DNA of 64,000 nt, from positions 2,771,983 to 2,835,982 of the forward strand of contig NZ_JALAAD010000001.1 of the NCBI RefSeq assembly GCF_022984075.1, written 5' to 3'. Below, one piece after another: positions 1 to 64,000 of the stretch. The notes below the pieces were generated by a model. The model made no database searches and was not told the DNA's origin. It worked only from the letters and a program-made list of their open reading frames with translations. The stretch is from Synechococcus sp. C9 (GTDB lineage Bacteria; Cyanobacteriota; Cyanobacteriia; Gloeomargaritales; Gloeomargaritaceae). The position numbers and the translations under genes were made by a program. The stretch's first letter is position 1, and the number at the start of each line of letters is the position of its first letter.

Positions 1-207
1 GGGCACCGGGTCAGCATAATCCACCTGCCGTTGCGGGATCAAAATCGGCGTGAACACCCCTTTGCGTGCCGCCGACAACACATAATAGGCAATCACCCCC
101 GTACTCATCACATCCATGGCAATTACTTTCATAATCAGATTCCGTTTGTATAGTAAGCCTAAAAAACCCACCAAGACCGTAGCAAATACACAGATTTCTA
201 AAACCAT
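1..207 (-). CDS. MrpC/NdhE-like cation:proton antiporter subunit (C-terminus cut by window edge)
   Basis: The first 69 codons of a small integral membrane protein run off the left edge of the window. It starts at ATG 207-205, preceded by a GAGGGGG ribosome-binding site about 5 bases upstream. The N-terminus (MVLEICVFATVLVGFLGLLY) is a membrane helix, followed by KRNLIMKVIAMDVMSTGV and a second helix, then the FTPIL...DYADPVP segment typical of the MnhC/MrpC/NuoK family. In cyanobacteria such Mrp-type Na+/H+ antiporter subunits sit beside bicA and help rebuild the Na+ gradient used for bicarbonate uptake; the bicA fragment directly upstream fits that context. The family assignment is good; the exact paralogue cannot be told because the rest is missing. 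Confidence 0.75.
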   Translation of the reverse strand, partial: MVLEICVFATVLVGFLGLLYKRNLIMKVIAMDVMSTGVIAYYVLSAARKGVFTPILIPQRQVDYADPVP

Positions 208-251
208 TATGACCCCCTCAAATCCAGAAATCAATGCAAAAATAAATACCC

Positions 252-746
252 CTAGGAATGGAGAACTTTCTCCCCACTTCCCACCAAGGAATGGGATACG
301 GGTATATTCAACTCCACCAAGGCTTTCGCCAGTGCCAAACGGCGTTCACTCACCAAATGATCCAGGGGTAAACGGTCTAACACCCCGAATTTTTGCAGGC
401 GATTGTGGGTACTTCCCGCCGCCCCCACAATATACACCACCCGCCCCTGTTCTAAGGCTTCTAAAACCATATTTTCAATCGCCAAACAAGCCGTCACCCC
501 CAACATGGGCACATCGGTTAAATCCAAAATAATTGCCCCGACATTTCCCATAGCGCTGTGTTCCCGGGCAATCGCTTTCGCCACCCCAAAAATCATCGGT
601 CCACTCAGATAAAACAGCAACACTTGCCCATTGGCTTGATTGAGTAATTTTTTTTCTTCATCACTCAAATCAATCGCATCATCCGCATCAGTAATCGTTT
701 TGACCTCCTGGGATTGCAAGGCTGACAACCGTTCAAAAGTGCACAA
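252..746 (-). CDS. Orphan STAS domain of a BicA-type SulP bicarbonate transporter (transmembrane part missing)
   Basis: The 164-residue product matches the cytoplasmic linker and STAS domain of BicA, the Na+-dependent SulP-family bicarbonate transporter: SVKTITDADD-like linker (EVKTITDADD), LLFYLSGPMIFGVAKAIARE, a DLTDVPMLGVTACLAIEN core, and VVYIVGAAG. Full BicA proteins have roughly 560 residues; here the 10-12 membrane helices are absent. In-frame TGA lies just before the TTG used as start, and the pilin stop codon is only 6 bases upstream, so the membrane part has been replaced by the pilin gene. Whether the fragment is translated (perhaps coupled to the pilin) or is a pseudogene cannot be decided. 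The antiporter gene continues 44 bases downstream as in a bicA operon. Confidence 0.7.
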   Translation of the reverse strand: MCTFERLSALQSQEVKTITDADDAIDLSDEEKKLLNQANGQVLLFYLSGPMIFGVAKAIAREHSAMGNVGAIILDLTDVPMLGVTACLAIENMVLEALEQGRVVYIVGAAGSTHNRLQKFGVLDRLPLDHLVSERRLALAKALVELNIPVSHSLVGSGEKVLHS

Positions 747-752
747 TCAGAA

Positions 753-1337
753 CTATGTACCAGTCCGGAAGTTAACGCTACCCTCGGCACAAACTACTTG
801 GACATCACCATCTTCGGTCAAACTCACATCAGGAGCATCTAACTTGTCGGTTCCCGGATAGATAGCTTCGCAGAGACCATCCGGCATATCCACAGCAACC
901 TCGGTTATGTCACCATTGGCAGTTTCGATAGTGATGATTTTATTGGTCACAACAACTACCCGGGCAGCATAGCCCTTCAAATCTTGGCTACGGCTCGTAC
1001 CGAAGCCATCGACATTGAGAGCAGCCCCACCACCGGTTTGTTCATAGTCGTAATTCTTGGTTTGAGTCTCCAAGCCTAGACTAAGAGATGCCCAATCAGT
1101 AGAAAAGGCATTGTTGTCTGTGCGGAAGGCCTTTTGTGCCTTAGCCCAAGAACCTAAGGTACTACGAGCTTCGGACTGTTTGGCCTTGGCGGTCTGAGCC
1201 AGGAAGGAGGGCAGGGCAATCGCGGCCAGGATACCGATGATCACGACCACCACCAGCAGTTCCACCAGGGTGAAACCTTTGCTGTCGTTTTTCTTCGCCA
1301 AGTGCTGGAGCAGTTTTACCTTCAAGTTAGCGGCCAT
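753..1337 (-). CDS. pilA: Type IV pilin-like protein (PilA family)
   Basis: A 194-residue prepilin. Residues 1-21 are a short basic leader ending in Gly, followed by the type III cleavage signal G|FTLVELLVVVVIIGILAA with Phe at +1 and Glu at +5, then the hydrophobic helix that packs in the pilus core. PilD would cleave and N-methylate it. The C-terminal region has two cysteines (DGLCEA and VVCAEG) that could form the D-loop disulfide. ATG 1337 follows TTAGGAG at a good spacing. Such pilins form the motility, adhesion and DNA-uptake pili of cyanobacteria. The major versus minor pilin status is unknown; no other pil gene is in the window. It abuts a truncated bicA. Confidence 0.85.
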   Translation of the reverse strand: MAANLKVKLLQHLAKKNDSKGFTLVELLVVVVIIGILAAIALPSFLAQTAKAKQSEARSTLGSWAKAQKAFRTDNNAFSTDWASLSLGLETQTKNYDYEQTGGGAALNVDGFGTSRSQDLKGYAARVVVVTNKIITIETANGDITEVAVDMPDGLCEAIYPGTDKLDAPDVSLTEDGDVQVVCAEGSVNFRTGT

Positions 1338-1476
1338 GGATGTACTCCTAAGAAAGTAATGGATGAATTGGGGTTTATTTACCCCATCGCTAAGTTACCC
1401 AGGGCATTCAGCGGATCGATCAGGGAAATTGATTATTTTTTCTTATCAGTGGTGCTTTACCCCCGCCGCCTCTTTG

Positions 1477-1518
1477 CCCTCACCCCCAGCCCCTCTCCCA
1501 GGACGGGCGAGGGGAGAG
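1477..1518. repeat. Short palindromic GC-rich repeat (CCCCTCTCCC...GGGCGAGGGG type)
   Basis: CCCTCACCCCCAGCCCCTCT followed by CCCAGGACGGGCGAGGGGAG forms an imperfect hairpin. This motif (…CCCAGCCCCTCTCCC…) is a familiar dispersed repeat in many bacterial genomes. It lies 10 bases past the stop of the minus-strand gene at 1528-1926 and could act as a 3' hairpin for it. There is no T-run, so it is not a standard terminator. Confidence 0.5.
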
Positions 1519-1527
1519 AAAATCCAC

Positions 1528-1926
1528 TCAGTTCATATCGTCAATGTGGGCACTGATGCCACTGCCCAGCACCTGAATGAGTAAATCCAGGGTTTCCTGC
1601 GAGCAGGGGATGTGGGCATTGCTCTCCATCCGCATTTGTCCCAGTTGCAGATGCAGACCCCGCACCACCTGTTCACATTCCTGCGCCTGATGTTTGCTCC
1701 AGGATTCCCAATGGCTGAGCAGGTCGTAGATAAAGGCCATCCGGGTCACGGTGGAATCATCCATCTCTAACCCCTGGTACCACAGGGCACTGATCACCCG
1801 CATCAACGCCCGGGCATCCTCGCCGGTGTGGATCAAACTGCCGAGTTCCAAAATGGGGCGGGTTCCCGTTCCCCAGGTTTGGCAGGCTTCCCGAAAATTG
1901 GTCACGTTCATCGCCTCATGTCCCAT
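1528..1926 (-). CDS. Hypothetical protein, 132 aa
   Basis: I do not recognise a family. The product is acidic, helical in appearance, with no signal peptide or membrane segment; it reads as a soluble protein with a Trp-rich middle (ALWYQGLEMDD, SHWESWSKH). Codon use resembles neighbouring genes, which supports it being real. The start could be ATG 1926 or the in-frame ATG 1911 (MNVTNFREAC); neither has a clearly better ribosome-binding site. It is transcribed away from ndhN with about 74 bases between the two starts, so the two share a divergent promoter region. Confidence 0.55.
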   Translation of the reverse strand: MGHEAMNVTNFREACQTWGTGTRPILELGSLIHTGEDARALMRVISALWYQGLEMDDSTVTRMAFIYDLLSHWESWSKHQAQECEQVVRGLHLQLGQMRMESNAHIPCSQETLDLLIQVLGSGISAHIDDMN

Positions 1927-2000
1927 TCCTAAGGTTACTTTACCCTGATGGGGGAAAAACTCTGTTACAGTTTTAAGCAGTTGCCCGTCCAGGTATCGCT

Positions 2001-2468
2001 ATGGGACTTTTGGTAATTGGGAATGCGTTTGAACAGGATTTAGCCACCCAAGGGGCGTTGGCGGTTTGGGTGCCGCCGGAAGGGGGGCATGAGGGACGGT
2101 ATCAGCGGCGGCTCAAGGGGGCAGGCTATCGCACCCTCCACATGACGGCCCGGGGGATGGGGGATTTGGAAGCCTTTTTGACCCGGTTTCATGGGGTGCG
2201 GCCGGCGCATTTGGGAAAAGCCCTGGCCCAAACGGCGGCGGTGGGGGATGTGTATTATTTCCCGCCTTTATTGGATAATGCCCTGGCCGCTTTGCCCCCC
2301 CAGGCGAAGGGTTTAGTCCTCTGGTTAATCGAAGGTAAGGTGTTATCCCGGCAGGAATTGCGCTATCTGAGTTTGGTGCCGTCTTTGAACCCCCGCTGTA
2401 AGGTGGTGGTCGAGGTGGCGAGTGACCGGGAATTTCGCTGGCAGTCCCTCTCCCAATTTCTCGCTTGA
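2001..2468 (+). CDS. ndhN: NAD(P)H-quinone oxidoreductase subunit N
   Basis: A 155-residue soluble subunit of the cyanobacterial/plastid NDH-1 complex, which carries electrons from ferredoxin to plastoquinone in respiration and cyclic electron flow at the thylakoid. Family hallmarks are visible: ALAVWVPPEGGHEGRYQRRL, the TARGMGDLEAFLTRFHGVRP block, HLGK, VGDVYYFPPL and GLVLWLIEGKVLSRQEL. Length matches family members of about 150-160 residues. It overlaps the following ABC ATPase by a few bases, so they are probably co-transcribed. Confidence 0.93.
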   Translation: MGLLVIGNAFEQDLATQGALAVWVPPEGGHEGRYQRRLKGAGYRTLHMTARGMGDLEAFLTRFHGVRPAHLGKALAQTAAVGDVYYFPPLLDNALAALPPQAKGLVLWLIEGKVLSRQELRYLSLVPSLNPRCKVVVEVASDREFRWQSLSQFLA

Positions 2469-3148
2469 GGGTGGTTGATTCCGCCATTGTTTTGGAAGAG
2501 GTGGGGTTCGGTTGGTCGGAGGCACGACCGGCCTTGGTGTCCTGCAATTTGCGGGTACCCCAGGGGGCGTTTTGGATGCTCTTGGGGGCCAATGGCAGTG
2601 GTAAATCCACCCTGTTGAAACTGTTGGCGGGGTTGATCACGCCTACCCAGGGGCGGATTCGCTTGGCGGGGGCGGTGGGATTGGTCATGCAAAATCCCGA
2701 CCATCAGGTGATCATGCCCAGCGTGGGGGCGGATGTGGCGTTTGGGTTGGCGGACGTACCCCCGCACCTCTGGCCCGAACGGGTGGAGCAAGCCCTGCGG
2801 TTGGTGGGGTTGTGGGAATTGCACCAGCGACCGGTCTATGCCCTCAGTGGCGGTCAAAAGCAACGGTTGGCGATTGCGGGGTGTTTGGCCCGGCGGGTAC
2901 CGATTTTGCTGTTGGATGAACCCACCGCCTTTTTGGACCCGGAACAGCAGTTGGAACTGGCGCAACAGGTACAGCATTTGGTGCGGACAACGGGCATTAC
3001 CGCCCTGTGGGTCACCCATCGCCTGGAGGAATTGGTCTATTGCGACCAAGCGGTACTTTTAGCCGAAGGACGCATTACCCAGCAGGGCACGGGGGCGCAA
3101 CTACAGCAGTACATTCACCAGCACCATCTGGATGCCCAGACCGCTTGA
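2465..3148 (+). CDS. ABC transporter ATP-binding protein, ECF/CbiO-like
   Basis: A 227-residue ABC ATPase. Walker A is GANGSGKST, the Q-loop region is LVMQNPDHQVIMPSVGADVA, the signature is LSGGQKQRLA, Walker B is ILLLDEPTAFLD and the switch His lies in WVTHRLEEL. The 'QNPDHQ...V..DVAFG' pattern is typical of EcfA/CbiO ATPases of energy-coupling-factor vitamin or cobalt/nickel importers. The start is uncertain: TTG 2465 overlaps the ndhN stop, GTG 2471 is an alternative. No T-component or S-component gene is adjacent, so the substrate is unknown. Confidence 0.85.
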   Translation: MRVVDSAIVLEEVGFGWSEARPALVSCNLRVPQGAFWMLLGANGSGKSTLLKLLAGLITPTQGRIRLAGAVGLVMQNPDHQVIMPSVGADVAFGLADVPPHLWPERVEQALRLVGLWELHQRPVYALSGGQKQRLAIAGCLARRVPILLLDEPTAFLDPEQQLELAQQVQHLVRTTGITALWVTHRLEELVYCDQAVLLAEGRITQQGTGAQLQQYIHQHHLDAQTA

Positions 3149-3156
3149 AATGAGAA

Positions 3157-3822
3157 ATGAAGCCCCTACCCAGTCCGCTTGACCCTTGGCCCGGGACGGA
3201 ATCCCACCCAGACCCCCGCTGGCAGGCTCTTTACACCGCCATTTTACGGGGCAATGAGCAGATGAACCTCACCCGCATTACCACCCCGGCGGACTTTTGG
3301 GAAAAACATCTCTGGGACAGTGCCCAAGGGATTCGCCCCTATTTAGGAAATAATGAACCCTGGCGGGTGATTGATGTGGGCACGGGGGCGGGGTTTCCGG
3401 GTTTAGTGGTGGGAATTTTGCACCCCCATTGGCAAGTAACTTTATTAGATGCTCGCCAGAAAAAAATCCGTTTTTCAGCCCAGGTGATTGCGGATTTGCG
3501 CTTAGATAATGTGACAACTTTAACTGGGCGGGCGGAGGTACTGGGTTTGACTGCGCCCCATCACCAAAACTATGATTTAGTCCTCCTACGGGCGGTGGCA
3601 CCTGCCCCCGAAGCGTTGAGTTATGGCACCCCCTTTCTCAAACCCGGCGGGCATTTGGTGCTGTACCAAGGGCATTGGACACCGGCGCAAACCGAGGCAT
3701 TGAACCCCCAAAAATACCGGCTCAAATTAACGCAAATGGATGCCCAAACCACCCCGCTCACCGAAGGGGTACGCCATTATCTCCACTTCCTGGGGAACTT
3801 CCCGGCGACGGCTGATTCATAA
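3157..3822 (+). CDS. rsmG: 16S rRNA (guanine527-N7)-methyltransferase RsmG/GidB
   Basis: A 221-residue SAM-dependent methyltransferase. The N-terminal NEQMNLTRIT motif, KHLWDSAQG and the SAM-binding VIDVGTGAGFPGL (about residues 71-83) are specific to RsmG, which methylates G527 in the 530 loop of 16S rRNA. LLDARQKKIRF and LLRAVAPAPEAL complete the family pattern. It begins 8 bases after the ABC ATPase stop, on the same strand, so it is likely in the same transcript as ndhN. ATG 3157 was chosen; an ATG at 3150 is out of frame. Confidence 0.93.
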   Translation: MKPLPSPLDPWPGTESHPDPRWQALYTAILRGNEQMNLTRITTPADFWEKHLWDSAQGIRPYLGNNEPWRVIDVGTGAGFPGLVVGILHPHWQVTLLDARQKKIRFSAQVIADLRLDNVTTLTGRAEVLGLTAPHHQNYDLVLLRAVAPAPEALSYGTPFLKPGGHLVLYQGHWTPAQTEALNPQKYRLKLTQMDAQTTPLTEGVRHYLHFLGNFPATADS

Positions 3823-3848
3823 TGGGAGTAATCTTGCCGGAGGTGAAT

Positions 3849-4208
3849 ATGCGTGCGTTTGCCCTAGCCGTTTTTCTGGTGGCGGTCGCTGTCCCGACCC
3901 TGCCGACCCTTGCCCAGGCGAACCGTTTTGAAAGCATTGCCAACCTGAAGCGGGCCCAAAACCAAGCCCGTTTTGCCGGAGAACGAGCCAATGGGGGCAT
4001 CAACGTCTATCGCACGGAACCCGCCATGCACCAAACCGTCGGCACCCTGGGGGAAGCCCGCTATGAAGATGTGGGGGATGCCTGGATTTTCACCTTCCGG
4101 GGTGGCTCGCCCGAGGAAACCGCCGCCGGTCGTTATTCCATTCGGACAGTGGTGCGGGTGGACAAAGGCACCTTCAAAACCACCATTCTCAGTAACGAAC
4201 GGATTTAG
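3849..4208 (+). CDS. Small exported protein of unknown function
   Basis: A 119-residue product from ATG 3849, chosen over an upstream in-frame ATG (3822) because GGAGGTG lies 6-8 bases before it. Residues 1-24 form a Sec signal peptide (MRAFALAVFLVAVAVPTLPT, then LAQA), so the mature protein should be periplasmic or luminal. The mature part contains AGERANGGINVYRTEPAMHQ and a Phe/Arg-rich end; no domain is recognised. It lies between rsmG and a TPR-containing exported protein, all on one strand with short gaps, suggesting one operon. Confidence 0.7.
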   Translation: MRAFALAVFLVAVAVPTLPTLAQANRFESIANLKRAQNQARFAGERANGGINVYRTEPAMHQTVGTLGEARYEDVGDAWIFTFRGGSPEETAAGRYSIRTVVRVDKGTFKTTILSNERI

Positions 4209-4236
4209 TACCAATTAACCGGACAAGGGGGTAGGC

Positions 4237-5118
4237 ATGAAAAAAACCGGGTTAGCCATCTTAGCGGCGTTGACCCTGTGGTTGACAACAGTGCCTGCCC
4301 AGGCGGGCGACCCGTTTCGGCGGAAACCACCCCGACCGATTGACAGCCAGACCGAACAGGTGTTTGAGCAGGTATTTATCTATGGCAACTACCCCCAAGC
4401 CCGCAATACCCTGACGGAATTATTAACCAAAAACCCCACAGAACCGCTGGTGTATGCCCTAGCCGCCTCGATGGCGTACTTAGACGGGGATTTGACCACG
4501 ATGGGGCAGTTTGCCGCCCAGACCATGAAAACCGCTGAAGCCCTGCAGGCTACTGACCCACTGCGGGGGCATTTGTATGTGGGGGTGGCGCATTTTTTGG
4601 AAGGGGGGGTGATTGCTACGGAAAACCGCAAAAATTTACTGCCCGTGGTGCCCCAACTATTGGACAAGGTGCGGGTGGCGTTGGAGTCCTTTGATAAGGC
4701 GGCTTTGGTCAATCCCAACGACCCGGAGTTGAATTTAATTCGGGGATTTGCAGATTTACTCCTGGCGGTCAACATCCCCTTTAGCAATGTGGGAGATGCG
4801 GTGAATCGCCTGCAAAATTCCGGTGCCCCGCCCTACTTGGTGCATCGGGGTTTAGCCTTAGCCTATCGGGATTTGAAACAGTTTCCCGAAGCTCTAGCGG
4901 CAGTGGACAAAGCCCTGGAAGCCGCCCCCAACCACCCGGAATTGCATTACCTCAAGGCGCAAATTTTAGTAGGGCAACAAAACTACATCGAAGGGGTGAA
5001 ATGGTTTGACCAATCCCTGGCGATGGAAGCCCAATTACCCCCAGCGTTGGTGCGGCAAATCCGGCGGGAACGGGAACGGGCACAGCGGCGGGTGATGGCT
5101 ACTGGTAGTGAAAAGTAA
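4237..5118 (+). CDS. Exported TPR-repeat protein
   Basis: A 293-residue protein starting with a signal peptide (MKKTGLAILAALTLWLTTVP then AQA). It is built from helical tetratricopeptide-like repeats: one near residues 48-100 (YGNYPQARNTLTELLTKNPT...), others around 130-200, and clear TPR consensus near 195-265 (FPEALAAVDKALEAAPNHPE; NYIEGVKWFDQSLAM). Cyanobacteria carry a conserved exported protein of this layout (Sll0314-like), whose role is not established. AAGGGGG precedes the ATG. Likely a periplasmic scaffold; partner unknown. Confidence 0.75.
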   Translation: MKKTGLAILAALTLWLTTVPAQAGDPFRRKPPRPIDSQTEQVFEQVFIYGNYPQARNTLTELLTKNPTEPLVYALAASMAYLDGDLTTMGQFAAQTMKTAEALQATDPLRGHLYVGVAHFLEGGVIATENRKNLLPVVPQLLDKVRVALESFDKAALVNPNDPELNLIRGFADLLLAVNIPFSNVGDAVNRLQNSGAPPYLVHRGLALAYRDLKQFPEALAAVDKALEAAPNHPELHYLKAQILVGQQNYIEGVKWFDQSLAMEAQLPPALVRQIRRERERAQRRVMATGSEK

Positions 5119-5191
5119 AACCACATCCCATCAAAACGAATCAAACTGCGTTCCGGGAAATCGCATTTTTATTTAACCTGGGGATGGGGTA

Positions 5192-5265
5192 CGGGACTGG
5201 CCGGAATTGAACCGGCGGCCTGTCACTTAGGAGGCGACCGCTCTATCCTGCTGAGCTACAGCCCC
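5192..5265 (-). tRNA. tRNA-Arg (anticodon CCU)
   Basis: On the minus strand the 74-base cloverleaf folds fully: acceptor GGGGCTG with CAGTCCC, D-arm GCTC/GAGC, anticodon stem GTCGC/GTGAC with loop CTCCTAA giving anticodon CCU, and T-arm GCCGG-TTCAATT-CCGGC. The 3' CCA is not encoded. It reads AGG codons. It stands alone, in the opposite direction to the neighbouring protein genes. Confidence 0.93.
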
Positions 5266-5340
5266 AAACAATTCCTGATTCTAACCCCCAGTGCCCACAT
5301 CCAGCCACATAGCAATTCGAGATGATCCATGTGAAAATAA

Positions 5341-5519
5341 ATTCTCTGAAATTTCCTGAGAACCAAAACGGGGCGGTGCCCTGCGACCCCAGATTTTTTA
5401 AGTGTATGGCAATCGCACCTGATGAAGGTTAGCTTGCGTGCTGTAGGCATATAAAAATTCCTGAGAACCAAAACGGGGCGATGCCCTGCGACCCCGATTC
5501 TCATTTAGGATTGCTGTAG
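5341..5519 (-). repeat. Two partial copies of the ~100-bp palindromic repeat family
   Basis: Two GAGAACCAAAACGGGGCG-type cores (5358-5390 and 5462-5494), each followed by a CCCTGCGACCCC half, lie about 100 bases apart. The second copy ends in TCATTTAGGATTGCTGTAG, the terminal motif of the type 1 members found throughout the window. The GC-rich core is inverted relative to the copy at 14669. Between the tRNA and the gene at 5565 I see nothing else. Confidence 0.7.
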
Positions 5520-5564
5520 TTAATCGCTGTTACAATCAAGTCATTCCATTGTACTGGTACATCT

Positions 5565-6104
5565 ATGAAATCCTGGTGGTGGGGTATCGGCGCAGGGCTG
5601 GTGGTCAGTGGTTGTCAACTGGGCACTCGTTGGCAAACCCTAGAGGGAGATGGGTTTCAGGTGAATTTTCCCGGTACGCCCCAGCAGGAACAACGCACCC
5701 TGGAAACCGGCGTGGGGGAGGTGGTAACCCAAGCCTGGGGAGTGAACCGCCCCAAGGGTTCCTATGCGGTGGTATTTAGCCAGTATGACCAGCCGGTGGC
5801 TCGCTTAGCCAATTCCCCCCTGGTGTGGGAGCAACTCAAAGCCCAGGCGCAACAACGGGTACAGGGGCAGGTGACCCAAGAACGCCAAGTCACCCTCAAT
5901 CGCCATCCGGGGCGGGAAATGACCGTGACCATCCCCCCAGAACGCTTGACCGGCGGTGGTGTCGCCAAGGTGCGGTTTTATTTTGTCGGTCAGCGAGTTT
6001 ATGGACTGTACGCCATCGTGCCCCAGGAGCAAGAGGCAGATTTGGCACAATTTTTCGATTCCTTTCAAGTGATAGAAAATCCCACCCCTCCTCCGGCAAA
6101 TTGA
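5565..6104 (+). CDS. Putative lipoprotein of unknown function
   Basis: A 179-residue protein with a short hydrophobic N-terminus ending in a lipobox-like VVSGC (Cys17), which predicts lipid attachment. The rest contains FQVNFPGTPQQEQRTLETGV, a pattern seen in small cyanobacterial exported proteins that carry a 'FPG.P' start and a C-terminal YGL...DSF strand (VYGLYAIVPQEQEADLAQFF). No catalytic motif is visible. The next gene starts about 46 bases downstream on the same strand. Confidence 0.65.
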   Translation: MKSWWWGIGAGLVVSGCQLGTRWQTLEGDGFQVNFPGTPQQEQRTLETGVGEVVTQAWGVNRPKGSYAVVFSQYDQPVARLANSPLVWEQLKAQAQQRVQGQVTQERQVTLNRHPGREMTVTIPPERLTGGGVAKVRFYFVGQRVYGLYAIVPQEQEADLAQFFDSFQVIENPTPPPAN

Positions 6105-6150
6105 ACTACATTAGGAATCAGGGCAAACCCACTTGAGGAATGGTCAACCC

Positions 6151-8214
6151 GTGACCCGCCGCACTTGGTTAGAAATAACGGAATATGGACTGGTGCTGGT
6201 GTCCCTGGTGGGAACTGTGGTCGCCGCCGTCTCCCAGCAGGTGGTGCTTGCCGCCCTACCCATGTCCTTGGCGCTGTTGGTAAATCTGATCCACCGCAAC
6301 CAGTTGGAAGCCAGCCAGCAACAATTGCTCCTGACCGCCCTGGAAAGCCTCAACCAACGCTACAGCACCGACATCAAGTTTTTGCGCCGCCGCCTCCAGG
6401 ATGTGCTCCTCCTGCCCGAACCGGTGAACCTCACCCCCCTGGAACAATCATTACAGGAATTGCAACAGGCGTTGGGCAACCTCCACCAGGAAATGGATCA
6501 ACGGCTGGAAACCGTAGAAGGCTTGAATCTGCAACCCCTGCAAACCCAACTCGCCCAACTCCAAGAGCAGTACGTTAGCCTCCGCACTGGGCTGGGGGAA
6601 CTAAGTCAAAATTTGGGGGAATTTCCCAGGGCAGAGCAGGTCGCCCAGATGGAAAAAGGATTGGAGCAACTGCAACGCCAAGCCGCCCAACTGCAAACCC
6701 AGGTGCAGCAACTCCGGCAAACCCCGGTGGTGGATGTGCAACCCCTATCCGCCCAATTGCAGTACCTCAGCGAACAGATCACCGCCCCCCAAGCCCTCAA
6801 AACCCAAATTGCCACCCTTGAAACCGCCACCCAACGCCTCCAGTCCGCCGTCGAACGGTTGGGGCAGGATGTCGCCGCCAGCCTCCAGGTACGAGAAGCG
6901 GTGGGACGGTTGGAGCGGGAACTCCACAGCCAAACCAAACTGGCTCCCCTGATCCAAAAACTGCAACAGGATTTGGCGCAGGTGGTCAGCCAACACCAAC
7001 AACAGCAACGGTTGACCCAAAAAGTCAGGGAAGAACTCCAGCAACTCCACGCCCAGCAAGCCCAGGTTGCCTCCTGGGAATCCCGGTTGAGCCAATTGGA
7101 GCAACAAACCCAGGCGATCCAGGCATTGCACGAGCGGGTGAATCAACTCCACCAACAAACCCGCAGTCAGGTCAGCCGCGCCGCCCTTTTGCCCCTGGTA
7201 ACCGCCGTAGAGCGACTGCACCAGCAACAAATCCAACAACAAAACCAGCTTGCGCCCCTCGCCAGCACCCTCGGCACCCTCCAAAGCGACCTCACCGAAT
7301 TACAAAATGCCCCCGAACCCGCCGCCCTCACCCAAGTCCGCCAGACCCTGACCCAACTCAGCCAGCAGATGGAAGCCCTCAGCCAGGGGCACACCCAACA
7401 ACTCCAACAGGTCAAACAGGAACTCAGCCGCACCCAAGCCCAACTCAGCGGGTTAAAAGACCTGCCCCACCTGCAACAGCAACTCACGGAGATGGCGCAA
7501 CTGGTCAGCCAGATTGACCACAGCCACGGCGACCTACGGGAATCCACCCAGACCCTTGCCAGCCGCCAAAGCCAAATGGAACAGCAGTGGCAGACCACCC
7601 AAGCCCAACTCCAGCAGATTCCTGACCAAGTCGCCGCCGCCATTCAGGACTGGGCTAAAACCATCAATCAGCAATTGGAAAAACTCCCCAACTATCGCTA
7701 TGAACTGGTGACCGACCGGTTTGGGGGGCGGGAAGTCCTGCACCAGGCGCTGACCCAAACCACTCAAGAATTAATCATCGTTTCCCCCTGGCTGAGCCAA
7801 CAAGTCATTGACCGCCCCTTTTTGCAAGCCCTGCGGCAGTTACTCGCCCAAGGGGTGCGGGTCTCCATCGGTTGGGGGGATGCCCAGGACATCAAAACCC
7901 AGGAACTTTGCCGCAACAAACGCAACCAATGGCGGGAAGGACCGGGGCGATTCTCCTGGAAATACAACGCCCTGGGGGATTTGGAACAACTGGAACAGGA
8001 ATTTCCCGACCACCTGCGCCTCAAAATCATCGGCACCCACGAGCATTACCTGGTCAGCGACGACCAATTCGCCCTGGTGGGCAGTCATGCGCTCCTGGGG
8101 GGCAGTGGCACCAGCCGGGAAGTGAGCTTAAAAACCAATGACCCCCACCTGATTCAGGATTTGCGGAAACGGTTTCAACGTGCCGCCGATTTGGATGCAA
8201 TTAACTGGTCATAA
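6151..8214 (+). CDS. Membrane-anchored long coiled-coil protein with C-terminal PLD-like domain
   Basis: About 687 residues from GTG 6151 (a TTG at 6133 is an alternative; TTGAGGA lies upstream of the GTG). Residues about 10-50 hold two hydrophobic helices (YGLVLVSLVGTVVAAV; VVLAALPMSLALLVNLI). Residues about 60-510 are an almost unbroken Gln/Leu-rich coiled coil. The last ~170 residues resemble a phospholipase D superfamily domain: TQELIIVSPWLSQQVID, GVRVSIGWGD, then THEHYLVSDDQFALVGSHAL. The expected HxKxxxxD reads H-E-H-Y-L-V-S-D, so the catalytic lysine is replaced by His, suggesting a non-catalytic or altered site. Function unknown; likely a membrane-tethered structural or DNA/lipid-binding protein. 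Confidence 0.75.
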   Translation: MTRRTWLEITEYGLVLVSLVGTVVAAVSQQVVLAALPMSLALLVNLIHRNQLEASQQQLLLTALESLNQRYSTDIKFLRRRLQDVLLLPEPVNLTPLEQSLQELQQALGNLHQEMDQRLETVEGLNLQPLQTQLAQLQEQYVSLRTGLGELSQNLGEFPRAEQVAQMEKGLEQLQRQAAQLQTQVQQLRQTPVVDVQPLSAQLQYLSEQITAPQALKTQIATLETATQRLQSAVERLGQDVAASLQVREAVGRLERELHSQTKLAPLIQKLQQDLAQVVSQHQQQQRLTQKVREELQQLHAQQAQVASWESRLSQLEQQTQAIQALHERVNQLHQQTRSQVSRAALLPLVTAVERLHQQQIQQQNQLAPLASTLGTLQSDLTELQNAPEPAALTQVRQTLTQLSQQMEALSQGHTQQLQQVKQELSRTQAQLSGLKDLPHLQQQLTEMAQLVSQIDHSHGDLRESTQTLASRQSQMEQQWQTTQAQLQQIPDQVAAAIQDWAKTINQQLEKLPNYRYELVTDRFGGREVLHQALTQTTQELIIVSPWLSQQVIDRPFLQALRQLLAQGVRVSIGWGDAQDIKTQELCRNKRNQWREGPGRFSWKYNALGDLEQLEQEFPDHLRLKIIGTHEHYLVSDDQFALVGSHALLGGSGTSREVSLKTNDPHLIQDLRKRFQRAADLDAINWS

Positions 8215-8224
8215 GGTGGCAGAA

Positions 8225-8315
8225 GGGCACTTCTAAAAATGGGTCGCAGGGGCACCGCCCCCGTCTGTGGTTCTGGGAAATCTCTGTTCACTAATCAAGT
8301 AGGATTGCTATATAT
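8225..8315 (+). repeat. Palindromic repeat family copy (hybrid ends)
   Basis: Left end is of type 2 (GGGCACTTCTAAAAATGGGT), the core is CGCAGGGGCACCGCCCCCGT, and the right end is of type 1 (CTAATCAAGTAGGATTGCTA). It lies immediately downstream of the PLD-like gene and 27 bases from the trmD stop, in the convergent gap. Confidence 0.75.
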
Positions 8316-8341
8316 GAGAAAAACTCAAAGCCCTCTCGCCT

Positions 8342-9007
8342 TCACCCCAAATCTGGACGACGGTTTTGGGTACGTTCCCGCTGTTGGGCTAAACGCCACT
8401 CGGCAATCGCCTGGTGATTCCCGGAACGAAGCACCTCTGGCACTGACCAACCCCGAAACTCCGCCGGACGGGTGTATTGAGGATATTCAAGTAGGGGTTC
8501 ACTGAAACTTTCCGAAATTAAAGAGGCGGATTTACCAACGGTTCCAGGTAATAAACGCAGTACCCCATTAATAATCGTTAAAGCGGGAATTTCGCCACTG
8601 GTTAACACAAAATCCCCCAGGGAAATTTCTCGGTCGGCTAAATAACGAATTCGCTCATCAAAACCTTCATAAGCACCACAAATTAACACCAATTGCTGAT
8701 AGTTTGCCCAGTTTCGGAAGTGAGATTGGGTGAGGCGTTCCCCCTGGGGCGTAAGTAGGATAATTTCCCTGGGTTCCAGACGGGGCAAGGATTCCACGGC
8801 GGCAAAAATAGGTTCCGGTTTGAGTACCATGCCCACCCCACCCCCATAAGGTTCATCGTCCACCCGCTGGTGTTTGTCTGTGGTAAAATTCCGGGGGTTC
8901 GTATAAACCACGGTGGCAATTCCCTTCGCCAAGGCTTTACCAACCAAACCCTGAGCGAGGGGACTGGTGAAAAATTCTGGGAACAAAGTCACCACATCAA
9001 AGCGCAT
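8342..9007 (-). CDS. trmD: tRNA (guanine37-N1)-methyltransferase
   Basis: A 221-residue SPOUT-class methyltransferase that makes m1G37 next to the anticodon and prevents frameshifting. Seen: MRFDVVTLFPEFF start, DEPYGGGVGMVLKPEP (about 51-66), the trefoil-knot SAM site LICGAYEGFDERI (about 108-120), ISLGDFVLTSGEIPAL and RLLPGTVGKSASL. The end is at the short side of the family range (220-255). It is the last gene of a tight minus-strand run with the photolyase-like pair, 15 bases after the upstream stop. Confidence 0.95.
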   Translation of the reverse strand: MRFDVVTLFPEFFTSPLAQGLVGKALAKGIATVVYTNPRNFTTDKHQRVDDEPYGGGVGMVLKPEPIFAAVESLPRLEPREIILLTPQGERLTQSHFRNWANYQQLVLICGAYEGFDERIRYLADREISLGDFVLTSGEIPALTIINGVLRLLPGTVGKSASLISESFSEPLLEYPQYTRPAEFRGWSVPEVLRSGNHQAIAEWRLAQQRERTQNRRPDLG

Positions 9008-9022
9008 CAGGATTCACCAAAG

Positions 9023-9454
9023 CTAGTGCGGATAAATGTGCTTTTCGGCAACCTTCCAATAGCGGGAAAATCGTTTTAAGTCCAGATATTTTTGGGGTGG
9101 AATCAGCGGTGGTATTGCAAGAATTTCCAAGGTAAATTGCCGGGATAATTCCTGACAAATGTGCTGAAACCGAGGGCTGGGACTTTGGGTAGTGACTAAT
9201 TTTTGGGCACCATATTCTTGCATCAATTGGGTTAATTTCTCCATCACATTCCCCCGGTGAATTTCTACGGGCAATTCTAATAGACATTCATAGATAAAGA
9301 CAATGCGTTTGCGGCTGATTTGCCATTGGTTCAATAACTCCTCGTCCCACACCCACACCGCCGGGGCATCGGGGTAAGCTAACAACGCCGGATTCGTCGG
9401 GCTGAGGCTATCGCCGTGTACCCAAACGAGAGTGGGACTGGGGCAATTCGGCAT
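9023..9454 (-). CDS. Photolyase N-terminal (antenna) domain-like protein
   Basis: About 143 residues if started at ATG 9454 (a longer frame exists from TTG 9514). The fold pattern is that of the alpha/beta domain at the N-terminus of DNA photolyases: PTLVWVHGDSLSPTNPALLA (first strand and 'D.L..NPAL' loop), APAVWVWDEELL, RIVFIYECLLEL, VEIHRGNVMEKLTQLMQEYG and KLVTTQSPSPRF. It lacks the FAD-binding helical half, which is encoded by the gene just upstream and overlapping by about 47 bases. The two could assemble into a split photolyase/cryptochrome in which the usual domain order is reversed at the gene level. No biochemical role can be asserted. Confidence 0.6.
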   Translation of the reverse strand: MPNCPSPTLVWVHGDSLSPTNPALLAYPDAPAVWVWDEELLNQWQISRKRIVFIYECLLELPVEIHRGNVMEKLTQLMQEYGAQKLVTTQSPSPRFQHICQELSRQFTLEILAIPPLIPPQKYLDLKRFSRYWKVAEKHIYPH

Positions 9455-10226
9455 GGGGAAACAGGCGTTTGTGCAATTGTTCGTAACTCCCCCAAAAGGG
9501 GCAGGTTTTCGCAAGATGTGGGCAGGACATACACCATTTTTTCTGGGTATAACGGGCTAAATTTTCCTGATTGAAATAGTAGGGTTTGACGCTAAAGGTA
9601 CTCGCCACCCATTGCCAGGATAAATTATTACTCGCCGGATCCCCATCCAACAGGTGCATCAAAAACCACGCCGCCCCGGTTTGCCATTTGACCCTGCGCC
9701 AGTGAATGATATAAGCCGCCAACCACAACCGGACATGGTTATGCAGGTAGCCGGTGGTCTGCAATTCCTGGCTAAAACTGTCCATACAAGGTAAACCCGT
9801 TGTCCCGTTGATAATCTCTTCCGGCAGTTCCTCCCCGTAGTCAGCGGCGGTAAAACCGGTTTTGTAGGGTTCCCGATCCTGCCAAATGCCCTCCCCCCAT
9901 TGTTCGTACAATTTCTGCCAATAGTCCCGCCAAGCCAGTTGCCGCAGGAACGGTTCCACCACCGACCAGGGGTAGCCCTGGGATTGCAGATAGTCCCGCA
10001 CCTCCGCCAAAGTGAGTACCCCATGCCGGATATAGGGCGATAAGCGGGTGACCGCCCCATCCAGATAGTTGCGGGTGTCGCCGTAGGAATGGGGTTGCAG
10101 TTGCGCTAGCTTGTACAGAGCCGCCCGTCTGCCCCCCACCGTTTCACTCACCGCCCCCTTTGCCCCCGGAAAAACCTGGGTCACATAGGCAATCAGGTCT
10201 TCCCGGCTGGCAAATTCCCGCTGCAT
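9408..10226 (-). CDS. Photolyase/cryptochrome-type FAD-binding domain protein
   Basis: A 272-residue protein corresponding to the C-terminal helical FAD domain of the photolyase family: NYLDGAVTRLSPYIRHGVLT (the 'LSPYLR.G' helix), VEPFLRQLAWRDYWQ, TGLPCMDSFSQELQTTGYLH-N, LAAYIIHW, LMHLLDGDPASNNLSWQWVA and PYYFNQ. The N-terminal antenna domain is not in this polypeptide but in the next gene. The C-terminus has CMSCPHLAKTC, three closely spaced cysteines that might bind a metal. The start ATG is 3 bases after the rnj stop, so the gene is part of the dapA-rnj run. Light-dependent DNA repair or a photoreceptor role is inferred from the family. Confidence 0.75.
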   Translation of the reverse strand: MQREFASREDLIAYVTQVFPGAKGAVSETVGGRRAALYKLAQLQPHSYGDTRNYLDGAVTRLSPYIRHGVLTLAEVRDYLQSQGYPWSVVEPFLRQLAWRDYWQKLYEQWGEGIWQDREPYKTGFTAADYGEELPEEIINGTTGLPCMDSFSQELQTTGYLHNHVRLWLAAYIIHWRRVKWQTGAAWFLMHLLDGDPASNNLSWQWVASTFSVKPYYFNQENLARYTQKKWCMSCPHLAKTCPFWGSYEQLHKRLFPHAELPQSHSRLGTRR

Positions 10227-10229
10227 GGG

Positions 10230-11999
10230 TTAGACCGTGGCGACTTCACTCCGGCGTTTGCGGGTGCGGCGGTTGACTTCCTCACTCGGACTGGCGGTTG
10301 ATACCGTGGTTTGCAGGAGGAAAATCAACAGGGGATGACTTTTGAGTTCCCGGCGGATCAACCGTTGCAAGGCGGCTTCCATCGCCTCCCGCAGACCTGT
10401 CCAGTCCACATCCGTGCCATTCACGGCAAACTCCGACCAGCGTTCCCGCACGGTTTGCGCCAGGGTATCCTGCACCAGACGACGCAGTACGCCCAACTCC
10501 ACCGCCGTCACCACCCCCCGCACATGGACTTCTGGGATCGCCACCAGTTGCCCTTGCCCATCCAGGGTAGCCGCCACCGTCACCACCCCTTCGTCGGCGA
10601 GGCGTTGCCGCTCCTTCAGCACCTTCCCGTCCACCACCCCGTCCCCGGAGGTGTCCACCAGTTCAATCCCTGCCTTGACCCGACCCACCACCTGAATCCG
10701 GTCGGGGGTGAGTTCGATCACATCGCCGTTGTCCACGATCACGATGTTTTCCGCCGGTACCCCCAGGGCTTGCGCCGTTTCGCTGTGTTTGACCAGCATC
10801 CGGTGTTCCCCGTGAATCGGCACAAAAAACTTCGGCTTGGTCAACGCCAACATCAGCTTTTGATCCTCCTGGCTCCCGTGCCCGGACACGTGAATCCCCC
10901 GCTCCTTGCCGTAGATGACCTTCGCCCCCTGCGCCATCAGCTTGTCAATCGTATTCACCACCGCAATCGTATTGCCCGGAATCGGGTTGGCGGAAAAGAC
11001 CACCGTATCCGTGGGGCGAATTTGAATCTCCTTGTGCTCCCGGTTGGCAATCCGGGTCAACGCCGACAGCGGCTCCCCCTGGGAACCCGTGGTCAAAATC
11101 ACCACTTGGTCATCGGGTAAATGCCGGATCACGTGCATGGGTTGCAGTAAATCATCAGGACATTGGATATACCCCAGGGTGCGGGCATGGGCAATCACAT
11201 TCAGCATCGAACGCCCCAACACCGACACCTTGCGTTTGTGTTTTTGCGCCAACTGCAAAATGATATTCACCCGATGCACCGAGGAGGCAAAGGTGGTGAT
11301 CAGCAACCGCCCCGGGGCTTCCGTAAACGCCCGGTCTAACCCCGGAATCACCGCCCGCTCGGAGGGGGTAAACCCAGCCAACTCCGCATTGGTGGAATCG
11401 CTCATCAAACACAGCACCCCCTTTTCCCCATGTTCGGCGAGGCGTTGCAGGTCAAACCGCTCCCCATCAATCGGGGTGTGATCCATCTTGAAATCCCCAG
11501 TGTGGATGACCACCCCCACCGGCGTGTGTAATGCCACCGTAAAGCTATCGGCGATGGAGTGGGTATTGCGGATAAATTCCACCAAAAAGGAACTGCCAAT
11601 CCGCACAAAATCCCGGGGACCAACGGGGTGGAGTTGGGTGCGATTCGCTACCCCCGCTTCCTCCAATTTGGCTTGCAGGAGGGCAATCGCCAGGCGGGGA
11701 CCGTACATGATGGGAATGTCAAGCTGTTGCAGATGGAAGGGAATGCCGCCGATGTGGTCCTCATGTCCGTGGGTGATGATCATCCCCTTGATTTTGTGGC
11801 GATTTTCCCGCAGGTAGGTCAAATCCGGCAGTACCACCTGCACCCCGTGCATGGCTTCCGTGGGAAACGCCAACCCCGCATCCAGCAGGAGGATTTCATC
11901 GTTGATTTCAAACACGCAGGTGTTTTTGCCAATTTCGTGCAGACCCCCCAAAGGAATGATCTTCAGGGCGGCATTGGTCTGGGCATGGGCTTTGGTCAT
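10230..11999 (-). CDS. rnj: Ribonuclease J
   Basis: A 589-residue metallo-beta-lactamase/beta-CASP nuclease. ATG 11999 was chosen because AAAGGAG stands 5-7 bases before it; a longer upstream frame has no support. Seen: LGGLHEIGKNTCVFE, the zinc motif HGHEDH (residues 77-82), IHTGDFKMDHTPIDG, SDSTNAE, GSQGEPLSALTRIA, FSANPIPGNT and the late HVSGHGSQEDQ and PIHGEHRML motifs. RNase J combines endo- and 5'-3' exonuclease activity in mRNA turnover; cyanobacteria carry it together with RNase E. It follows dapA as in other cyanobacteria. The C-terminal 130 residues form the dimerisation domain, ending in a basic tail. Confidence 0.95.
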   Translation of the reverse strand: MTKAHAQTNAALKIIPLGGLHEIGKNTCVFEINDEILLLDAGLAFPTEAMHGVQVVLPDLTYLRENRHKIKGMIITHGHEDHIGGIPFHLQQLDIPIMYGPRLAIALLQAKLEEAGVANRTQLHPVGPRDFVRIGSSFLVEFIRNTHSIADSFTVALHTPVGVVIHTGDFKMDHTPIDGERFDLQRLAEHGEKGVLCLMSDSTNAELAGFTPSERAVIPGLDRAFTEAPGRLLITTFASSVHRVNIILQLAQKHKRKVSVLGRSMLNVIAHARTLGYIQCPDDLLQPMHVIRHLPDDQVVILTTGSQGEPLSALTRIANREHKEIQIRPTDTVVFSANPIPGNTIAVVNTIDKLMAQGAKVIYGKERGIHVSGHGSQEDQKLMLALTKPKFFVPIHGEHRMLVKHSETAQALGVPAENIVIVDNGDVIELTPDRIQVVGRVKAGIELVDTSGDGVVDGKVLKERQRLADEGVVTVAATLDGQGQLVAIPEVHVRGVVTAVELGVLRRLVQDTLAQTVRERWSEFAVNGTDVDWTGLREAMEAALQRLIRRELKSHPLLIFLLQTTVSTASPSEEVNRRTRKRRSEVATV

Positions 12000-12064
12000 A
12001 GGCTCCTTTAGATAAAACAACAGCACAAACGAGCACGATTCACCTCTGGTCAAGAGGGAAACTT

Positions 12065-12988
12065 TTAAGCCAACAGATGCAACTCCTGCATCACGGGGCG
12101 TAAAATCTGATCCACCGCCGGGTCAGCCCCCACCAAGGGTAAACGAGGGGCACCTACCGACCAACCCATCAATTCTAAGGCTCGTTTCACCGGAATCGGG
12201 TTGGTGGTCGCAAACAGGGCTTTGAAGAGTGGATATATTCTATTGTACAGTGCCTGCGCCCGTTCTGGTTGCCCCTGGAAAAATGCCTGCACCATAGTTT
12301 GGATTTCCACCCCCACCAGATGGCTGGCGACACTCACCACCCCCACCGCCCCCATCGCCAACAGGGGCAGGGTCAGGCTGTCATCCCCGGAGTAAATCGC
12401 CAATCGTTCCGGGGGCACCAACCGCCGCAATTGCGCCACCTGTTCCAGATTGCCGCTGGCTTCTTTGATGGCAATGATATTCGCCTCTTTGTCCGCCAAT
12501 GCCGCCACGGTTTCCGGCAGGAGATTCACCCCTGTACGCCCGGGAATGTTGTACAGCATCAGGGGAAAATCCGGCACCGCCTGGGCAATCGTGCGAAAGT
12601 GCGCCAGCAGACCCGCCTGGGGGGGTTTGTTGTAGTAGGGCACCACCTGCAAACTGCCATCCAGCCCCAATTCTGCCGCTTTCACCGTTGCTACCACCGC
12701 TTCCCGGGTACTATTCGCCCCCGTGCCCGCCAAGACCTGCGCCCGTTCCCCCACCGCTGTTTTCACCACCCGGAATAGCTCGTACTCCTCCTCCCAAGTG
12801 AGGGTCGGGGATTCACCCGTCGTTCCCGCTACCACCAGCCCATCGCTCCCGTGCGCCACCAGATGCACCGCCAGCCGTTCCGCCAATGCATAATCCACCT
12901 GTCCATCCGGGGCAAAGGGAGTGACCATCGCCGTCAGCACTCGTCCGAAGCGGGGCATCCCAGCCCGATTTCCCTGTTCACTCACCAC
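12065..12988 (-). CDS. dapA: 4-hydroxy-tetrahydrodipicolinate synthase
   Basis: A 307-residue TIM-barrel aldolase that condenses pyruvate with aspartate semialdehyde in lysine and diaminopimelate synthesis. Seen: [23 protein letters not shown] (about residues 52-63), the catalytic tyrosine in [12 protein letters not shown] (Tyr146) and the Schiff-base lysine in AIKEASGN (Lys175). GTG 12988 or the adjacent GTG 12985 is the start; no ATG is in frame before [10 protein letters not shown]. It is the first gene of the minus-strand run dapA-rnj-photolyase pair-trmD. Confidence 0.94.
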
Positions 12989-13154
12989 GCCATTCGCTAC
13001 CCATAAGCACGAAAAGAATTACCACCAGCAGACGGCTGAACCGTAGGCAGTCTTCCCTTGAGTTTATCGCAAAGACCACAGGTTGCGGGACGGGTATGGG
13101 ATTCATCACTCCCCTGCCAATGGGAAAAACATATCACCAGCATCAGTAACAATC

Positions 13155-13270
13155 GGGCACCTCTACAAATTCAAAGTTAGCAGTAGCAGGGGGCACCCCC
13201 GCCCTTGGTTCTGGAGAATTTTTGTATGCCTACGGCACGCCAGCTAATGCTAATCTAATAGAACTATTAT
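13155..13270 (+). repeat. Palindromic repeat family copy (type 3-like ends)
   Basis: GGGCACCTCTACAAATTCAA opens it, the core is CAGGGGGCACCCCCGCCCTT with GGTTCTGG, and the right half (TTTTTGTATGCCTACGGCAC) matches the copy at 24247. The remaining dapA upstream region (12989-13154) shows no gene. Confidence 0.6.
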
Positions 13271-13279
13271 ATGTAGAGC

Positions 13280-14366
13280 CAGTAGTGTTGAATGTTAACG
13301 AAAGGGTGGAAAAGGGAGACTAAAAATGGTATTTTAGATTGGTAGAAACCACGAGTAACAGTATTTTTATGAGACGACAAATTCAGGGACTTATCAAGCC
13401 CTTGCTGAACCTTCTTCCCAAAAACGACTATCCAGTCTTGGATACTCGCTTGTTTGTACTCATATGGATGCACTTCATTTTAGATGCAAGAGTCGCCACC
13501 ATGCGGGGCTTATTCTTCCTCTTGAATCATCTCAATTTTAAAGTTGACATATCAACGTTTTCTAAGGCGTGTAAACATCGTAGCACCGAGCCGTTTCAAG
13601 TGATCCTAAGAGAACTGCAAAAACGGCTTAAACATCATCAAGGTGAATTTAAGCACTTATTCCCATTAGATTCTACCATTATCACCCTGACCAGCAAATT
13701 ATTCTGGCACTACAAGCAGGTAAAATTGACGCTTGGCCTGGATATAAATGAGGGCAATATCGGTGACGAATCAATTATATTTGGAAAGACTAATGACCAT
13801 AAAATTGGGCATCTTGTGATTGGGACGATACCTGAGAATGCCGTTGGTATCATGGATAGGGGTTTTGCTTCCTGGAAATTAATGGACGAAATGTGTAAAC
13901 GAAATACATTGTTTATTGTGCGGATTAGAAATAATATGAAGTTGCAACCTGACAATCCGGATATTCGGGTAATTCAATTTTTTAATGAAGAGGAAAACAC
14001 AGAATATAGGCTAGCGACTAACGTGACTTCGATGACGGATGAAGAGATTTGTTCAGCCTATCGTTTGCGCTGGCGAATTGAGTTGCTTTGGAAGGCACTA
14101 AAGATGCACTTGAAATTGGATAGAATCATTACCAAGAATGAGAATGGTGTGCGGCTACAGATTTATGCCGTATTGATTGGTTATCTAATTTTAAGATTGC
14201 TGGAGATAGGTCACAATAAGACCTATGAATTGATTGACAAGTTGCGATATTTACAAATAGAAATAGGCCGACACTGTAGCTTCATGGAACTCGTAGGGGT
14301 AGAGCCGCTCGTAGGATAACCCTGACCCCTTATGTTAAGTTTTATTACGGACATTCAACACTACTG
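13280..14366 (+). mobile_element. Intact IS4-family-like insertion sequence (1087 bp)
   Basis: The element is bounded by perfect 16-bp terminal inverted repeats: CAGTAGTGTTGAATGT at 13280-13295 and its complement ACATTCAACACTACTG at 14351-14366. The 9-bp sequence ATGTAGAGC flanks it directly on both sides (13271-13279 and 14367-14375), a clean target-site duplication. It carries one uninterrupted transposase. Ends, duplication and frame are all intact, implying a recent insertion. The target was the edge of a palindromic repeat copy, which resumes at 14374. Confidence 0.93.
13369..14319 (+). CDS. IS4-family transposase
   Basis: About 316 residues from ATG 13369 (an in-frame TTG at 13339 gives 326). 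DDE residues are recognisable: first Asp in FPLDSTIITL, second Asp in GIMDRGFASW, and the C-terminal YREK-type signature YRLRWRIELLWKALK containing the catalytic Glu. The N-terminal IQGLIKPLLNLLPKNDYPVL and MRGLFFLLNHLNF are typical of IS4-related enzymes of about 320-380 residues. The segment after LDSTI is somewhat short. Codon use is more AT-rich than neighbouring genes, as expected for a mobile element. Activity is inferred from intactness. Confidence 0.9.
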   Translation: MRRQIQGLIKPLLNLLPKNDYPVLDTRLFVLIWMHFILDARVATMRGLFFLLNHLNFKVDISTFSKACKHRSTEPFQVILRELQKRLKHHQGEFKHLFPLDSTIITLTSKLFWHYKQVKLTLGLDINEGNIGDESIIFGKTNDHKIGHLVIGTIPENAVGIMDRGFASWKLMDEMCKRNTLFIVRIRNNMKLQPDNPDIRVIQFFNEEENTEYRLATNVTSMTDEEICSAYRLRWRIELLWKALKMHLKLDRIITKNENGVRLQIYAVLIGYLILRLLEIGHNKTYELIDKLRYLQIEIGRHCSFMELVGVEPLVG

Positions 14367-14373
14367 ATGTAGA

Positions 14374-14482
14374 GCATCTCTAAAAATAGGTCGCAGGGGC
14401 GTAGCCCCCGTTTATGGTTCTCGATAATATCGGTATTCCAGTGCGATAACCTTCTGGTAAGGCAAATAAATAGAGGTGCCCT
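14374..14482 (+). repeat. Palindromic repeat family copy (type 2 ends)
   Basis: GCATCTCTAAAAATAGGTCG, core CAGGGGCGTAGCCCCCGT, then ATGGTTCTCGATAATATCGG and a right end AAATAAATAGAGGTGCCC. The end pair GGGCA(C/T)CTCTA...TAGAGGTGCCC is inverted. A near-identical member lies at 50092-50202. The IS target duplication overlaps its left edge. Confidence 0.75.
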
Positions 14483-14668
14483 TAAGAAACTAATTAAGAG
14501 GCAAGCCTATGGCTTTTCAAATTTTGACAACTTCCGGGCGAGAACCTTAGCCACATTCTCTAATTAGAAAAAAATCATCACCCTAAATCTAGGAGAGCCT
14601 GGCAGTCATTGTTTTGGTAGCACGCAGTAATTGTTTACCAAATTGAGTACCTTTGATGTCTGATGTTT

Positions 14669-14770
14669 ATATAGCAATCCTAAATGAGAATAGAATAGGG
14701 GTCGCAGGGGATTGTCCCCGTCCTTGGTTCTGGAGAATTCTTGTTTGCTAATCAAGTAGGATCGCTATAG
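14669..14770 (+). repeat. Palindromic repeat family copy (type 1 ends)
   Basis: TATAGCAATCCTAAATGAGA at the left and AATCAAGTAGGATCGCTATA at the right form inverted ends; the core hairpin here is GGGGATTGTCCCC instead of GGGGCACCGCCCC. Between this and the repeat at 14374 (14483-14668), and from 14771 to 14911, I see no convincing gene. Confidence 0.8.
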
Positions 14771-14911
14771 TGTATTAACTACAATTGCACCGGGGCAAAT
14801 AATTGCAGTCGGAGGCTCCCAATAAATCGCACCAGTGACGCAACTTAATAACCCCAATGCCCCCAACCCCCCAAGAAGTTATTTGCAAGTGTTCAAGGTT
14901 ATCTGCTGGGA

Positions 14912-14940
14912 TTGCTATGGGATTTAGGATACATTATACT
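14912..14940 (+). promoter_or_regulatory. Sigma70-type promoter for the DsrE-like gene
   Basis: TTGCTA (14912-14917), a 17-base spacer, then TATACT (14935-14940). It lies 36 bases before the start codon at 14977, a natural leader length. Both hexamers are close to consensus and the spacing is ideal; the transcription start is predicted near 14947. Confidence 0.5.
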
Positions 14941-14976
14941 ACCATTAGTTAGAAAAAATTTACCTGGAAAAGCAAA

Positions 14977-15354
14977 ATGAAAGTCGCCTACATCTTCGCC
15001 ACAAACCTAGCCAGTACCTTCAAATTGGCTACCATGATTCTGCCCCAATTGGAACGGGGTGAACACGGTGCCCAAGTCGTAGGCATGATGTTTTTCGATG
15101 ACAATATTTTCTGCCTGCGGGTGGGGGATCCGGTGGGGGAAAGGCTCGCCCATATTGCCAAACAAAATGGGATGTTACTGATGGTCTGCGACCAATGTGC
15201 GGTGCGGCGTGGTTTGGCGGAAGGAACGTTTGATCAATGCGGCACTGGCTCCGTCAAGGCAAAGGGTTTGGTGGAAGGGGTGGTGTGCGGGTGTTTCCCC
15301 CAACTTTATGAGGCACTCGCCGAAGCCAAGCCTGACCAAGTGATCACCCTATGA
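14977..15354 (+). CDS. DsrE-like sulfur-relay family protein
   Basis: A 125-residue small alpha/beta protein beginning MKVAYIFATNLASTFKLATM. The central QVVGMMFFDDNIFCLRVGDP and the cysteines in MVCDQCAVRRGLAEG and VVCGCFPQLYEAL place it with DsrE/F-like proteins that carry sulfur on a conserved cysteine. Related SaoD-type proteins occur with anaerobic or sulfur-metabolism genes. Five cysteines in one third of the chain suggest thiol or metal chemistry. It lies 160 bases before the GDCCVxC gene on the same strand, which suggests related function. Substrate unknown. Confidence 0.65.
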   Translation: MKVAYIFATNLASTFKLATMILPQLERGEHGAQVVGMMFFDDNIFCLRVGDPVGERLAHIAKQNGMLLMVCDQCAVRRGLAEGTFDQCGTGSVKAKGLVEGVVCGCFPQLYEALAEAKPDQVITL

Positions 15355-15360
15355 AAAACC

Positions 15361-15449
15361 GGTGTTGCTGATTGCCAAAAACCGTATAACGAAAACTCCA
15401 GGCTGAATGAATAACCTGCGTGGACTTCGTACCTTAAGTCAGCAACGCC
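15361..15449. repeat. Short element with GGYGTTGCTGA inverted ends
   Basis: GGTGTTGCTGATTGCCAAAA at the left and TTAAGTCAGCAACGCC at the right are inverted. The same end motif bounds 46462-46573. Elements with GGCGTTGCTGA ends are common MITE-like repeats in cyanobacteria; no coding capacity is seen. Confidence 0.5.
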
Positions 15450-15516
15450 TGTCCTTTATTCCTACCCTAAAATAATTGCATAACCGCTTTTACTGCAAAC
15501 CTATTCAGGTTTCGAC

Positions 15517-15741
15517 ATGAACAAAGAAGCTGTTAATTTTGGCATACTCACTTGCCCCAGTTGTCACAGCCGCTCGGAGGTTGCTATGCCCACCCATGCC
15601 TGTGTGATTCTCTGGCAGTGTCCCCAGTGTGATATGGAGCTACAACCCAAGCCGGGTGATTGTTGTGTTTTTTGCAGTTACGGTGACACTCCCTGTCCGC
15701 CCATTCAACGGGAGAAAACTCTACAACAAGAGCATTGCTAA
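15517..15741 (+). CDS. GDCCVxC-domain zinc-ribbon-like protein
   Basis: A 74-residue cysteine-rich protein. Three cysteine pairs are visible: LTCPSCHSRS, WQCPQCDMEL and the signature GDCCVFCSYGDTPCPPIQ. This signature defines the GDCCVxC family, some members of which are selenoproteins; here the relevant positions are encoded by TGT/TGC, so this is a cysteine form. Likely metal or thiol binding. It follows the DsrE-like gene on the same strand. Function of the family is not established. Confidence 0.8.
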   Translation: MNKEAVNFGILTCPSCHSRSEVAMPTHACVILWQCPQCDMELQPKPGDCCVFCSYGDTPCPPIQREKTLQQEHC

Positions 15742-15827
15742 AAATACGTCGCCGGGGGCTTAGTTCTTCAAAATCTCTGCCTTCCAGGGATGAATTCTTC
15801 GCATGGTTTTAATAGAATCAAAGATAT

Positions 15828-15940
15828 AGTCTATTTGTCAATTAAAGGATACAAAAAGCCTTGATAATTCTAAAACTTCAGCATGATTGACCTACGGCAA
15901 GTGGGGTTCAACTGTATCCCATAACTACTTAAAAGACTGT
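15828..15940. repeat. 113-bp dispersed repeat, copy 1
   Basis: Starts AGTCTATTTGTCAATTAAAG and ends CATAACTACTTAAAAGACTG with one T. An inverted, nearly identical copy lies at 60177-60289, and a fragment of one end (TGTATCCCGTAACTACTTAA) is at 31117-31136. The outer AGTCT...AGACT bases are inverted. No coding capacity. Confidence 0.75.
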
Positions 15941-15968
15941 ACCTCGATTTATTCAAAAATGGAGTGCC

Positions 15969-17096
15969 CTAAATTTTTTCCCATTGGCGGATGGGGGCGG
16001 GGGGAGGATGCCAATCTGCCTGCTCCGCTGGGGATGGGGTATTCAGACCAATCACCCGCAGGGCCGTGGGGGGTAAATGCACCTGCACCCGTTCCCCGAC
16101 TTGGAACCCACCCCCGGCTTGGCGTACTTGCAGGCGGATGCCCCCCGGCAGTTGCACCCAGTAGCGGCTGTCCACACCCAGGTAGTCCACGTCGGTGATC
16201 CAAGCGGCGGATTCCCCACTGGTGGCGGGTTGGAGTTGCACCTGTTCCGGGCGGATGACCAATGTGACTGCCGCACCCAAGCTCAGATGCCCGCCGGGGT
16301 GATGCACCCGCACCTGCTGGTCATGGGGCAAACGCACCTGTATCCAAGGGCAACCCAGTTCCACCACCTGGCCGGTCAAAAAGTTGGATTCACCGATGAA
16401 ATCCGCCACGAAATAACAGTTGGGCTGTTCGTACACCTCCTGGGGGGTGCCCACCTGCAGAACCCGTCCCCCCTGCATCACGGCGAGGCGGTTGGAGAGG
16501 GCAAGGGCTTCCTCCTGGTCATGGGTGACGTAGAGAAAGGTCAAGCCCAACTGCTGTTGCATCTGTTTTAATTCGCTCTGCATTTGCTTGCGAAGTTTTA
16601 AGTCCAGGGCACCCAGGGGTTCGTCGAGCAAAAGGACTTGGGGTTTTTGGATCAACGCCCGGGCCAGGGCGACCCGCTGTTGTTGACCGCCGGAGAGTTC
16701 CCGGGGATAACGGTGGGCCAAGCCGTCCAACCGCACCAAAGCCAGCATTTCCCCCACCCGGGAGCGGATTTCCCCCCGGCTCACCCCCCGCACCTCCAAC
16801 CCAAAGCTGATATTCCGGGCAACGGTCAGGTGGGGAAACAGGGCGTAGTTTTGAAAAACCGTATGCACCGGGCGTTGAAAGGGCGGCACCCCCAGCAGGG
16901 AACGTCCCCCCAGGTGCAGTTCCCCCTTGTCCGGGGTTTCAAATCCGGCAATCAGGCGCAGGGTCGTGGTTTTGCCGCAACCGGAAGGACCCACCAGGGA
17001 GAAAAATTCCCCCGGTTGAATCTCCAGGTCAATCCCCGCCACCGCCGCCCGGGCCTCCCGACCGTAGGTTTTCCACACCTGGGTCAAGCGCAACAT
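15969..17096 (-). CDS. potA: Spermidine/putrescine ABC transporter ATP-binding protein
   Basis: A 375-residue ABC ATPase starting at ATG 17096, which overlaps the potD stop as TGATG. Walker A GPSGCGKTTT, Q-loop VFQNYALFPHLTV, signature LSGGQQQRVALARAL, Walker B VLLLDEPLGALDLKLR, switch YVTHDQEEALALS; then YEQPNCYFVADFIGESNFL and a C-terminal TOBE domain (VTLVIRPEQVQL). This arrangement is typical of PotA. It powers polyamine import with PotC and PotD encoded upstream. A longer open frame reaches 17399 but lies antisense-free inside potD and is not used. Confidence 0.9.
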   Translation of the reverse strand: MLRLTQVWKTYGREARAAVAGIDLEIQPGEFFSLVGPSGCGKTTTLRLIAGFETPDKGELHLGGRSLLGVPPFQRPVHTVFQNYALFPHLTVARNISFGLEVRGVSRGEIRSRVGEMLALVRLDGLAHRYPRELSGGQQQRVALARALIQKPQVLLLDEPLGALDLKLRKQMQSELKQMQQQLGLTFLYVTHDQEEALALSNRLAVMQGGRVLQVGTPQEVYEQPNCYFVADFIGESNFLTGQVVELGCPWIQVRLPHDQQVRVHHPGGHLSLGAAVTLVIRPEQVQLQPATSGESAAWITDVDYLGVDSRYWVQLPGGIRLQVRQAGGGFQVGERVQVHLPPTALRVIGLNTPSPAEQADWHPPPAPIRQWEKI

Positions 17097-18193
17097 CAGC
17101 CTTTGCTCACCTGGAGTTTGACCGCATTCCAAGCCGCCTCGTAGAGCTTGAGGGTAGGGGCGGGCAGGTTCTTGAGAATGTACAGTTTGCGCATCACCGC
17201 TGGCGGGGGGTACATGGCCGGGTTGGTCAAATCCTCCGCCCGGATCAGTTTGTCCTGGATGGCGGTTTGGTTGGGGGTGGCATAGCGGGTGTAGTTGGAA
17301 ATTTGGGCGGCCACCTGGGGTTCCAGCAGATAATTGATGAATTGGTGCGCCAATTCCACCTGGGGTGCCCCCTTGGGAATCGCCATTGTATCCACCCACA
17401 AAATGGCTCCCTGCTTCGGAATACTGTAGGCCAGGTCGGGGTTTTCCGCCATCACCTGAAACACATCACCGCTATTTTCAAACGCCAATACCACCTCCCC
17501 CTGATTGAGCAGTTCCTCCCCCGTATCCGGGGCAAAGGCGACGATATTCCGCTTGTGTTGGATCAGCCAATCCCGGGCCCGGTTGATCTCGCTGGCTTCA
17601 GTGGTATTGGGGTCCAAACCCAGGGCAATCAACACCGCCCCCAAAGTCGCCCGGGATTCCTCCTGCCAGGAGACCCGGTACTGGGGGTCAAACATGGCCT
17701 CCCAACTGTCAAGGGAGCGACCAATCTTTTTTTTGTTGTAGCCAATGCCTTGGGTGCCCCACTGGTAGGGCATACTGTAGCGGTTGCCGGGGTCGTAGGC
17801 CGGGTTGCGAAAGGTTTCCCCTAAATGCACCTGGTTGGGAACTTGCGCCTGATCCAGGGGCAATAGCATCCCCTCGTTGATCATCCGTGCCACCAGGTAA
17901 TCCGAGGGAAAAATCACATCATAGCCAGGGTTCCCCGGTTTCAGCTTGGCGTAGAGGGTATCCGGGCTGTCAAAAGTGTCGTACTTAATCCGTACATTGA
18001 ACCGCTTTTCAAACTCGCTCAACGCCTGGGGGTCAATATAGGTCGCCCAGTTGTAAATACTCAAAGTCGCCGTAGGGGAGGATGGGGTCGAAGGAGCGTT
18101 CACACCCGTACATCCCAGAGGCAGGCAAGCGACCAGCCCCAAGGTCAACAACCCCAACCACCACCGTCGCCACCAGGATTTTGTCCCCATCAC
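17096..18193 (-). CDS. potD: Spermidine/putrescine-binding lipoprotein
   Basis: A 365-residue extracytoplasmic solute-binding protein. The N-terminus is a lipoprotein signal (RRWWLGLLTLGLVACLPLGC, lipobox Cys28). Mature part: LSIYNWATYIDPQALSEFEK, the PotD/PotF opening motif, VIFPSDYLVARMI, RYSMPYQWGTQGIGYNKKKI, SWEAMFDP and WVDTMAIPKGAP. GTG 18193 or ATG 18190 is the start with GGAGGTG upstream. It overlaps potA by one base and is 3 bases from potC. Confidence 0.92.
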   Translation of the reverse strand: MMGTKSWWRRWWLGLLTLGLVACLPLGCTGVNAPSTPSSPTATLSIYNWATYIDPQALSEFEKRFNVRIKYDTFDSPDTLYAKLKPGNPGYDVIFPSDYLVARMINEGMLLPLDQAQVPNQVHLGETFRNPAYDPGNRYSMPYQWGTQGIGYNKKKIGRSLDSWEAMFDPQYRVSWQEESRATLGAVLIALGLDPNTTEASEINRARDWLIQHKRNIVAFAPDTGEELLNQGEVVLAFENSGDVFQVMAENPDLAYSIPKQGAILWVDTMAIPKGAPQVELAHQFINYLLEPQVAAQISNYTRYATPNQTAIQDKLIRAEDLTNPAMYPPPAVMRKLYILKNLPAPTLKLYEAAWNAVKLQVSKG

Positions 18194-18196
18194 CCC

Positions 18197-19015
18197 TTAC
18201 ACCTCCTTCGGCTTACCGTTCCCCCGCTCCCCCTGCATCCACCAGGCCACCAGCACCAATAGGGTCGAAGCCAAGAGCATCAGGGTAGAAATGGCATTGA
18301 TGGCGGGAGTTACTGAAAATTTAATCATGCCATAGACAAATACTGGTAGCGTTGTAGCGCCAACCCCCGCTGTAAAAAAAGTCACCACAAAGTCATCCAA
18401 AGAGAGGGTAAACACCAACAACGCCCCGCTCCCGATGGCCGGAGTCAACCAGGGCAAAGTAATCCGCCAGAGGGTCTGCCAGGGATTCGCCCCCAAATCC
18501 ATCGCCGCCGCCTCCCACCGGGGGTCCAATTCCGCCAACCGGGCCCGCACCACCAACGTGACAAAGGAAATCGCAAACGTAATATGCCCAATCGTCACCG
18601 TAGGCAACCCCAGGGTCAGTTTCCCGCCCCCCCAAGCCTCCCACAGCCGGAACCCCCAGGTAAAAAACACCAGCAGGGACACCCCCTGGGCAATCTCCGG
18701 GATCACCAAGGGCAACAGCACCAACGCTTCCACTGCCATCCGCCCCGGCCCCCGCCCCCGCTCCAACCCCAAAGCCAAGGCCGTGCCCAGCACCGTCGCC
18801 ACCCCCGTCGTCACCACCGCCACCACCAGGCTATTGCCCAGGGCGTGCATCACCCCATTGGCACCAAACCCCACGGTTTCAGGAAAGGCCCCCCCTTCCC
18901 CGGTGAGCAACACCCGATACCAATCCCAGGTAAACCCCTGCCAAACCCCGGTGAAACGGGAATGATTAAACGAATAGACCACCAAGACCAGGATGGGCAG
19001 GTAAATAAACCCCAA
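18197..19015 (-). CDS. potC: Spermidine/putrescine ABC transporter permease
   Basis: A 272-residue permease: YLPILVLVVYSFNHSRFTGV, several membrane helices, the EAA loop region EAAAMDLGANPWQTLWRITLP-like (AAAMDLGANPWQTLWRI) and LDDFVVTFFTAGVGATTLPV, which is characteristic of PotC. The only conventional start in frame is TTG 19015, which leaves almost no residues before the first helix; the open frame continues upstream (…GWPKWGLGLWAALGLGF) to a TAG near 19094 without ATG, GTG or TTG. Thus the true start may be a rare codon or the 5' end may be lost. No potB lies in the operon. Confidence 0.82.
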   Translation of the reverse strand: MGFIYLPILVLVVYSFNHSRFTGVWQGFTWDWYRVLLTGEGGAFPETVGFGANGVMHALGNSLVVAVVTTGVATVLGTALALGLERGRGPGRMAVEALVLLPLVIPEIAQGVSLLVFFTWGFRLWEAWGGGKLTLGLPTVTIGHITFAISFVTLVVRARLAELDPRWEAAAMDLGANPWQTLWRITLPWLTPAIGSGALLVFTLSLDDFVVTFFTAGVGATTLPVFVYGMIKFSVTPAINAISTLMLLASTLLVLVAWWMQGERGNGKPKEV

Positions 19016-19056
19016 GCCCAGCGCCGCCCACAGCCCTAGCCCCCATTTCGGCCAGC

Positions 19057-19575
19057 CTAACCCCGATCCGATGATTCCTGCCCCTCGCTATGGCCATGCC
19101 GCCCCACAAAATCCTCCGGTCGCAGTTGGGCAACAAACTCCCGGAACGCCTCCAACTCCGCCTCATCCGCCTCCCGGTCCACCGGAATCGAGGCATTGGC
19201 CACCACCTCCTCCATCACCCAAATCGGCAAGTCCGCCTTCAGGGCCAGGGCAATGGCATCGCTGGGGCGGGCATCCAACTGGCGCAACTCGTCCCCCCGG
19301 TACAGGTACAGCACTGCGTGAAATACATTGTCATGCAAAGAATGGATCACCACCCGCTTGAGGGTGACATCCCACAATTTCCAGCCATTGAGCATCAAGT
19401 CATGGGTCAGGGGGCGGGGTAAATCCTCCCCCTCCAGGGCACTGATGATGGCCTTGGCTTCCGCCTGCCCAATCCAAATGGGGATAGCCCGCCGTTCGGT
19501 GGTATCCTTGAGGAGTACAATCGGATTACGGCTCAGGGCATCCAGGGCGATCCCGGCAACCTTCATCTCAATCAT
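19057..19575 (-). CDS. Bifunctional nuclease family protein (BFN/DUF151)
   Basis: A 172-residue protein starting at ATG 19575 (MIEMKVAGIALDALSRNPIV). The BFN domain is seen as VLLKDTTERRAIPIWIGQAE, AKAIISALEGEDLPRPLTHD, LMLNGWKLWDVTLKRVVIHS and RPSDAIALALKADLPIWVME. Plant and bacterial homologues show RNase/DNase activity; the role in cyanobacteria is not settled. The acidic C-terminus is followed by potC. A longer frame to 19860 is only antisense to ribE. It is divergent from ribE with 85 bases between starts. Confidence 0.88.
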   Translation of the reverse strand: MIEMKVAGIALDALSRNPIVLLKDTTERRAIPIWIGQAEAKAIISALEGEDLPRPLTHDLMLNGWKLWDVTLKRVVIHSLHDNVFHAVLYLYRGDELRQLDARPSDAIALALKADLPIWVMEEVVANASIPVDREADEAELEAFREFVAQLRPEDFVGRHGHSEGQESSDRG

Positions 19576-19660
19576 GCTTGGGTCGTGCCGCCTTCGGGTT
19601 AACGATGGATTTGCTGTATTTACTATACTAAGACGGAATGACCGCTGAGGTGATCCCCCC

Positions 19661-20311
19661 ATGTTTACCGGGCTGATCCAGACCCTGGGGCAGGTGATTG
19701 CCCAGACCCCCGACCGGCTCACGGTAGCGACGGAGATGCACCATTTCCCCGACTTGGCTGTGGGGGACAGTATCGCCGTGGATGGGGTTTGTCTGACGGT
19801 CACACAGTATGATGGGCAGGGGTTTACGGCGGCGACTTCCCCAGAAACCCGCCAGCGCACCTGTTTGGGGCAACGCCCCTGGGTGAATTTGGAACCGGCC
19901 TTACGGGTGGGGCAAAAGTTGGGGGGGCATTTTGTCAGCGGCCATGTGGATGGGGTGGGGACGTTAACCCGCCGTGAGCAGGTGGGCGGGGATTTTTGGG
20001 AATTGGACTTTAGCGTGCCCCCGCTGGTGCGCCGTTATCTGATCCCCAAGGGCAGTATTGCCATCAATGGGGTGAGTTTAACCGTTGCCCAGGTGTGGGC
20101 GGATGGCCTGCGGGTGGCGGTGATTCCCCTGACCTATACAGCGACCAATTTGCCCTACCTGCGCCCTGGCGACCCGGTCAATTTGGAAGCCGACCTGTTG
20201 GGTAAATATGTGGAACAATTGCTCCAGCCCAGGGTGGTGGAGACCCCCATTTCTCAGAATTTTTTAATGCAACACGGGTTTATGGACAGCGGGGCAAACC
20301 TGGTACAGTAG
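19661..20311 (+). CDS. ribE: Riboflavin synthase alpha chain
   Basis: A 216-residue protein made of two lumazine-binding repeats. First repeat: MFTGLIQTLGQV, GDSIAVDGVCLTVTQ, FTAATSPETRQRT; second: GGHFVSGHVDGVGTL, GSIAINGVSLTVAQV, VAVIPLTYTATNL. The enzyme dismutates 6,7-dimethyl-8-ribityllumazine to riboflavin. GAGGTGATC precedes the ATG. A possible promoter TTAACG (19599) with TATACT (19624) has a 19-base spacer and is weak. Polyphosphate kinase follows. Confidence 0.95.
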   Translation: MFTGLIQTLGQVIAQTPDRLTVATEMHHFPDLAVGDSIAVDGVCLTVTQYDGQGFTAATSPETRQRTCLGQRPWVNLEPALRVGQKLGGHFVSGHVDGVGTLTRREQVGGDFWELDFSVPPLVRRYLIPKGSIAINGVSLTVAQVWADGLRVAVIPLTYTATNLPYLRPGDPVNLEADLLGKYVEQLLQPRVVETPISQNFLMQHGFMDSGANLVQ

Positions 20312-20337
20312 GGGTGCCGTCTCCCCAGGTGCCCCCG

Positions 20338-22488
20338 ATGAATGACGTTGCCGCTCTCCCCTTGGCGCATCCCAGCCACTTTATCAACCGGGAAAAAAGT
20401 TGGCTCTATTTCAACGACCGGGTGCTGCACGAAGCCCTCGACCCCCGTACCCCCCTGTTGGAACAGGCGAAATTCCTGGCCATTTTTAGCACCAATTTAG
20501 ATGAATATTTCATGGTGCGGATTGATGCCCTGCGGGATCAGGTGGAAGCCAATGTGACCACCCCCAGCCCCGACGGTCTCACCCCCCAACAGCAACTGGA
20601 TTTGATCAGCGCCCATCTGGCACCCGTGATTAGCCAACAGCATGATTATTTCGCCCAAAATCTGCGCCCCCGTTTGGCAGAAGCCGGGATTATGATCGCC
20701 GATTACCCCACCCTCACCCCGGAACAACAGGCCTATTTGCACAATGATTTTCTGCGCCAGGTGTTTCCCATCCTCACGCCCCTGGCGGTGGACCCCGGCC
20801 ATCCCTTTCCCTATATGTCCAATTTGAGTCTGAACCTGGCTGTATTACTTGAGGATACGAAAACCGGCCAGCACCATTTCGCCCGGGTGAAGGTGCCCAC
20901 CAAGGCGGCGTCCAACCCTGGGGGTAAGGCGTTGAAACGGTTTGTCACCCTGCCGGAGCCGTTGCGGCCAGCGGGGGTGCGGTGGTTGGGGGTGCCCCTG
21001 GAGCAGGTGATCGGTCACAATTTGGGGGCACTCTTTCCGGGGATGGCATTGGTGGGCTGGTATCCGTTTCGGGTCACCCGGGATGCGGATTTGGAAATTC
21101 GGGAAGATGAGGCGGGGGATTTGCTGGCGGAAATTGAAAAAGAAGTCCGGAGCCGCCGCTACGGCCGGGATGCCACCCGTTTGGAAATTGCTAAGTCCGC
21201 CCCGGAGTTGGTGCGGGAGACCCTCACCCAGGGGTTGAAAATTCAAGCACCTTGGATTTATGAAATCAACACCCTGTTGAATCTGGGGGATTTGATGGAG
21301 TTGGCCTTTTTGCCCTACCCGGAACTGCGGGACCCGGATTGGACCCCGGTGATCCCCGCCCTATTTGAGGAAAAAGCCTACAGCGAAGCCCAGGGGGGGG
21401 TGGATTGGTTTAGTTTGATCCACCAGGGGGACGTGTTGGTTCATCATCCCTACCATTCCTTTGCGGGGACGGTGGAACGGTTTATTGCCCAGGCGGCTAC
21501 TGACCCGGAAGTCCTCGGCATCAAAATGACCCTGTACCGTACTTCGGGGGATTCGCCCATCGTCCAGTCCCTGATTACGGCGGCGGAAAATGGCATCCAG
21601 GTGGCAGTATTGGTGGAATTGAAAGCCCGTTTTGATGAGGAAAATAACATCCTCTGGGCCCGGCGGTTGGAGCAGGCCGGGGTACACGTGGTGTATGGGT
21701 TGATTGGTCTAAAAACCCACAGCAAATTGGCCTTGGTGGTGCGCCGGGAGGGGGAAGGGATTCGCCGTTATATGCACCTGGGCACGGGGAATTACAATTC
21801 CAAAACCGCCCGGATTTACACGGATTTGGGGATTTTGACCTGTCGGGATGACCTGGCCGCCGATGTGACGGAATTGTTTAATTTCCTCACCGGTTATTCC
21901 CGCCAACGGCAGTATCGCCATCTACTGGTGGCGCCGGTGAATATGCGGGAGGAACTGGTTCGGTTGATTCGGCAGGAAGCGGCCCACGCCCGAGCCGGAC
22001 AACCCGCCCGGATTTTTGCCAAGATGAACGCCCTGGCGGACACGGGCATTATTTTGGAACTCTACGAGGCGGCGCAGGCGGGGGTGGAAATTCGCCTGTT
22101 GGTGCGGGGGATGTGTACGCTCCGGCCAGGGGTGCCGGGCTTAAGCGAGCGGATTCAGGTGGTGAGCATTATTGGGCGGTTTTTGGAGCATTCCCGGGTA
22201 TTTTGGTTCCACAATCAGGGGCAGGAAAATCTGTACATTGGCAGTGCGGATTGGCGTACCCGCAATTTAGACCGGCGGGTGGAAGCCCTGACCCCGGTGC
22301 TGGATGCGGGGATCAAACAGCAGTTGCAGGAGATCATGGAACTGATGTGGACGGACAACCGCCAGGCGTGGGATTTGCAACCCGATGGCACCTACATCCA
22401 ACGCCAGCCTGCCCCCGGGGAGCCGGAACGGGGTTCCCATGCCCTATTGATGCAAAAAGCCTTGGCGGAGGCCACCCCAGTGGTGTAG
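20338..22488 (+). CDS. ppk1: Polyphosphate kinase 1
   Basis: About 716 residues from ATG 20338 (AGGTG upstream; GTG 20314 is an alternative). All four PPK1 domains are present: N-terminal REKSWLYFNDRVLHEA and FSTNLDEYFMVRI, head domain, and two PLD-like catalytic domains with the phosphorylated histidine in RRYMHLGTGNYNSKTARIYT and the second in GLKTHSKLALV, plus YIGSADWRTRNLDRRVE. The enzyme reversibly builds polyphosphate from ATP. Length equals the family norm. Only 26 bases separate it from ribE. Confidence 0.96.
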   Translation: MNDVAALPLAHPSHFINREKSWLYFNDRVLHEALDPRTPLLEQAKFLAIFSTNLDEYFMVRIDALRDQVEANVTTPSPDGLTPQQQLDLISAHLAPVISQQHDYFAQNLRPRLAEAGIMIADYPTLTPEQQAYLHNDFLRQVFPILTPLAVDPGHPFPYMSNLSLNLAVLLEDTKTGQHHFARVKVPTKAASNPGGKALKRFVTLPEPLRPAGVRWLGVPLEQVIGHNLGALFPGMALVGWYPFRVTRDADLEIREDEAGDLLAEIEKEVRSRRYGRDATRLEIAKSAPELVRETLTQGLKIQAPWIYEINTLLNLGDLMELAFLPYPELRDPDWTPVIPALFEEKAYSEAQGGVDWFSLIHQGDVLVHHPYHSFAGTVERFIAQAATDPEVLGIKMTLYRTSGDSPIVQSLITAAENGIQVAVLVELKARFDEENNILWARRLEQAGVHVVYGLIGLKTHSKLALVVRREGEGIRRYMHLGTGNYNSKTARIYTDLGILTCRDDLAADVTELFNFLTGYSRQRQYRHLLVAPVNMREELVRLIRQEAAHARAGQPARIFAKMNALADTGIILELYEAAQAGVEIRLLVRGMCTLRPGVPGLSERIQVVSIIGRFLEHSRVFWFHNQGQENLYIGSADWRTRNLDRRVEALTPVLDAGIKQQLQEIMELMWTDNRQAWDLQPDGTYIQRQPAPGEPERGSHALLMQKALAEATPVV

Positions 22489-22492
22489 CTCC

Positions 22493-24142
22493 CTAATTCA
22501 CAATCCGTCCCAAAGCGGGCGGAGAAACGGGGGACTGGGCCCGGAAATAGGCTTCCCAGGCGGCCATATCCGTCACCCCCCCCACCCGTTCCTGTCCCTG
22601 GCGCAAAACGGTGAAATTGTCCCCCCCATCTGCGAGAAAACTATTTACCGTCACCCGATAGGTTTGCTCCGGGCGAATGGGCTGGCCGTTGAGGCTCATG
22701 TCCTGCACCCGGTTGCCTGGGGGGGCCGTGGGCGACCAACGGTAACGAAAGCCCTGGGAGACCTGGAGAATGCGGTTTTGTCCGGGTGTCGGGTTATCAA
22801 ACTGCTGTTCCAAAAGTGCCTTGATCTGCGCCCCCGTCAGGCTCATCGTCACCAAATTATTGCCAAAGGGTTGCACCGCAAAAGCCTGCCCATAGGTCAC
22901 CTGCCCCCCCGGTGCCAAGGTCAACTCCGCCCGAATCCCCCCCGGGTTCATGAACGCCACCACCGCTCCCCCTTGCTCCGGAGCTTGGGTAGCCGCCAAC
23001 TGGGCATCGGCAATCAGATTCCCCAGGGGCATTTCCCCACTCGGGCTGGCAGTACGAAGTATATCCGCTGTAATTTGGCCAATCACCCTGTTTGCCAACG
23101 GGTCCGCCAGGGCTTTGTAACGGTTGATTAAACGGGTGAGCGCCCCATCCGCAGGCACGTCCCGGGTGACAATCAGGTTCTGGGCCTGAATCGCCCGCAC
23201 ATCTTTTGTCCGACGGTCAAGAGTGAGCGTGATTGCCGTCAGCAACCGCCCAAAGGAAGCGGCACTGGTCACCACCCGTCCACCCAGCACGCAATTGTAG
23301 GCTTGATGGGTATGCCCCGTAATGAACAAATCCACCGCCGGGTCAGTGCGTTGGACAATCTCCACAATCGGCCCGGCAATACTCGGACATTCATTGTACC
23401 CCCCGGTGGGCAGCCCTCCCTCATGCACCAGCACCACGATTGCCTGCACCCCTTGTTTTTGCAATTCTGGCACCAGGGCATTTACCGTATCCGCTTCATT
23501 CTGAAACCGCAACCCCTGAATCCCACGTTGGGAAACAATTTTCGGAGTCCCTTCCAAAGTCATCCCAATAAAGGCAATTTTTACCCCATCAAATGTGTAA
23601 ATTTTATAGGCAGGTAAAATTGGTTGACCCGTTTTTTCATCAATCACATTCGCCGCCAAATATTGAAATTTTGCCCCTCTAAATGGCTGATTGTCCCGAC
23701 AGCCATCCTGGGGATGACACCCCCCTTTTTGTAAGCGGAGTAACTCGGCTGTCCCCTGGTCAAATTCATGGTTGCCCACTGCATTGACCGCCAATTGCAT
23801 GACATCCAGGGCTTCAATGGTCGGTTCATCATGGAAGAGGGCAGATAGCAAAGGACTGGCACCGATAGAATCCCCTGCCGAGACCAATAAAGTGTGGGGA
23901 TATTTGCGCCGCAACTGCTGAATATGACTGGCTAAATATTCCACCCCGCCCGCAGGAATGCGCTGTCCATCGGGTAGCGTAAAGGTTAAATTAGCCGGTT
24001 CCAAATTGCCATGCAAATCATTAAAAGCAATCAATTGCACCGTGACGCTCTCACTCTGAGCGACAATCCTAGGCACAAAGACCAGGGTTAAAACCAGGGA
24101 ACATAAACCTACCAAGAGTATTTTGAACATTTGATTCATCAC
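22493..24142 (-). CDS. Secreted 5'-nucleotidase / metallophosphoesterase (UshA family)
   Basis: A 549-residue exported enzyme: signal peptide (ILLVGLCSLVLTLVFVPRIV-AQ), calcineurin-like metallophosphatase domain with AFNDLHGN, SAGDSIGASPL, NAVGNHEFDQG, VLVHEGG and FITGHTHQAYN, then a 5'-nucleotidase C-terminal domain (about 340-520) with NLIADAQLAAT, NPGGIRAEL, YGQAFAVQPFGNNL and NSFLADGGDNF. It probably hydrolyses extracellular nucleotides for phosphate. It lies tail to tail with ppk1, 4 bases apart, an apparent phosphate theme. Confidence 0.92.
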   Translation of the reverse strand: MMNQMFKILLVGLCSLVLTLVFVPRIVAQSESVTVQLIAFNDLHGNLEPANLTFTLPDGQRIPAGGVEYLASHIQQLRRKYPHTLLVSAGDSIGASPLLSALFHDEPTIEALDVMQLAVNAVGNHEFDQGTAELLRLQKGGCHPQDGCRDNQPFRGAKFQYLAANVIDEKTGQPILPAYKIYTFDGVKIAFIGMTLEGTPKIVSQRGIQGLRFQNEADTVNALVPELQKQGVQAIVVLVHEGGLPTGGYNECPSIAGPIVEIVQRTDPAVDLFITGHTHQAYNCVLGGRVVTSAASFGRLLTAITLTLDRRTKDVRAIQAQNLIVTRDVPADGALTRLINRYKALADPLANRVIGQITADILRTASPSGEMPLGNLIADAQLAATQAPEQGGAVVAFMNPGGIRAELTLAPGGQVTYGQAFAVQPFGNNLVTMSLTGAQIKALLEQQFDNPTPGQNRILQVSQGFRYRWSPTAPPGNRVQDMSLNGQPIRPEQTYRVTVNSFLADGGDNFTVLRQGQERVGGVTDMAAWEAYFRAQSPVSPPALGRIVN

Positions 24143-24246
24143 CTGAGCACCTCCATCACAATCTGTATTGAATTGATAGTAATTTTAAGACATTTTTGCT
24201 CCCACAGCGTCATGATACTCCTGTCCCGAAACGCTCATTGGAATAA

Positions 24247-24373
24247 CTATAGCAATCCTAAATGAAAATAGAATAGGGGTCGCAGGGGCACCGCCCCCGT
24301 CCTTGGTTTTTTAGAATTTCTGTATGCCTACAGCACGCAAACTAACGTCACTCGAATTAGGATCGCAATATAT
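24247..24373 (+). repeat. Palindromic repeat family copy (type 1 left end)
   Basis: CTATAGCAATCCTAAATGAA at left, core GGTCGCAGGGGCACCGCCCC, then TCTGTATGCCTACAGCACGC and a right end ATTAGGATCGCAATATA. Its right half matches the copy at 13155. Confidence 0.75.
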
Positions 24374-24430
24374 AGTCATTTTGATTTAGAATGCGACACT
24401 TTTTAGGTATTTGTAATCGCTCTATCTCCT

Positions 24431-24550
24431 GGGAACCTCTATTTATTTGAACCAATCATCAATCCCATCGTGGGAATGCCCATATTACCCAGAACCAAGG
24501 GCGGGGGTGCCCCCCTGCGACCGCTAACTTTGAATTTATAGAGGTGCCCT
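24431..24550 (-). repeat. Palindromic repeat family copy (type 3 ends)
   Basis: GGGAACCTCTATTTATTTGA, CCAATCATCAATCCCATCGT, then an inverted core ACCAAGGGCGGGGGTGCCCC and right end TTTATAGAGGTGCCCT. Highly similar members lie at 53217 and 63855. It sits between the nucleotidase and the AT-rich operon; the rest of 24143-24717 contains no supported gene. Confidence 0.75.
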
Positions 24551-24717
24551 CCTTTTAGGACAGGGTTTTTAAGTAAAAGCGAATGTCGCAAACTTGTTTG
24601 AAACTACTATATCAGTAATCTGGGAATATGCTCAAAATTACGCCACAGTTACAGCCCATTCAGTATTTGCGGGATATGGTTAAACTGCACCCTCGAAAAA
24701 ATGATGATCAACCCGAT

Positions 24718-25158
24718 TTATTGCCTCTGCCATTGGTTACCAGTTAGGACAAATTTTTGGTCATAAACTTCATCATCCCTCGATGAAACCTGCCTGATGA
24801 TTACATTATCTTTAATCGTCCATTTTTCATCCCATCTATTATTTCGATTCAGGTCAATTTTAACACGATTCCAGCGATTGAATCCCGCATCCCGATAAAG
24901 ATTAACCTTGTAGTTACGACCTGGTAGTGCATCCTTGATCTTATCAGTGTTGGCGTTGGGACTCCGGATTAAATCCAAAACCTCCCTATCAACTGTTCGG
25001 AGATGAACGCTCTGAGCATAGGCGGGAGAATTGAACTTAAAAATATAGGACTGATTACTCGGAGAATGTACAATAATTAAGTCGGTTATGAATAGTGCTA
25101 CAAAACTCCCAACAATACCTACAGCACTGTTAACAATACTTGCTCTAGTTAGTTCCAT
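24718..25158 (-). CDS. Small membrane-anchored protein with calcium-loop-like motif (last gene of rSAM operon)
   Basis: A 146-residue protein. Residues about 8-30 are a membrane helix (VNSAVGIVGSFVALFITDLI); an alternative reading is an uncleaved signal anchor with AYAQS at 46-50. The C-terminal half has KVNLYRDAGFNRWNRVKIDL then NRNNRWDEKW: D102-x-N104-x-N106-x-x-x-D110-E resembles an EF-hand/dockerin calcium loop, followed by RQVSSRDDEVYDQKFVLTG. I know this short DxNxN...DEKW block as a recurring motif in bacterial proteins without a firm function. GGAG lies 6 bases before the ATG, itself 3 bases after the last radical SAM gene. It may be the substrate or effector of the operon; this is inference. 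Confidence 0.65.
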   Translation of the reverse strand: MELTRASIVNSAVGIVGSFVALFITDLIIVHSPSNQSYIFKFNSPAYAQSVHLRTVDREVLDLIRSPNANTDKIKDALPGRNYKVNLYRDAGFNRWNRVKIDLNRNNRWDEKWTIKDNVIIRQVSSRDDEVYDQKFVLTGNQWQRQ

Positions 25159-25161
25159 AAC

Positions 25162-26022
25162 CTACTCCTTGATAAACATCATGTTACGTTCAATCGGAAC
25201 AGTACAGTTACAGTAACTGTACAAGCAAGGGCGAGGCGTGTCAAACAATTGTAAAGAACCTGCAAGAATGTTACCTAAATACTCTTTTCGGTAGCGTCTC
25301 GCAGGGTAACACCGCCATGCCTCTCCCCGATCATCTAAGGTAAAATACCTGCTACCAGCCCAACACAATCTTCCCTTAAAATTAAACACTATTTCCTGTA
25401 ATTGATTATGACCACCTAATTTTTTTAATAACAATTCTTCTTCGGGAGAATATTTGATTACTTCACGATCCTGTTTTTCTGGTTGAATCTTAAAGGTAAT
25501 TTGATGTGAGGTAAACCAGTTATGTAAAAACACCAAATGAGGCAAATTATCTCTAGTAGCGACACAGGTCACATTGACACTAGAATGTATGGGTATATGA
25601 GACTGTAACCAATTAATTTTATTGGTAAACTCCAGTAGGGCTGATTCAGTATTGACATACTCTCTATGCAAACTGATAGAAAACACCTTGAGATGATCAC
25701 CTACGGCTCCTAAAAAACTGCTCAGCCTAGAAATGGTGGCAGAAAAGTTAGAAACAATGCTTACATAGTGCCCTAAACTAACAATCCCCGCTACCAATTC
25801 AGTTAATTGCGGATGCAAAAATGGTTCTCCCCCAGATAACTTTATCTCCCATTTACCTGATAATTGAGCAAAAGTTCTCAAGAAAGCCTCTATTTCTCCC
25901 CCCCGTCTCGTTCGATCTTTCAGATGACGTTGTGTACAGTAGGAACAACGATAGTTACACGCTGTATTGATATTCCAGGTAATTACCCCTCCTAAAGATT
26001 CAGCAAAATCCTTACTGTTCAT
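25162..26022 (-). CDS. Radical SAM protein with SPASM-like C-terminal cysteines (rSAM-3)
   Basis: About 286 residues from ATG 26022 (TTG 26028 is possible). The radical SAM 4Fe-4S motif is C22-NYR-C26-SY-C29, followed by the glycine-rich KLSGGEPFLHP. The C-terminus holds a second cysteine set: LCWAGSRYFTLDDRGEAWRC, then LGN, and PCLYSYCNCTVP, expected to bind an auxiliary cluster as in SPASM/twitch enzymes that modify peptides or peptide-like substrates. It is a clear paralogue of the upstream gene, which shares the whole C-terminal signature. The start overlaps the upstream gene by about 11 bases. Substrate unknown. Confidence 0.82.
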   Translation of the reverse strand: MNSKDFAESLGGVITWNINTACNYRCSYCTQRHLKDRTRRGGEIEAFLRTFAQLSGKWEIKLSGGEPFLHPQLTELVAGIVSLGHYVSIVSNFSATISRLSSFLGAVGDHLKVFSISLHREYVNTESALLEFTNKINWLQSHIPIHSSVNVTCVATRDNLPHLVFLHNWFTSHQITFKIQPEKQDREVIKYSPEEELLLKKLGGHNQLQEIVFNFKGRLCWAGSRYFTLDDRGEAWRCYPARRYRKEYLGNILAGSLQLFDTPRPCLYSYCNCTVPIERNMMFIKE

Positions 26023-26854
26023 ATTCAATCATCCCTCGATTAGCAGGTACAGTGCAAGGACAAATGGTATAGGGACAGGGTTGGGAATTATTCCACAATT
26101 TGACACTTTCTTGGAAAACATTACCTAAATAGCCTTCTTTATAACGCTTAGCAGTGCGACAGGACCAAGCATTACCAAACTGGTCTAGGATAAAATAATC
26201 AACACCTGCCCAACATTGATAGCCATAGTAACTAGGAGATAAATTTGCCTGTTTGGAATTTGGTTTATCGCCAATAAGTAGTGGCAAAATCTCTCGGTCG
26301 GATTCGCTATAATTAAATGTTCCTGTTTTAGTCTTTAACCACTGAGGGAAATAAATAAAACCTGCCGACTCGATTTCATTTTTTACTTCTAGTAATTCTG
26401 CCAAAGTTGTGGGCACGAGTACGCTATTGACTACAATTGTTACTTCCTGGGGTAATAAGGAACGTAAGTATTTTAGTTTAGTTAAGAAAGGTTTGAGACT
26501 GACAAATTCACGATGCAGACTCGCAGAAATGATATTAATTTTGTGTCCTATTAGTTTGCAAAATTTTGATAAAGTATGAGGAGAAGCAGATAGATTAGTC
26601 AGTACAGAAATACGATGATTTAGCTGAGCTAACCCAGGTATAACTTGATTCATAAAACCAGGAAAAGCAAAGGGTTCGCCTCCAGACATTTTAATTTCCC
26701 ATTCCCCTTCTAGGTGGCTAAAGAATCTTAAAAATTTATCTATTTCTTCAGATGTAGGATAACCTTGACGATATTTAGGGGATTGGATGCAATAAGAACA
26801 ATTATAATTGCATATTCCATTAGTTTGCCACTCGATGGTGCGCTGACGTTTCAT
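26012..26854 (-). CDS. Radical SAM protein with SPASM-like C-terminal cysteines (rSAM-2)
   Basis: About 280 residues from ATG 26854, which forms an ATGA overlap with the stop of the preceding gene (a longer frame begins at 26884). Motifs: C15-NYN-C19-SY-C22, KMSGGEPFAFPGF, SASLHREF, and the C-terminal block CWAGVDYFILDQFGNAWSC...RYKEGYLGN...PCPYTICPCTVP. The same block is in the next gene, so the two form a paralogous pair. The distance between radical SAM motif and C-terminal cysteines is about 200 residues, usual for SPASM-type enzymes. Reaction unknown. Confidence 0.82.
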   Translation of the reverse strand: MKRQRTIEWQTNGICNYNCSYCIQSPKYRQGYPTSEEIDKFLRFFSHLEGEWEIKMSGGEPFAFPGFMNQVIPGLAQLNHRISVLTNLSASPHTLSKFCKLIGHKINIISASLHREFVSLKPFLTKLKYLRSLLPQEVTIVVNSVLVPTTLAELLEVKNEIESAGFIYFPQWLKTKTGTFNYSESDREILPLLIGDKPNSKQANLSPSYYGYQCWAGVDYFILDQFGNAWSCRTAKRYKEGYLGNVFQESVKLWNNSQPCPYTICPCTVPANRGMIEYEQ

Positions 26855-27885
26855 GTTGACTCTGCCTCCAACCGTTGTTTCCATTTGAAATTCTGATTTA
26901 ACTTACCGCACTGATAACAACTATTAAAATAGTTCCCCCCCCTTAGTCGCTCCCTCAATTCTTGCCACTTTTTACCATACCAATGTTGAGAAAATGGAGC
27001 TTCCGCCAGAGAACCTACCACAACTTCTTTTGAACAGCAGTATAAAATGGTTCCATCCACCGTAATACGACTGTAAACCCAACCCATATAACAACCAATT
27101 GATTCAATCGGGGCAGTTGCTAGAGACCCAGTGGTAACCTGCTGTTCAAATACATCCAAATTTGTTTTTACTTCTAATTTTTTAGCTATATTTTTAGCCA
27201 AGGGAATTAACAGGGTTAATAATTCTTCTCGTTGCTCGTTGCTGATCGTCCAAATCTCAGTCCCCTCTCCTAAACTAGCGAGCTTAAAAGTAATTTGGGA
27301 GGCTTGGTAGTCATGGGCAAATTTGACCATTTCAACTAACTCTCGATAATTTTCATTTATTATTACCTGGACTTGTTTGAATCTCTTTCCTGCTGATGCA
27401 AATTCTCTTAAAATTTCGCACAATCGTTCAAAATCTTTAGGCGTTAAGTTTGGATGAAATGCGGTGTATGATTTGGGAGTAACACCATTTACTGAAATCA
27501 ATAGCATATCTACATTAGATACTAAAACACGTTCTGGATCACACTTTAAGGCATTAGTCAAAACTGTAGTGTGCCAACCGTATGCCTTACATTGAGCAAT
27601 CATTTGGTAAATATAAGGATTGAGAAACGGCTCTCCCATTCCTGATAAAATTATAGCTTGTACAGAGTTCATCCTCGCTATATCCTGTGTGAGAGAATCA
27701 AACATTTCCCAAGACATTTGTTGCTTTTTCCAGCCGTGAGAACGGGGTGTTTTTAGTGAAGGTGAGTGATCCCAACAAGTAACACAATTTGTATTACACG
27801 CATTGGTAATATCAATATGAACTGTTTGTGGCCCAGTGTAAATACTCCCAGTTTTCATACCCAGAATATACAGATGATTTTTCAT
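26851..27885 (-). CDS. Radical SAM/SPASM domain protein (rSAM-1)
   Basis: A 344-residue protein. HIDITNACNTNCVTCWDH carries the CxxxCxxC cluster (Cys30, Cys34, Cys37); ILSGMGEPFLNPYIY is the GGE-like SAM motif (GMGEP); the C-terminal GCYMGWVYSRITVDGTILYC-C and NSCYQCGKLN are SPASM-like cysteines. It differs from the two following radical SAM proteins and is closer to the general 'SGMGEP' SPASM group. The ATG overlaps the glycosyltransferase stop as ATGA, so it is translationally coupled. Function unknown; peptide or sugar modification is inferred from the context. Confidence 0.82.
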   Translation of the reverse strand: MKNHLYILGMKTGSIYTGPQTVHIDITNACNTNCVTCWDHSPSLKTPRSHGWKKQQMSWEMFDSLTQDIARMNSVQAIILSGMGEPFLNPYIYQMIAQCKAYGWHTTVLTNALKCDPERVLVSNVDMLLISVNGVTPKSYTAFHPNLTPKDFERLCEILREFASAGKRFKQVQVIINENYRELVEMVKFAHDYQASQITFKLASLGEGTEIWTISNEQREELLTLLIPLAKNIAKKLEVKTNLDVFEQQVTTGSLATAPIESIGCYMGWVYSRITVDGTILYCCSKEVVVGSLAEAPFSQHWYGKKWQELRERLRGGNYFNSCYQCGKLNQNFKWKQRLEAEST

Positions 27886-29474
27886 ACAGCTTTAATCTCC
27901 TCTCTGCTCAGTTGAAGTGACATTGATAAATTGGCATCAGTTTGGTTCCAGTAGCGATGAAATACACTTAAACCTCGCCATAAACTCTCATGTTTGTCCA
28001 ATAGGGTTTCTAAAAATTGGCTTACAGATGTGACGAAATTCTTATCAATTGAGAGTGGCAAAAGTCTTAAAAAAGATCGCACACCGTTATCATCATTAAA
28101 AGATAATAATAGAGGTAACCATTCTCTAAAAGCTTCGTATACAATTTGATAGTCATGTGCTTCTAGTTTCCATCGTTTTGACCATAACAGCCACCAATCC
28201 CAACCTGTGGTTATCTGTCCTTGAGGCATACGTTCTATAAGTTTGTAAAATACTGTTGCTTTCATTTCACTGTCTTCTAACATTGATAACCCTTGATGAA
28301 CAAGCTCCCAGTCCAATCCTGTTTTCTCTACTGCTTGGCAGAAATCTATAGTTAATAATTCATCAACCTCTTCTAAAAATAGTTTGGGGGCGAGCAAATG
28401 CGTAACTATTTTGGCAGTATCTTTAGCATAGTTTTTAGGTACAAAACTTTTAGCTCTTTGAGAGAGTTCTTCCCTTTTTTTATCATCTTTCATCTGTAGG
28501 ACTAAATTGTCAATATCGTCCAGAGCTAACGCAGCACCTGCTTTTACAGCAGTATTAAGTCGTTTTTGTTGGTCGTCTGCTGTCTTAGATTGACTGTAGA
28601 AGGCGGTAGGGACTCCAACATGAAGAAGTTCATAATAGCTGTTAAAGCCAGCGGCAGAAATTGCCCAGTCTATTCCAGGGAATAAATTAACTGCCAAGGG
28701 ATCATTTAACCAGGTAATGTTTCCTCCTCTGATAGGCGTACCACGGTATAAAATTCCTGCACCAATCACTAGATGTAAATGATGATAACTTTCTAGTTGT
28801 TTGGCGAGACGATTCAATAAATACTCAGCTTGGGAATCTCCGCCGCCGCCAGCACTCAGCCATACGGCTTGTTTCCCCTCGGGTATGCCTAAAATCTTCC
28901 GGGCTTCACTTCGTGATAGTAACTCTTCTCTTTCTCTCAGAAAGATAGGACCAACGATATCGAGTCTGTCTTTTATCTCATCAGTAAATTCTACAGGGGG
29001 TAATTCAGATTCCTTAGGTATAATGATCCGATTGTAATAGGGCAAAAAGTTATATATATCTGCTTCTTCAGCAAATTCCGGCTTTACAGACCGGAGAATA
29101 AGTACCTTCTTCGGGACACTATCAAGAATTTGATATAATTCTCCAAAGGTGCCACAGGGAAAGGTGTCAACAATTAGAAGATCAGGATTAATTAACCCAA
29201 TTGAGTGCCATATCCACTGCCTAGCGAGACGCAAATAATCTTCTTTCACAAGTTTACCTAGTTGCGCTACAGTCTTGCTCGGTATCTTAAAAGTAGCAAT
29301 CCCTTCCTGAGTAGCCAGTTGAATTCCTTCAGAAGATGTGAGCAAGTAGATTTGTGGTTTTATGCCTAACAAATACAGGTATCTTTTTAGCCAGCGTAAA
29401 ATACTACAAAGACGAGTAAGATGTCCTAGTCCAGACCCATTGACTCCATAAGCAACTATTTTACAGGTATTCAT
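27882..29474 (-). CDS. Predicted glycosyltransferase (MurG/GT28-like, COG4671-type)
   Basis: A 530-residue protein. N-terminal VAYGVNGSGLGHLTRLCSIL is the glycine-rich loop of GT-B enzymes; NPDLLIVDTFPCGTFGELY follows. The C-terminal GT domain has VWLSAGGGGDSQAEYLLNRL, LHLVIGAG and the donor-binding region AISAAGFNSYYELLHVGVPT. Residues about 385-530 form an extra helical extension (DFCQAVEKTGLDWELVHQGL...) not seen in MurG. It overlaps the upstream gene by one base (TGATG) and the downstream radical SAM gene by four. Donor and acceptor are unknown. Confidence 0.78.
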   Translation of the reverse strand: MNTCKIVAYGVNGSGLGHLTRLCSILRWLKRYLYLLGIKPQIYLLTSSEGIQLATQEGIATFKIPSKTVAQLGKLVKEDYLRLARQWIWHSIGLINPDLLIVDTFPCGTFGELYQILDSVPKKVLILRSVKPEFAEEADIYNFLPYYNRIIIPKESELPPVEFTDEIKDRLDIVGPIFLREREELLSRSEARKILGIPEGKQAVWLSAGGGGDSQAEYLLNRLAKQLESYHHLHLVIGAGILYRGTPIRGGNITWLNDPLAVNLFPGIDWAISAAGFNSYYELLHVGVPTAFYSQSKTADDQQKRLNTAVKAGAALALDDIDNLVLQMKDDKKREELSQRAKSFVPKNYAKDTAKIVTHLLAPKLFLEEVDELLTIDFCQAVEKTGLDWELVHQGLSMLEDSEMKATVFYKLIERMPQGQITTGWDWWLLWSKRWKLEAHDYQIVYEAFREWLPLLLSFNDDNGVRSFLRLLPLSIDKNFVTSVSQFLETLLDKHESLWRGLSVFHRYWNQTDANLSMSLQLSREEIKAV

Positions 29475-30946
29475 CAGGAAATATCTCCTTCATAGATAGA
29501 ACGTGAAGATTCTCTGCGTCTTATGATGCGCCTTGAGCGTCGCCTAGAACGTCGTCTAGGAATATCATCAGTAATGGTACGTTCCTGAAGGAATTCTGGA
29601 TCAGAGGTGTAATCATCAGGGATTCCACTTTCCTCAAAGGATTCTAAATCAGAGATGTCATCTAAATCTAAATTAGGATCATCATGAGTCATAACTGTCC
29701 ACCAAGGAACATTTTGATTGTAGTCATAGAGTTCATAGTCTCTGAAATTCACAATTGATTCTCTAGCTTGTGTGTAGCGCATGGAATTTTCCCTAATCCT
29801 CTGGGCAGGATTTTTTATCCACATATTTGCATCACTCGCAGGGATGTTCACATCCTGATTTTTTGTGCGAGAGTATTTGGTAATTTTTTTGCGTAATTTC
29901 TGTAATTTTGTTTCTAATTGAGAGATGCGGGGTTGGAATCCTTTTTGTGCTATTTCATCCATATATTCTGCTTTTTTCTCTAGTCCATGCAGACACTTAA
30001 TCATATTGGCAATTTCTGGTTCTGCCTGCGCACGTCTGCATAATTCACTGCGGTCAATATACTGTAAATGATCTTTTAATGCCTGACGACACTGGCGCAG
30101 ATAGACTTCTTCTAAGGTATTGAGTTCTCTAATTACTCTCTCTCTTTGTTTGACATTATCTTCAATAGCTCTTATTTGGGCTTTAATTGGTTCAACAATA
30201 CGATTCATTTCATCTAAGCGACTTCGTAAATCACGATAGTGGTTGGCTACATCGATAAAGGATTTTTGGTTGAACTTCCTGGCTGTCAAAATTGCCCAAA
30301 GCCAATGTTGGTAATAGGTTATATTCCACCACCTCCCGGTGTAAGTATAGCTATTGGTGCCGTAATTACAACGATAGAGGGTCATAAAACGTCTGTCATT
30401 CTCGTAGAGGTTAACCGCTCGCATCAATGGAGAAATCGTTTGGTTATATTCTGCTAGTTGCACTTTTAGTTGTCCACTCGGCTCTACTTCTCTGCGTCTT
30501 TGATACAATTCACTAGTCTCAAGCATCTGCAGTTCGTATTCTAAATTTCTTCTTGTTTGCTCCAAACTAGCGATAGGATTTTCAAAATCAAATCTACTGT
30601 AGCCTGTCAGCGGATTTATTCTGGCAATTACGTCTGGGTCTAGAGATGGCAGATACGAATTAACTAAATTAGAAAGTGTTAGTTGAATATCACTGTTTAA
30701 TTTTCTTTCTGTCTCTATGGTTTCATTATATTCTCGTTTTAGGGAATTTAATAATTCAGCTATTTCTGTTTCTATGCTACGGGCTCTCCTGACAAATTCT
30801 GACCCTCTGACGTATCTATTGGAAAAGTAACCATTACCCCGATTAGTGCCTTCCAAATTCCTGCGGTCACCTCTAGCAGAAGAGCGTAAATATTCAACGA
30901 AAATTCCTATTACAGCAATTAATAAAAAAATAATAATAAATCCCAT
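29474..30946 (-). CDS. Membrane-anchored coiled-coil protein (first gene of rSAM operon)
   Basis: A 490-residue protein with one N-terminal membrane helix (GFIIIFLLIAVIGIFVEYL, residues 2-20) and a mainly helical, charged cytoplasmic part with coiled-coil stretches (about 55-130, 240-370). The middle holds an aromatic patch (YTGRWWNITYYQHWLWAILT). The C-terminus is acidic (DDPNLDLDDISDLESFEESG) then strongly basic (RRRSRRRSRRIIRRR). No enzymatic domain is recognised. It may be a scaffold holding the following enzymes at the membrane. It is AT-rich like the rest of the operon. Confidence 0.7.
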   Translation of the reverse strand: MGFIIIFLLIAVIGIFVEYLRSSARGDRRNLEGTNRGNGYFSNRYVRGSEFVRRARSIETEIAELLNSLKREYNETIETERKLNSDIQLTLSNLVNSYLPSLDPDVIARINPLTGYSRFDFENPIASLEQTRRNLEYELQMLETSELYQRRREVEPSGQLKVQLAEYNQTISPLMRAVNLYENDRRFMTLYRCNYGTNSYTYTGRWWNITYYQHWLWAILTARKFNQKSFIDVANHYRDLRSRLDEMNRIVEPIKAQIRAIEDNVKQRERVIRELNTLEEVYLRQCRQALKDHLQYIDRSELCRRAQAEPEIANMIKCLHGLEKKAEYMDEIAQKGFQPRISQLETKLQKLRKKITKYSRTKNQDVNIPASDANMWIKNPAQRIRENSMRYTQARESIVNFRDYELYDYNQNVPWWTVMTHDDPNLDLDDISDLESFEESGIPDDYTSDPEFLQERTITDDIPRRRSRRRSRRIIRRRESSRSIYEGDIS

Positions 30947-31112
30947 GATGGCTGTCCCGCAAAGTTGTAGTGCATCTTATGATATGCTAGACTTAAAACC
31001 TATAGTAATGTGATTTTTTTACTTTCATTTTAGATTTATTAGATTTAGTGCTTGCATTACAGCCCATTCATAAATTAGTTGAGCATCTACAGAATTCAAA
31101 CCAATGGGTTTG

Positions 31113-31147
31113 TAACTGTATCCCGTAACTACTTAATAGGCTGTACC
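31113..31147. repeat. Fragment of the 113-bp repeat family
   Basis: TAACTGTATCCCGTAACTAC followed by TTAATAGGCTGTACC matches one end of the 113-bp repeats at 15828 and 60177. It lies between the AT-rich operon and the PPOX gene. Confidence 0.5.
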
Positions 31148-31162
31148 ATATCTACAATCTTT

Positions 31163-31272
31163 AGGGCACTTCTATTTATTGCCACCACTGGAAGATTATT
31201 TCGCTAAAATTCCTATATTATCGAGAACCAAGACGGGGGCTACGCCCCTGCGACCCATTTTAGAAGTGCCCT
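31163..31272 (-). repeat. Palindromic repeat family copy (type 2 ends)
   Basis: AGGGCACTTCTATTTATTGC at left, inverted core GAACCAAGACGGGGGCTACG, then CCCCTGCGACCC and right end TTTTAGAAGTGCCC. It is the reverse orientation of the copies at 14374 and 50092. Confidence 0.75.
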
Positions 31273-31339
31273 TTAGAGAGTGCAATATCAATACCAGATA
31301 GTGCTATTTACAGTGGTCAAAATTAAGAATAGCGTGCCC

Positions 31340-31367
31340 TTGTCGTCATCGGTCAGGGTTGTATAAT
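31340..31367 (+). promoter_or_regulatory. Sigma70-type promoter implying a leaderless transcript
   Basis: TTGTCG (31340-31345), a 16-base spacer and a perfect TATAAT (31362-31367). The start codon of the next gene is at 31375, about 7 bases after the -10 box, so transcription would begin at or next to the ATG and there is no room for a Shine-Dalgarno sequence. Confidence 0.5.
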
Positions 31368-31374
31368 TGCATTT

Positions 31375-31950
31375 ATGACCCTAGCTCCTTGGCGTGTCCC
31401 GCTTGCCCGTGCCCTACATCGCAACCGCTCTTTGGTCTATAGCCGTTATGCTCAATTGGCTACGGTTGATGCCCAAGGTCGTCCCCACAATCGCACTATT
31501 GTGTTTCGTGGTTTTTTTGGGGATAGCAATACTCTGGAATTTATTACTGACCAACGGAGTGAAAAAATCAGCCAAATTCATCAGCAACCCTGGGCAGAAT
31601 TGTGTTGGTATTTCCCCCAAACCCGAGAGCAATTTCGTTTGGCAGGATTGGTACAAATCATTGATAGTTCACACCCTGACCCTGTTGCCCAAATGGCTCG
31701 TCACCAACGGTGGTATAGTCTATCGGATGCGGGTCGTCAGCAATTCACCTGGCCGCACCCTGGACAACCCCGCCAGGGCAATTTACCAACGGAACCTACC
31801 GATCCCCACGCCCCGCCTGCCCATTTTTGTTTGCTCTGGTTGTGTCCCCAGCAGGTAGATCACCTGGAATTGCGAGGAAATCCCCAAAATCGCTACCTTT
31901 ATCACCACAATGCAGACCAGGAATGGACAGTACAGGAAGTGAACCCCTAG
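31375..31950 (+). CDS. FMN-dependent PPOX-type flavoprotein (Npun_F5749 family)
   Basis: A 191-residue member of the pyridoxamine-phosphate-oxidase-like split-barrel fold: LVYSRYAQLATVDAQGRPHN, RTIVFRGFFGDSNTLEFITD, QRSEKISQIHQQPWAELCWY and REQFRLAGLVQI, with a C-terminal PPAHFCLLWLCPQQVDHLEL. This set matches the cyanobacterial/plastid family annotated as Npun_F5749 PPOX flavoproteins. FMN binding is inferred from the family; substrate unknown. Confidence 0.85.
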   Translation: MTLAPWRVPLARALHRNRSLVYSRYAQLATVDAQGRPHNRTIVFRGFFGDSNTLEFITDQRSEKISQIHQQPWAELCWYFPQTREQFRLAGLVQIIDSSHPDPVAQMARHQRWYSLSDAGRQQFTWPHPGQPRQGNLPTEPTDPHAPPAHFCLLWLCPQQVDHLELRGNPQNRYLYHHNADQEWTVQEVNP

Positions 31951-32106
31951 GGCTGATCCCATGCTCTAGCGTAAGATTAATGGGCAGGTGAGTTCATACA
32001 AAGTAAGCGTTCACAAGGGCGCAACGCCGGTGTCCCTAAAGTTTGGCAAGACCAGAAATCAATTTTTATTAGTTCCAATAAATAATGATGTCCTTATGAC
32101 CGCTTA

Positions 32107-32211
32107 GATATAGCAGTCCTAAATGAGAATGGAACAGGGGTCGCAGGGGCACCGCTCCCGTACTTGGTTCTGGAAAATTGCTGTTTGTTAATCAAGTAGG
32201 ATTGCTATAGC
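32107..32211 (+). repeat. Palindromic repeat family copy (type 1 ends)
   Basis: GATATAGCAGTCCTAAATGA at left, GGTCGCAGGGGCACCGCTCC core, and TTAATCAAGTAGGATTGCTA at right. It lies upstream of the TPS-CHAT gene; a copy in the opposite orientation follows that gene, so the gene is bracketed by inverted repeats. The interval 31951-32106 shows nothing recognisable. Confidence 0.8.
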
Positions 32212-32297
32212 TTTGATTGACTTATTCGTTACGATGTCCTAGGATGTGGTCAACTAAATCTATATGCAATTGTCTGCATGGTGTTAAGGAGTTTAAT

Positions 32298-35200
32298 ATG
32301 CGTCATTTACTTTGTGGCACAGTTTTAGGTGGGTTAATTGTAGTACAAGGTGGGCTAGCGTCTGCCCAACAGATTGTTCCCAACGGGCTAGGGACGCAGG
32401 TAACGGTGAATGGTCAGCAGTTTGACATCACGGGCGGTACGAGGGCGGGGGCGAATCTCTTTCACAGTTTTGCCAAGTTTGGGTTGAGTCAGGCGCAGAT
32501 TGCCCATTTCCTGTCCAACCCGGCGATCCGCAACATTCTGGCACGGGTGACGGGCGGCGAAGTGTCGGTGATTAACGGGTTGATTAAAGTCACAGGCGGC
32601 AATAGCAATTTGTACCTGATGAACCCGGCGGGGATTGTGTTTGGGCAAGGGGCGAGTTTGAATGTGCCTGCTTCGTTTACAGCTACCACTGCTGACCGGA
32701 TTATGTTTCCGGGTGGGAGTTTTAATGCTGTTGGGGTGAATGACTACAGCAAATTGGCGGGGGAACCGATTGGGTTTGCTTTTGACCGCAAAGACCCGGC
32801 GGCGATTGTCAATGAGGGAAATTTAACGGTTAATCCAGGGCAAAATGTGAGTTTGATTGCCGGTCAAGTGATTAATACGGGGACGATTCAAGCATCGGGG
32901 GGGAATATCACCCTAGCTGCCGTGCCTGGGGAAAATCTGGTGCGGTTGTCCCAAGCGGGGCAATTATTAAGTTTGGAATTTAACCCCCAACAAGCCGCCC
33001 AAATAATGGATGGGGAGGGAAATATTCCTACCACTCGTCTGCCGGAATTGCTCACCGGGGGTGGGGTAACCACGGTTACTCAAAATAGCAATGGCACGGT
33101 GAGGGTAGCGGGTTCTAATGTGCAAATTCCTACAAGTACGGGCACCACAATTGTTTCTGGGGCGTTAGATGTTTCGAGTGCGAGTCAAATGGGGGGTAAT
33201 GTGGGCGTTTTTGGCACCCAAATCGCCTTAGTAAACAGTGAAATTAACGCTTCAGGATTTACAGGGGGCGGTGAGATTTTAGTGGGGGGCGAATTTCAGG
33301 GCAAAGGGACGCAACCCAACGCCCAATATACGTTTGTGAGTCGTGATTCTCAATTAACTGCCGATGCGGTTAATGCTGGAAATGGGGGCAGGGTGATTGT
33401 GTGGGCGGACAAGGGGACGGATTTTCGGGGCAGTATCACCGCCAAGGGGGGACAAAACGCTGGGGATGGGGGATTGGTGGAAGTGTCGGGGAAAGAGAGT
33501 TTAAGATTCACGGGGAATGTGGATACGTCGGCACCTAAGGGCAAGACCGGTACCCTCTTACTTGACCCGAAGAATATTACTGTGATTGGTGCTTCCAGTG
33601 CGCCGGATGACAATGAGTTACCTACCATTTTCTCTTCTGAACGTCCAGAGGATAGTTTGACCATCAGCAACAGTGCCTTGCTTTCCCAGTTATCTACAAA
33701 TAGTGTGACGCTCCAAGCAACGAACGATATTGAGTTCAACGCTGATTTGATTGGCTCAGGTAATTTTACCACCCTATCTGCTAATGCAGGCAATAATATC
33801 ACTGCCACGGGTACCATTTCTTTGAGTAATATTGGTATCAATTTTGATGCGGGAAATAGTATTAGTACCGGCAATATCACTGCACGATTTGTTGAGCTAG
33901 ATGCGGGTGGAAGCATTACTACTGGTAATATTACTGCAACATCATTCGTTGACATAGATGCTAATAGTAGTGTGACCACTGGTAACATTAGTTCGTCACA
34001 GAGTTTTGTGTTTGTATTTAACCGTAATGGTGATATAAATCTAGGCAATGTCACATCAGCAGGTCGTGTAGATATTTGGAGCGGTAACTTCTCTCTGAAT
34101 TTTCGAATTGTTCCTCTTCCTGGTTCAAGCAGATTTTTAGAAGTTTTTGAGCCATCTACATTCTATAGTTTTTCCGGTAATGATGGAAATATTAAAGTCG
34201 GTGATGTTACTTCAACAGGTGTTGCGTCATTAGGTACCATTCAAATCAATACCAATGCTAATATCAAGACTGGTAATTTGAGTAATTCAGGTTTTTCGAC
34301 TTCTGGTTTCAAGCTTATTAGTGCTTATGCAGGTGGTACAGTTGAAACTGGTTTTATTGATGCTCGCAATTCTGGTGGTGTCGGTGGTGATGCGTATGTG
34401 ATCAGTCAGAATAGTGTTGTTCGTGTCAATGGCATTGGGCCGACGGGTTTCAGCATTGATGCGAGTGGTTCTGCAGGCGGGGGCGATATTATCATTTTCT
34501 ACGGCGGGTCAAATTCTTTTGCGGTGGGCAGTGCGGCTGTCAATGGAACGGCAGGTGGTATTACAAATGGGCAGTTCTCTATCCTACCGTTCCAACAATT
34601 TAGTTCTCGTCAATTGGGAACTGTGCGACCGGGAATTATTAGAATTGGTTCACCTGAAGGGGAGGAGGCTTTGATTAACCAAATTCTCTTTGGTACACAA
34701 TTTTTCGATCTCGATTTTGATCTAGGTTTAGATGCCATTGAAGACGTGGCATTAGGCGATTTTATCGCCCGTTTTAACATTGCCGAGGCGTTGGGTGCCG
34801 GGAACTTTGCGGCGATTTTGACCCTAGATACCCTATTTACTGGCGAGTTTGATCGCTTTTTGGGAGTCAATCCCATCAACGACTTAAACTCAGTGGAAGC
34901 GATTGGAAATATGCTCAGTCGCTTGGCTAAAGAAACGGGGAAAAGACCCGCCATTGTTTACCTGATGGTAGATGAACGGCAGTTGACGATTGCCGCCATT
35001 CCGCCGGGGAGTCGGGCAGGGATGGCTAGAGCAGGTTTGGTTGCATCCACTACCCCCTTTGCCCAGCGGGAAGCCAAAGTCCAGCCCGTGGTGCGGGGGT
35101 TGCCCGAAGCCAAACGTTCTCAGTTGATGCCGGTGGTAGAGCGGTTCCTCACTGCCCTCAAAGACCCCCGCCAGCGCACCAGCACTGCCTACTTAAAAGA

Positions 35201-36083
35201 TGCCCAGCAGTTGTACCAGTGGTTCATTGCGCCCATTGAAAAAGAATTGCAAGCCCAGGGGATTGATACCCTGCTGTTCTCGATGGACAATGGCTTGCGG
35301 TTATTGCCCGTGGCGGCTCTGCATGATGGCAAGCAGTTTTTGGTGGAAAAATACAGCACGGCTTTGATTCCCAGCGTGAATTTGATTGATACCCGTTACC
35401 GCAACCTGCGGGATAGTCGGGTGTTGGCGATGGGGGCCGATACCTTTGCCAATCAAGCTCCTTTACCAGCGGTACCGGTGGAATTGAAGGTGATTACGGA
35501 GGAATGGCCGGGGCAGTCCTTTTTGAATCAGGAATTTACGGTGCAACGCTTGACCCAGGAGCGATTGCAGGGCGGTTATCCCATCATCCACTTGGCGACC
35601 CATGCGGATTTTGCCCCGGGACGAATAACCAATTCCTACATCGAATTTGGCAACAATCAACGGTTGAATTTACCCCAGGTGCGGGAACTGCCTTTGCGGG
35701 AACCGAATGTGGTGGAATTATTTACCCTGAGTGCCTGTCGGACGTCGGTGGGGGATGTGAGTGCGGAATTGGGGTTTGCGGGTTTGGCGGTGCAGGCGGG
35801 GGTGAAAAGTGCCCTAGCGTCCCTGTGGTATGTGTCGGATGAGGGCACCCTGGCGTTGATGACCGAGTTTTACAAAAATCTGCGGCAGGCACCCATCAAG
35901 GCGGAGGCATTGCGGCAGGCGCAAATTGCCATGTTGCAAGGGAAAGTCACGATTAAAGGGGGTGAATTGCGGGGGGTGCGGGGCGGCATTCCGGTGCCGT
36001 CAGCGATTGCCCAACGGGGGGATCAGGTGTTGAACCATCCCTACTACTGGGCGGCGTTTACCCTCATCGGTAGCCCCTGGTAA
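32298..36083 (+). CDS. Secreted TPS (filamentous haemagglutinin N-terminal) protein fused to a CHAT protease domain
   Basis: A 1261-residue protein from ATG 32298, preceded by AAGGAG. Residues 1-24 are a signal peptide; about 25-150 form the TPS domain that is recognised by a TpsB outer-membrane partner (NGQQFDITGGTRAGANLFHS, FLSNPAIRNILARVTGG, LYLMNPAGIVFGQGASLNVP). A long Asn/Gly/Ser-rich beta-helix follows (to about 850). The last ~300 residues are a CHAT caspase-like domain with His in PIIHLATHADF and Cys in LFTLSACRTSVGD, ending PYYWAAFTLIGSP. Such fusions are common in cyanobacteria. No tpsB gene is in the window. A CHAT peptidase outside the cell is unusual and its target is unknown. 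Confidence 0.9.
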   Translation: MRHLLCGTVLGGLIVVQGGLASAQQIVPNGLGTQVTVNGQQFDITGGTRAGANLFHSFAKFGLSQAQIAHFLSNPAIRNILARVTGGEVSVINGLIKVTGGNSNLYLMNPAGIVFGQGASLNVPASFTATTADRIMFPGGSFNAVGVNDYSKLAGEPIGFAFDRKDPAAIVNEGNLTVNPGQNVSLIAGQVINTGTIQASGGNITLAAVPGENLVRLSQAGQLLSLEFNPQQAAQIMDGEGNIPTTRLPELLTGGGVTTVTQNSNGTVRVAGSNVQIPTSTGTTIVSGALDVSSASQMGGNVGVFGTQIALVNSEINASGFTGGGEILVGGEFQGKGTQPNAQYTFVSRDSQLTADAVNAGNGGRVIVWADKGTDFRGSITAKGGQNAGDGGLVEVSGKESLRFTGNVDTSAPKGKTGTLLLDPKNITVIGASSAPDDNELPTIFSSERPEDSLTISNSALLSQLSTNSVTLQATNDIEFNADLIGSGNFTTLSANAGNNITATGTISLSNIGINFDAGNSISTGNITARFVELDAGGSITTGNITATSFVDIDANSSVTTGNISSSQSFVFVFNRNGDINLGNVTSAGRVDIWSGNFSLNFRIVPLPGSSRFLEVFEPSTFYSFSGNDGNIKVGDVTSTGVASLGTIQINTNANIKTGNLSNSGFSTSGFKLISAYAGGTVETGFIDARNSGGVGGDAYVISQNSVVRVNGIGPTGFSIDASGSAGGGDIIIFYGGSNSFAVGSAAVNGTAGGITNGQFSILPFQQFSSRQLGTVRPGIIRIGSPEGEEALINQILFGTQFFDLDFDLGLDAIEDVALGDFIARFNIAEALGAGNFAAILTLDTLFTGEFDRFLGVNPINDLNSVEAIGNMLSRLAKETGKRPAIVYLMVDERQLTIAAIPPGSRAGMARAGLVASTTPFAQREAKVQPVVRGLPEAKRSQLMPVVERFLTALKDPRQRTSTAYLKDAQQLYQWFIAPIEKELQAQGIDTLLFSMDNGLRLLPVAALHDGKQFLVEKYSTALIPSVNLIDTRYRNLRDSRVLAMGADTFANQAPLPAVPVELKVITEEWPGQSFLNQEFTVQRLTQERLQGGYPIIHLATHADFAPGRITNSYIEFGNNQRLNLPQVRELPLREPNVVELFTLSACRTSVGDVSAELGFAGLAVQAGVKSALASLWYVSDEGTLALMTEFYKNLRQAPIKAEALRQAQIAMLQGKVTIKGGELRGVRGGIPVPSAIAQRGDQVLNHPYYWAAFTLIGSPW

Positions 36084-36084
36084 C

Positions 36085-36185
36085 TATAGCCATCCTACTT
36101 GATTAACAAACAGCAATTCTCCAGAACCAAGGACGGGGGCGGTGCCCCTGCGACCCCTGTTCCATTCTCATTTAGGACTGCTATA
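36085..36185 (-). repeat. Palindromic repeat family copy (type 1 ends)
   Basis: TATAGCCATCCTACTTGATT at left, inverted core AGGACGGGGGCGGTGCCCCT, and ATTCTCATTTAGGACTGCTA at right. It starts two bases after the CHAT stop codon. Confidence 0.8.
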
Positions 36186-36236
36186 AAATTGGGTTCCAGG
36201 GAGTTGGTTTACCAATGGGATCGCTTGAGGATGATG

Positions 36237-38105
36237 CTAACCAAACATTTCTTGAATCAAGTCGTGATACCGTTCCATCACCTGATTGCGTTTAATTTTT
36301 AAGGTCTGCGTCATCAATCCATTTTCTATGGTAAACGGTTCCGCAAGCAACCGAAAGGGCCCAATCTGCTCAAAGGGTCGCACACTCGGGCGGTTCTGGG
36401 AATGGGTTTTCAATTCCACCCGGTACAGTTCCAAAACCTCCGGCGTATCCAAGGTCCAAGCTCCCGGTACCGGTTCCTCATAGGGCATGGTGAGCGTATG
36501 TCCCTGCGCCTGCGCCCAAGCCTTGAGTGCCGTTTCATTGGGAACAATCAGGCACCCCAATTGCCGGGCATCTTGCCCCACCAAAATAATCTGGCTAATG
36601 TATGGACTTTGTAAACAAGCATCCTCAATCGGCTGGGGTTCAATATTTTCACCGCTACTGAGCACGATGGTGTCCTTGGCCCGCCCGGTCAGCACCAAAT
36701 CCCCCTTGGGCGTGACCCAGCCCAAATCCCCGGTATCAAACCAGCCCTGGTCATCCACCACCTTGGCCGTCGCTTCCGGGTTGCGGTAGTAGCCCTTCAT
36801 CAACTGGGGTCCCCGGGCCAGCACCAGACCCTTGTGGGTAGCGGGAAGCGGTTGGCGGGTTTCCGGGTCAACAATTTTGATCTCCGTTCCGGGAATGGGC
36901 AGTCCGGCGGAATAGCGCAAATTTCGGGTCACCCAGCGGGCGGTCAACACCGGGGAGGTTTCCGTCAAACCGTAGCCCACCAGGATGGTCAGCCCCGCCA
37001 ATTCGTAAAAATCATCCAAATACCGGGCCAGGGCACCGCCGCCACTCGCCCCCTCCTTCAGCCGTCCCCCCACCGCCTGCCGAACCTTTCGATACACCAG
37101 CGCATCTCCCAGACGATGCAGGGGCCAAAGGCACAGCGCCACCAACCCGCCCCCCAACCGTTGCAGGGGACTGGGTTCCACCGGTTCCAGGGTCAACCCT
37201 TGCCAGAGCCGTTTGCCGTAGATGTAGCGTTTGCTGATGCCAATCAAACTCCAGATCAGCTTTTGTTTCCCAGGGGGCTGTTGCCGAAATTCCCGCTCGA
37301 CCCCCTCGTAAATGGACTCCCACATCCGGGGCACTCCGACAATGTGATGGGGTTTATATTTGGTTAAATCCTGTTTGAAATGCCGCAGGGTGCTGTAAAT
37401 TTGGTGAATCCCCCGGGAGAGCAAAAAATATTCCCCGGAACGCCCGTAGGTGTGCCAGGTGGGGAGCAAACTTAAGGCAATATTCCCCGGTTGCGGCGTA
37501 AAGACAACGTACAGATTTTCGATTTGATGTAATAAATTGCCGTGGCTGAGCATCACCCCCTTGGGTTTGCCCGTCGTGCCGGAGGTGTAGAGCAGGGTCG
37601 CCAGGGACTCGGGTTCCAGGTGAGGGGGCTTGAATTCCCATTGTTCCCCCCGTTGCATCACCTGGTCAAAGCTCAAGCTATCCCCCGTCTCCCCCCAGAG
37701 GGTGATCACCGCCCGGGGTTGCCATGCCCCCAGATAGGGAGCCAGCCGTTTGAGCACATCCGGGGTATCCACCACCAAAAAACTGCTTTCACTGTTGCGG
37801 TAGATAAAGTCTAATTCCTCCAGGGGTGCCTGCGCCCCCCGCACCACATCCACGCCCCCGGCGCACATAATCCCCTGATCCGCAATCATCCAGCGGGAGC
37901 TATTGTCCGCAAATAGAGCCACCCGTTCCCCCGGTTGCAATCCCAGCGCCTGTAATCCTTGGGCAAACCCCTGAATCTGTTGGGCTAATTCCGCATAGGT
38001 AAGCCGCACGGGGGGGTGCCGGTGGGGTTCCTCCAGGGCAATGTGGGTGGGGAACTTTTGGGCTAGTTCCGGCCAGAGGTCGGGCAGGGCAGACCAGGGA
38101 GCCAT
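36237..38105 (-). CDS. Long-chain acyl-ACP/acyl-CoA synthetase (AMP-forming)
   Basis: A 622-residue ANL-superfamily adenylating enzyme. The AMP-binding signature is LLYTSGTTGKPKGVMLSH, with YGLTETSPVLTAR, GWFDTGDLGWV and GRAKDTIVLSSGENIEPQPI following. Length and motifs match the cyanobacterial Slr1609-type synthetase that reactivates free fatty acids released from membrane lipids. ATG 38105 is preferred over TTG 38111. It faces the gene at 38201 divergently. Confidence 0.9.
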   Translation of the reverse strand: MAPWSALPDLWPELAQKFPTHIALEEPHRHPPVRLTYAELAQQIQGFAQGLQALGLQPGERVALFADNSSRWMIADQGIMCAGGVDVVRGAQAPLEELDFIYRNSESSFLVVDTPDVLKRLAPYLGAWQPRAVITLWGETGDSLSFDQVMQRGEQWEFKPPHLEPESLATLLYTSGTTGKPKGVMLSHGNLLHQIENLYVVFTPQPGNIALSLLPTWHTYGRSGEYFLLSRGIHQIYSTLRHFKQDLTKYKPHHIVGVPRMWESIYEGVEREFRQQPPGKQKLIWSLIGISKRYIYGKRLWQGLTLEPVEPSPLQRLGGGLVALCLWPLHRLGDALVYRKVRQAVGGRLKEGASGGGALARYLDDFYELAGLTILVGYGLTETSPVLTARWVTRNLRYSAGLPIPGTEIKIVDPETRQPLPATHKGLVLARGPQLMKGYYRNPEATAKVVDDQGWFDTGDLGWVTPKGDLVLTGRAKDTIVLSSGENIEPQPIEDACLQSPYISQIILVGQDARQLGCLIVPNETALKAWAQAQGHTLTMPYEEPVPGAWTLDTPEVLELYRVELKTHSQNRPSVRPFEQIGPFRLLAEPFTIENGLMTQTLKIKRNQVMERYHDLIQEMFG

Positions 38106-38200
38106 GATCAATTGGGATAAATTCAGTTTTTTATAGGGTAACGTGTTCTGGTGCCATCCCTGGCAATAAAACGTTATAATTTGCTCGGAATCTAGGGGGG

Positions 38201-38509
38201 ATGCAGGTGGTGCTACGAGCCTTTTTCATCGGACGGGCGGCGGCCCAAGCCCTTTACGAACAGGTGGGCAATGTGGTGGGGGAAACCCTGGCCACCCTCG
38301 GTCGGTGGGATGCCCAGCAACGGGAAGTCCTGCGCCAACAGATTCAGGAAATTTTAGAGCGAGCCGCCCAGGAAGAACAGCAAATTACCCAGTCCAAACC
38401 CTTGGTCAAGGGGCAAAAACCCCTGGATTTGCAGACCACCATTGATGAATTGCGGGCGGAAATGGCTCGTTTGCGTACCGAACTCAAGCGTTATCGCCAG
38501 CAGAACTAG
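38201..38509 (+). CDS. Small conserved cyanobacterial protein, 102 aa
   Basis: A helical, Gln/Glu-rich protein: VVLRAFFIGRAAAQALYEQV at the N-terminus, then LRQQIQEILERAAQEEQ and a C-terminal coiled coil TIDELRAEMARLRTELKRYR. Proteins of this layout (possibly the DUF6825 group) are widespread in cyanobacteria with no known function. It ends one base before the GTG start of the AarF kinase, so they are probably co-expressed. Confidence 0.65.
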   Translation: MQVVLRAFFIGRAAAQALYEQVGNVVGETLATLGRWDAQQREVLRQQIQEILERAAQEEQQITQSKPLVKGQKPLDLQTTIDELRAEMARLRTELKRYRQQN

Positions 38510-38510
38510 G

Positions 38511-40187
38511 GTGGCCGTCCTCGTCAGTAGCAAGCAGTACCGGTGGAATCGGGAACGCTATTCCCGTTGGCGACGCTCTTTGGACATTTGGGCGTTTGTC
38601 CTACGATTTTTAGCCGCCCAATGGCTCTACGAAAAAAGCTGGAGTTACCGGGGCGGGGCCACACCGGAAAAACGAGCCAATCGTCGTCGCCGCATTGCTA
38701 TCTGGGTGCGGGAAAATTTACTGGATTTGGGGCCAACCTTTATCAAAGTGGGTCAGCTATTTTCCACCCGGGCGGACATTTTCCCGGCGGAATATGTGGA
38801 GGAATTGTCCAAATTGCAAGACCAGGTGCCCGCCTTTAGCCTTGAGCAGGTGGCGCAAATTATCGAAACGGATTTGGGCAAACCCCTGGAAAAATTATTT
38901 CTCAATTTTGAAGCCACCCCCTTGGCGGCGGCGAGTTTGGGGCAGGTCCATCGGGCGGAATTGCCCACCGGGGAAACGGTAGTCGTGAAGGTACAACGCC
39001 CCGGTTTGCGCCAATTATTTAACATTGACCTGGCGATTGTCAAAGATATTGCCTACTATTTTCAAAACCATCCCCGTTGGGGACCAGGGCGGGATTGGTT
39101 GGGGATTTATGAGGAATGCTATCGCATTTTATTTGAAGAAATTGATTACTTAAATGAGGGGCGGAATGCGGATGAATTTCGGCGCAATTTTCGGGACGTA
39201 CCCTGGTTAAAAGTCCCCAGAGTTTACTGGCGCTATTGTTCTGCGCGGGTGCTGACCTTGGAGTATTTACCGGGGATCAAAATTAGCCATTACAGTGCCC
39301 TGGATGCCGCCGGATTGGACCGCAAGCGGATTGCCGAATTAAACGCCCGGGCCTACTTAGAACAGGTGCTGAATCATGGTTTTTTCCACGCTGACCCCCA
39401 CCCCGGTAATATCGCCGTTGACCCGGATGGCAGTTTGATTTTTTATGACTTTGGCATGATGGGGCGGATTCACCCCCAAACCAAGGAAAAATTGGTGCAA
39501 ACCCTGATGAGTATTGTTGAACGGGATGCGGATGGGGTGATCGAGTCCTTGGTGGAACTCAAAGCCCTGGTGCCCCAGGGGGATATGGGGCCGGTGCGCC
39601 GGTCGTTGCAGTACGTTTTGGACAATTTGCTGGATCAGCCCTTTGAAATGCAGTCCATTGGCACGATCAGCGAGGATTTGTACGCCCTTGCCTACGACCA
39701 ACCCTTTCGTTTTCCCGCTACGTTTACCTTTGTGATGCGGGCATTTTCCACCCTGGAGGGCTTGGGGCGAGGCTTGGATCGGGACTTTCAGTTTTTTAGT
39801 ATCGCCACTCCCTACGCTTTACAAATGATGGATAATCGCAGTAACGGAGACCTGTTGGGTCAGTTGGGTCGCCAAGCGGCCAAGATGAGCAATTCTGCCC
39901 TGAGTTTGCCCCGGCGGGTGGAGGAAACCCTGACCAAGATTGAGCGGGGGGATTTGGTGGTGCGGAGCCGCTCGTTGGAGACGGAACGGTTATTGCGCCG
40001 CCTCAGTGCCCAGCAGGTATCGGGCAATTATCATATCCTGACGGGCAGTTTTTTGATCTGCGGCACCATTTTGCTGGTGAGTGGTTACGGCTGGCTGTCC
40101 CTACTGGCGGGCATTCTGGCGGGAGTGACGGGCTGGCGGGGCTGGCGGGTGTGGCAAAAGCACGAACGGTTTGAACGGATGTTCTAG
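38511..40187 (+). CDS. ABC1/AarF/UbiB family atypical kinase
   Basis: About 558 residues from GTG 38511 (VAVLVSSKQYRWNRERYSRW); the longer frame from 38442 overlaps the preceding gene and is rejected. ABC1 domain: LGPTFIKVGQLFSTRADIFP (the KxGQ motif), AAASLGQVHRAELPTGETVV-V-KVQRPG (Ala-rich loop and Lys), HADPHPGNIAVDPDGS (catalytic) and LIFYDFGMMGRI (metal). The C-terminus has two membrane helices. Cyanobacterial and plastid members act in prenylquinone and tocopherol metabolism at thylakoids or plastoglobule-like sites; the substrate is not known here. Confidence 0.92.
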   Translation: MAVLVSSKQYRWNRERYSRWRRSLDIWAFVLRFLAAQWLYEKSWSYRGGATPEKRANRRRRIAIWVRENLLDLGPTFIKVGQLFSTRADIFPAEYVEELSKLQDQVPAFSLEQVAQIIETDLGKPLEKLFLNFEATPLAAASLGQVHRAELPTGETVVVKVQRPGLRQLFNIDLAIVKDIAYYFQNHPRWGPGRDWLGIYEECYRILFEEIDYLNEGRNADEFRRNFRDVPWLKVPRVYWRYCSARVLTLEYLPGIKISHYSALDAAGLDRKRIAELNARAYLEQVLNHGFFHADPHPGNIAVDPDGSLIFYDFGMMGRIHPQTKEKLVQTLMSIVERDADGVIESLVELKALVPQGDMGPVRRSLQYVLDNLLDQPFEMQSIGTISEDLYALAYDQPFRFPATFTFVMRAFSTLEGLGRGLDRDFQFFSIATPYALQMMDNRSNGDLLGQLGRQAAKMSNSALSLPRRVEETLTKIERGDLVVRSRSLETERLLRRLSAQQVSGNYHILTGSFLICGTILLVSGYGWLSLLAGILAGVTGWRGWRVWQKHERFERMF

Positions 40188-40311
40188 GGGTCATTCGCAA
40201 TAGCCGTGAATTAATAGAGGTGCCCTTGTGTCACTTAAAATCAGGACAGTTCTATAGTAATTGCATACAATTCGTGTGAATAACAGGGCAATTTAGGACT
40301 AAAACAGTACT

Positions 40312-40411
40312 ATAGCCATCCTACTTGATTAACAAATAGCAATGCTCCAGAACCAAGTACGGGGGCGGTGCCCCTACGACCCCTGTTCCATTCTCATTGA
40401 GGACTGCTATG
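40312..40411 (-). repeat. Palindromic repeat family copy (type 1 ends)
   Basis: CTATAGCCATCCTACTTGAT, inverted core AGTACGGGGGCGGTGCCCCT and ATTCTCATTGAGGACTGCTA. It is about 95% like the copy at 36085. The remainder of 40188-40558 has a GAGGTGCCCT end fragment (40217) but no gene. Confidence 0.8.
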
Positions 40412-40558
40412 GGACCCGTCCCTCTCAGCTTTCTAAGGATAAAGTTTCTGTTTACGATCATGCCGCACCCCCTGATGCACCAATTCCTGTGAACCAAAAT
40501 TGCCCCATCCCCGTATAAACGATTGGCTACCATAGGAGGTAACGTAACACTAAGTTTT

Positions 40559-42628
40559 ATGTACGGGCGCTGGCTGGGGCTGATGGTGGTGGGATTGCTG
40601 TCTCTGTGGGGAGGGTTGGGCATGGCTGGGCCCGCCCAGGCGGCGAGTCCCCGTTATGTGCAGGCGGAACTGGTGAGCGAGGTGCGGACGGTACAACCGG
40701 GAACGCCATTTTGGGTGGGCTTACGGCTACAGATCACCCCAGGCTGGCACGTCTATTGGCAAAATCCGGGGGATTCCGGGGATCGGGTGCGCCTAACTTG
40801 GCAACTGCCCCCAGGGGTGACGGCGGGGGAATTGCAATGGCCTTACCCCCAGCGGTTTCCCGTTGGCCCTCTGATGAATTTTGGTTACGAAAACCAGGTG
40901 TTGCTCCTCAGCCAAATTACGCCCCCAGCGGACCTCACCCCCGGTCAAACCTTGGATTTGCGGGCGCAGGCCAGTTGGTTGGTGTGCCAGAAAGATTGCA
41001 TCCCCGAAGCGACCCCCGTGACCTTGAGCTTACCCATTGCCAGTTCTGCCCAGCCCAATCCAGCGGTGACCAGGGCGTTTGCACAGGTGCGGGCGCAACA
41101 TCCCCAGCCGGCCCCTTGGTCAGTGGTCTATGGGGTTGACGGGGAAAAATTGACATTAAGTTTGCCGGTCGGTGGGGTGAAGGAAGCCCGGTTTTTTCCC
41201 CTGGCGGATGGGGTGATTACCAATGCGTCGCCCCAAACCTTGACCAGCAGGGGACAGGTCACCGAATTAACCCTACAGCGGGGCTATCAGGAACATTTAA
41301 CGACGGTGGCGGGGGTGTTGGTGCTGACCACCCAGCAGGGAACCAACGCCTACACCATCCAGGCGCAACCGGGAACCCTACCCACTGCCGGGGGGATGGG
41401 CCATCTGGGACGGATTTTGGGGCTGGGCTTTTTGGGTGGACTGGTGTTGAATGTCATGCCCTGTGTCCTGCCGATTTTGTCCCTGAAAACCCTGCACTTG
41501 GCGGACAAGATGCGTCAATCTCCCCGGCAAGTGCGCTGGGGGGGGGTGAGCTACGGGGCGGGAGTGCTGGTGAGTTTTGTGGCGCTGGCGGGCGGGTTGC
41601 TCATCCTGCGGGGGCTGGGGCAACAGTTGGGCTGGGGATTTCAGTTGCAATCGCCGGGGATGGTCCTCCTATTAATGTATGTCCTGTTTGCGGTGGCACT
41701 GAACCTGTCCGGGGTGTTTCAGGTGGGCACGGGTTGGCTGGGGGTGGGGCAAACTTTAACGGAACGACCGGGGTATCTGGGGGAATTTTTCACCGGGGTG
41801 CTGGCAACGGTGGCGGCGACTCCCTGCACGGCTCCCTTTATGGCGACGGCGATTGGGGCGGCTTTGACGTTACCCCCCGGGGCGGCGATGGGAGTCTTTA
41901 TCAGCCTGGGGGTGGGATTTGCCCTGCCCTACGTGGCTTTGTGTTTTGTCCCAGCTTGGCGCAAGTGGCTACCCAAACCGGGAGCCTGGATGCACACCCT
42001 GCAACGGCTGTTGGCGTTTCCCCTCTACGGAGCGGCGGCTTGGTTGCTGTGGGTACTGACCCTCCAGACCGGCACCGATGGCTTGGCGGTGGGACTGTTG
42101 GGGCTGGTGCTGTTGGGGTTGGCGGCATGGCTGTATGGTCAAAGTCAAGCGCAGATTGCAGGGCGTAGGCTTGCTATTTTTAGTACATTGTTAATTTTAA
42201 GCTTTTGTCTGACCCTGCCGAGTTGGTTGCCCAGTGGTAATGCTTTTGTTTATACGAATACCCCAGACACCCAGGGAGCAAGTTGGGAACCATTTACCCC
42301 CAGCCGGTTGCAGGCACTCCGTCAGCAGGGGCAACCCGTGTTTGTGAATTTCACGGCGGCCTGGTGTGTGACCTGCCAAGTGAACGAACGCTTGGTCTTC
42401 AGCCAGCCGGAGGTGCAACGGGCTTTTCGGGAGCGGGGGGTCACCCTCCTCAAGGCGGACTGGACAAGGCAAAATCCAGAGATTACCCAAGTTTTGCAGG
42501 GGTTTGGCCGCAGTGGGGTGCCCCTGTATGTCCTGTATCCGAGGGAAAATCAGCCCCCGGTGGTGTGGCCGAGTCAGCTTAGTCCGACTCAGGTCACGGC
42601 GTTGTTGTCGGCTCAACTAGGAGGTTAA
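40559..42628 (+). CDS. dsbD: DsbD-type thiol:disulfide reductase
   Basis: About 689 residues from ATG 40559. A strong AGGAGGT lies about 20 bases upstream, farther than usual. Residues 1-30 are a signal peptide (…GMAGPAQAA). N-terminal periplasmic domain with Cys in SWLVCQKDCIPEATP; a central eight-helix domain with the paired cysteines in VLNVMPCVLPILSLKTL and ATPCTAPFMATAIG; and a C-terminal thioredoxin domain with NFTAAWCVTCQVNERL. It moves reducing power from stromal thioredoxin across the membrane. The redoxin gene follows after 2 bases. Confidence 0.9.
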   Translation: MYGRWLGLMVVGLLSLWGGLGMAGPAQAASPRYVQAELVSEVRTVQPGTPFWVGLRLQITPGWHVYWQNPGDSGDRVRLTWQLPPGVTAGELQWPYPQRFPVGPLMNFGYENQVLLLSQITPPADLTPGQTLDLRAQASWLVCQKDCIPEATPVTLSLPIASSAQPNPAVTRAFAQVRAQHPQPAPWSVVYGVDGEKLTLSLPVGGVKEARFFPLADGVITNASPQTLTSRGQVTELTLQRGYQEHLTTVAGVLVLTTQQGTNAYTIQAQPGTLPTAGGMGHLGRILGLGFLGGLVLNVMPCVLPILSLKTLHLADKMRQSPRQVRWGGVSYGAGVLVSFVALAGGLLILRGLGQQLGWGFQLQSPGMVLLLMYVLFAVALNLSGVFQVGTGWLGVGQTLTERPGYLGEFFTGVLATVAATPCTAPFMATAIGAALTLPPGAAMGVFISLGVGFALPYVALCFVPAWRKWLPKPGAWMHTLQRLLAFPLYGAAAWLLWVLTLQTGTDGLAVGLLGLVLLGLAAWLYGQSQAQIAGRRLAIFSTLLILSFCLTLPSWLPSGNAFVYTNTPDTQGASWEPFTPSRLQALRQQGQPVFVNFTAAWCVTCQVNERLVFSQPEVQRAFRERGVTLLKADWTRQNPEITQVLQGFGRSGVPLYVLYPRENQPPVVWPSQLSPTQVTALLSAQLGG

Positions 42629-42630
42629 CT

Positions 42631-43266
42631 ATGGCTCGGTTTTCTTGGTTCGTTCCTGCTACCGCCGCTGTGGTGATCGCTGGGGCAACCATAAGTACAT
42701 TCACTGTCAATACATCTGCCACCGTGCGGGTGGGGAGTCCTGCCCCGAATTTTACCGCTAAGACCAGCGCCGGGCAGACGGTGAGCCTCAGCGACTACAA
42801 GGGCAAGGTGGTGGTTTTGGAATGGACAAACCACGAATGTCCCTTTGTGGTCAAGCATTACAGCACGGGCAATATGCAAAAACTCCAACAGGAGGCCAAG
42901 GCGAAGGGGGTGGTGTGGTTCTCCGTGGTCTCCTCCGCGCCGGGGCAACAGGGGTTTGTCACTGCCGAGCAAGCCAATGCGGTAGTGAAGGAGAAAAAAG
43001 CCAGTCCGACGGCGGTACTGCTCGACCCGGATGGCACCTTGGGGAAGCTGTACGGTGCCCGAACCACCCCCCATATGTTTGTGATTGATAAAGCGGGTCA
43101 ATTGCAGTACATGGGAGCGATTGATGATGCCCCCAGCTTGGCAAACCAAGATGTCACCAAAGCCAATAACTACGTCCGTGCGGCGCTTGGACAAATCATG
43201 GCCGGTCAAAAGGTGACGACCAGTACTACCCAGCCCTATGGGTGTTCGGTGAAATACAAAAACTAA
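42631..43266 (+). CDS. Membrane-anchored redoxin (AhpC/TSA-type thioredoxin fold)
   Basis: A 211-residue protein with an N-terminal signal anchor (WFVPATAAVVIAGATIS). Redoxin fold: VGSPAPNFTAKTSAGQTVSL, the cysteine in LEWTNHECPFVVKHY (one Cys, CPFV), SSAPGQQGFVTAEQA, PTAVLLDPDGTLGKLYGART and the cis-Pro TTPHMFVIDKAG. Only one catalytic cysteine is seen, so it may act as a one-Cys peroxiredoxin-like or reductase partner. AGGAGG precedes the ATG. It is coupled to dsbD, which is the probable electron donor. Confidence 0.88.
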   Translation: MARFSWFVPATAAVVIAGATISTFTVNTSATVRVGSPAPNFTAKTSAGQTVSLSDYKGKVVVLEWTNHECPFVVKHYSTGNMQKLQQEAKAKGVVWFSVVSSAPGQQGFVTAEQANAVVKEKKASPTAVLLDPDGTLGKLYGARTTPHMFVIDKAGQLQYMGAIDDAPSLANQDVTKANNYVRAALGQIMAGQKVTTSTTQPYGCSVKYKN

Positions 43267-43293
43267 AAGAAATTCGCTAACACCCACTTTTGA

Positions 43294-43330
43294 GACATCC
43301 CTGAACCTAATTGAGGGGTGTCATTTTTTT
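43294..43330 (+). terminator. Rho-independent terminator after dsbD-redoxin
   Basis: GACATCCCT pairs with AGGGGTGTC around an 11-base loop (9-bp stem with one G-T), immediately followed by ATTTTTTT. It lies 28 bases after the redoxin stop. Confidence 0.8.
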
Positions 43331-43407
43331 GCGATAAAATCCTATGAAACTTGAGCAAAACAGTTCTCCGGGCTTTAGGGTGCAAGCTGAAGGGAAATAG
43401 TTTTGGG

Positions 43408-43495
43408 GCAATTCTAAAAATGGGTCGCAGGGGCACGGTTTCCGTCCTTGGTTCTGGGGAATTGCTTTTCACTAATCAAGTAGGATTGCTATATA
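43408..43495 (+). repeat. Palindromic repeat family copy (type 1 right end)
   Basis: ATTCTAAAAATGGGTCGCAG, GGGCACGGTTTCCGTCCTTG (core hairpin decayed) and ACTAATCAAGTAGGATTGCT. Like the copy at 8225 it joins a type 2 left half to a type 1 right half. The rest of 43331-43621 holds no supported gene. Confidence 0.7.
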
Positions 43496-43621
43496 AGTTT
43501 AGTATTAATTTTTATAAACATTTTGGCATGATTGTTAAATTTAGCAGGATTTCGTCACAACAAGCCGCCAAATGCGAAATTGAGAACTAGGCTAAAGAAA
43601 TAGAGGTATGCGATTGGGGTT

Positions 43622-45259
43622 ATGAATACGGCAGAATTGTTGGTTCACTGTTTGGAAAATGAGGGTGTGGAATACATTTTTGGCCTGCCTGGAGAAGAGA
43701 ATTTAGACCTCTTGGAGGCCATCAGTCATTCTTCAATTCAATTCATTACCACCCGCCATGAACAGGGGGCGGCTTTTATGGCTGATGTCTATGGTCGTTT
43801 AACCGGGCGGGCAGGGGTTTGTTTATCCACTTTGGGCCCCGGCGCCACTAACTTGATGACCGGGGTGGCAGATGCCAATTTGGATGGGGCACCTTTGGTC
43901 GCCATTACGGGGCAAGTGGGCACGGATCGGATGCACATTGAATCCCATCAATACCTGGATTTGGTGGCGATGTTTGCCCCCGTAACCAAATGGAATGCCC
44001 AGATTGTACGCCCTAGTATTACGCCAGAAATTGTCCGTAAAGCCTTCAAAATTGCCCAACAGGAAAAACCGGGGGCGGTGCATATTGATTTGCCAGAAAA
44101 TATTGCCGCCATGCCCGCCGCTGGCCATGCCTTGAAACAGGATCGTAAGGAAAAAGTTTATGCTTCTTTCAAAGGTATCGAACTGGCCGCCCAGGCGATT
44201 GAAAATGCCAACAATCCCTTGATTTTAGTGGGCAATGGGGCAATTAGAAATCATGCCCATCAGGCGCTTACGGAATTTGCCGAAGCATTAAATATTCCCG
44301 TCGCTAATAGTTTCATGGGCAAAGGGGTGATTCCCTATACCCATCCCCTGGCTCTGTGGAGTGTGGGTTTACAACTGCGGGATCATATTAACTGCGCTCT
44401 TGAACATACGGATTTAATCATTGCCGTTGGCTATGACCTGGTAGAATACTCTCCCAAAAAATGGAATCCTCAGGGCACGATACCGATTATTCATATCGCT
44501 CAAAATTCTGCGGAAATTGACAGCAGTTATATCCCAATTGTGGAAGTTGTGGGCGATATTTCCGACTCCCTCAAAGAGATTCTCAAGCGCACCCATCGTC
44601 GGGGCAAACCGGAACCCTATGCCCTGCAATTTCGGGATGAAATTTGGGCGGACTATCAGCGTTATGCCCAGGATGATGAATTTCCTATCAAACCCCAAAA
44701 ACTCATCTATGATTTACGGCAAGTGATGGGAGCCGATGACATTGTGATTAGTGATGTGGGTGCCCACAAGATGTGGATGGCACGTCATTACCATTGTCTG
44801 CAACCCAATACTTGCTTGATTTCCAATGGCTTTGCCGCTATGGGCATTGCGGTACCGGGGGGCATTGCCGCCAAATTAGTGGCTCCGAACCGGCGGGTGG
44901 TGGCGGTCACCGGGGATGGGGGATTCATGATGAATTGTCAGGAATTGGAGACTGCTTTACGGGTGAAAACCCCTTTTGTGACGATTATTTTCAACGATGG
45001 GGGTTACGGTTTGATTGAGTGGAAACAACACCAACATTATGGGCATAGCGAGTATATTAAATTCGGCAATCCTGATTTTGTGAAACTCGCCGAAAGCATG
45101 GGCTTAAAAGGCTATCGCATTGAAAAAACGGCGGACTTTATCCCAACCTTAAAAACCGCTCTGGAACAAACGGTTCCCACAGTCATTGATTGCCCGGTGG
45201 ATTATCGGGAAAATCTACGGTTTACCCAACGGGCGGGGGATTTGGTCTGTCATATTTGA
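43622..45259 (+). CDS. Acetolactate synthase-type ThDP-dependent enzyme (large subunit)
   Basis: A 545-residue enzyme: N-terminal YIFGLPGEENLDLLEAI and the catalytic Glu in FITTRHEQGAAFMAD, STLGPGATNLMTGVADANLD, a central domain (LILVGNGAIR) and the C-terminal ThDP/Mg motif TGDGGFMMNCQELETALRV...FNDGGYGLI. It joins two pyruvates (or pyruvate and 2-oxobutyrate). The lone, short large-subunit form resembles catabolic/AlsS-like or Slr2088-type enzymes more than the anabolic IlvB; no small subunit is adjacent. Codon use is slightly more AT-rich than neighbours. Confidence 0.85.
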   Translation: MNTAELLVHCLENEGVEYIFGLPGEENLDLLEAISHSSIQFITTRHEQGAAFMADVYGRLTGRAGVCLSTLGPGATNLMTGVADANLDGAPLVAITGQVGTDRMHIESHQYLDLVAMFAPVTKWNAQIVRPSITPEIVRKAFKIAQQEKPGAVHIDLPENIAAMPAAGHALKQDRKEKVYASFKGIELAAQAIENANNPLILVGNGAIRNHAHQALTEFAEALNIPVANSFMGKGVIPYTHPLALWSVGLQLRDHINCALEHTDLIIAVGYDLVEYSPKKWNPQGTIPIIHIAQNSAEIDSSYIPIVEVVGDISDSLKEILKRTHRRGKPEPYALQFRDEIWADYQRYAQDDEFPIKPQKLIYDLRQVMGADDIVISDVGAHKMWMARHYHCLQPNTCLISNGFAAMGIAVPGGIAAKLVAPNRRVVAVTGDGGFMMNCQELETALRVKTPFVTIIFNDGGYGLIEWKQHQHYGHSEYIKFGNPDFVKLAESMGLKGYRIEKTADFIPTLKTALEQTVPTVIDCPVDYRENLRFTQRAGDLVCHI

Positions 45260-45317
45260 GCCTGGTCAAACTTAACCAAATTCGAGGGGCAGAGAAGCGC
45301 TGAAAAATACCTGGTGG

Positions 45318-45346
45318 GCATCTCTAAACATGGCTCGCAGGGGCGG
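45318..45346 (+). repeat. Truncated palindromic repeat family copy
   Basis: GCATCTCTAAACATGGCTCG followed by CAGGGGCGGGG matches the left half of type 2 members; the right half is missing. The remaining sequence to 45500 contains no supported gene. Confidence 0.45.
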
Positions 45347-45504
45347 GGTTATTAAGAAATCCCCGGATTGCTGACAATCGCTACGGCCGGGACAGGCTTT
45401 ATGGCTCGGTGCGCAGACCCTCTGTGTACGTGCAAAAATCAATGGGACTGGATGCCATCCCCGTCCTGTGCAGTAGATCACAGATTCAGGGGCAGTAGCA
45501 TCAC

Positions 45505-45532
45505 TTGACCTTCCCTGGGGGTCACTTAGTAT
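45505..45532 (+). promoter_or_regulatory. Sigma70-type promoter for the DUF928 gene
   Basis: TTGACC (45505-45510), a 16-base spacer and TAGTAT (45527-45532); a TATATA overlaps just downstream. The start codon is about 78 bases further on, and AGGAG stands upstream of it. Confidence 0.5.
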
Positions 45533-45610
45533 ATAGTCAGGGACAAACAATGGTTCCTCGCTGAAAGTCCACGCTTCTCAACCCTCGTTTCCCTCAGGAG
45601 TTCACGCAGT

Positions 45611-46366
45611 ATGCTTCGCCTCAAGTTTGCGGTTATGCTCGGTGTTTGTGCTGGTGCTTTGGTTACGACTCCGGTTCAGGCGAATCCACTCCAGGCATGG
45701 ACAGGCCGCCTGTTGGACTGGGGACAAAAACGACCTGTGGCTACTGTGACGACTGTCGGGTTTATTCCGCCTACGGGGGGATTGCCTGCCAACCGGGAGG
45801 GTGGTTCCGCTCGAGGCGGTATGTGTCCCAATAGTCCGCAACGGCTGACCGCTCTTTTGCCTAGCTCGTCCCTGGGACTGACGATAGCGGCTCGGCCGAG
45901 CTTTTTTGCTTATCTGCCCCCAACCGGAGGTCGTCCGGTGGAACTGATGCTGCAAAATGCTCAGGGGGAAGTCTTGCATCTTTCCAGCTTTCAGACCAAC
46001 AAAGTCGGGTTAGTACGGGTGGATTTACCCAACAATGCCCCAGAACTGACCGTGGGAGACACCTACCGCTGGTATCTGTCCATCATCTGTGACCCCAACG
46101 ATAGCAGTGCCAGTTTACATGTGGGCGGTTGGGTGCAACGGGTGGCTTTGTCGGACAATCTACGGCAACAACTGGTGAAAACTCCGGTGGCTGACCGTCC
46201 TTACCTGTACGCAAAGGCTGGTCTATGGCATGAAACTTTGGTTTCCCTCATGGAATTGCGCCAAAGTCAACCCGGCAATGCGAGCCTGCAAACGGATTGG
46301 ACATCTCTACTGAAGTTTGAGGGTTTGGAACAGGTGGCTCAAGAACCTTTTGTCGGCAATTTGTAG
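45611..46366 (+). CDS. Exported DUF928 protein
   Basis: A 251-residue protein with a signal peptide (MLRLKFAVMLGVCAGALVTT-PVQA). Mature part: GGMCPNSPQRLTALLPSSSL, PSFFAYLPPTGGRPVELMLQ, VGLVRVDLPNNAPELTVGDT-YRWYLSIICDPNDSSAS and a C-terminal helix with GLWHETLVSLMELR. These are typical of DUF928, a family largely confined to cyanobacteria and often encoded near TPS or CHAT proteins such as the one 10 kb away. Two cysteines may form a disulfide. Function unknown. Confidence 0.85.
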   Translation: MLRLKFAVMLGVCAGALVTTPVQANPLQAWTGRLLDWGQKRPVATVTTVGFIPPTGGLPANREGGSARGGMCPNSPQRLTALLPSSSLGLTIAARPSFFAYLPPTGGRPVELMLQNAQGEVLHLSSFQTNKVGLVRVDLPNNAPELTVGDTYRWYLSIICDPNDSSASLHVGGWVQRVALSDNLRQQLVKTPVADRPYLYAKAGLWHETLVSLMELRQSQPGNASLQTDWTSLLKFEGLEQVAQEPFVGNL

Positions 46367-46372
46367 CCAATG

Positions 46373-46460
46373 ATATAGCAATAATCCTACTTGATTAGTG
46401 AACAGAAATTTCCCAGAACCAAGGACGGGGACGGTGCCCCTGCGACCCCTATTCCATTGT
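46373..46460 (-). repeat. Palindromic repeat family copy (type 1 left end, truncated right)
   Basis: GATATAGCAATAATCCTACT, TGATTAGTGAACAGAAATTT and an inverted core AAGGACGGGGACGGTGCCCC; the right end breaks off at CCTATTCCATT where the GGCGTTACTGA element begins. It follows the DUF928 stop by 6 bases. Confidence 0.75.
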
Positions 46461-46461
46461 C

Positions 46462-46573
46462 GGCGTTACTGATTGAAAGTATGAAACTACGTACGTTGTT
46501 AATTCAACCGTCGCTGTAGGTGGGGTTTTCCCCGTGTGGTTTTTTGAAAATCATACCCAGATTCAGCAACGCC
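46462..46573. repeat. Short element with GGCGTTRCTGA inverted ends
   Basis: GGCGTTACTGATTGAAAGTA at left and CAGATTCAGCAACGCC at right are inverted, with an inner ATGAAA/TCATAC match. It appears to have inserted into, or replaced, the right end of the palindromic repeat at 46373. Sequence from 46574 to 46747 shows no further gene. Confidence 0.55.
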
Positions 46574-46747
46574 CACTTGGTTGATGTCCGTAACGCATTG
46601 GAACAGTTAAAATAGGGAGAACTGCTAGATTTCTCAACCCTCGATTGCGTTCATGGGGCATATTGGAAACCCTATACTAATCCCTCGATAAAATCGGCGA
46701 CATACCAGCCCCGGACGTGGCTTGGTGCCTCTTGTATCGGCAATAGT

Positions 46748-48040
46748 TCAGCCCTGGGAGAGGGATTCTTCGGGATTGAGATTAAATAAGGTGTGTAAGG
46801 TTTGTAACGCACGTTTACGGGCGGCAATATCCCGTTGGGCCCGCAGTTGTACCATCGGGTCGTGCAGAATTTTATTGACAATTCCCTTAGTCAGGGCTTC
46901 AACCACTTCCCGGTGTTTGCCGGTCAAATCCGCCCCCAAGCGGGAAAGGGCTTTTTCCAATTCCTGTGCCCGGATCGCTTCCACCTTGTCCCGCAGTTGA
47001 TTTAAGGTGGGCACGGTTTCCAGGGATTGCCACCAGCTATCAAAAGCCTCCAGTTCCTCCTCCAAAATGGCTTCCGCCTCCAAGACCAATTGCCGCCGCC
47101 GCTCCTGGTTGCGGTTGACCACCTCCCGCAGGTCGTCCACATTGTAGGTATGGACATGGGGCAATTCATTCACATCGGCGGCCACGTTGCGGGGGACGGA
47201 AATGTCAAAGAGCATCAGGGATTGGTTCGGTGCCAGCCAGGATTGCAGTAAACCCCGATGCACCAGGGGTTCGGTCGCCGCCGTACTGGTAAACATCACA
47301 TCGGACTCGGGGATGGTTTGGGCTAAATCCTCCAGGGCAACAATGTGGACTTGGGTCTCGGGAAATTGGCTGACCAATTCCATCGCCCGCTCCGCCGACC
47401 GATTCACCAGGGTCAACCGATTCACCCCCTTCGCCACCAGATGGGTGAGCAGGAGCCGTGCCATTTTGCCCGCCCCCACCACCGTCACCCGGGCCCGGTG
47501 CAGATGGGGCACCCGCAGATAGGCCAACTCCACCGCCGCCGAGGAAATGGACATGGCACCGCTACTGATGCTGGTCTGCGCTCGCACCCGTTTCCCCGCC
47601 TCCAGGGCACCCCGCAGTAAACGGTTCAGCACCGTCCCGGTACCCTTGGCATCCTGGCCGAGTTTATGGCAATGCTTCACCTGCGCCAGAATTTGCCCCT
47701 CCCCCAGCACCAAACTGTCCAACCCGGCGGCCACCCGCAGTAGGTGCATCACCGCATCCTGGTGCAAGAGAGTGAAGAGATAGGGGCGCAACTGGGTCAG
47801 GGGAATGCCGCTGTGTTCCGCCAAAAAAACCGTCACCTCCCGAATCCCCTGGGTGGCATCCGGCGTGACCAAATACACCTCCAGCCGGTTGCAGGTGCTG
47901 AGAACCGTGGCTTCCTGGATGTGCGGATAGCTACACAACTGCTGAATCGCCGCCACCCGCCGCTCCTCCGGGATGCTCAACTTTTCCCGCACGGCCACCG
48001 GTGCGGTTTTATGACTCAACCCGACCACGACTACCGGCAT
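46748..48040 (-). CDS. hemA: Glutamyl-tRNA reductase
   Basis: A 430-residue enzyme that makes glutamate-1-semialdehyde, the first committed step of chlorophyll, haem and bilin synthesis. Seen: [18 protein letters not shown], the catalytic Cys50 in [32 protein letters not shown] site [21 protein letters not shown] and the C-terminal dimerisation helix. It lies 11 bases after glpX stop on the same strand, an arrangement seen in other cyanobacteria. Confidence 0.96.
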
Positions 48041-48051
48041 TGCCCCACCCC

Positions 48052-49092
48052 CTAACGTAGTTGAATGACCTTGGGTTGCCCTGTCAGATGGATCGTGTCC
48101 ACAAAGCGCGCCGTCCGGGACTGGGTAGAAATCACCAGGGTGGAAGTCCGCACCCCGCCCGTGAAAAAGCGCACCCCCTCCATCAATACCCCCGGCGTAA
48201 TCCCCGTAGCCGCAAACAGCACCGTCTGACCGCTGGCCAATTCTTCGGCATTATAGACCTTATCCGGGTCGGTAATCCCCATTTCCCTGAGCCGTTGGAT
48301 ATTCCCTTCTCGGGTCCATTTCTCGCTTTCCGGGGTTTTGACCACCGCCGGGTCATAGACCAACTGCCCCTGGAAATGGCCGCCCAGACAACGCATGGCC
48401 GCCGCCGAAATCACCCCCTCCGGTGCCGCCCCAATCCCCATCAGGGCATGGATATTCGTCCCCGCAAACGCACAACACAGGGCCGCCGACACGTCCCCAT
48501 CGCTGATCAAGCGCACCCGGGCCCCCGCCGCCCGAATTTCCGCAATCAGTTCCTTGTGCCGGGGACGGTCCATCACCACCACATTCAAATCCTCCATCGC
48601 CCGCCCTAGACATTCGGACAGGATGCGTAAGTTTTCCGTCGGCGTTTTGCGAATATCCACATGGTTGCGGGCCGCCGGGGGAGCCGCCAGCTTATTCATA
48701 TAAAAATCCGGGGCGGCAAACAATCCGCCTTTTTCCGAAATCGCCAGCACCGCCATCGAGCCATTTTGCCCTTTGGCCACCAGGTTGGTGCCCTCGCAGG
48801 GGTCCACGGCAATATCAATTTCCATCAATTCTTCCACCGAACACACCTCAGCGGCATTGGGCTGGGTACAAATCCCCACCTCTTCACCGATGTAGAGCAT
48901 GGGGGCTTCATCCCGTTCCCCCTCCCCGATGACAATCCGCCCCCGCATATAAATCTGGTTCATCCGGGCGCGCATGGCCTCCACCGCCGCCTGGTCCGCC
49001 CCATCCTTGTCCCCTTTACCCATGTACTTGGCCGAAGCAATCGCCGCCTGCTCGACCACCTCAATAATCTCTAACCCAATCGTGCTATCCAC
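48052..49092 (-). CDS. glpX: Class II fructose-1,6-bisphosphatase / sedoheptulose-1,7-bisphosphatase
   Basis: A 346-residue GlpX-type phosphatase: [53 protein letters not shown] (metal and substrate site), [23 protein letters not shown] and [14 protein letters not shown]. In cyanobacteria this dual enzyme serves the Calvin cycle. [20 protein letters not shown] is the normal N-terminus. hemA follows. Confidence 0.96.
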
Positions 49093-49250
49093 AAATTTCC
49101 CTCAACGGATGTCCCCTGTTCCAGTCTATCAGGGGCCAGAAAACCGGGAACCCTGGCTAAATATTAAACTTTGTAGCACTAGGTAAATAATTTTCACAAT
49201 TTCTTTGGTTTACCCGCATCATCTGCTAAAAGTCCCAGCACCCGTAAGTC

Positions 49251-49967
49251 CTAGCGGCTCAGAATCCCCGACCATTGCACCTGGGTTTTCCCGTCCCGGC
49301 GGTAGGAATAAAACCGTTCCGGCTCAGCGTAAGTACAATGGGGGGACACGGCGATCTGGTCAGGCTGGATGCCCAACTGCAATAACTGTCGCACCTGCAC
49401 CCGGCGCAAATCCAACCGCCACCGTTCCCCATCCGGTCGGAGCAATTCCGGCTCGGTTCGCCATTGGGCAATCACATCGGTCATCGTGGGTTGGTCTGGA
49501 GTCACCACCGTAGTTGCCAGTGCCGCCACCACATCGTCCTGTACCTGATAATTACCGCCGCTGATGGCTGGACCGAGGGCCATGCGTAAGCTGGACAATT
49601 CACTGCCCTGGTGGAGCAATTTTTGTACTGCTGTGGGAATGATCTGCGCCGCCGTCCCCCGCCACCCCGCATGGAGTGCCGCCACCGTCCCCGTGTGCAG
49701 ACAGCCGATCAGCACCGGCACACAATCCGCACTGCACACCCACAAGGCTTGACCGGGTTGGGTCGCCATCAGCCCATCCCCCGCACTCCCCGACTGCCTA
49801 TCCATTGGGGACAGCACCAAGCCGCTGTGAATCTGCCGCAACCGGTAGTTTTTCACCCCCGGGAACTCCCGCTCCCCCAACCGCCCGCCAAATTGGTGCC
49901 GCCAACTCGCCAACAGGTCACAGGTGAGGTGCGTCTCCCCCTGCCAATGCCATCCTGCCGCCATCAT
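49251..49967 (-). CDS. pgeF: Peptidoglycan editing factor / laccase-domain protein (YfiH family)
   Basis: A 238-residue member of the multicopper-oxidase-like 'DUF152' family. Metal-binding motifs: VCSADCVPVLI, VAALHAGWRGTAAQI and AVSPHCTYAEPERFYSYRRD, with MALGPAISGGNYQV between. Bacterial YfiH/PgeF removes misincorporated L-Ser from peptidoglycan precursors. It starts MMAAGWHWQGETHLTCD; neighbours are unrelated. Confidence 0.88.
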   Translation of the reverse strand: MMAAGWHWQGETHLTCDLLASWRHQFGGRLGEREFPGVKNYRLRQIHSGLVLSPMDRQSGSAGDGLMATQPGQALWVCSADCVPVLIGCLHTGTVAALHAGWRGTAAQIIPTAVQKLLHQGSELSSLRMALGPAISGGNYQVQDDVVAALATTVVTPDQPTMTDVIAQWRTEPELLRPDGERWRLDLRRVQVRQLLQLGIQPDQIAVSPHCTYAEPERFYSYRRDGKTQVQWSGILSR

Positions 49968-50091
49968 CGCTGGACGTACCAGTTAGTGGGAATCACCATA
50001 GAAAACTCAGATGTGATGAACATTATGGTAGCGAAAAATTTTGCCCGCACCCCTGACCCAATCGGTGAAAACGTTCCTGTATCATAAATAA

Positions 50092-50202
50092 AGGCACTTC
50101 TAACAATAGGTCGCAGGGGCGTAGCCCCCGTCTGTGGTTCTCAATAATATTGGCATTCCAGCGAGATACCCTTCTGGTAATGCAAACAAATAGAGGTGCC
50201 CA
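50092..50202 (+). repeat. Palindromic repeat family copy (type 2 ends)
   Basis: AAGGCACTTCTAACAATAGG, core TCGCAGGGGCGTAGCCCCCG, then TGGTTCTCAATAATATTGGC and ACAAATAGAGGTGCCC. It is close to full-length identity with the copy at 14374. It lies just before cysS. Confidence 0.8.
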
Positions 50203-50240
50203 TAAGTTAAATAATGCTGACTAACTGCTGTCTTTTCCCC

Positions 50241-51680
50241 ATGACTTTAACCGTTTATAACACCCTGACCCGCAAACTCGAACCCTTCCATCCCCAACAA
50301 CCGGGGGTCGTGACCATGTATGTCTGTGGTGTAACGGTTTATGATTACTGTCATTTGGGGCACGCCCGTAGCTACATTGTCTGGGACGTGGTACGCCGAT
50401 ATTTAGAACATTTAGACTATGAAGTCCGCTATGTGCAAAACATCACCGATATAGACGATAAAATTCTCAAAAAAGCCCAAGCTGAACAGGTACCCATGCA
50501 GGTGATTACCGAGCGATATATTCAAGCCTGCTATGAAGATATGGGTCGCTTAAATATCCTCCCAGCTTGGCAAAATCCCCGGGCGACCGAATCGATCCCT
50601 GACATGATCCAGTTAATCCAAAACCTGGAATCCTTGGGTTATGCCTATGCCGCCGCTGGGGATGTGTACTATGCGGTAGAGCGTTTCCCCACCTACGGAA
50701 AACTTTCCCAGCGCACCCTTGACCAAATGCAATTAGGAGCCAGTGGGCGGGTCGAAAAAGGGGAATTTGAACGCAAGCGACATCCCCTGGATTTTGCCCT
50801 GTGGAAAGCCGCCAAACCTGGGGAACCAGCGTGGGAATCTCCCTGGGGTCCTGGTCGTCCGGGCTGGCACATTGAATGCTCAGCGATGGTGTACAAAACC
50901 TTGGGGGCAAGCATTGACATTCACGCCGGTGGTACGGATTTGATTTTTCCCCATCATGAAAACGAAATTGCCCAATCGGAACCAATCACTAAAAAACCCC
51001 TCGCCCGCTATTGGTTACACAATGGTTTTGTCACCGTGGATGGGGAAAAAATGTCGAAATCCCTGGGGAATTTTCGCACCATTCGGGATGTCTTGAACCA
51101 CTATGAACCGATGGCATTGCGGTTGTTGATTTTGCAATCCCACTACCGGCAACCCATCGAATGCACGCCCGCCGCCCTCCAAGCCGCCCAATCCGGTTGG
51201 CATACCCTCCAACAAGCGGCACAAATTTACGATTTGCAGGCGGATTTTACCGGGGATAAAAGCGATTGCGACCCGGAAATCTTAGCGCAATTTGAACGGG
51301 GCATGGATGGGGATTTTAACACCCCCGCCGCCCTCGCCGTTCTGTTTGGTTTAGCCAAAAAGTTAAAGGGAGCCAGGGATAGGGTTACGCCCGCATCTCG
51401 GAACATTTGGCAGACGTTTGTTTATCTCGCCCAGAATGTTTTAGGGTTAAACTTTACCTCCGCTGAATTGCCATCAACAGCGAACAAAACTGAGCAAGAT
51501 AGAGCAACCCCACAATCCCTGAGTGAGGAAATTCAAGTCCTAATTAAAAAACGCAAAGAAGCCCGTTTATCCAAAAATTATTCAGAAGCTGACCGCATTC
51601 GCCAGGAATTGGCAAAAAAGGGCTGGCGATTGATTGACCAACCCAATGGGGAAACCCTGGTTGAGGCGTGTTCCGAGTGA
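50241..51680 (+). CDS. cysS: Cysteinyl-tRNA synthetase
   Basis: A 479-residue class I synthetase from ATG 50241 (MTLTVYNTLTRKLEPF); an in-frame ATG at 50214 is less likely. Seen: YVCGVTVYDYCHLGHARSY (zinc Cys and HIGH-like HLGH), NITDIDDKI, WHIECSAM, GGTDLIFPHHENEIAQSE (zinc site), and KMSKSLGNF (KMSKS). The DALR and C-terminal helical parts are complete. Its TGA overlaps the GTG of cobA-hemD. Confidence 0.96.
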   Translation: MTLTVYNTLTRKLEPFHPQQPGVVTMYVCGVTVYDYCHLGHARSYIVWDVVRRYLEHLDYEVRYVQNITDIDDKILKKAQAEQVPMQVITERYIQACYEDMGRLNILPAWQNPRATESIPDMIQLIQNLESLGYAYAAAGDVYYAVERFPTYGKLSQRTLDQMQLGASGRVEKGEFERKRHPLDFALWKAAKPGEPAWESPWGPGRPGWHIECSAMVYKTLGASIDIHAGGTDLIFPHHENEIAQSEPITKKPLARYWLHNGFVTVDGEKMSKSLGNFRTIRDVLNHYEPMALRLLILQSHYRQPIECTPAALQAAQSGWHTLQQAAQIYDLQADFTGDKSDCDPEILAQFERGMDGDFNTPAALAVLFGLAKKLKGARDRVTPASRNIWQTFVYLAQNVLGLNFTSAELPSTANKTEQDRATPQSLSEEIQVLIKKRKEARLSKNYSEADRIRQELAKKGWRLIDQPNGETLVEACSE

Positions 51681-53140
51681 AGCCCATTATCCTGGTGGGA
51701 GCCGGTCCCGGTGCCCCGGAACATTTAACCTTCGCCGCCCGGGAAGCCCTTCAGCGAGCCGATGTGGTGATTTATGACACCTTGATTGATCCCCGCATTT
51801 TGGCACTGCTACCCCCCCAGGTGGAAACCCGTTCTGTCCAGGGTTTGTCCCAGGATGAAATCAATTATTTGTTATTACAACATTATAACAATGGTCAGCG
51901 GGTGGTACGTCTCAAAAGTGGTGACCCCTTTATCTTTGGCAAAGCCACCCAGGAATTGCCAGCCTTGGATACAGCTAATTGTATGTACCATGTCATTCCG
52001 GGCATCAGTACCATCACCGGGGCGGCAACCCTGGCGGGGATTCCCCTGACGGACCGGGACTGGGGGCGCACCATCGGGGTTTTTACCGCCCATGCCCCAG
52101 AAAATTTAGACTGGTCAGCCCTGGCTCGCATGGATACCCTGGTGGGCTTGATGGGGGTTGGTCATCTGGCTCATATACAGACAAAGTTATTACAAAACGG
52201 TCGGAGTCCTGAGACCCCCGTCGCCTTGGTGCATCGAGCAGGGCAGGTGGGGCAGAGCGTCTGGCGGGGAACCCTAGCCCAATTAACGACCCAAGCGGCA
52301 CAGGCACCCAGCGTTTTGATTGTGGGAGCGGGGGCGAACTACCATGCCCAATCCCGTTTGCCATTACAAGGTAAAAATATTTTAATTACACGGGCAGTAG
52401 GCAGTGGTAGCGAATTGGAAGAATTATTGCGGGAGCAGGGAGCGAGTGTGGTGAGTATGCCCACCTTGGTGGTTCAGCCGCCGCCGGATTGGGCACCCTT
52501 GGATCAGGCAATTGGTAATCTTCAGGAATTTAATTGGCTGATTTTGACCTCTGGAAATGCGGTGGATTATTTTTTGGATCGTTTGTGGTATCACCAGCGG
52601 GATGGGCGGGCTTTAGCTCACTTAAAAATCGCAGTGGTGGGGGAAAAAACCGCTTGGCATTTACAACGCTGGGGGCTGAAAGCGGATTTGATTCCCTCGG
52701 AATTTGTGGCGGATCAATTACTCGCTGAATTTCCCCAAGATTGTCAGGATTTGCGGGTCTTATTCCCACGGGTGGCGACTGGTGGACGGGACGTTTTGGT
52801 GCAGGGATTACAACAGCGGGGAGCGCAGGTATCGGAAGTTGCCGCCTATGAAACCACTTGCCCGCAGGAAATTCCCAAGTTTATTTTAGATTACTTACGC
52901 CAAGGATATATTGATGTCCTCACGTTTACCAGTTCCAAAACCGTGGCGCATTGTTATCAATTATTAGAACAGGTTGCCCCTGGACAGTGGCAAGATTGGC
53001 TCAAATCCAGTCGGCTGGCGGTGATTGGTCCCCAAACGGCTCGCACCTGTGAACGTTATTTTCAACGGGTGGATATGGTGGCGAAGGAATATACATTAGC
53101 AGGTTTGGTACAGGCGGTCATTGATTATTGGAACCCATGA
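51677..53140 (+). CDS. Fused uroporphyrinogen-III C-methyltransferase / uroporphyrinogen-III synthase
   Basis: A 487-residue fusion starting at GTG 51677, which overlaps the cysS stop (GTGA). Residues 1-235 are the SUMT (CobA/SirA) domain: IILVGAGPGAPEHLTFAARE, VVIYDTLIDPRIL, VVRLKSGDPFIFGKATQEL, VIPGISTITGAATLAGIPLT and LVGLMGVGHL. Residues about 240-487 are the HemD domain: ILITRAVGSGSELEELLREQ, LILTSGNAVDYFLDRL, FTSSKTVAHC and LAVIGPQTARTCER. The fusion would close uroporphyrinogen III and methylate it to precorrin-2 for sirohaem or cobalamin. In many cyanobacteria these are separate genes. Confidence 0.9.
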   Translation: MKPIILVGAGPGAPEHLTFAAREALQRADVVIYDTLIDPRILALLPPQVETRSVQGLSQDEINYLLLQHYNNGQRVVRLKSGDPFIFGKATQELPALDTANCMYHVIPGISTITGAATLAGIPLTDRDWGRTIGVFTAHAPENLDWSALARMDTLVGLMGVGHLAHIQTKLLQNGRSPETPVALVHRAGQVGQSVWRGTLAQLTTQAAQAPSVLIVGAGANYHAQSRLPLQGKNILITRAVGSGSELEELLREQGASVVSMPTLVVQPPPDWAPLDQAIGNLQEFNWLILTSGNAVDYFLDRLWYHQRDGRALAHLKIAVVGEKTAWHLQRWGLKADLIPSEFVADQLLAEFPQDCQDLRVLFPRVATGGRDVLVQGLQQRGAQVSEVAAYETTCPQEIPKFILDYLRQGYIDVLTFTSSKTVAHCYQLLEQVAPGQWQDWLKSSRLAVIGPQTARTCERYFQRVDMVAKEYTLAGLVQAVIDYWNP

Positions 53141-53216
53141 TTAAAACCCTTGTGGGGTGATGGTTGGCAACCTTGGGTTTTCTCAAGATAAAAAAATCTT
53201 TACTCACAATTGATGC

Positions 53217-53330
53217 GGGGAACCTCTATTTATTTGCACCAATCATCAATCCCATCCTGGAAATGCCCCTATTACCCAGAACCAAGGGCGGGGATCGCTA
53301 ACTTTGAATTTAATTTATAGGGGTGCCCTG
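53217..53330 (-). repeat. Palindromic repeat family copy (type 3 ends)
   Basis: GGGGAACCTCTATTTATTTG, CACCAATCATCAATCCCATC, a shortened core (ACCAAGGGCGGGGATCGCTA) and TTATAGGGGTGCCCTG. It matches the copies at 24431 and 63855 but has lost part of the core hairpin. Nothing else is recognised in 53141-53460. Confidence 0.75.
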
Positions 53331-53460
53331 CGCTAATTACCAAGAATGATAGGGTGTGAGTGCTTTGGCTATGGAGCTAATTTTTAGAGGTATCCACCCG
53401 TCAAACCCGATGCTGATATGACACAATGGATTCAGCCCTGTTGAAGTACTAAAAATTCCT

Positions 53461-54105
53461 ATGACTGTCGCCCTCAGTGCCCGTGACCGCTTCCAGCAAG
53501 CCTACGAAAACCGCTATACCTGGGACGAGCAATTTCCCGGCTATACCGCCCGTGTCTCCTGGCAAAGTGGGGAACAGCAGGTCACCGCTCAGGTGCGGAT
53601 TGAACGGGATTTATCTGTCGTGATTGAGGGGTTGTCGCCCGACCAGCCGCAGTACAAAGAATTGCTGGGGTTGATGCGGGATGTGGTCACCCACCGGCAG
53701 AGACGGGATTTTGCCACAGCGCATGGGCAGAATGAATTTACCGCCGAGTCCCCCCTGCCCGATGGAAGCGTGCCGATTCGGGTCACCGGGGATGCGATGG
53801 GTTCCCACTACCAGGTGCGGGGGTCGGTGATTACCCAGGTGAGTCGGGTGATGGGCGGCAGTGCCTTTACCATTGATACGCTCTCGGTGGAACAGACGGC
53901 GCAGGGCTATTTCCCGCTCCACTACCGGGTGCAATTTACGGATGCGGCGACCGGCGAACCCCAACAGGTGGTGGATATTCGGGAACGGTATGCCTTGGTG
54001 GATGGCTACTATCTGCTCCAGGAACGGCGGCAAACGGCGACCAAAAATGGGGTAACGACGGAAACGGTGATTGAATTCACGGATTTGCAGTTGTTGACGG
54101 CATAA
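53461..54105 (+). CDS. DUF3386 family protein
   Basis: A 214-residue soluble protein: ARDRFQQAYENRYTWDEQFP, GYTARVSWQSGEQQVTAQVR, LLGLMRDVVTHRQRRDFATA and a C-terminal beta-rich region (FTIDTLSVEQTAQGYFPLHY). These match DUF3386, found in cyanobacteria and chloroplast-containing organisms, function unknown. queA starts 3 bases after its stop. Confidence 0.85.
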   Translation: MTVALSARDRFQQAYENRYTWDEQFPGYTARVSWQSGEQQVTAQVRIERDLSVVIEGLSPDQPQYKELLGLMRDVVTHRQRRDFATAHGQNEFTAESPLPDGSVPIRVTGDAMGSHYQVRGSVITQVSRVMGGSAFTIDTLSVEQTAQGYFPLHYRVQFTDAATGEPQQVVDIRERYALVDGYYLLQERRQTATKNGVTTETVIEFTDLQLLTA

Positions 54106-54108
54106 CCG

Positions 54109-55209
54109 ATGCCCTTTGCGGCGCATCCCCCTAACCCCGGCGATTGGGAATTAGCGAACTATAATTACGCCCTGCCCCCGGAACTGATTGCCCAGTGTGG
54201 GATGGAACCCCGGGATCATGCCCGGCTGTTGGTTGTTTACCCAGACCACCACGAACACCGGCGGTTTGATGAATTGCCAGAACTGCTTCGACCGGGGGAT
54301 TTATTAGTATTAAATAATACCAAAGTACTACCTGCCCGGTTGCTGGGGACTCGTCCAGGCGGTGGGTTAACCGAGTTTTTGCTTTTGGAACCGGGGGAAG
54401 CCAATTGCTGGCGGGTGTTGGTACGTCCAGGGCGGCGGGTGGGGGTGGGGACAGTGGTGCGATTTCCGGCGAGAGAAAAAACTAAAGTGCTTGGGGTCGT
54501 CCAGGAACGGGATGAAAGCACCGGCGGGCGGTGGGTACAATTTCAGACCCCGGACGGGCAGGTGATTGACCAAACAAAATTATTACATTTACTGCACGAC
54601 CTGGGGGAATTGCCCTTACCTCCTTACATCCAGAGGTTTCAGGGCGATCCCAACCAATATCAAACTGTGTATGCCCAGGTATTAGGTTCAGTAGCGGCAC
54701 CCACAGCGGGATTACATTTTACAGAAGCATTACTGCAAAAATTAACGGCGCAGGGGATTGCCCAGGCGATGGTGACGCTCCATGTGGGCATCGGCACATT
54801 TCGCCCGGTGAGTACAGCGGATGTACGGCAACATGAATTACACAGCGAATGGGTGGAGGTGTCCCCAGCAACGGTGGCGCAGATTCGGAACACTCAAGCC
54901 CAGGGTGGACGGGTGATAGCGGTGGGCACGACGGTGGTACGGGCGTTGGAAGGGGCGGCGCAGGGGGGGGAATTGCAGGCGATGACCGGTAAAATTAACT
55001 TATACATTTACCCTGGCTATACCTGGCGGGTGATTGACGGGTTGATTACCAATTTTCATTTGCCCCAGTCCAGTTTGCTGTTGTTGGTGAGTGCGCTAAT
55101 TGGGCGGGAGCGGTTATTACATCTTTATCACGAGGCAATGCGGGAACGCTATCGGTTTTATTCCCTGGGGGATGCGATGGTGATCCTACCGGCGGGGGAT
55201 GTTCGCTAA
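54109..55209 (+). CDS. queA: S-adenosylmethionine:tRNA ribosyltransferase-isomerase
   Basis: A 366-residue enzyme that transfers the ribose of SAM to preQ1 in tRNA to form epoxyqueuosine. Seen: YALPPELIAQ, DHARLLVV, LRPGDLLVLNNTKVLPARLL, LPLPPYIQR, QTVYAQVLGSVAAPTAGLHF, VTLHVGIGTFRPVS, RVIAVGTTVVRALE and DGLITNFHLPQSSLLLLVSA. Full family length. Probably in one transcript with the DUF3386 gene and the permease downstream. Confidence 0.96.
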   Translation: MPFAAHPPNPGDWELANYNYALPPELIAQCGMEPRDHARLLVVYPDHHEHRRFDELPELLRPGDLLVLNNTKVLPARLLGTRPGGGLTEFLLLEPGEANCWRVLVRPGRRVGVGTVVRFPAREKTKVLGVVQERDESTGGRWVQFQTPDGQVIDQTKLLHLLHDLGELPLPPYIQRFQGDPNQYQTVYAQVLGSVAAPTAGLHFTEALLQKLTAQGIAQAMVTLHVGIGTFRPVSTADVRQHELHSEWVEVSPATVAQIRNTQAQGGRVIAVGTTVVRALEGAAQGGELQAMTGKINLYIYPGYTWRVIDGLITNFHLPQSSLLLLVSALIGRERLLHLYHEAMRERYRFYSLGDAMVILPAGDVR

Positions 55210-55246
55210 ATATGGCAAACTAGGGTAAACGCTCCCCGGCATAGTG

Positions 55247-56413
55247 ATGGCAACGGTGGCTTTTTCGCCTGCACACGTTTGGAAATCGCTCCGCTTTTGG
55301 GTACAACAGGTGCCCGTGTTGGATCGGTATTTGTGGCAGTTATTTCTCGCCCCGTTTTTGTTCGGGATGGGGGCATTTAGTTCCATCGGTTTATCGGTGG
55401 GGGCGTTGTTTGAAACCGTGCGGCGGGTGGTGGAATCCGGCTTGCCCCTGACGATTGCTTTTCAGGTGTTAGCCCTCAAAAGTCCCTACTTTATTGGGTT
55501 GGCATTTCCGATGGCGACTTTGTTAACCATGTTGCTGACCTTTGGGCGTTTGGGAAGCAATAGTGAGTTGATCGCCCTGCGTGCCTGTGGGGTACAAGCC
55601 CGGCGTTGGGTGATCCCAGCCATCCTCTTTAGCTTGGTCACAACCGGCTTGACTTTTGTGGTGAATGAAGCGATTGTGCCGGTAACCAATCATCAGGCAA
55701 CGGTAATTGTGCGGCAGGCGTTGGATAAGGACCGTCCCCGGGTGGAGCGGCGGAATATCACCTATCAGGAATTTGACCAGGAAACGGGTAAAAAACTGCA
55801 ACGGTTATTCTATGCCAGCCGTTTTGATGGGCGGTATATGCGGGGGTTAACGGTGCTGGATTTTTCCCAGGAAGGTCTGCAACAAATTTTGAGTGCAGAA
55901 ACGGGTTTTTGGAACGAAGAACGCAAAACCTGGGAGTTTGAAAATGGCACGATTTATCTGGTTGCCGCCGATGGCAGTTACCGCAATATTATTCAATTCA
56001 ACAAACAGGAAATTACCCTGCCCCGTGCCCCTTTAGATTTAGCCACCCAGCGACGTACCCCGGAGGAAATGAGTATCCTGGAGGCGCAGGATTATTTACA
56101 AATTTTAGAGCGCAGTGGCAATCTCACCAAAATTCGGGAGTGGCAGGTACGGATTCAACAGAAAATTGCCATTCCGTTTATTTGTTTGGTCTTGGGTTTG
56201 GTGGGAACGGCTTTGGGCAGTTTACCACACCGCAGTTCCGGGGGGTGGGCATTTGGGCTGAGTGTGGTGATTATTTTTGTCTATTACCTGCTGATGTTTG
56301 TGGGGGATGCCCTCAGTCAAACGGGGGTGTTGGCACCAGTGGTGGGGGCTTGGTTTCCCAATGTTTTGGGGCTTGCTACCGGCATTTACCTACTACGCCA
56401 AGCGGATCGTTAA
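55247..56413 (+). CDS. LptF/LptG family permease
   Basis: A 388-residue membrane protein (ATG 55247; GTG 55244 adjacent). It has three N-terminal helices (DRYLWQLFLAPFLFGMGAFS; PYFIGLAFPMATLLTMLLTF; WVIPAILFSLVTTGLTFVVN), a large periplasmic beta-jellyroll part (about 150-290) and three C-terminal helices (IAIPFICLVLGLVGTALGSL...). The SELIALRACGVQARRW coupling-helix motif is diagnostic of LptF/G, which extract lipopolysaccharide with LptB. Whether it is F or G cannot be stated; cyanobacteria often have a single such gene. Confidence 0.9.
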   Translation: MATVAFSPAHVWKSLRFWVQQVPVLDRYLWQLFLAPFLFGMGAFSSIGLSVGALFETVRRVVESGLPLTIAFQVLALKSPYFIGLAFPMATLLTMLLTFGRLGSNSELIALRACGVQARRWVIPAILFSLVTTGLTFVVNEAIVPVTNHQATVIVRQALDKDRPRVERRNITYQEFDQETGKKLQRLFYASRFDGRYMRGLTVLDFSQEGLQQILSAETGFWNEERKTWEFENGTIYLVAADGSYRNIIQFNKQEITLPRAPLDLATQRRTPEEMSILEAQDYLQILERSGNLTKIREWQVRIQQKIAIPFICLVLGLVGTALGSLPHRSSGGWAFGLSVVIIFVYYLLMFVGDALSQTGVLAPVVGAWFPNVLGLATGIYLLRQADR

Positions 56414-56724
56414 ATACTCGCTAAAGGGTCAGGAATCGTGGGGGAAGGGGCGGTAAAACTACCAGTTAACACAAATTCCAAACGCAGTTTCAAAAAGGTG
56501 GCAAAGTCCGGGTCAGTCGTAATCACTGCCGCCGCCGGTTGGGGGCATTTGACTTTAATTTCTGCAAATTCTGGGGCTTCTAAAAACGCCGGTCGTTTCA
56601 CCAGAAAAAAATCAATTTCTTGACCTTTTTCCTGATAATGACGGGTGCGCTCCCGTAGCACTTCCTCTAGGGGTTCAATCTCGGTGAGAAATTTTTCGCT
56701 GGCGAGAACGTAATAGTAATTCAT
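56410..56724 (-). CDS. ycf54: Ycf54 family protein, subunit/factor of Mg-protoporphyrin monomethylester cyclase
   Basis: A 104-residue protein with the family sequence MNYYYVLASEKFLTEIEPLE, EVLRERTRHYQEKGQEIDFF, LVKRPAFLEAPEFAEIKVKC and PQPAAAVITTDPDFATFLKL. Ycf54 is required for the aerobic oxidative cyclase that makes the isocyclic ring of chlorophyll. It overlaps the 3' end of the permease gene on the opposite strand by 4 bases. Confidence 0.93.
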   Translation of the reverse strand: MNYYYVLASEKFLTEIEPLEEVLRERTRHYQEKGQEIDFFLVKRPAFLEAPEFAEIKVKCPQPAAAVITTDPDFATFLKLRLEFVLTGSFTAPSPTIPDPLASI

Positions 56725-56851
56725 GGGGATCGCTCAAGTAGTCATGAAAAATGGTAACGGATCGGGTAGAGAATTTGACCAGATAGCATGGGCTTGTAAT
56801 AACTCGAAAACTTTGAGGGCGCAGGGTTTTGTCTGCTCCCAAAGCGATGAG

Positions 56852-57574
56852 TCAAAGCTCCCCTCGCATGGCTCGTTTCATATCCCGCACCGCCTGGGTC
56901 AATCCCACCAATACCGCCCGACTGATAATACTATGACCGATGTTCAATTCCTCCATACCGGGGATGCAAGCGACCGGATAAACATTTTGATAGGTCAACC
57001 CATGCCCCGCATTCACCCGCAGACCCAATTCCTGGGCGAGTTTTGCTCCTTTTGTTAAACGCTCTAATTCCTGATGACGCTCAGGTTCTTGCTTGGCTAA
57101 AGCATAGGTGCCCGTGTGCAATTCAATCCACTGGGCTGTGGTTTGTTGGCTGGCACGAATTTGCTCCGGTTCCGGGTCAATAAATAAACTCACGGGGATG
57201 CCGTGATTTTGCAATTCCTGTACTGTTTTAGTCAATTCTTTTTCAGATGCCACCACGTCCAACCCGCCTTCGGTAGTAATTTCCTGCCGTTTTTCCGGGA
57301 CTAACGTGACATAATCCGGGCGAATTTCCAGGGCAATTGCCACCATCTCTGGGGTAGCCGCCATTTCCAAATTCAGGTGGGTTTGCACCGTTTGCCGCAG
57401 ACAACGTACATCCCGCTCCTGGATGTGACGGCGATCCTCCCGCAAATGCACCGTGATCCCGTCCGCTCCCCCCAACTCCGCCAAAACTGCGGCGGCAACT
57501 GGGTCGGGTTCCGTCGTGCGCCGTGCCTGCCGGACTGTGGCAACATGGTCTATGTTCACGCCCAGGGTTAGCAC
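56852..57574 (-). CDS. pdxJ: Pyridoxine 5'-phosphate synthase
   Basis: A 240-residue enzyme from GTG 57574, with GGGAGG 8-9 bases upstream; the longer frame to 57793 is rejected on length. Seen: [102 protein letters not shown] and [13 protein letters not shown]. It closes the vitamin B6 ring in the DXP-dependent pathway. Its start codon is one base from that of the divergent permease gene. Confidence 0.95.
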
Positions 57575-57575
57575 C

Positions 57576-58430
57576 GTGTCCGCCTCCCAACTGTTCTCTG
57601 CTATTGTACCGTTCTGGCGCAGGCAATCCCCCACCCAACGGGTATTTTTACTCATCGGTGTGAGCTTGGTGCTGGTGTATGCCTTGGCGGCGATGGGGGC
57701 GGATTGGTTCGTAGCTTGGGGTTTACCAAAGCCCCAGGAATTTTTAGCCCATGTACCCCAGCAACCCCCCAGTCCCCAACATTGGTGCGGCACCGACCGC
57801 CAGGGCTACGATGTCCTCAGCCGGGTGATTTTTGGGGCAAGAGCGGCTTGGCAGGTGGTTCTCCTCGCCACCGGGTTGAGCTTGGGGGTGGGGTTTCCCC
57901 TGGGTGCCCTCAGCGGTTATTGGGGGGGTAAAGTAGATAAATTATTATTATTTATTATGGACACTATTTATACATTGCCAGGGTTATTACTATCTTTAAC
58001 GGTGGCGTTTGTGGTGGGACGGGGGGTGGTGAATGCGGCGATTGCCCTCAGTATTGCCTATATTCCCCAGTATTATCGGGTGATTCGCAACCATACGCTT
58101 AGCTTAAAAAATGAGGTATTTGTCGAAGCGGCGAGGGCGTTGGGGGCGGGGAGTCTGGGGATTTTGATCCGGCATTTGAGTGGACATTTGAGTCGCAATT
58201 TGCCGGTTTTATTCAGTGTCAATAGTGCCGATGCGGTACTGACATTAGCAGGACTGGGATTTTTGGGGTTGGGCTTGCCCCCGGAGGTGCCGGAGTGGGG
58301 ACACGAACTGGCGCAGGCGTTGGACAGTCTGCCTACGGGCATTTGGTGGACGACCCTATTTCCCGGTTTGGCGATGACGGGGCTGGTGGTGGGTTTAGCC
58401 CTAGTGAGTGAGGGGTTGGGGGAATCCTGA
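57576..58430 (+). CDS. Dipeptide/oligopeptide-type ABC transporter permease (DppC/OppC family)
   Basis: About 284 residues from GTG 57576 (ATG 57552 is also in frame and would overlap pdxJ). N-terminal helix [20 protein letters not shown], the [20 protein letters not shown] motif typical of OppC, then helices and the EAA loop [20 protein letters not shown], ending [26 protein letters not shown]. This is the C-type subunit of the peptide/nickel importer family. Partner permease, ATPases and binding protein are not in the window. Confidence 0.88.
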
Positions 58431-58492
58431 CGGCACGGGAAGGAAGCATTACCATAGAGAAAAAAAGCAACCAAAAGAAAAGGTTAAGATTC

Positions 58493-59041
58493 ATGGGGCA
58501 GGATGATTTGCAGACCGAACTGAGTTTACTGCGGCGTGCCAATGAGTTATTGCGCCAGGAAAATCAGGATTTGCGGTTGGGGCGGGAGGTGCTGTTGGGG
58601 CGACTGCGGGATTTGGAGGCGGTCACCCATCCCTGTCAAAACTGTTTGGCGATGGGGGAACAATGGCTCCTCCAGGCTTCGGGGGTGAATTATACGGCGT
58701 TGAAGGAATTTTTAGCCCAACAGGACTGGGATAATGCGGACCGGGAAACCCAACGATTGTTATTAAAAATTGCCGGGAAAAAAGCGGAAGAACAGGGGTT
58801 TTTAGACGCAACCCATATTGATCATTTGCCCTGCATTGATTTGAAAGTGATTAATAAACTGTGGAGTGTGTATTCTAATGGCAAATACGGCTATATTATC
58901 CAACAAAAAATCTGGTCACAAAGTCGCAGTACGGCTAATCTTTGGGGGCATCCTGATTTTGATGGCTATTACCCGATGCGGGAGGGGATTGGCTATTCCT
59001 TAGCCCAGCGTTTGTTGCGGTGTGCTTTGGAGAGTTTTTAG
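58493..59041 (+). CDS. GUN4 domain protein with N-terminal coiled coil
   Basis: A 182-residue protein. Residues 1-45 form a coiled coil (LQTELSLLRRANELLRQENQ). Residues about 60-180 are a GUN4 domain: VNYTALKEFLAQQDWDNADR, ETQRLLLKIAGKK, HIDHLPCIDLKVINKLWSVY, SNGKYGYIIQQKIW, and REGIGYSLAQRLLRC. GUN4 binds Mg-porphyrins and stimulates Mg-chelatase; additional GUN4-domain proteins in cyanobacteria may have other roles. The canonical Gun4 has a different N-terminal helical domain, so this may be a paralogue. It is followed by a DUF4350 gene. Confidence 0.85.
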   Translation: MGQDDLQTELSLLRRANELLRQENQDLRLGREVLLGRLRDLEAVTHPCQNCLAMGEQWLLQASGVNYTALKEFLAQQDWDNADRETQRLLLKIAGKKAEEQGFLDATHIDHLPCIDLKVINKLWSVYSNGKYGYIIQQKIWSQSRSTANLWGHPDFDGYYPMREGIGYSLAQRLLRCALESF

Positions 59042-59044
59042 CGG

Positions 59045-60172
59045 ATGCAAAAAACCAATCGCTGGTGGATTATTGGGTTAATTATCCTGCTGGTTGCCAG
59101 TGTTTTAACTTTTTTATTTGCCCCGGCAGGAAATGAACTCAAACGGGGTTCCACCTACAGCCGTAGCCCGGATGGGTATGGGGCTTGGTATCAATTCATG
59201 AAAGAACAGGGTTATCCCATTGAACGCTGGCAAAAACCGGCGGATGAATTAATTAATTTAGAGGAAAAAATTACGCTTCTGCGGGTGGGGCATGAACTGT
59301 CTGCCTACGGTCATGGGTATATTGACCCGGATTGGTTGGCAGAGGGAAATGTGCTGATGGAACTGGGGATTGAAACCCCGGTGACCGGTGCGCCCTTTAC
59401 CACCCAGCATCCAACGCAGGTAGGGGCAGTAAAAATCCAAACTCGGCGGCGTTTTGCGGATGAACAATCCCCACCTGGTTCAGAGGTGGATCACATCTCG
59501 CCAATCTTACAGGACGATTACGGGGTGATTGTGCGGGAAAAACAGATTAAAGAAGGGCAACATCTGGAAGTGATTACCCCCCATTTGGCGGCGAATGCCT
59601 ATCAATCAGAGCCAGGGAATTTTGAGTACCTAAAATCCCTGGTCACTCAACCGGGATTACCTATTTATGTAGATGAATTTATTCATGGTTACAAAGATGA
59701 GGAAACTCTGCAACAAGAACGCAACCGTGGCTGGCTGGATTACCTATCCCAAACCCCTTGGCGGGCAGTATTCATCCAGGGCATTTTGGTGTTAATTATT
59801 TTCCTTTGGGGACTGAATTGGCGATTAGGTTCACCCGCATCCTTACCTACCCCTGAACTGGATAATAGTCGGGTTTATATGGATGCCTTATCAGCGGTTT
59901 TAATGCGGGCGGGATGTACGGAATTGGTGATTGAACTGCTTAAACAGGAAGAACAACGTTATCTGCAAAGACAATTGGGACTCGGAGATGAACTATTAGC
60001 ACTAGAACAATTCGCCTCAATTTGGGAAGAAAGAACAGGACAAAATGCCTTAGAATTAATCACGATTTTAGGTTTAACACCCCAACGCTTCAATGACAAG
60101 CAATTGGCTCACTGGCTAGAAAAACTTCAGCAATTGCGGAATAAAGTGCAGATGGCAATCACGGCAATCTGA
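59045..60172 (+). CDS. DUF4350 domain membrane protein
   Basis: A 375-residue protein with an N-terminal helix (WWIIGLIILLVASVLTFLFA), a GSTYSRSPDGYGAWYQFMKE segment that is diagnostic of DUF4350, an alpha/beta domain (to about 225), a second helix (AVFIQGILVLIIFLWGLNWR) and a cytoplasmic helical tail. Proteins of this group usually accompany MoxR ATPase and DUF58 genes; none is adjacent here. It begins 3 bases after the GUN4-type gene. Confidence 0.82.
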   Translation: MQKTNRWWIIGLIILLVASVLTFLFAPAGNELKRGSTYSRSPDGYGAWYQFMKEQGYPIERWQKPADELINLEEKITLLRVGHELSAYGHGYIDPDWLAEGNVLMELGIETPVTGAPFTTQHPTQVGAVKIQTRRRFADEQSPPGSEVDHISPILQDDYGVIVREKQIKEGQHLEVITPHLAANAYQSEPGNFEYLKSLVTQPGLPIYVDEFIHGYKDEETLQQERNRGWLDYLSQTPWRAVFIQGILVLIIFLWGLNWRLGSPASLPTPELDNSRVYMDALSAVLMRAGCTELVIELLKQEEQRYLQRQLGLGDELLALEQFASIWEERTGQNALELITILGLTPQRFNDKQLAHWLEKLQQLRNKVQMAITAI

Positions 60173-60176
60173 AGTT

Positions 60177-60289
60177 ACAGTCTTTTAAGTAGTTATGGGA
60201 TACAGTTGAACCCCGTTTGCCGTAGGTCAATCATGCTGAGGTTTTAGAATAATCAAGGCTTTTTGTATCCTTTAATTGACAAATAGACT
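60177..60289. repeat. 113-bp dispersed repeat, copy 2 (inverted relative to copy 1)
   Basis: ACAGTCTTTTAAGTAGTTAT at left and ATTGACAAATAGACT at right. The reverse complement matches 15828-15940 over its full length with only about five differences. It begins 4 bases after the DUF4350 stop codon. Confidence 0.8.
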
Positions 60290-60332
60290 GTAATTGCGCT
60301 TCATGCAAGTAGGGGAACCGTGACCCTGCGAC

Positions 60333-61163
60333 CTATTTTTCGGAGTCTCTTTGGGACGAACGGCGCAGTTTTTGTACCCGGCGTTGTAAATGCTGAAAAT
60401 ACTCAGTTTCGGTAATTTCTTGCACCTGCCGATCCCGTTTTTGCTGGTCAATGGTTTGATGAAGTTCCTCAATTTGCCGTTGTAAATTCTCCTCCTGTTT
60501 TTTGCGTTCGGTGATGTCCCAAAGGGCACTGAGTACCGTATTTTGCCCCTGGAAAATAAAGGGTTGCCAATTCAATAAAGCCCATAGGGTCGAACCATCC
60601 GCCCGTTGCACGAGCAATTCATAATTGGTAACACTCCCCTGGGTGGCATAAAGTTGTTTTAAGCGGTTCACATCTTCTGGGTCGTGGCAAAAGTCCCGCC
60701 CCCGCAACGTCCGTGCCAGGGTATCGGGCGTGATCCCCAGCAGGGCAATCGCCGCCGGATTGCGGTAGAGAATTTGCCCCGTTTCCAAATGCAGGATCAG
60801 CAGTGCCACCGGGTTCGCCTCGACCAGGGTACGAAATTGCACTTCACTTTGCCGGAGGGCGGTCAGTGCTTCCGCCTGTAACTGGTCTGTAACCGTATCC
60901 GCATGGGCGGTCATGGTTTCTAAAATTAACTCCAGGTCCGCTTTTTCCTGCTCAATAGTTGTTAATAAATGTTGCAGTCGGGACTCGGACATTTGTAAAT
61001 CCCGTTCTGCCCGTTCGTGTTGCAGAATTTTTGCCGCCAGTTGTTGGGTAATGGCATCGGCATGGGCGGTCGTATTTTCTAGGAGAATTTCCAGGTCTTT
61101 TTTTTCCTGTTCTAACTGACGAATCCGAGTTTCTAGTTCCGCAATTTTCGCTTCAGGACTCAT
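60333..61163 (-). CDS. PAS-domain coiled-coil sensor protein
   Basis: About 276 residues from ATG 61163 (MSPEAKIAELETRIRQLEQE). The N-terminal ~110 residues are a coiled coil with an internal repeat: ENTTAHADAITQQLAAKIL and ETMTAHADTVTDQLQAEAL. A PAS domain follows (about 110-220: FRTLVEANPVALLILHLETG, ILYRNPAAIALLGITPDTL) with a PAC end (LSALWDITERKKQEENLQRQ) and a final coiled coil. No kinase domain is present, so it must signal through partners. It overlaps the STAS gene by 11 bases; the unit is discussed with its neighbours. Confidence 0.8.
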   Translation of the reverse strand: MSPEAKIAELETRIRQLEQEKKDLEILLENTTAHADAITQQLAAKILQHERAERDLQMSESRLQHLLTTIEQEKADLELILETMTAHADTVTDQLQAEALTALRQSEVQFRTLVEANPVALLILHLETGQILYRNPAAIALLGITPDTLARTLRGRDFCHDPEDVNRLKQLYATQGSVTNYELLVQRADGSTLWALLNWQPFIFQGQNTVLSALWDITERKKQEENLQRQIEELHQTIDQQKRDRQVQEITETEYFQHLQRRVQKLRRSSQRDSEK

Positions 61164-61521
61164 GGTAAAAATCCAACTCAAGGGTCGGGAGTAACCGTTG
61201 TAAATTCACCAGGGATTTATGTTGCCAAGGAATCCCTTCGTTACAGCGGACAGTCAGATGGATATTGCCTTTTTGCCGCACTTGAATCACAAAACGGGAC
61301 AGGACATTGATGCCAGAACTATTGAGAAATTTCAGTGACCGGACATCCAAAATCATCTGGGGAGGTGCCGCCGCCACAATCTGCCCCAACCAATCCGTCA
61401 GGGGTTGGTATTCCGCCATGCCATTCAAGCGCAGAGACCCCTCGAACACCAACCGGGGCGGTTCCGGTTCCCCATAAATTCGGTAGCCCACACCGCTCAA
61501 TTCCTGCGCCCACCAGTTCAT
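61153..61521 (-). CDS. STAS-type regulator (slr1659 superfamily)
   Basis: A 122-residue STAS-fold protein: RLVFEGSLRLNGMAEYQPLT, QMILDVRSLKFLNSSGINVL and VRQKGNIHLTVRCNEGIPWQ. The NSSGIN motif carries the serine that anti-sigma-type kinases phosphorylate. It is the pattern of Slr1659-like regulators. It overlaps the upstream HATPase-like gene as ATGA and the PAS gene downstream, so all three are one operon. Confidence 0.82.
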   Translation of the reverse strand: MNWWAQELSGVGYRIYGEPEPPRLVFEGSLRLNGMAEYQPLTDWLGQIVAAAPPQMILDVRSLKFLNSSGINVLSRFVIQVRQKGNIHLTVRCNEGIPWQHKSLVNLQRLLPTLELDFYHES

Positions 61522-62102
61522 CGTTCACCTCGGGGATGGGACAATTGCACCAAAGTGGTCACCCGCCAGTCCGGGATGCCCGGTAAAATTTTCCAACCCA
61601 GGCGGGCTTGATAGTCATTCAAGATGGTTAAATATCCTAAGCCAGAACTTGGGTGTTCCTCAATGGCATTGGCTTCCAACTTTTGTAAATATAACTCCTG
61701 GGGGGAATGGGATAACAATTGATCAATCACTTTTTGTAACCGTTCGGCACTGTCTGGACTAATGGCATTTTCCACCCGAAAGATCAATTGTTCCGGGTAA
61801 ATTTCCAGGCTAATGGTTACCGGGGAAATCGAATCGGGGGTGCAAAATTTCATCGCATTTTCTAACAGTTCATTCACAATATAGTTCACTGCCCCATGCA
61901 GGTCAGCCAAGCCATAACTGAGCAGTAAGGGCCATTGACCACCCGGAAATAAATGGGTCACATAGTCCGCCATAAAATTGGCTGAGATACTATTGGTGCG
62001 CCAACGCTCAGATAAGGGCACGGTCAGGGGCGAAAATACCAAGGTTAGGTACTCCCGACAATCACCCAGAGGTTCCACAAAGGTGCCGTAAACCCCAGTC
62101 AT
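61518..62102 (-). CDS. HATPase-like regulator (slr1658 superfamily)
   Basis: A 194-residue protein with a degenerate serine-kinase/HATPase fold: LSYGLADLHGAVNYIVNELL, ENAMKFCTPDSISPVTISLE (N-box NELLENAMKF), and SSGLGYLTILNDYQARLGWK (G-box-like). It corresponds to Slr1658-like proteins that work with Slr1659-like STAS proteins. The N-terminal ~60 residues have no assigned fold. First gene of the three-gene unit, divergent from petE. Confidence 0.82.
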   Translation of the reverse strand: MTGVYGTFVEPLGDCREYLTLVFSPLTVPLSERWRTNSISANFMADYVTHLFPGGQWPLLLSYGLADLHGAVNYIVNELLENAMKFCTPDSISPVTISLEIYPEQLIFRVENAISPDSAERLQKVIDQLLSHSPQELYLQKLEANAIEEHPSSGLGYLTILNDYQARLGWKILPGIPDWRVTTLVQLSHPRGER

Positions 62103-62251
62103 GGACTGTCCTGTTTTGTTCTAGGCTACCACAGGCGTTCATTCCCCAGGCATTTTGCTATGATATTAAATAAATGTAAACTTTTCTGAGAGCCATACCC
62201 TTGTATGATTTTGGCTCCCATTGTTCCTAATTGTTTCAGGAGGTCATGGTC

Positions 62252-62647
62252 ATGTTGGCTGGACTGGTGCGGTGGCTGGTGGTCGGGTTAACCCTGGTTT
62301 TGACCTGGTTGGGGACGGGTCAAGCGGCGTTTGCCCAAACCTATCAAATTAAAATGGGTGCGGATAACGGTATGTTAGCCTTCCAACCCGCTCAATTGAC
62401 AATTAAATCTGGGGATACAGTGGAATGGCTGAATAATAAATTACCCCCCCACAACGTGATTTTCAGCACGGTTCCCAACGGTGATAAGGCGTTAGCGGAG
62501 CAGTTATCTCAACGGGGTTTGGTGTATAAAGTGGGGGATAGTTTCAGCATCACTTTTGGAGGTGATTTACCTACGGGAACGTACACCTATTACTGTACTC
62601 CCCATCGGGGCGCAGGGATGCAAGGTAAAATCATCGTGGAAGGTTAA
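62252..62647 (+). CDS. petE: Plastocyanin
   Basis: A 131-residue precursor from ATG 62252; CAGGAGG sits 8 bases before it, which favours it over ATG 62246 and TTG 62231. Residues 1-29 are a thylakoid-lumen Sec signal (LVVGLTLVLTWLGTGQAAFA). Copper ligands are His67 (LPPHNVIF), Cys115, His118 and Met123 (YYCTPHRGAGMQGKIIV). It carries electrons from cytochrome b6f to photosystem I. A TATGAT at 62204-62209 is a possible -10 box; ATGTAAAC upstream could be part of a regulator site but this is unproven. Confidence 0.95.
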   Translation: MLAGLVRWLVVGLTLVLTWLGTGQAAFAQTYQIKMGADNGMLAFQPAQLTIKSGDTVEWLNNKLPPHNVIFSTVPNGDKALAEQLSQRGLVYKVGDSFSITFGGDLPTGTYTYYCTPHRGAGMQGKIIVEG

Positions 62648-62662
62648 TGCGGAGTTCCTACG

Positions 62663-62830
62663 GTGTTCACTAACCCAAACCTATCCTTGGTTGGTTTATT
62701 TTGGGTAGCCCTTGTCCTGTTGGGCGGGGTCACTTTGGGGGTAGGGTATTTGACTTGGGCGGAATGGCGGGATCGGCGGCGACAACAGGAACAAAGTCGT
62801 TCCCGCACTCCTTCTCCAAAGCGACGTTAA
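62663..62830 (+). CDS. Small single-helix membrane protein, 55 aa
   Basis: A 55-residue frame from GTG 62663, preceded by CGGAG about 9 bases upstream and starting 15 bases after petE. It has one membrane helix (LVGLFWVALVLLGGVTLGVG-YLTW) followed by a basic tail AEWRDRRRQQEQSRSRTPSP. Such a single helix with a YLTWxEWRDRR-like end recalls small thylakoid subunits, for example of NDH-1, but I cannot assign it. Codon use is like neighbouring genes. Confidence 0.55.
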   Translation: MFTNPNLSLVGLFWVALVLLGGVTLGVGYLTWAEWRDRRRQQEQSRSRTPSPKRR

Positions 62831-62873
62831 CGTTTTTCAGCAAATAGGAACTAAGTAATCAATCACGATGGTT

Positions 62874-63032
62874 TTATCCGGTTTCCGCCGGTGGCAAAGT
62901 GTTAGGTAAAACAGGCTTAGCTAATAATGGATTACAGGCAAACATGAATTCTTCCACTGGTTTGCCTCCTAACAGATGTTCTTGGATAATGCGTTCACAG
63001 ACCTCTGGTGTCACATGACCGCATTTTTTAGT
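62874..63032 (-). pseudogene. C-terminal remnant of a (2Fe-2S) ferredoxin-domain protein
   Basis: A 53-codon open segment reads TKKCGHVTPEVCERIIQEHL then LGGKPVEEFMFACNPLLAKP. 'CGHVTPEVCERIIQEHLLGG' is the end of thioredoxin-like (2Fe-2S) ferredoxin proteins (Tyr/Cys-GHV-TPE...EHL.GG.PVEEF). A stop codon precedes it and no proper start is in frame, so the N-terminal cluster-binding half is missing. Confidence 0.5.
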
Positions 63033-63116
63033 TTAACTCAGAACCAAAAACCAACCTGCACCCCAGTGACCACTGTTTACCATTCAATAAAAGTATTTTA
63101 TCCAGAGCTAGTCTGC

Positions 63117-63122
63117 TATAAT
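63117..63122 (+). promoter_or_regulatory. -10 box of the tRNA-Arg(ACG) gene
   Basis: A perfect TATAAT ends 17 bases before the mature 5' end of the tRNA. The corresponding -35 region (TATTTT at 63094) is weak. Confidence 0.45.
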
Positions 63123-63139
63123 ATTAATCTGTGACGTAG

Positions 63140-63213
63140 GGGCTTGTAGCTCAGTGGATTAGAGCACTTGACTACGGATCAAGGTGTCGGGGGTTCGAAT
63201 CCCTCCAGGCCCG
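63140..63213 (+). tRNA. tRNA-Arg (anticodon ACG)
   Basis: A 74-base cloverleaf: acceptor GGGCTTG with CAGGCCC, D-arm GCTC/GAGC, anticodon stem CTTGA/TCAAG with loop CTACGGA giving anticodon ACG (read as ICG after TadA editing), and T-arm GGGGG-TTCGAAT-CCCTC. Discriminator G; CCA not encoded. It reads CGU/CGC/CGA codons. Confidence 0.93.
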
Positions 63214-63335
63214 TCCCTATTTCCAGCCACTTTCCCCCACCATAACCCGCACTCCACCGTTTTCCCATTAGTACACATCGTCTAAGTTTAGGTGCAGTTA
63301 GGGTATCTTGGGAGTGTAAAAACTGGCTAAACGAT

Positions 63336-63434
63336 ATGGCTAAAGTTGAGTGGGTGAAGGTTGAGGATGGGTTGTACTGGTTGCGGTGGAGTTTTCAGGA
63401 TAGTGCTATCTTTGTAATGCTCAAGAAATGGTAA
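63336..63434 (+). pseudogene. Possible N-terminal remnant of a site-specific integrase
   Basis: A 32-residue frame (MAKVEWVKVEDGLYWLRWSF...) ends at TAA 63432. The pattern 'V..v.dGlywLRWsfq' resembles the first strand of the SAM-like N-terminal region of cyanobacterial tyrosine recombinases ('…g.lrLRw...gkry'). It lies 120 bases after tRNA-Arg(ACG), a usual att site. It could also be chance. The interval 63435-63644 shows no recognised feature. Confidence 0.25.
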
Positions 63435-63644
63435 CAAGGATTCTCAGCCAGGTGGGTGGCTTTGTCTCTCCAGGGAGAAGCGTCACGGGGTAGGATTAGA
63501 CATTGCTCAAATACCGATGAGATAAGGCTTTGCGAGAATTTATTACCTAGAACTTAGAGAGCCTATCGTCTGGAATGGCAGACACTCCTTTGGGAAGGCA
63601 TGGCACTAATTGTAATAAAAAGGTCGTTTGTCTTAAATCTTTAA

Positions 63645-63717
63645 CGCGTCCTGGAGGACTCGAACCCCCGACATCCGGTTTTGGAGACCGACGTTCTACC
63701 AACTGAACTAAGGACGC
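63645..63717 (-). tRNA. trnW: tRNA-Trp (anticodon CCA)
   Basis: A 73-base cloverleaf on the minus strand: acceptor GCGTCCT with AGGACGC, D-arm GTTC/GAAC, anticodon stem TCGGT/ACCGG with loop CTCCAAA giving CCA, T-arm GGGGG-TTCGAGT-CCTCC, discriminator G. A TATAAT -10 box lies at 63733-63728, 11 bases upstream. In many cyanobacteria trnW precedes secE-nusG; no secE follows here. Confidence 0.93.
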
Positions 63718-63736
63718 AGATTACTTAATTATATAC

Positions 63737-63838
63737 ACATAGCAATCCTACTTGATTAGTGAACAGAGATTTCCCAGAACCAAGGATGGGGGCGGTGCCC
63801 CTGCAACCCCTATTCTATTCTCATTTAGGACTGCCATA
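63737..63838 (-). repeat. Palindromic repeat family copy (type 1 ends)
   Basis: CATAGCAATCCTACTTGATT at left, inverted core AGGATGGGGGCGGTGCCCCT and ATTCTCATTTAGGACTGCCA at right. It begins just upstream of the trnW promoter. Confidence 0.8.
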
Positions 63839-63854
63839 TTACTGGATACCTCTA

Positions 63855-63980
63855 GGGAACCTCTGTTTATTTTTTGAACCAATCATCAATCCCATCGTGG
63901 AAATACCCCTATTACCCAGAACCAAGGGCGGGGTGCCCCCCTGCGACCCCTGTTCCAAATTCATGTGGGATTACCATATA
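63855..63980 (-). repeat. Palindromic repeat family copy (type 3 left end, type 1-like right end)
   Basis: GGGAACCTCTGTTTATTTTT, GAACCAATCATCAATCCCAT, core ACCAAGGGCGGGGTGCCCCC and right end ATTCATGTGGGATTACCATA. It lies 17 bases from the previous copy, in the same orientation, and runs close to the window edge. Confidence 0.7.
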
Positions 63981-64000
63981 TCCATATTGATTCACGTTAT

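Follow-up and report, generated by a model that had tools for sequence, protein, structure and literature searches.

A six-gene cassette with three radical SAM enzymes that likely builds a modification on the last residue of a coiled-coil protein

Three radical SAM proteins, a glycosyltransferase and a scaffold protein that are kept together across phyla, and for which no product is known, represent a gap in enzymology, and the locus described here raises the question of what such a gene set makes. We propose that the cassette likely builds a modification on the last residue of the scaffold protein (A), by means of a sugar-attaching enzyme (B) and three radical enzymes (C, D and E). If this is right, a C-terminal Ser or Thr would constitute a sequence rule for spotting modified proteins in many genomes. 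The interpretation given in an earlier note on this DNA is supported in part; its main omission was the terminal Ser/Thr of A and of other B-type partners.

Layout and distribution of the cassette

An open-frame check located all six frames (A to F) on the minus strand at 24718-30946, in agreement with the frames, coordinates and overlaps from which the earlier note had described an operon. A and B overlap by 1 base, B and C by 4 bases, C and D also by 4 bases provided that D begins at its inner ATG (26854), as the aligned homologues of D do, and D and E by 11 bases when the inner ATG of E at 26022 is taken, while E and F are separated by 3 bases (Table 1). The cassette is indeed AT-rich, with 38.5% GC versus 51.7% for the window, i.e. 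the whole 64,000-nucleotide stretch of DNA that was analysed. Candidate B-C and D-E gene fusions, represented by long open frames at GC-rich loci, were rejected, the domains sitting in different overlapping frames.

Table 1. Features of the cassette, with positions in the window
Feature	Position	Strand	Basis
Cassette block common to two Gloeomargarita genomes	24717..31038	-	blastn
Gene F (146 aa), N-terminal hydrophobic stretch and one ~85-aa beta domain	24718-25158	-	domain pLDDT blocks 92-98
Gene E, radical SAM enzyme paralogous to D	25162..26022 (longest frame to 26028, 288 aa)	-	PF04055
Gene D, radical SAM enzyme	26012..26854 (longest frame to 26884, 290 aa)	-	PF04055
Gene C, radical SAM/SPASM-twitch enzyme (344 aa)	26851-27885	-	PF04055, PF13186
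Gene B, GT-B glycosyltransferase (~residues 1-370) and C-terminal extension (530 aa)	27882-29474	-	profile alignments
Gene A, coiled-coil scaffold, predicted acceptor protein (490 aa)	29474-30946	-	AlphaFold2 mean pLDDT 88.1
Ser490 codon, predicted acceptor at the C-terminus of A	29477..29479	-	family conservation
A tail, residues 456-490, predicted disordered	29477..29581	-	pLDDT <50

The cassette is present in two of seven genomes of a Gloeomargarita-like cyanobacterial genus, at different chromosomal sites; Gloeomargarita is the cyanobacterial lineage held closest to plastids. Comparison of the two genomes by blastn gave a single 6336-column alignment (91.7%) that stops at both ends of the common block, which is bounded by the stop of F and by a point 92 bases before the start of A. 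Between these genomes the dN/dS values of the cassette genes range from 0.07 to 0.40, and the order A-B-C-D-(D/E)-F recurs in 29 of the 53 related loci with sufficient flank, in records of several phyla, which together argue that the cassette is more than a chance assembly. B of the Gloeomargarita-like genome nests inside a mainly Acidobacteriota clade. The cassette may have been acquired by Gloeomargarita. A phage or plasmid origin was rejected: viral contigs yielded no relative of B (73 pattern matches, none confirmed), and plasmids two partial matches, at 25-29% identity. A composite transposon formed by the repeats at the cassette sides was likewise discarded as evidence, the element being common in the genus (at least 48 matches in G000; 40 of 312 candidates scored).

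Gene content is nested in the 15 genomes searched, comprising A-B alone, A-B-F, A-B-C-F or all six genes. Separate occurrence of the genes in unrelated roles, which the earlier note had named as a case that would speak against it, did not overturn its view; one genome with a split operon retains all six, with C, D, E and F together on another contig. One extra neighbour, a small gene (Z) of ~115 aa, is conserved and co-directional. Inspected by eye, the other neighbour clusters mostly consist of kinases, response regulators, ABC proteins, partners or neighbours of loci L085-L093, or spurious frames.

The last residue of A and the glycosyltransferase B

Although divergent in sequence overall, the complete members of the A family end in Ser in 65 of 66 cases and in Thr in the remaining one, compared with 41 Ser-ending proteins among 506 other frames of at least 250 aa. 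This terminal residue sits on a variable tail: its column entropy is 0.11 bit, versus 0.90 bit for the third-last residue (Asp in 54 of 66, giving the usual ending Asp-x-Ser) and at least 2.9 bits for the other tail positions listed. The last codon is TCN in 56 members, AGC in 9 and ACT in 1, so that both serine boxes are in use and the sole substitution, to Thr, retains the hydroxyl. As for the description of A as a membrane coiled coil, the coiled coil stands, but a transmembrane-like stretch ahead of the A domain occurs in only 2 of 62 A frames, both from Gloeomargarita.

B itself has no Pfam match, and none of the membrane-ligase or O-antigen-ligase type, and some of its relatives match PF04101. 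The B profile aligns to YjiC and MurG, whose Glu/Gln donor-side pattern is kept, while the part from about residue 371 onwards matches only designed helical repeats, and weakly. These results bear out the earlier description of a GT-B enzyme with an extra C-terminal part, and by sequence B qualifies as a putative GT-B/GT28-like glycosyltransferase with a nucleotide-sugar-binding C-terminal domain.

The association with a terminal hydroxyl residue extends beyond A. Among 34 distinct assessable B-type glycosyltransferases that scored at least 100 bits and lack A, 26 lie downstream of a partner whose last residue is Ser (20 cases) or Thr (6 cases), the partners being FHA, TPM-like, zinc-finger-like and other proteins. 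These 26 cases are not independent, since many of the tails are homologous to one another, and for some of them the conserved frame was taken as the partner where other open frames lie closer to the B-type gene. The eight loci without such a partner are L011, L012, L013, L064, L076, L091, L119 and L121, of which the glycosyltransferases of L011-L013 may form a separate family.

Radical SAM enzymes, gene F and the proposed mechanism

That three of the proteins are radical SAM enzymes was confirmed by PF04055 matches of 39, 38 and 52 bits (cut-off 29.5), together with a SPASM match in C (PF13186, 32.7 bits, cut-off 21.5). In C, the CxxxCxxC motif and further Cys residues are invariant across 20 aligned rows, and in D/E, which are 36% identical to each other, Cys residues are invariant across 19 aligned rows and the CxxxCxxC motif is intact. 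With motif and domain both present, C, D and E are assigned by sequence to the radical SAM superfamily. When the profiles were compared with PDB, C matched PqqE best, and also cytosylglucuronate decarboxylase (which we take to be BlsE), BtrN and DesII, the latter two being enzymes that act on sugars or cyclitols. The D/E profile matched cytosylglucuronate decarboxylase, viperin and YydG, and SkfB was also among the matches of the radical SAM profiles. Because PqqE tops the list for C, and D/E match not only viperin but also YydG, which acts on a peptide, the substrates of the radical enzymes may be peptides.

The beta domain of F contains a Tyr motif, LYRD, as well as an acidic loop with the sequence DLNRNNRWDE. 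A hydrophobic N-terminal stretch was found in 33 of 39 F proteins, the remaining six falling barely below the threshold. Together with the rare membrane helix of A, this gives no more than partial support to the suggestion that the products are held at the membrane. A Tyr motif of the Y-x-D type is present in at least one domain of F at all 34 loci with D/E and at none of the five loci without D/E, which form a related group.

We tentatively favour the reading in which B glycosylates the hydroxyl of the C-terminal Ser490 of A, with C, D and E likely altering the tethered sugar or its surroundings. B would take a nucleotide sugar in the cytosol and attach the sugar to the very last residue of A, whose tail, being predicted to be disordered, could reach into active sites. 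A-B would represent the core step, since in some genomes A and B occur while none of C-F is detectable; C would then be an added step and D-E a further one, and F would face outward from the cell and receive, display or help use the product. In favour of C-terminal glycosylation are the Ser/Thr end of A and of 26 of the 34 other partners, the use of both serine codon boxes, the disordered tail in the model of A, the Glu/Gln pattern of B, the recurring gene order, the nested gene content, and the cytosylglucuronate decarboxylase match shared by the C and D/E profiles, with BtrN and DesII in addition for C; against it stand the eight of 34 B-types without a Ser/Thr-ending upstream partner, the PDB matches to peptide enzymes, and the way the Tyr motif of F tracks D/E. 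A more far-reaching proposal is a carrier-protein pathway that resembles no described one, in which B loads the sugar on the C-terminal hydroxyl, the tail shuttles between C, D and E, F (with its Tyr motif found only where D and E are) displays or receives the product, and the FHA, zinc-finger-like and TPM-like pairs reflect a general bacterial marking of last residues; it appears doubtful to us.

The same motif could have another meaning. SPASM enzymes crosslink or modify ribosomal peptides, and D/E may do so to the Tyr motif of F, or to the Tyr/Trp-rich segment of A, the step of B being separate. The 34/34 versus 0/5 distribution looks as if D/E acted on F, PqqE, SkfB and YydG are among the PDB matches, and both A and F have conserved Tyr/Trp. 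However, the conserved core of the F domain is otherwise kept at L027, where C, D and E lack strong matches, and the Tyr difference may reflect the common ancestry of the five loci. Moreover, Pfam gives no RRE match for the six proteins and the unit contains no small conserved precursor. We consider such protein maturation unlikely.

Alternatively, the Asp-x-Ser end of A could stay unmodified and serve as a docking peptide, the recruited protein being B, a protease or a PDZ-like reader, with a lipid or small molecule as the acceptor of B. Conserved free C-termini are typical of recognition motifs, and the third-last Asp of A is conserved too. Yet Ser is swapped solely for Thr, both in A (1/66) and in the other partners (6/26), which points to the hydroxyl, and the glycosyltransferase is the gene common to the differing partners. 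Docking seems distinctly unlikely. It is improbable that an uncommon nucleotide sugar is produced by the enzymes and moved by B to an envelope glycolipid, with A only a structural scaffold; the matches to cytosylglucuronate decarboxylase, BtrN and DesII and the MurG-like character of B would fit, but by eye no sugar-nucleotide, flippase or polymerase gene travels with the cassette in the neighbour clusters, and the C-terminus of A is left unexplained. Finally, a viperin-like or Lamassu-like antiviral system is hardly conceivable, despite pVip profile matches of E (60 bits), D (41) and C (50) and a weak match of A to LmuB (23 bits), since D and E match viperin over the radical SAM core only, the NCBIfam viperin model reaches at most 53 bits against a cut-off of 180, and visual inspection of the printed neighbour clusters revealed no recognisable defence gene. 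The lack of B relatives on viral contigs says little for or against an antiviral role.

Comparison with known systems

The earlier note knew of no described system with this gene order, and we likewise found no matching description in Pfam, NCBIfam, PADLOC, PDB sequences or the open-licence literature. The best NCBIfam models for D and E were STM4011 (55 and 50 bits, respectively), far under its cut-off of 200, and viperin (36 and 53 bits), far under its cut-off of 180 and matched over the core only; the gene neighbours differ in both cases. RiPP clusters with SPASM maturases are similar in combining several SPASM/twitch radical SAM enzymes and a genetically encoded protein in one operon, but the conserved unit of the cassette has no RRE match, short precursor, protease or transporter, which fits the earlier view of a modification system devoid of transporter, protease and recognition element. 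The six proteins have no PqqD/RRE match in Pfam, which divergent RREs can escape, and no short precursor gene occurs in the unit, flanking short frames lying mostly outside the block common to the two genomes. A or F might still serve as an unusually long RiPP precursor.

Class IIb siderophore microcins (MccE492, mceCDIJ) share with A and B the combination of a C-terminal Ser that is modified and a glycosyltransferase needed for synthesis (PMC7680869). In those microcins, however, it is the Ser carboxylate that is used, the glycosyltransferase acts on enterobactin, and no radical SAM enzyme is named. That the cassette family also accepts Thr suggests that the hydroxyl is involved instead.

A close analogy is with pilin glycosylation, where TfpO glycosylates a C-terminal Ser and TfpM a Ser/Thr, the dedicated enzyme often being encoded near its substrate (PMC12645811). 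Here too, the candidate substrate ends in Ser/Thr and is encoded beside the enzyme (66/66 for A, 26/34 for the other partners), its role as a substrate being deduced from these patterns. TfpO/PilO and TfpM are periplasmic enzymes acting on pilins, whereas B is of the GT-B type with no membrane-ligase match, its partners are not pilins, and the cassette adds radical SAM enzymes. By analogy, the cassette would resemble the C-terminal Ser/Thr glycosylation of pilins by TfpO/TfpM, carried out with unrelated genes.

Layout, composition and genomic site

All six closely packed minus-strand genes of the earlier note were found in the window (see table), and their AT-rich character is borne out by a GC content of 38.5%, against 51.7% for the whole window. 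Third-position GC is 0.29-0.36 in the cassette genes, compared with 0.70 and 0.59 in the polyphosphate kinase and 5'-nucleotidase genes (both named by eye from their translations). From A to F, the genes overlap by 1, 4, 4 (inner ATG of D) and 11 (inner ATG of E) bases and are then separated by a 3-base gap, so that translational coupling is likely, but the claim that they must be co-translated goes further than these tight overlaps allow. Pfam recognised a radical SAM domain in each of C, D and E, in agreement with the three radical SAM proteins described before, and a SPASM domain in C, with no firm match for A, B or F. NCBIfam and PADLOC searches of the cassette proteins gave weak matches only, every NCBIfam one being under the cut-off.

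Genes of the cassette
Gene	Predicted product	Position in window	Strand	Basis
A	scaffold	29474-30946	minus	open frame read in window
B	GT-B glycosyltransferase	27882-29474	minus	open frame read in window
C	radical SAM protein	26851-27885	minus	open frame read in window
D	radical SAM protein	26012-26884	minus	open frame read in window
E	radical SAM protein	25162-26028	minus	open frame read in window
F	outward-facing partner	24718-25158	minus	open frame read in window

The closest named relative is Gloeomargaritales cyanobacterium VI4D9 (L014; 96% identity in B), and comparison of the window with L014 shows purifying selection on each of the six genes (dN/dS: A 0.22, B 0.07, C 0.11, D 0.17, E 0.12, F 0.40). 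B is present in two of the seven genomes of the genus, G000 and G002 (one of the seven being only 83% complete). The two copies have a single block in common (window 24717-31038, 91.7% identity), beside which no further alignment longer than 150 bases was found between the surroundings of the second copy and the window. Since this block ends sharply and the genes that flank it in the window (nucleotidase, oxidase-like) are found at other places in G002, roughly 1 Mb and 35 kb distant, the cassette behaves as a unit. Copies or parts of a repeat of about 115 bases, a probable miniature inverted-repeat element, lie on either side of it (24424-24522, 31157-31275 and 36123-36155); four of the seven Gloeomargarita genomes have abundant matches to it, whereas the search found none in the other three. 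A DDE-transposase-like frame lies about 2.3 kb upstream of the G002 cassette (L140, 6232-6705), and window positions 32217-36083 are taken up by a large frame that has haemagglutinin-like repeats and ends in a CHAT-like region (both by eye).

Spread and graded gene content

A search with the B profile against 84,980 species genomes found 82 loci, of which 80 were kept. Gene order was scored with the A-F profiles wherever the B domain was preceded by at least 1.6 kb and followed by at least 4.8 kb of sequence, which applied to 53 loci: 29 showed A-B-C-D-(D or E)-F, 12 had B without A, seven had A-B, and A-B-C, A-B-F, A-B-F-C, B-C-D-E-F and A-B-C-D-E occurred once each. The record titles of the 29 full-order loci name Cyanobacteriota, Acidobacteriota, Myxococcota, proteobacteria, Planctomycetota, Spirochaetes and Ozemobacteraceae, besides bins that bear no title; as the majority are metagenome bins, some of these names may be wrong. 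When 69 B domains were placed in a tree, the window and L014 fell into an eight-row set (support 100/99) whose other members are four rows from Acidobacteriota, one Gloeobacterales bin and one bin titled Actinomycetota. This placement and the deviating composition suggest that the cassette reached Gloeomargarita by transfer, although phylum changing more than once does not in itself prove it. A small gene of about 115 codons with a LDGFDPARRVGYEYIT motif (L020 8380-8709, L025 5508-5855 and others; family clustered from 26 loci) ends directly before A in 13 of 14 listed cases; it is absent from the window, and the one member tested had no Pfam or NCBIfam match.

D/E, C and F were then sought in 15 whole genomes, 12 with locally incomplete cassettes and three full-cassette controls, some being bins and possibly incomplete. 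All were recovered in the controls. The co-occurrence of the six genes, which the earlier note had wished to see checked, persists in the L018 genome, where the operon is split yet complete: A-B lie at one site and C, D, E and F together on another contig, with no second B in the surrounding 14 kb, where the A profile gave nothing beyond a match of 13.5 bits in a coiled coil. In L031, L055, L057 and L084 the matches to C and F are strong, with no strong one to D/E; L027 has strong F, a partial D/E match (49 bits) and no strong C. No F match was found in the L038, L040, L053, L075, L077 and L082 genomes (150 of 155-229 candidates scored in L040, L075, L077 and L082), where radical SAM matches were weak and partial, or none. 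This gradation makes A-B the likely core, to which F, C and D-E would be added layers.

The C-terminus of A and its counterparts

Although A proteins share only 16-28% identity with the window protein (L014 excepted), the last residue of the 66 complete members is Ser in 65 and Thr in one, and the third last is Asp in 54, Tyr in eight, Glu in three and Phe in one; the 66 include the window itself and close pairs such as window/L014. By comparison, a terminal Ser is seen in only 41 of the 506 remaining frames at these loci that are 250 residues or longer (a set that includes spurious frames). Column entropy is 0.11 bit at the last position, 0.90 at the third last and at least 2.9 at the other tail positions listed. 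The terminal Ser is encoded from both codon boxes (TCN 56, AGC 9), the sole exception encoding Thr. In 64 of the proteins a Trp-rich motif was located at a distance of 38-97 residues from the end (median 57), and in the model of A the helical body is confident whereas residues 456-490 have pLDDT below 50. An acceptor on a swinging tail would be expected to show such features. The Gloeomargarita tail is Arg-rich (RRRSRRRSRRIIRRRESS, window 29477-29557) and differs from the other tails seen.

Comparable ends occur outside the cassette. Among 34 distinct B-type glycosyltransferases without A (at least 100 bits and not at the start of a contig, which removed two; five duplicates were also left out, the eight below 100 bits were not counted, and L023 and L066 could not be judged), the upstream partner ends in Ser (20) or Thr (6) in 26, the exceptions being L011, L012, L013, L064, L076, L091, L119 and L121. 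Partner bodies vary: an FHA domain in L007 (PF00498), a TPM-like one in L005 (by eye, no Pfam match), B-box-like zinc fingers in L085-L093 (by eye, no firm Pfam match) and further kinds. Several partners have a homologous tail (DFTEAD...MGAS), so that the tail is a portable module and the 26 cases are not independent. In a cyanobacterial trio (L007 118-2490, L008-L010), a lipoprotein-like gene and an FHA protein with a Tyr-rich tail ending in MGAS accompany the glycosyltransferase (FHA by Pfam in L007, by eye in the others). Except in L091, the small zinc-finger-like proteins of L085-L093 (Myxococcota, Planctomycetota and other records) adjoin a glycosyltransferase and have tails DFTEAD...GGS or DGT; L088, L089 and L092 also have a radical SAM gene resembling C in the vicinity.

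The C-terminal half of B aligns to YjiC and MurG with the Glu/Gln pattern kept. Judging this step on its own, we think it more likely than not that B modifies the C-terminal hydroxyl of A.

Radical SAM enzymes, gene F and precedents

The profile of C matched PqqE, cytosylglucuronate decarboxylase and BtrN, and that of D/E matched cytosylglucuronate decarboxylase, viperin and YydG. These are sugar, cyclitol, nucleotide and peptide enzymes, a mixture that picks out no single radical substrate class. The Cys residues of the SAM cluster and the auxiliary cluster region are invariant in both alignments. C-E would probably work on the product of B or on F.

F consists of an N-terminal stretch, which a simple hydropathy rule scores as hydrophobic in 33 of 39 cases, and one or two copies of a domain of about 85 residues, for which a small beta sheet is predicted at high confidence. 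Searches with this domain gave no convincing relative; 123 relatives of F were found, with one precomputed Pfam match among the 120 listed. Its acidic loop could bind calcium, as guessed from the first reading. A Tyr motif of Y-x-D type (LYRD in the window) is found in at least one domain at all 34 loci that have D/E (33 by script and L014, where the script mis-anchored, by alignment) and at none of five without D/E, where RCD/RSD replaces it; in one of the two domains at L028, Phe stands in place of the Tyr. Although the five loci are related to each other, this tracking speaks for an action of D/E on F. It also favours protein maturation, in which D/E would crosslink or modify the Tyr motif of F or the Tyr/Trp-rich segment of A; we consider this unlikely, if slightly less so with the motif taken into account. 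That the Asp-x-Ser end of A merely recruits a partner and stays unmodified is more doubtful still, and marginally more so given the motif. Glycosylation of the C-terminal hydroxyl of A by B, followed by elaboration of the product by C-E, also lost a little ground to the motif, and as a whole we hold it tentatively, at slightly less than even confidence.

No description of the A-F system was found in the literature searched, and to our knowledge neither TfpO/TfpM nor the siderophore microcins involve radical SAM chemistry, or a MurG-like enzyme that acts on the protein. In published accounts, the acceptor of TfpO/TfpM is a C-terminal Ser, or Ser/Thr (PMC12645811), and in siderophore microcins the carboxylate of a C-terminal Ser is modified (PMC7680869). 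Both systems are precedents for the predicted A-B step at the level of the acceptor.
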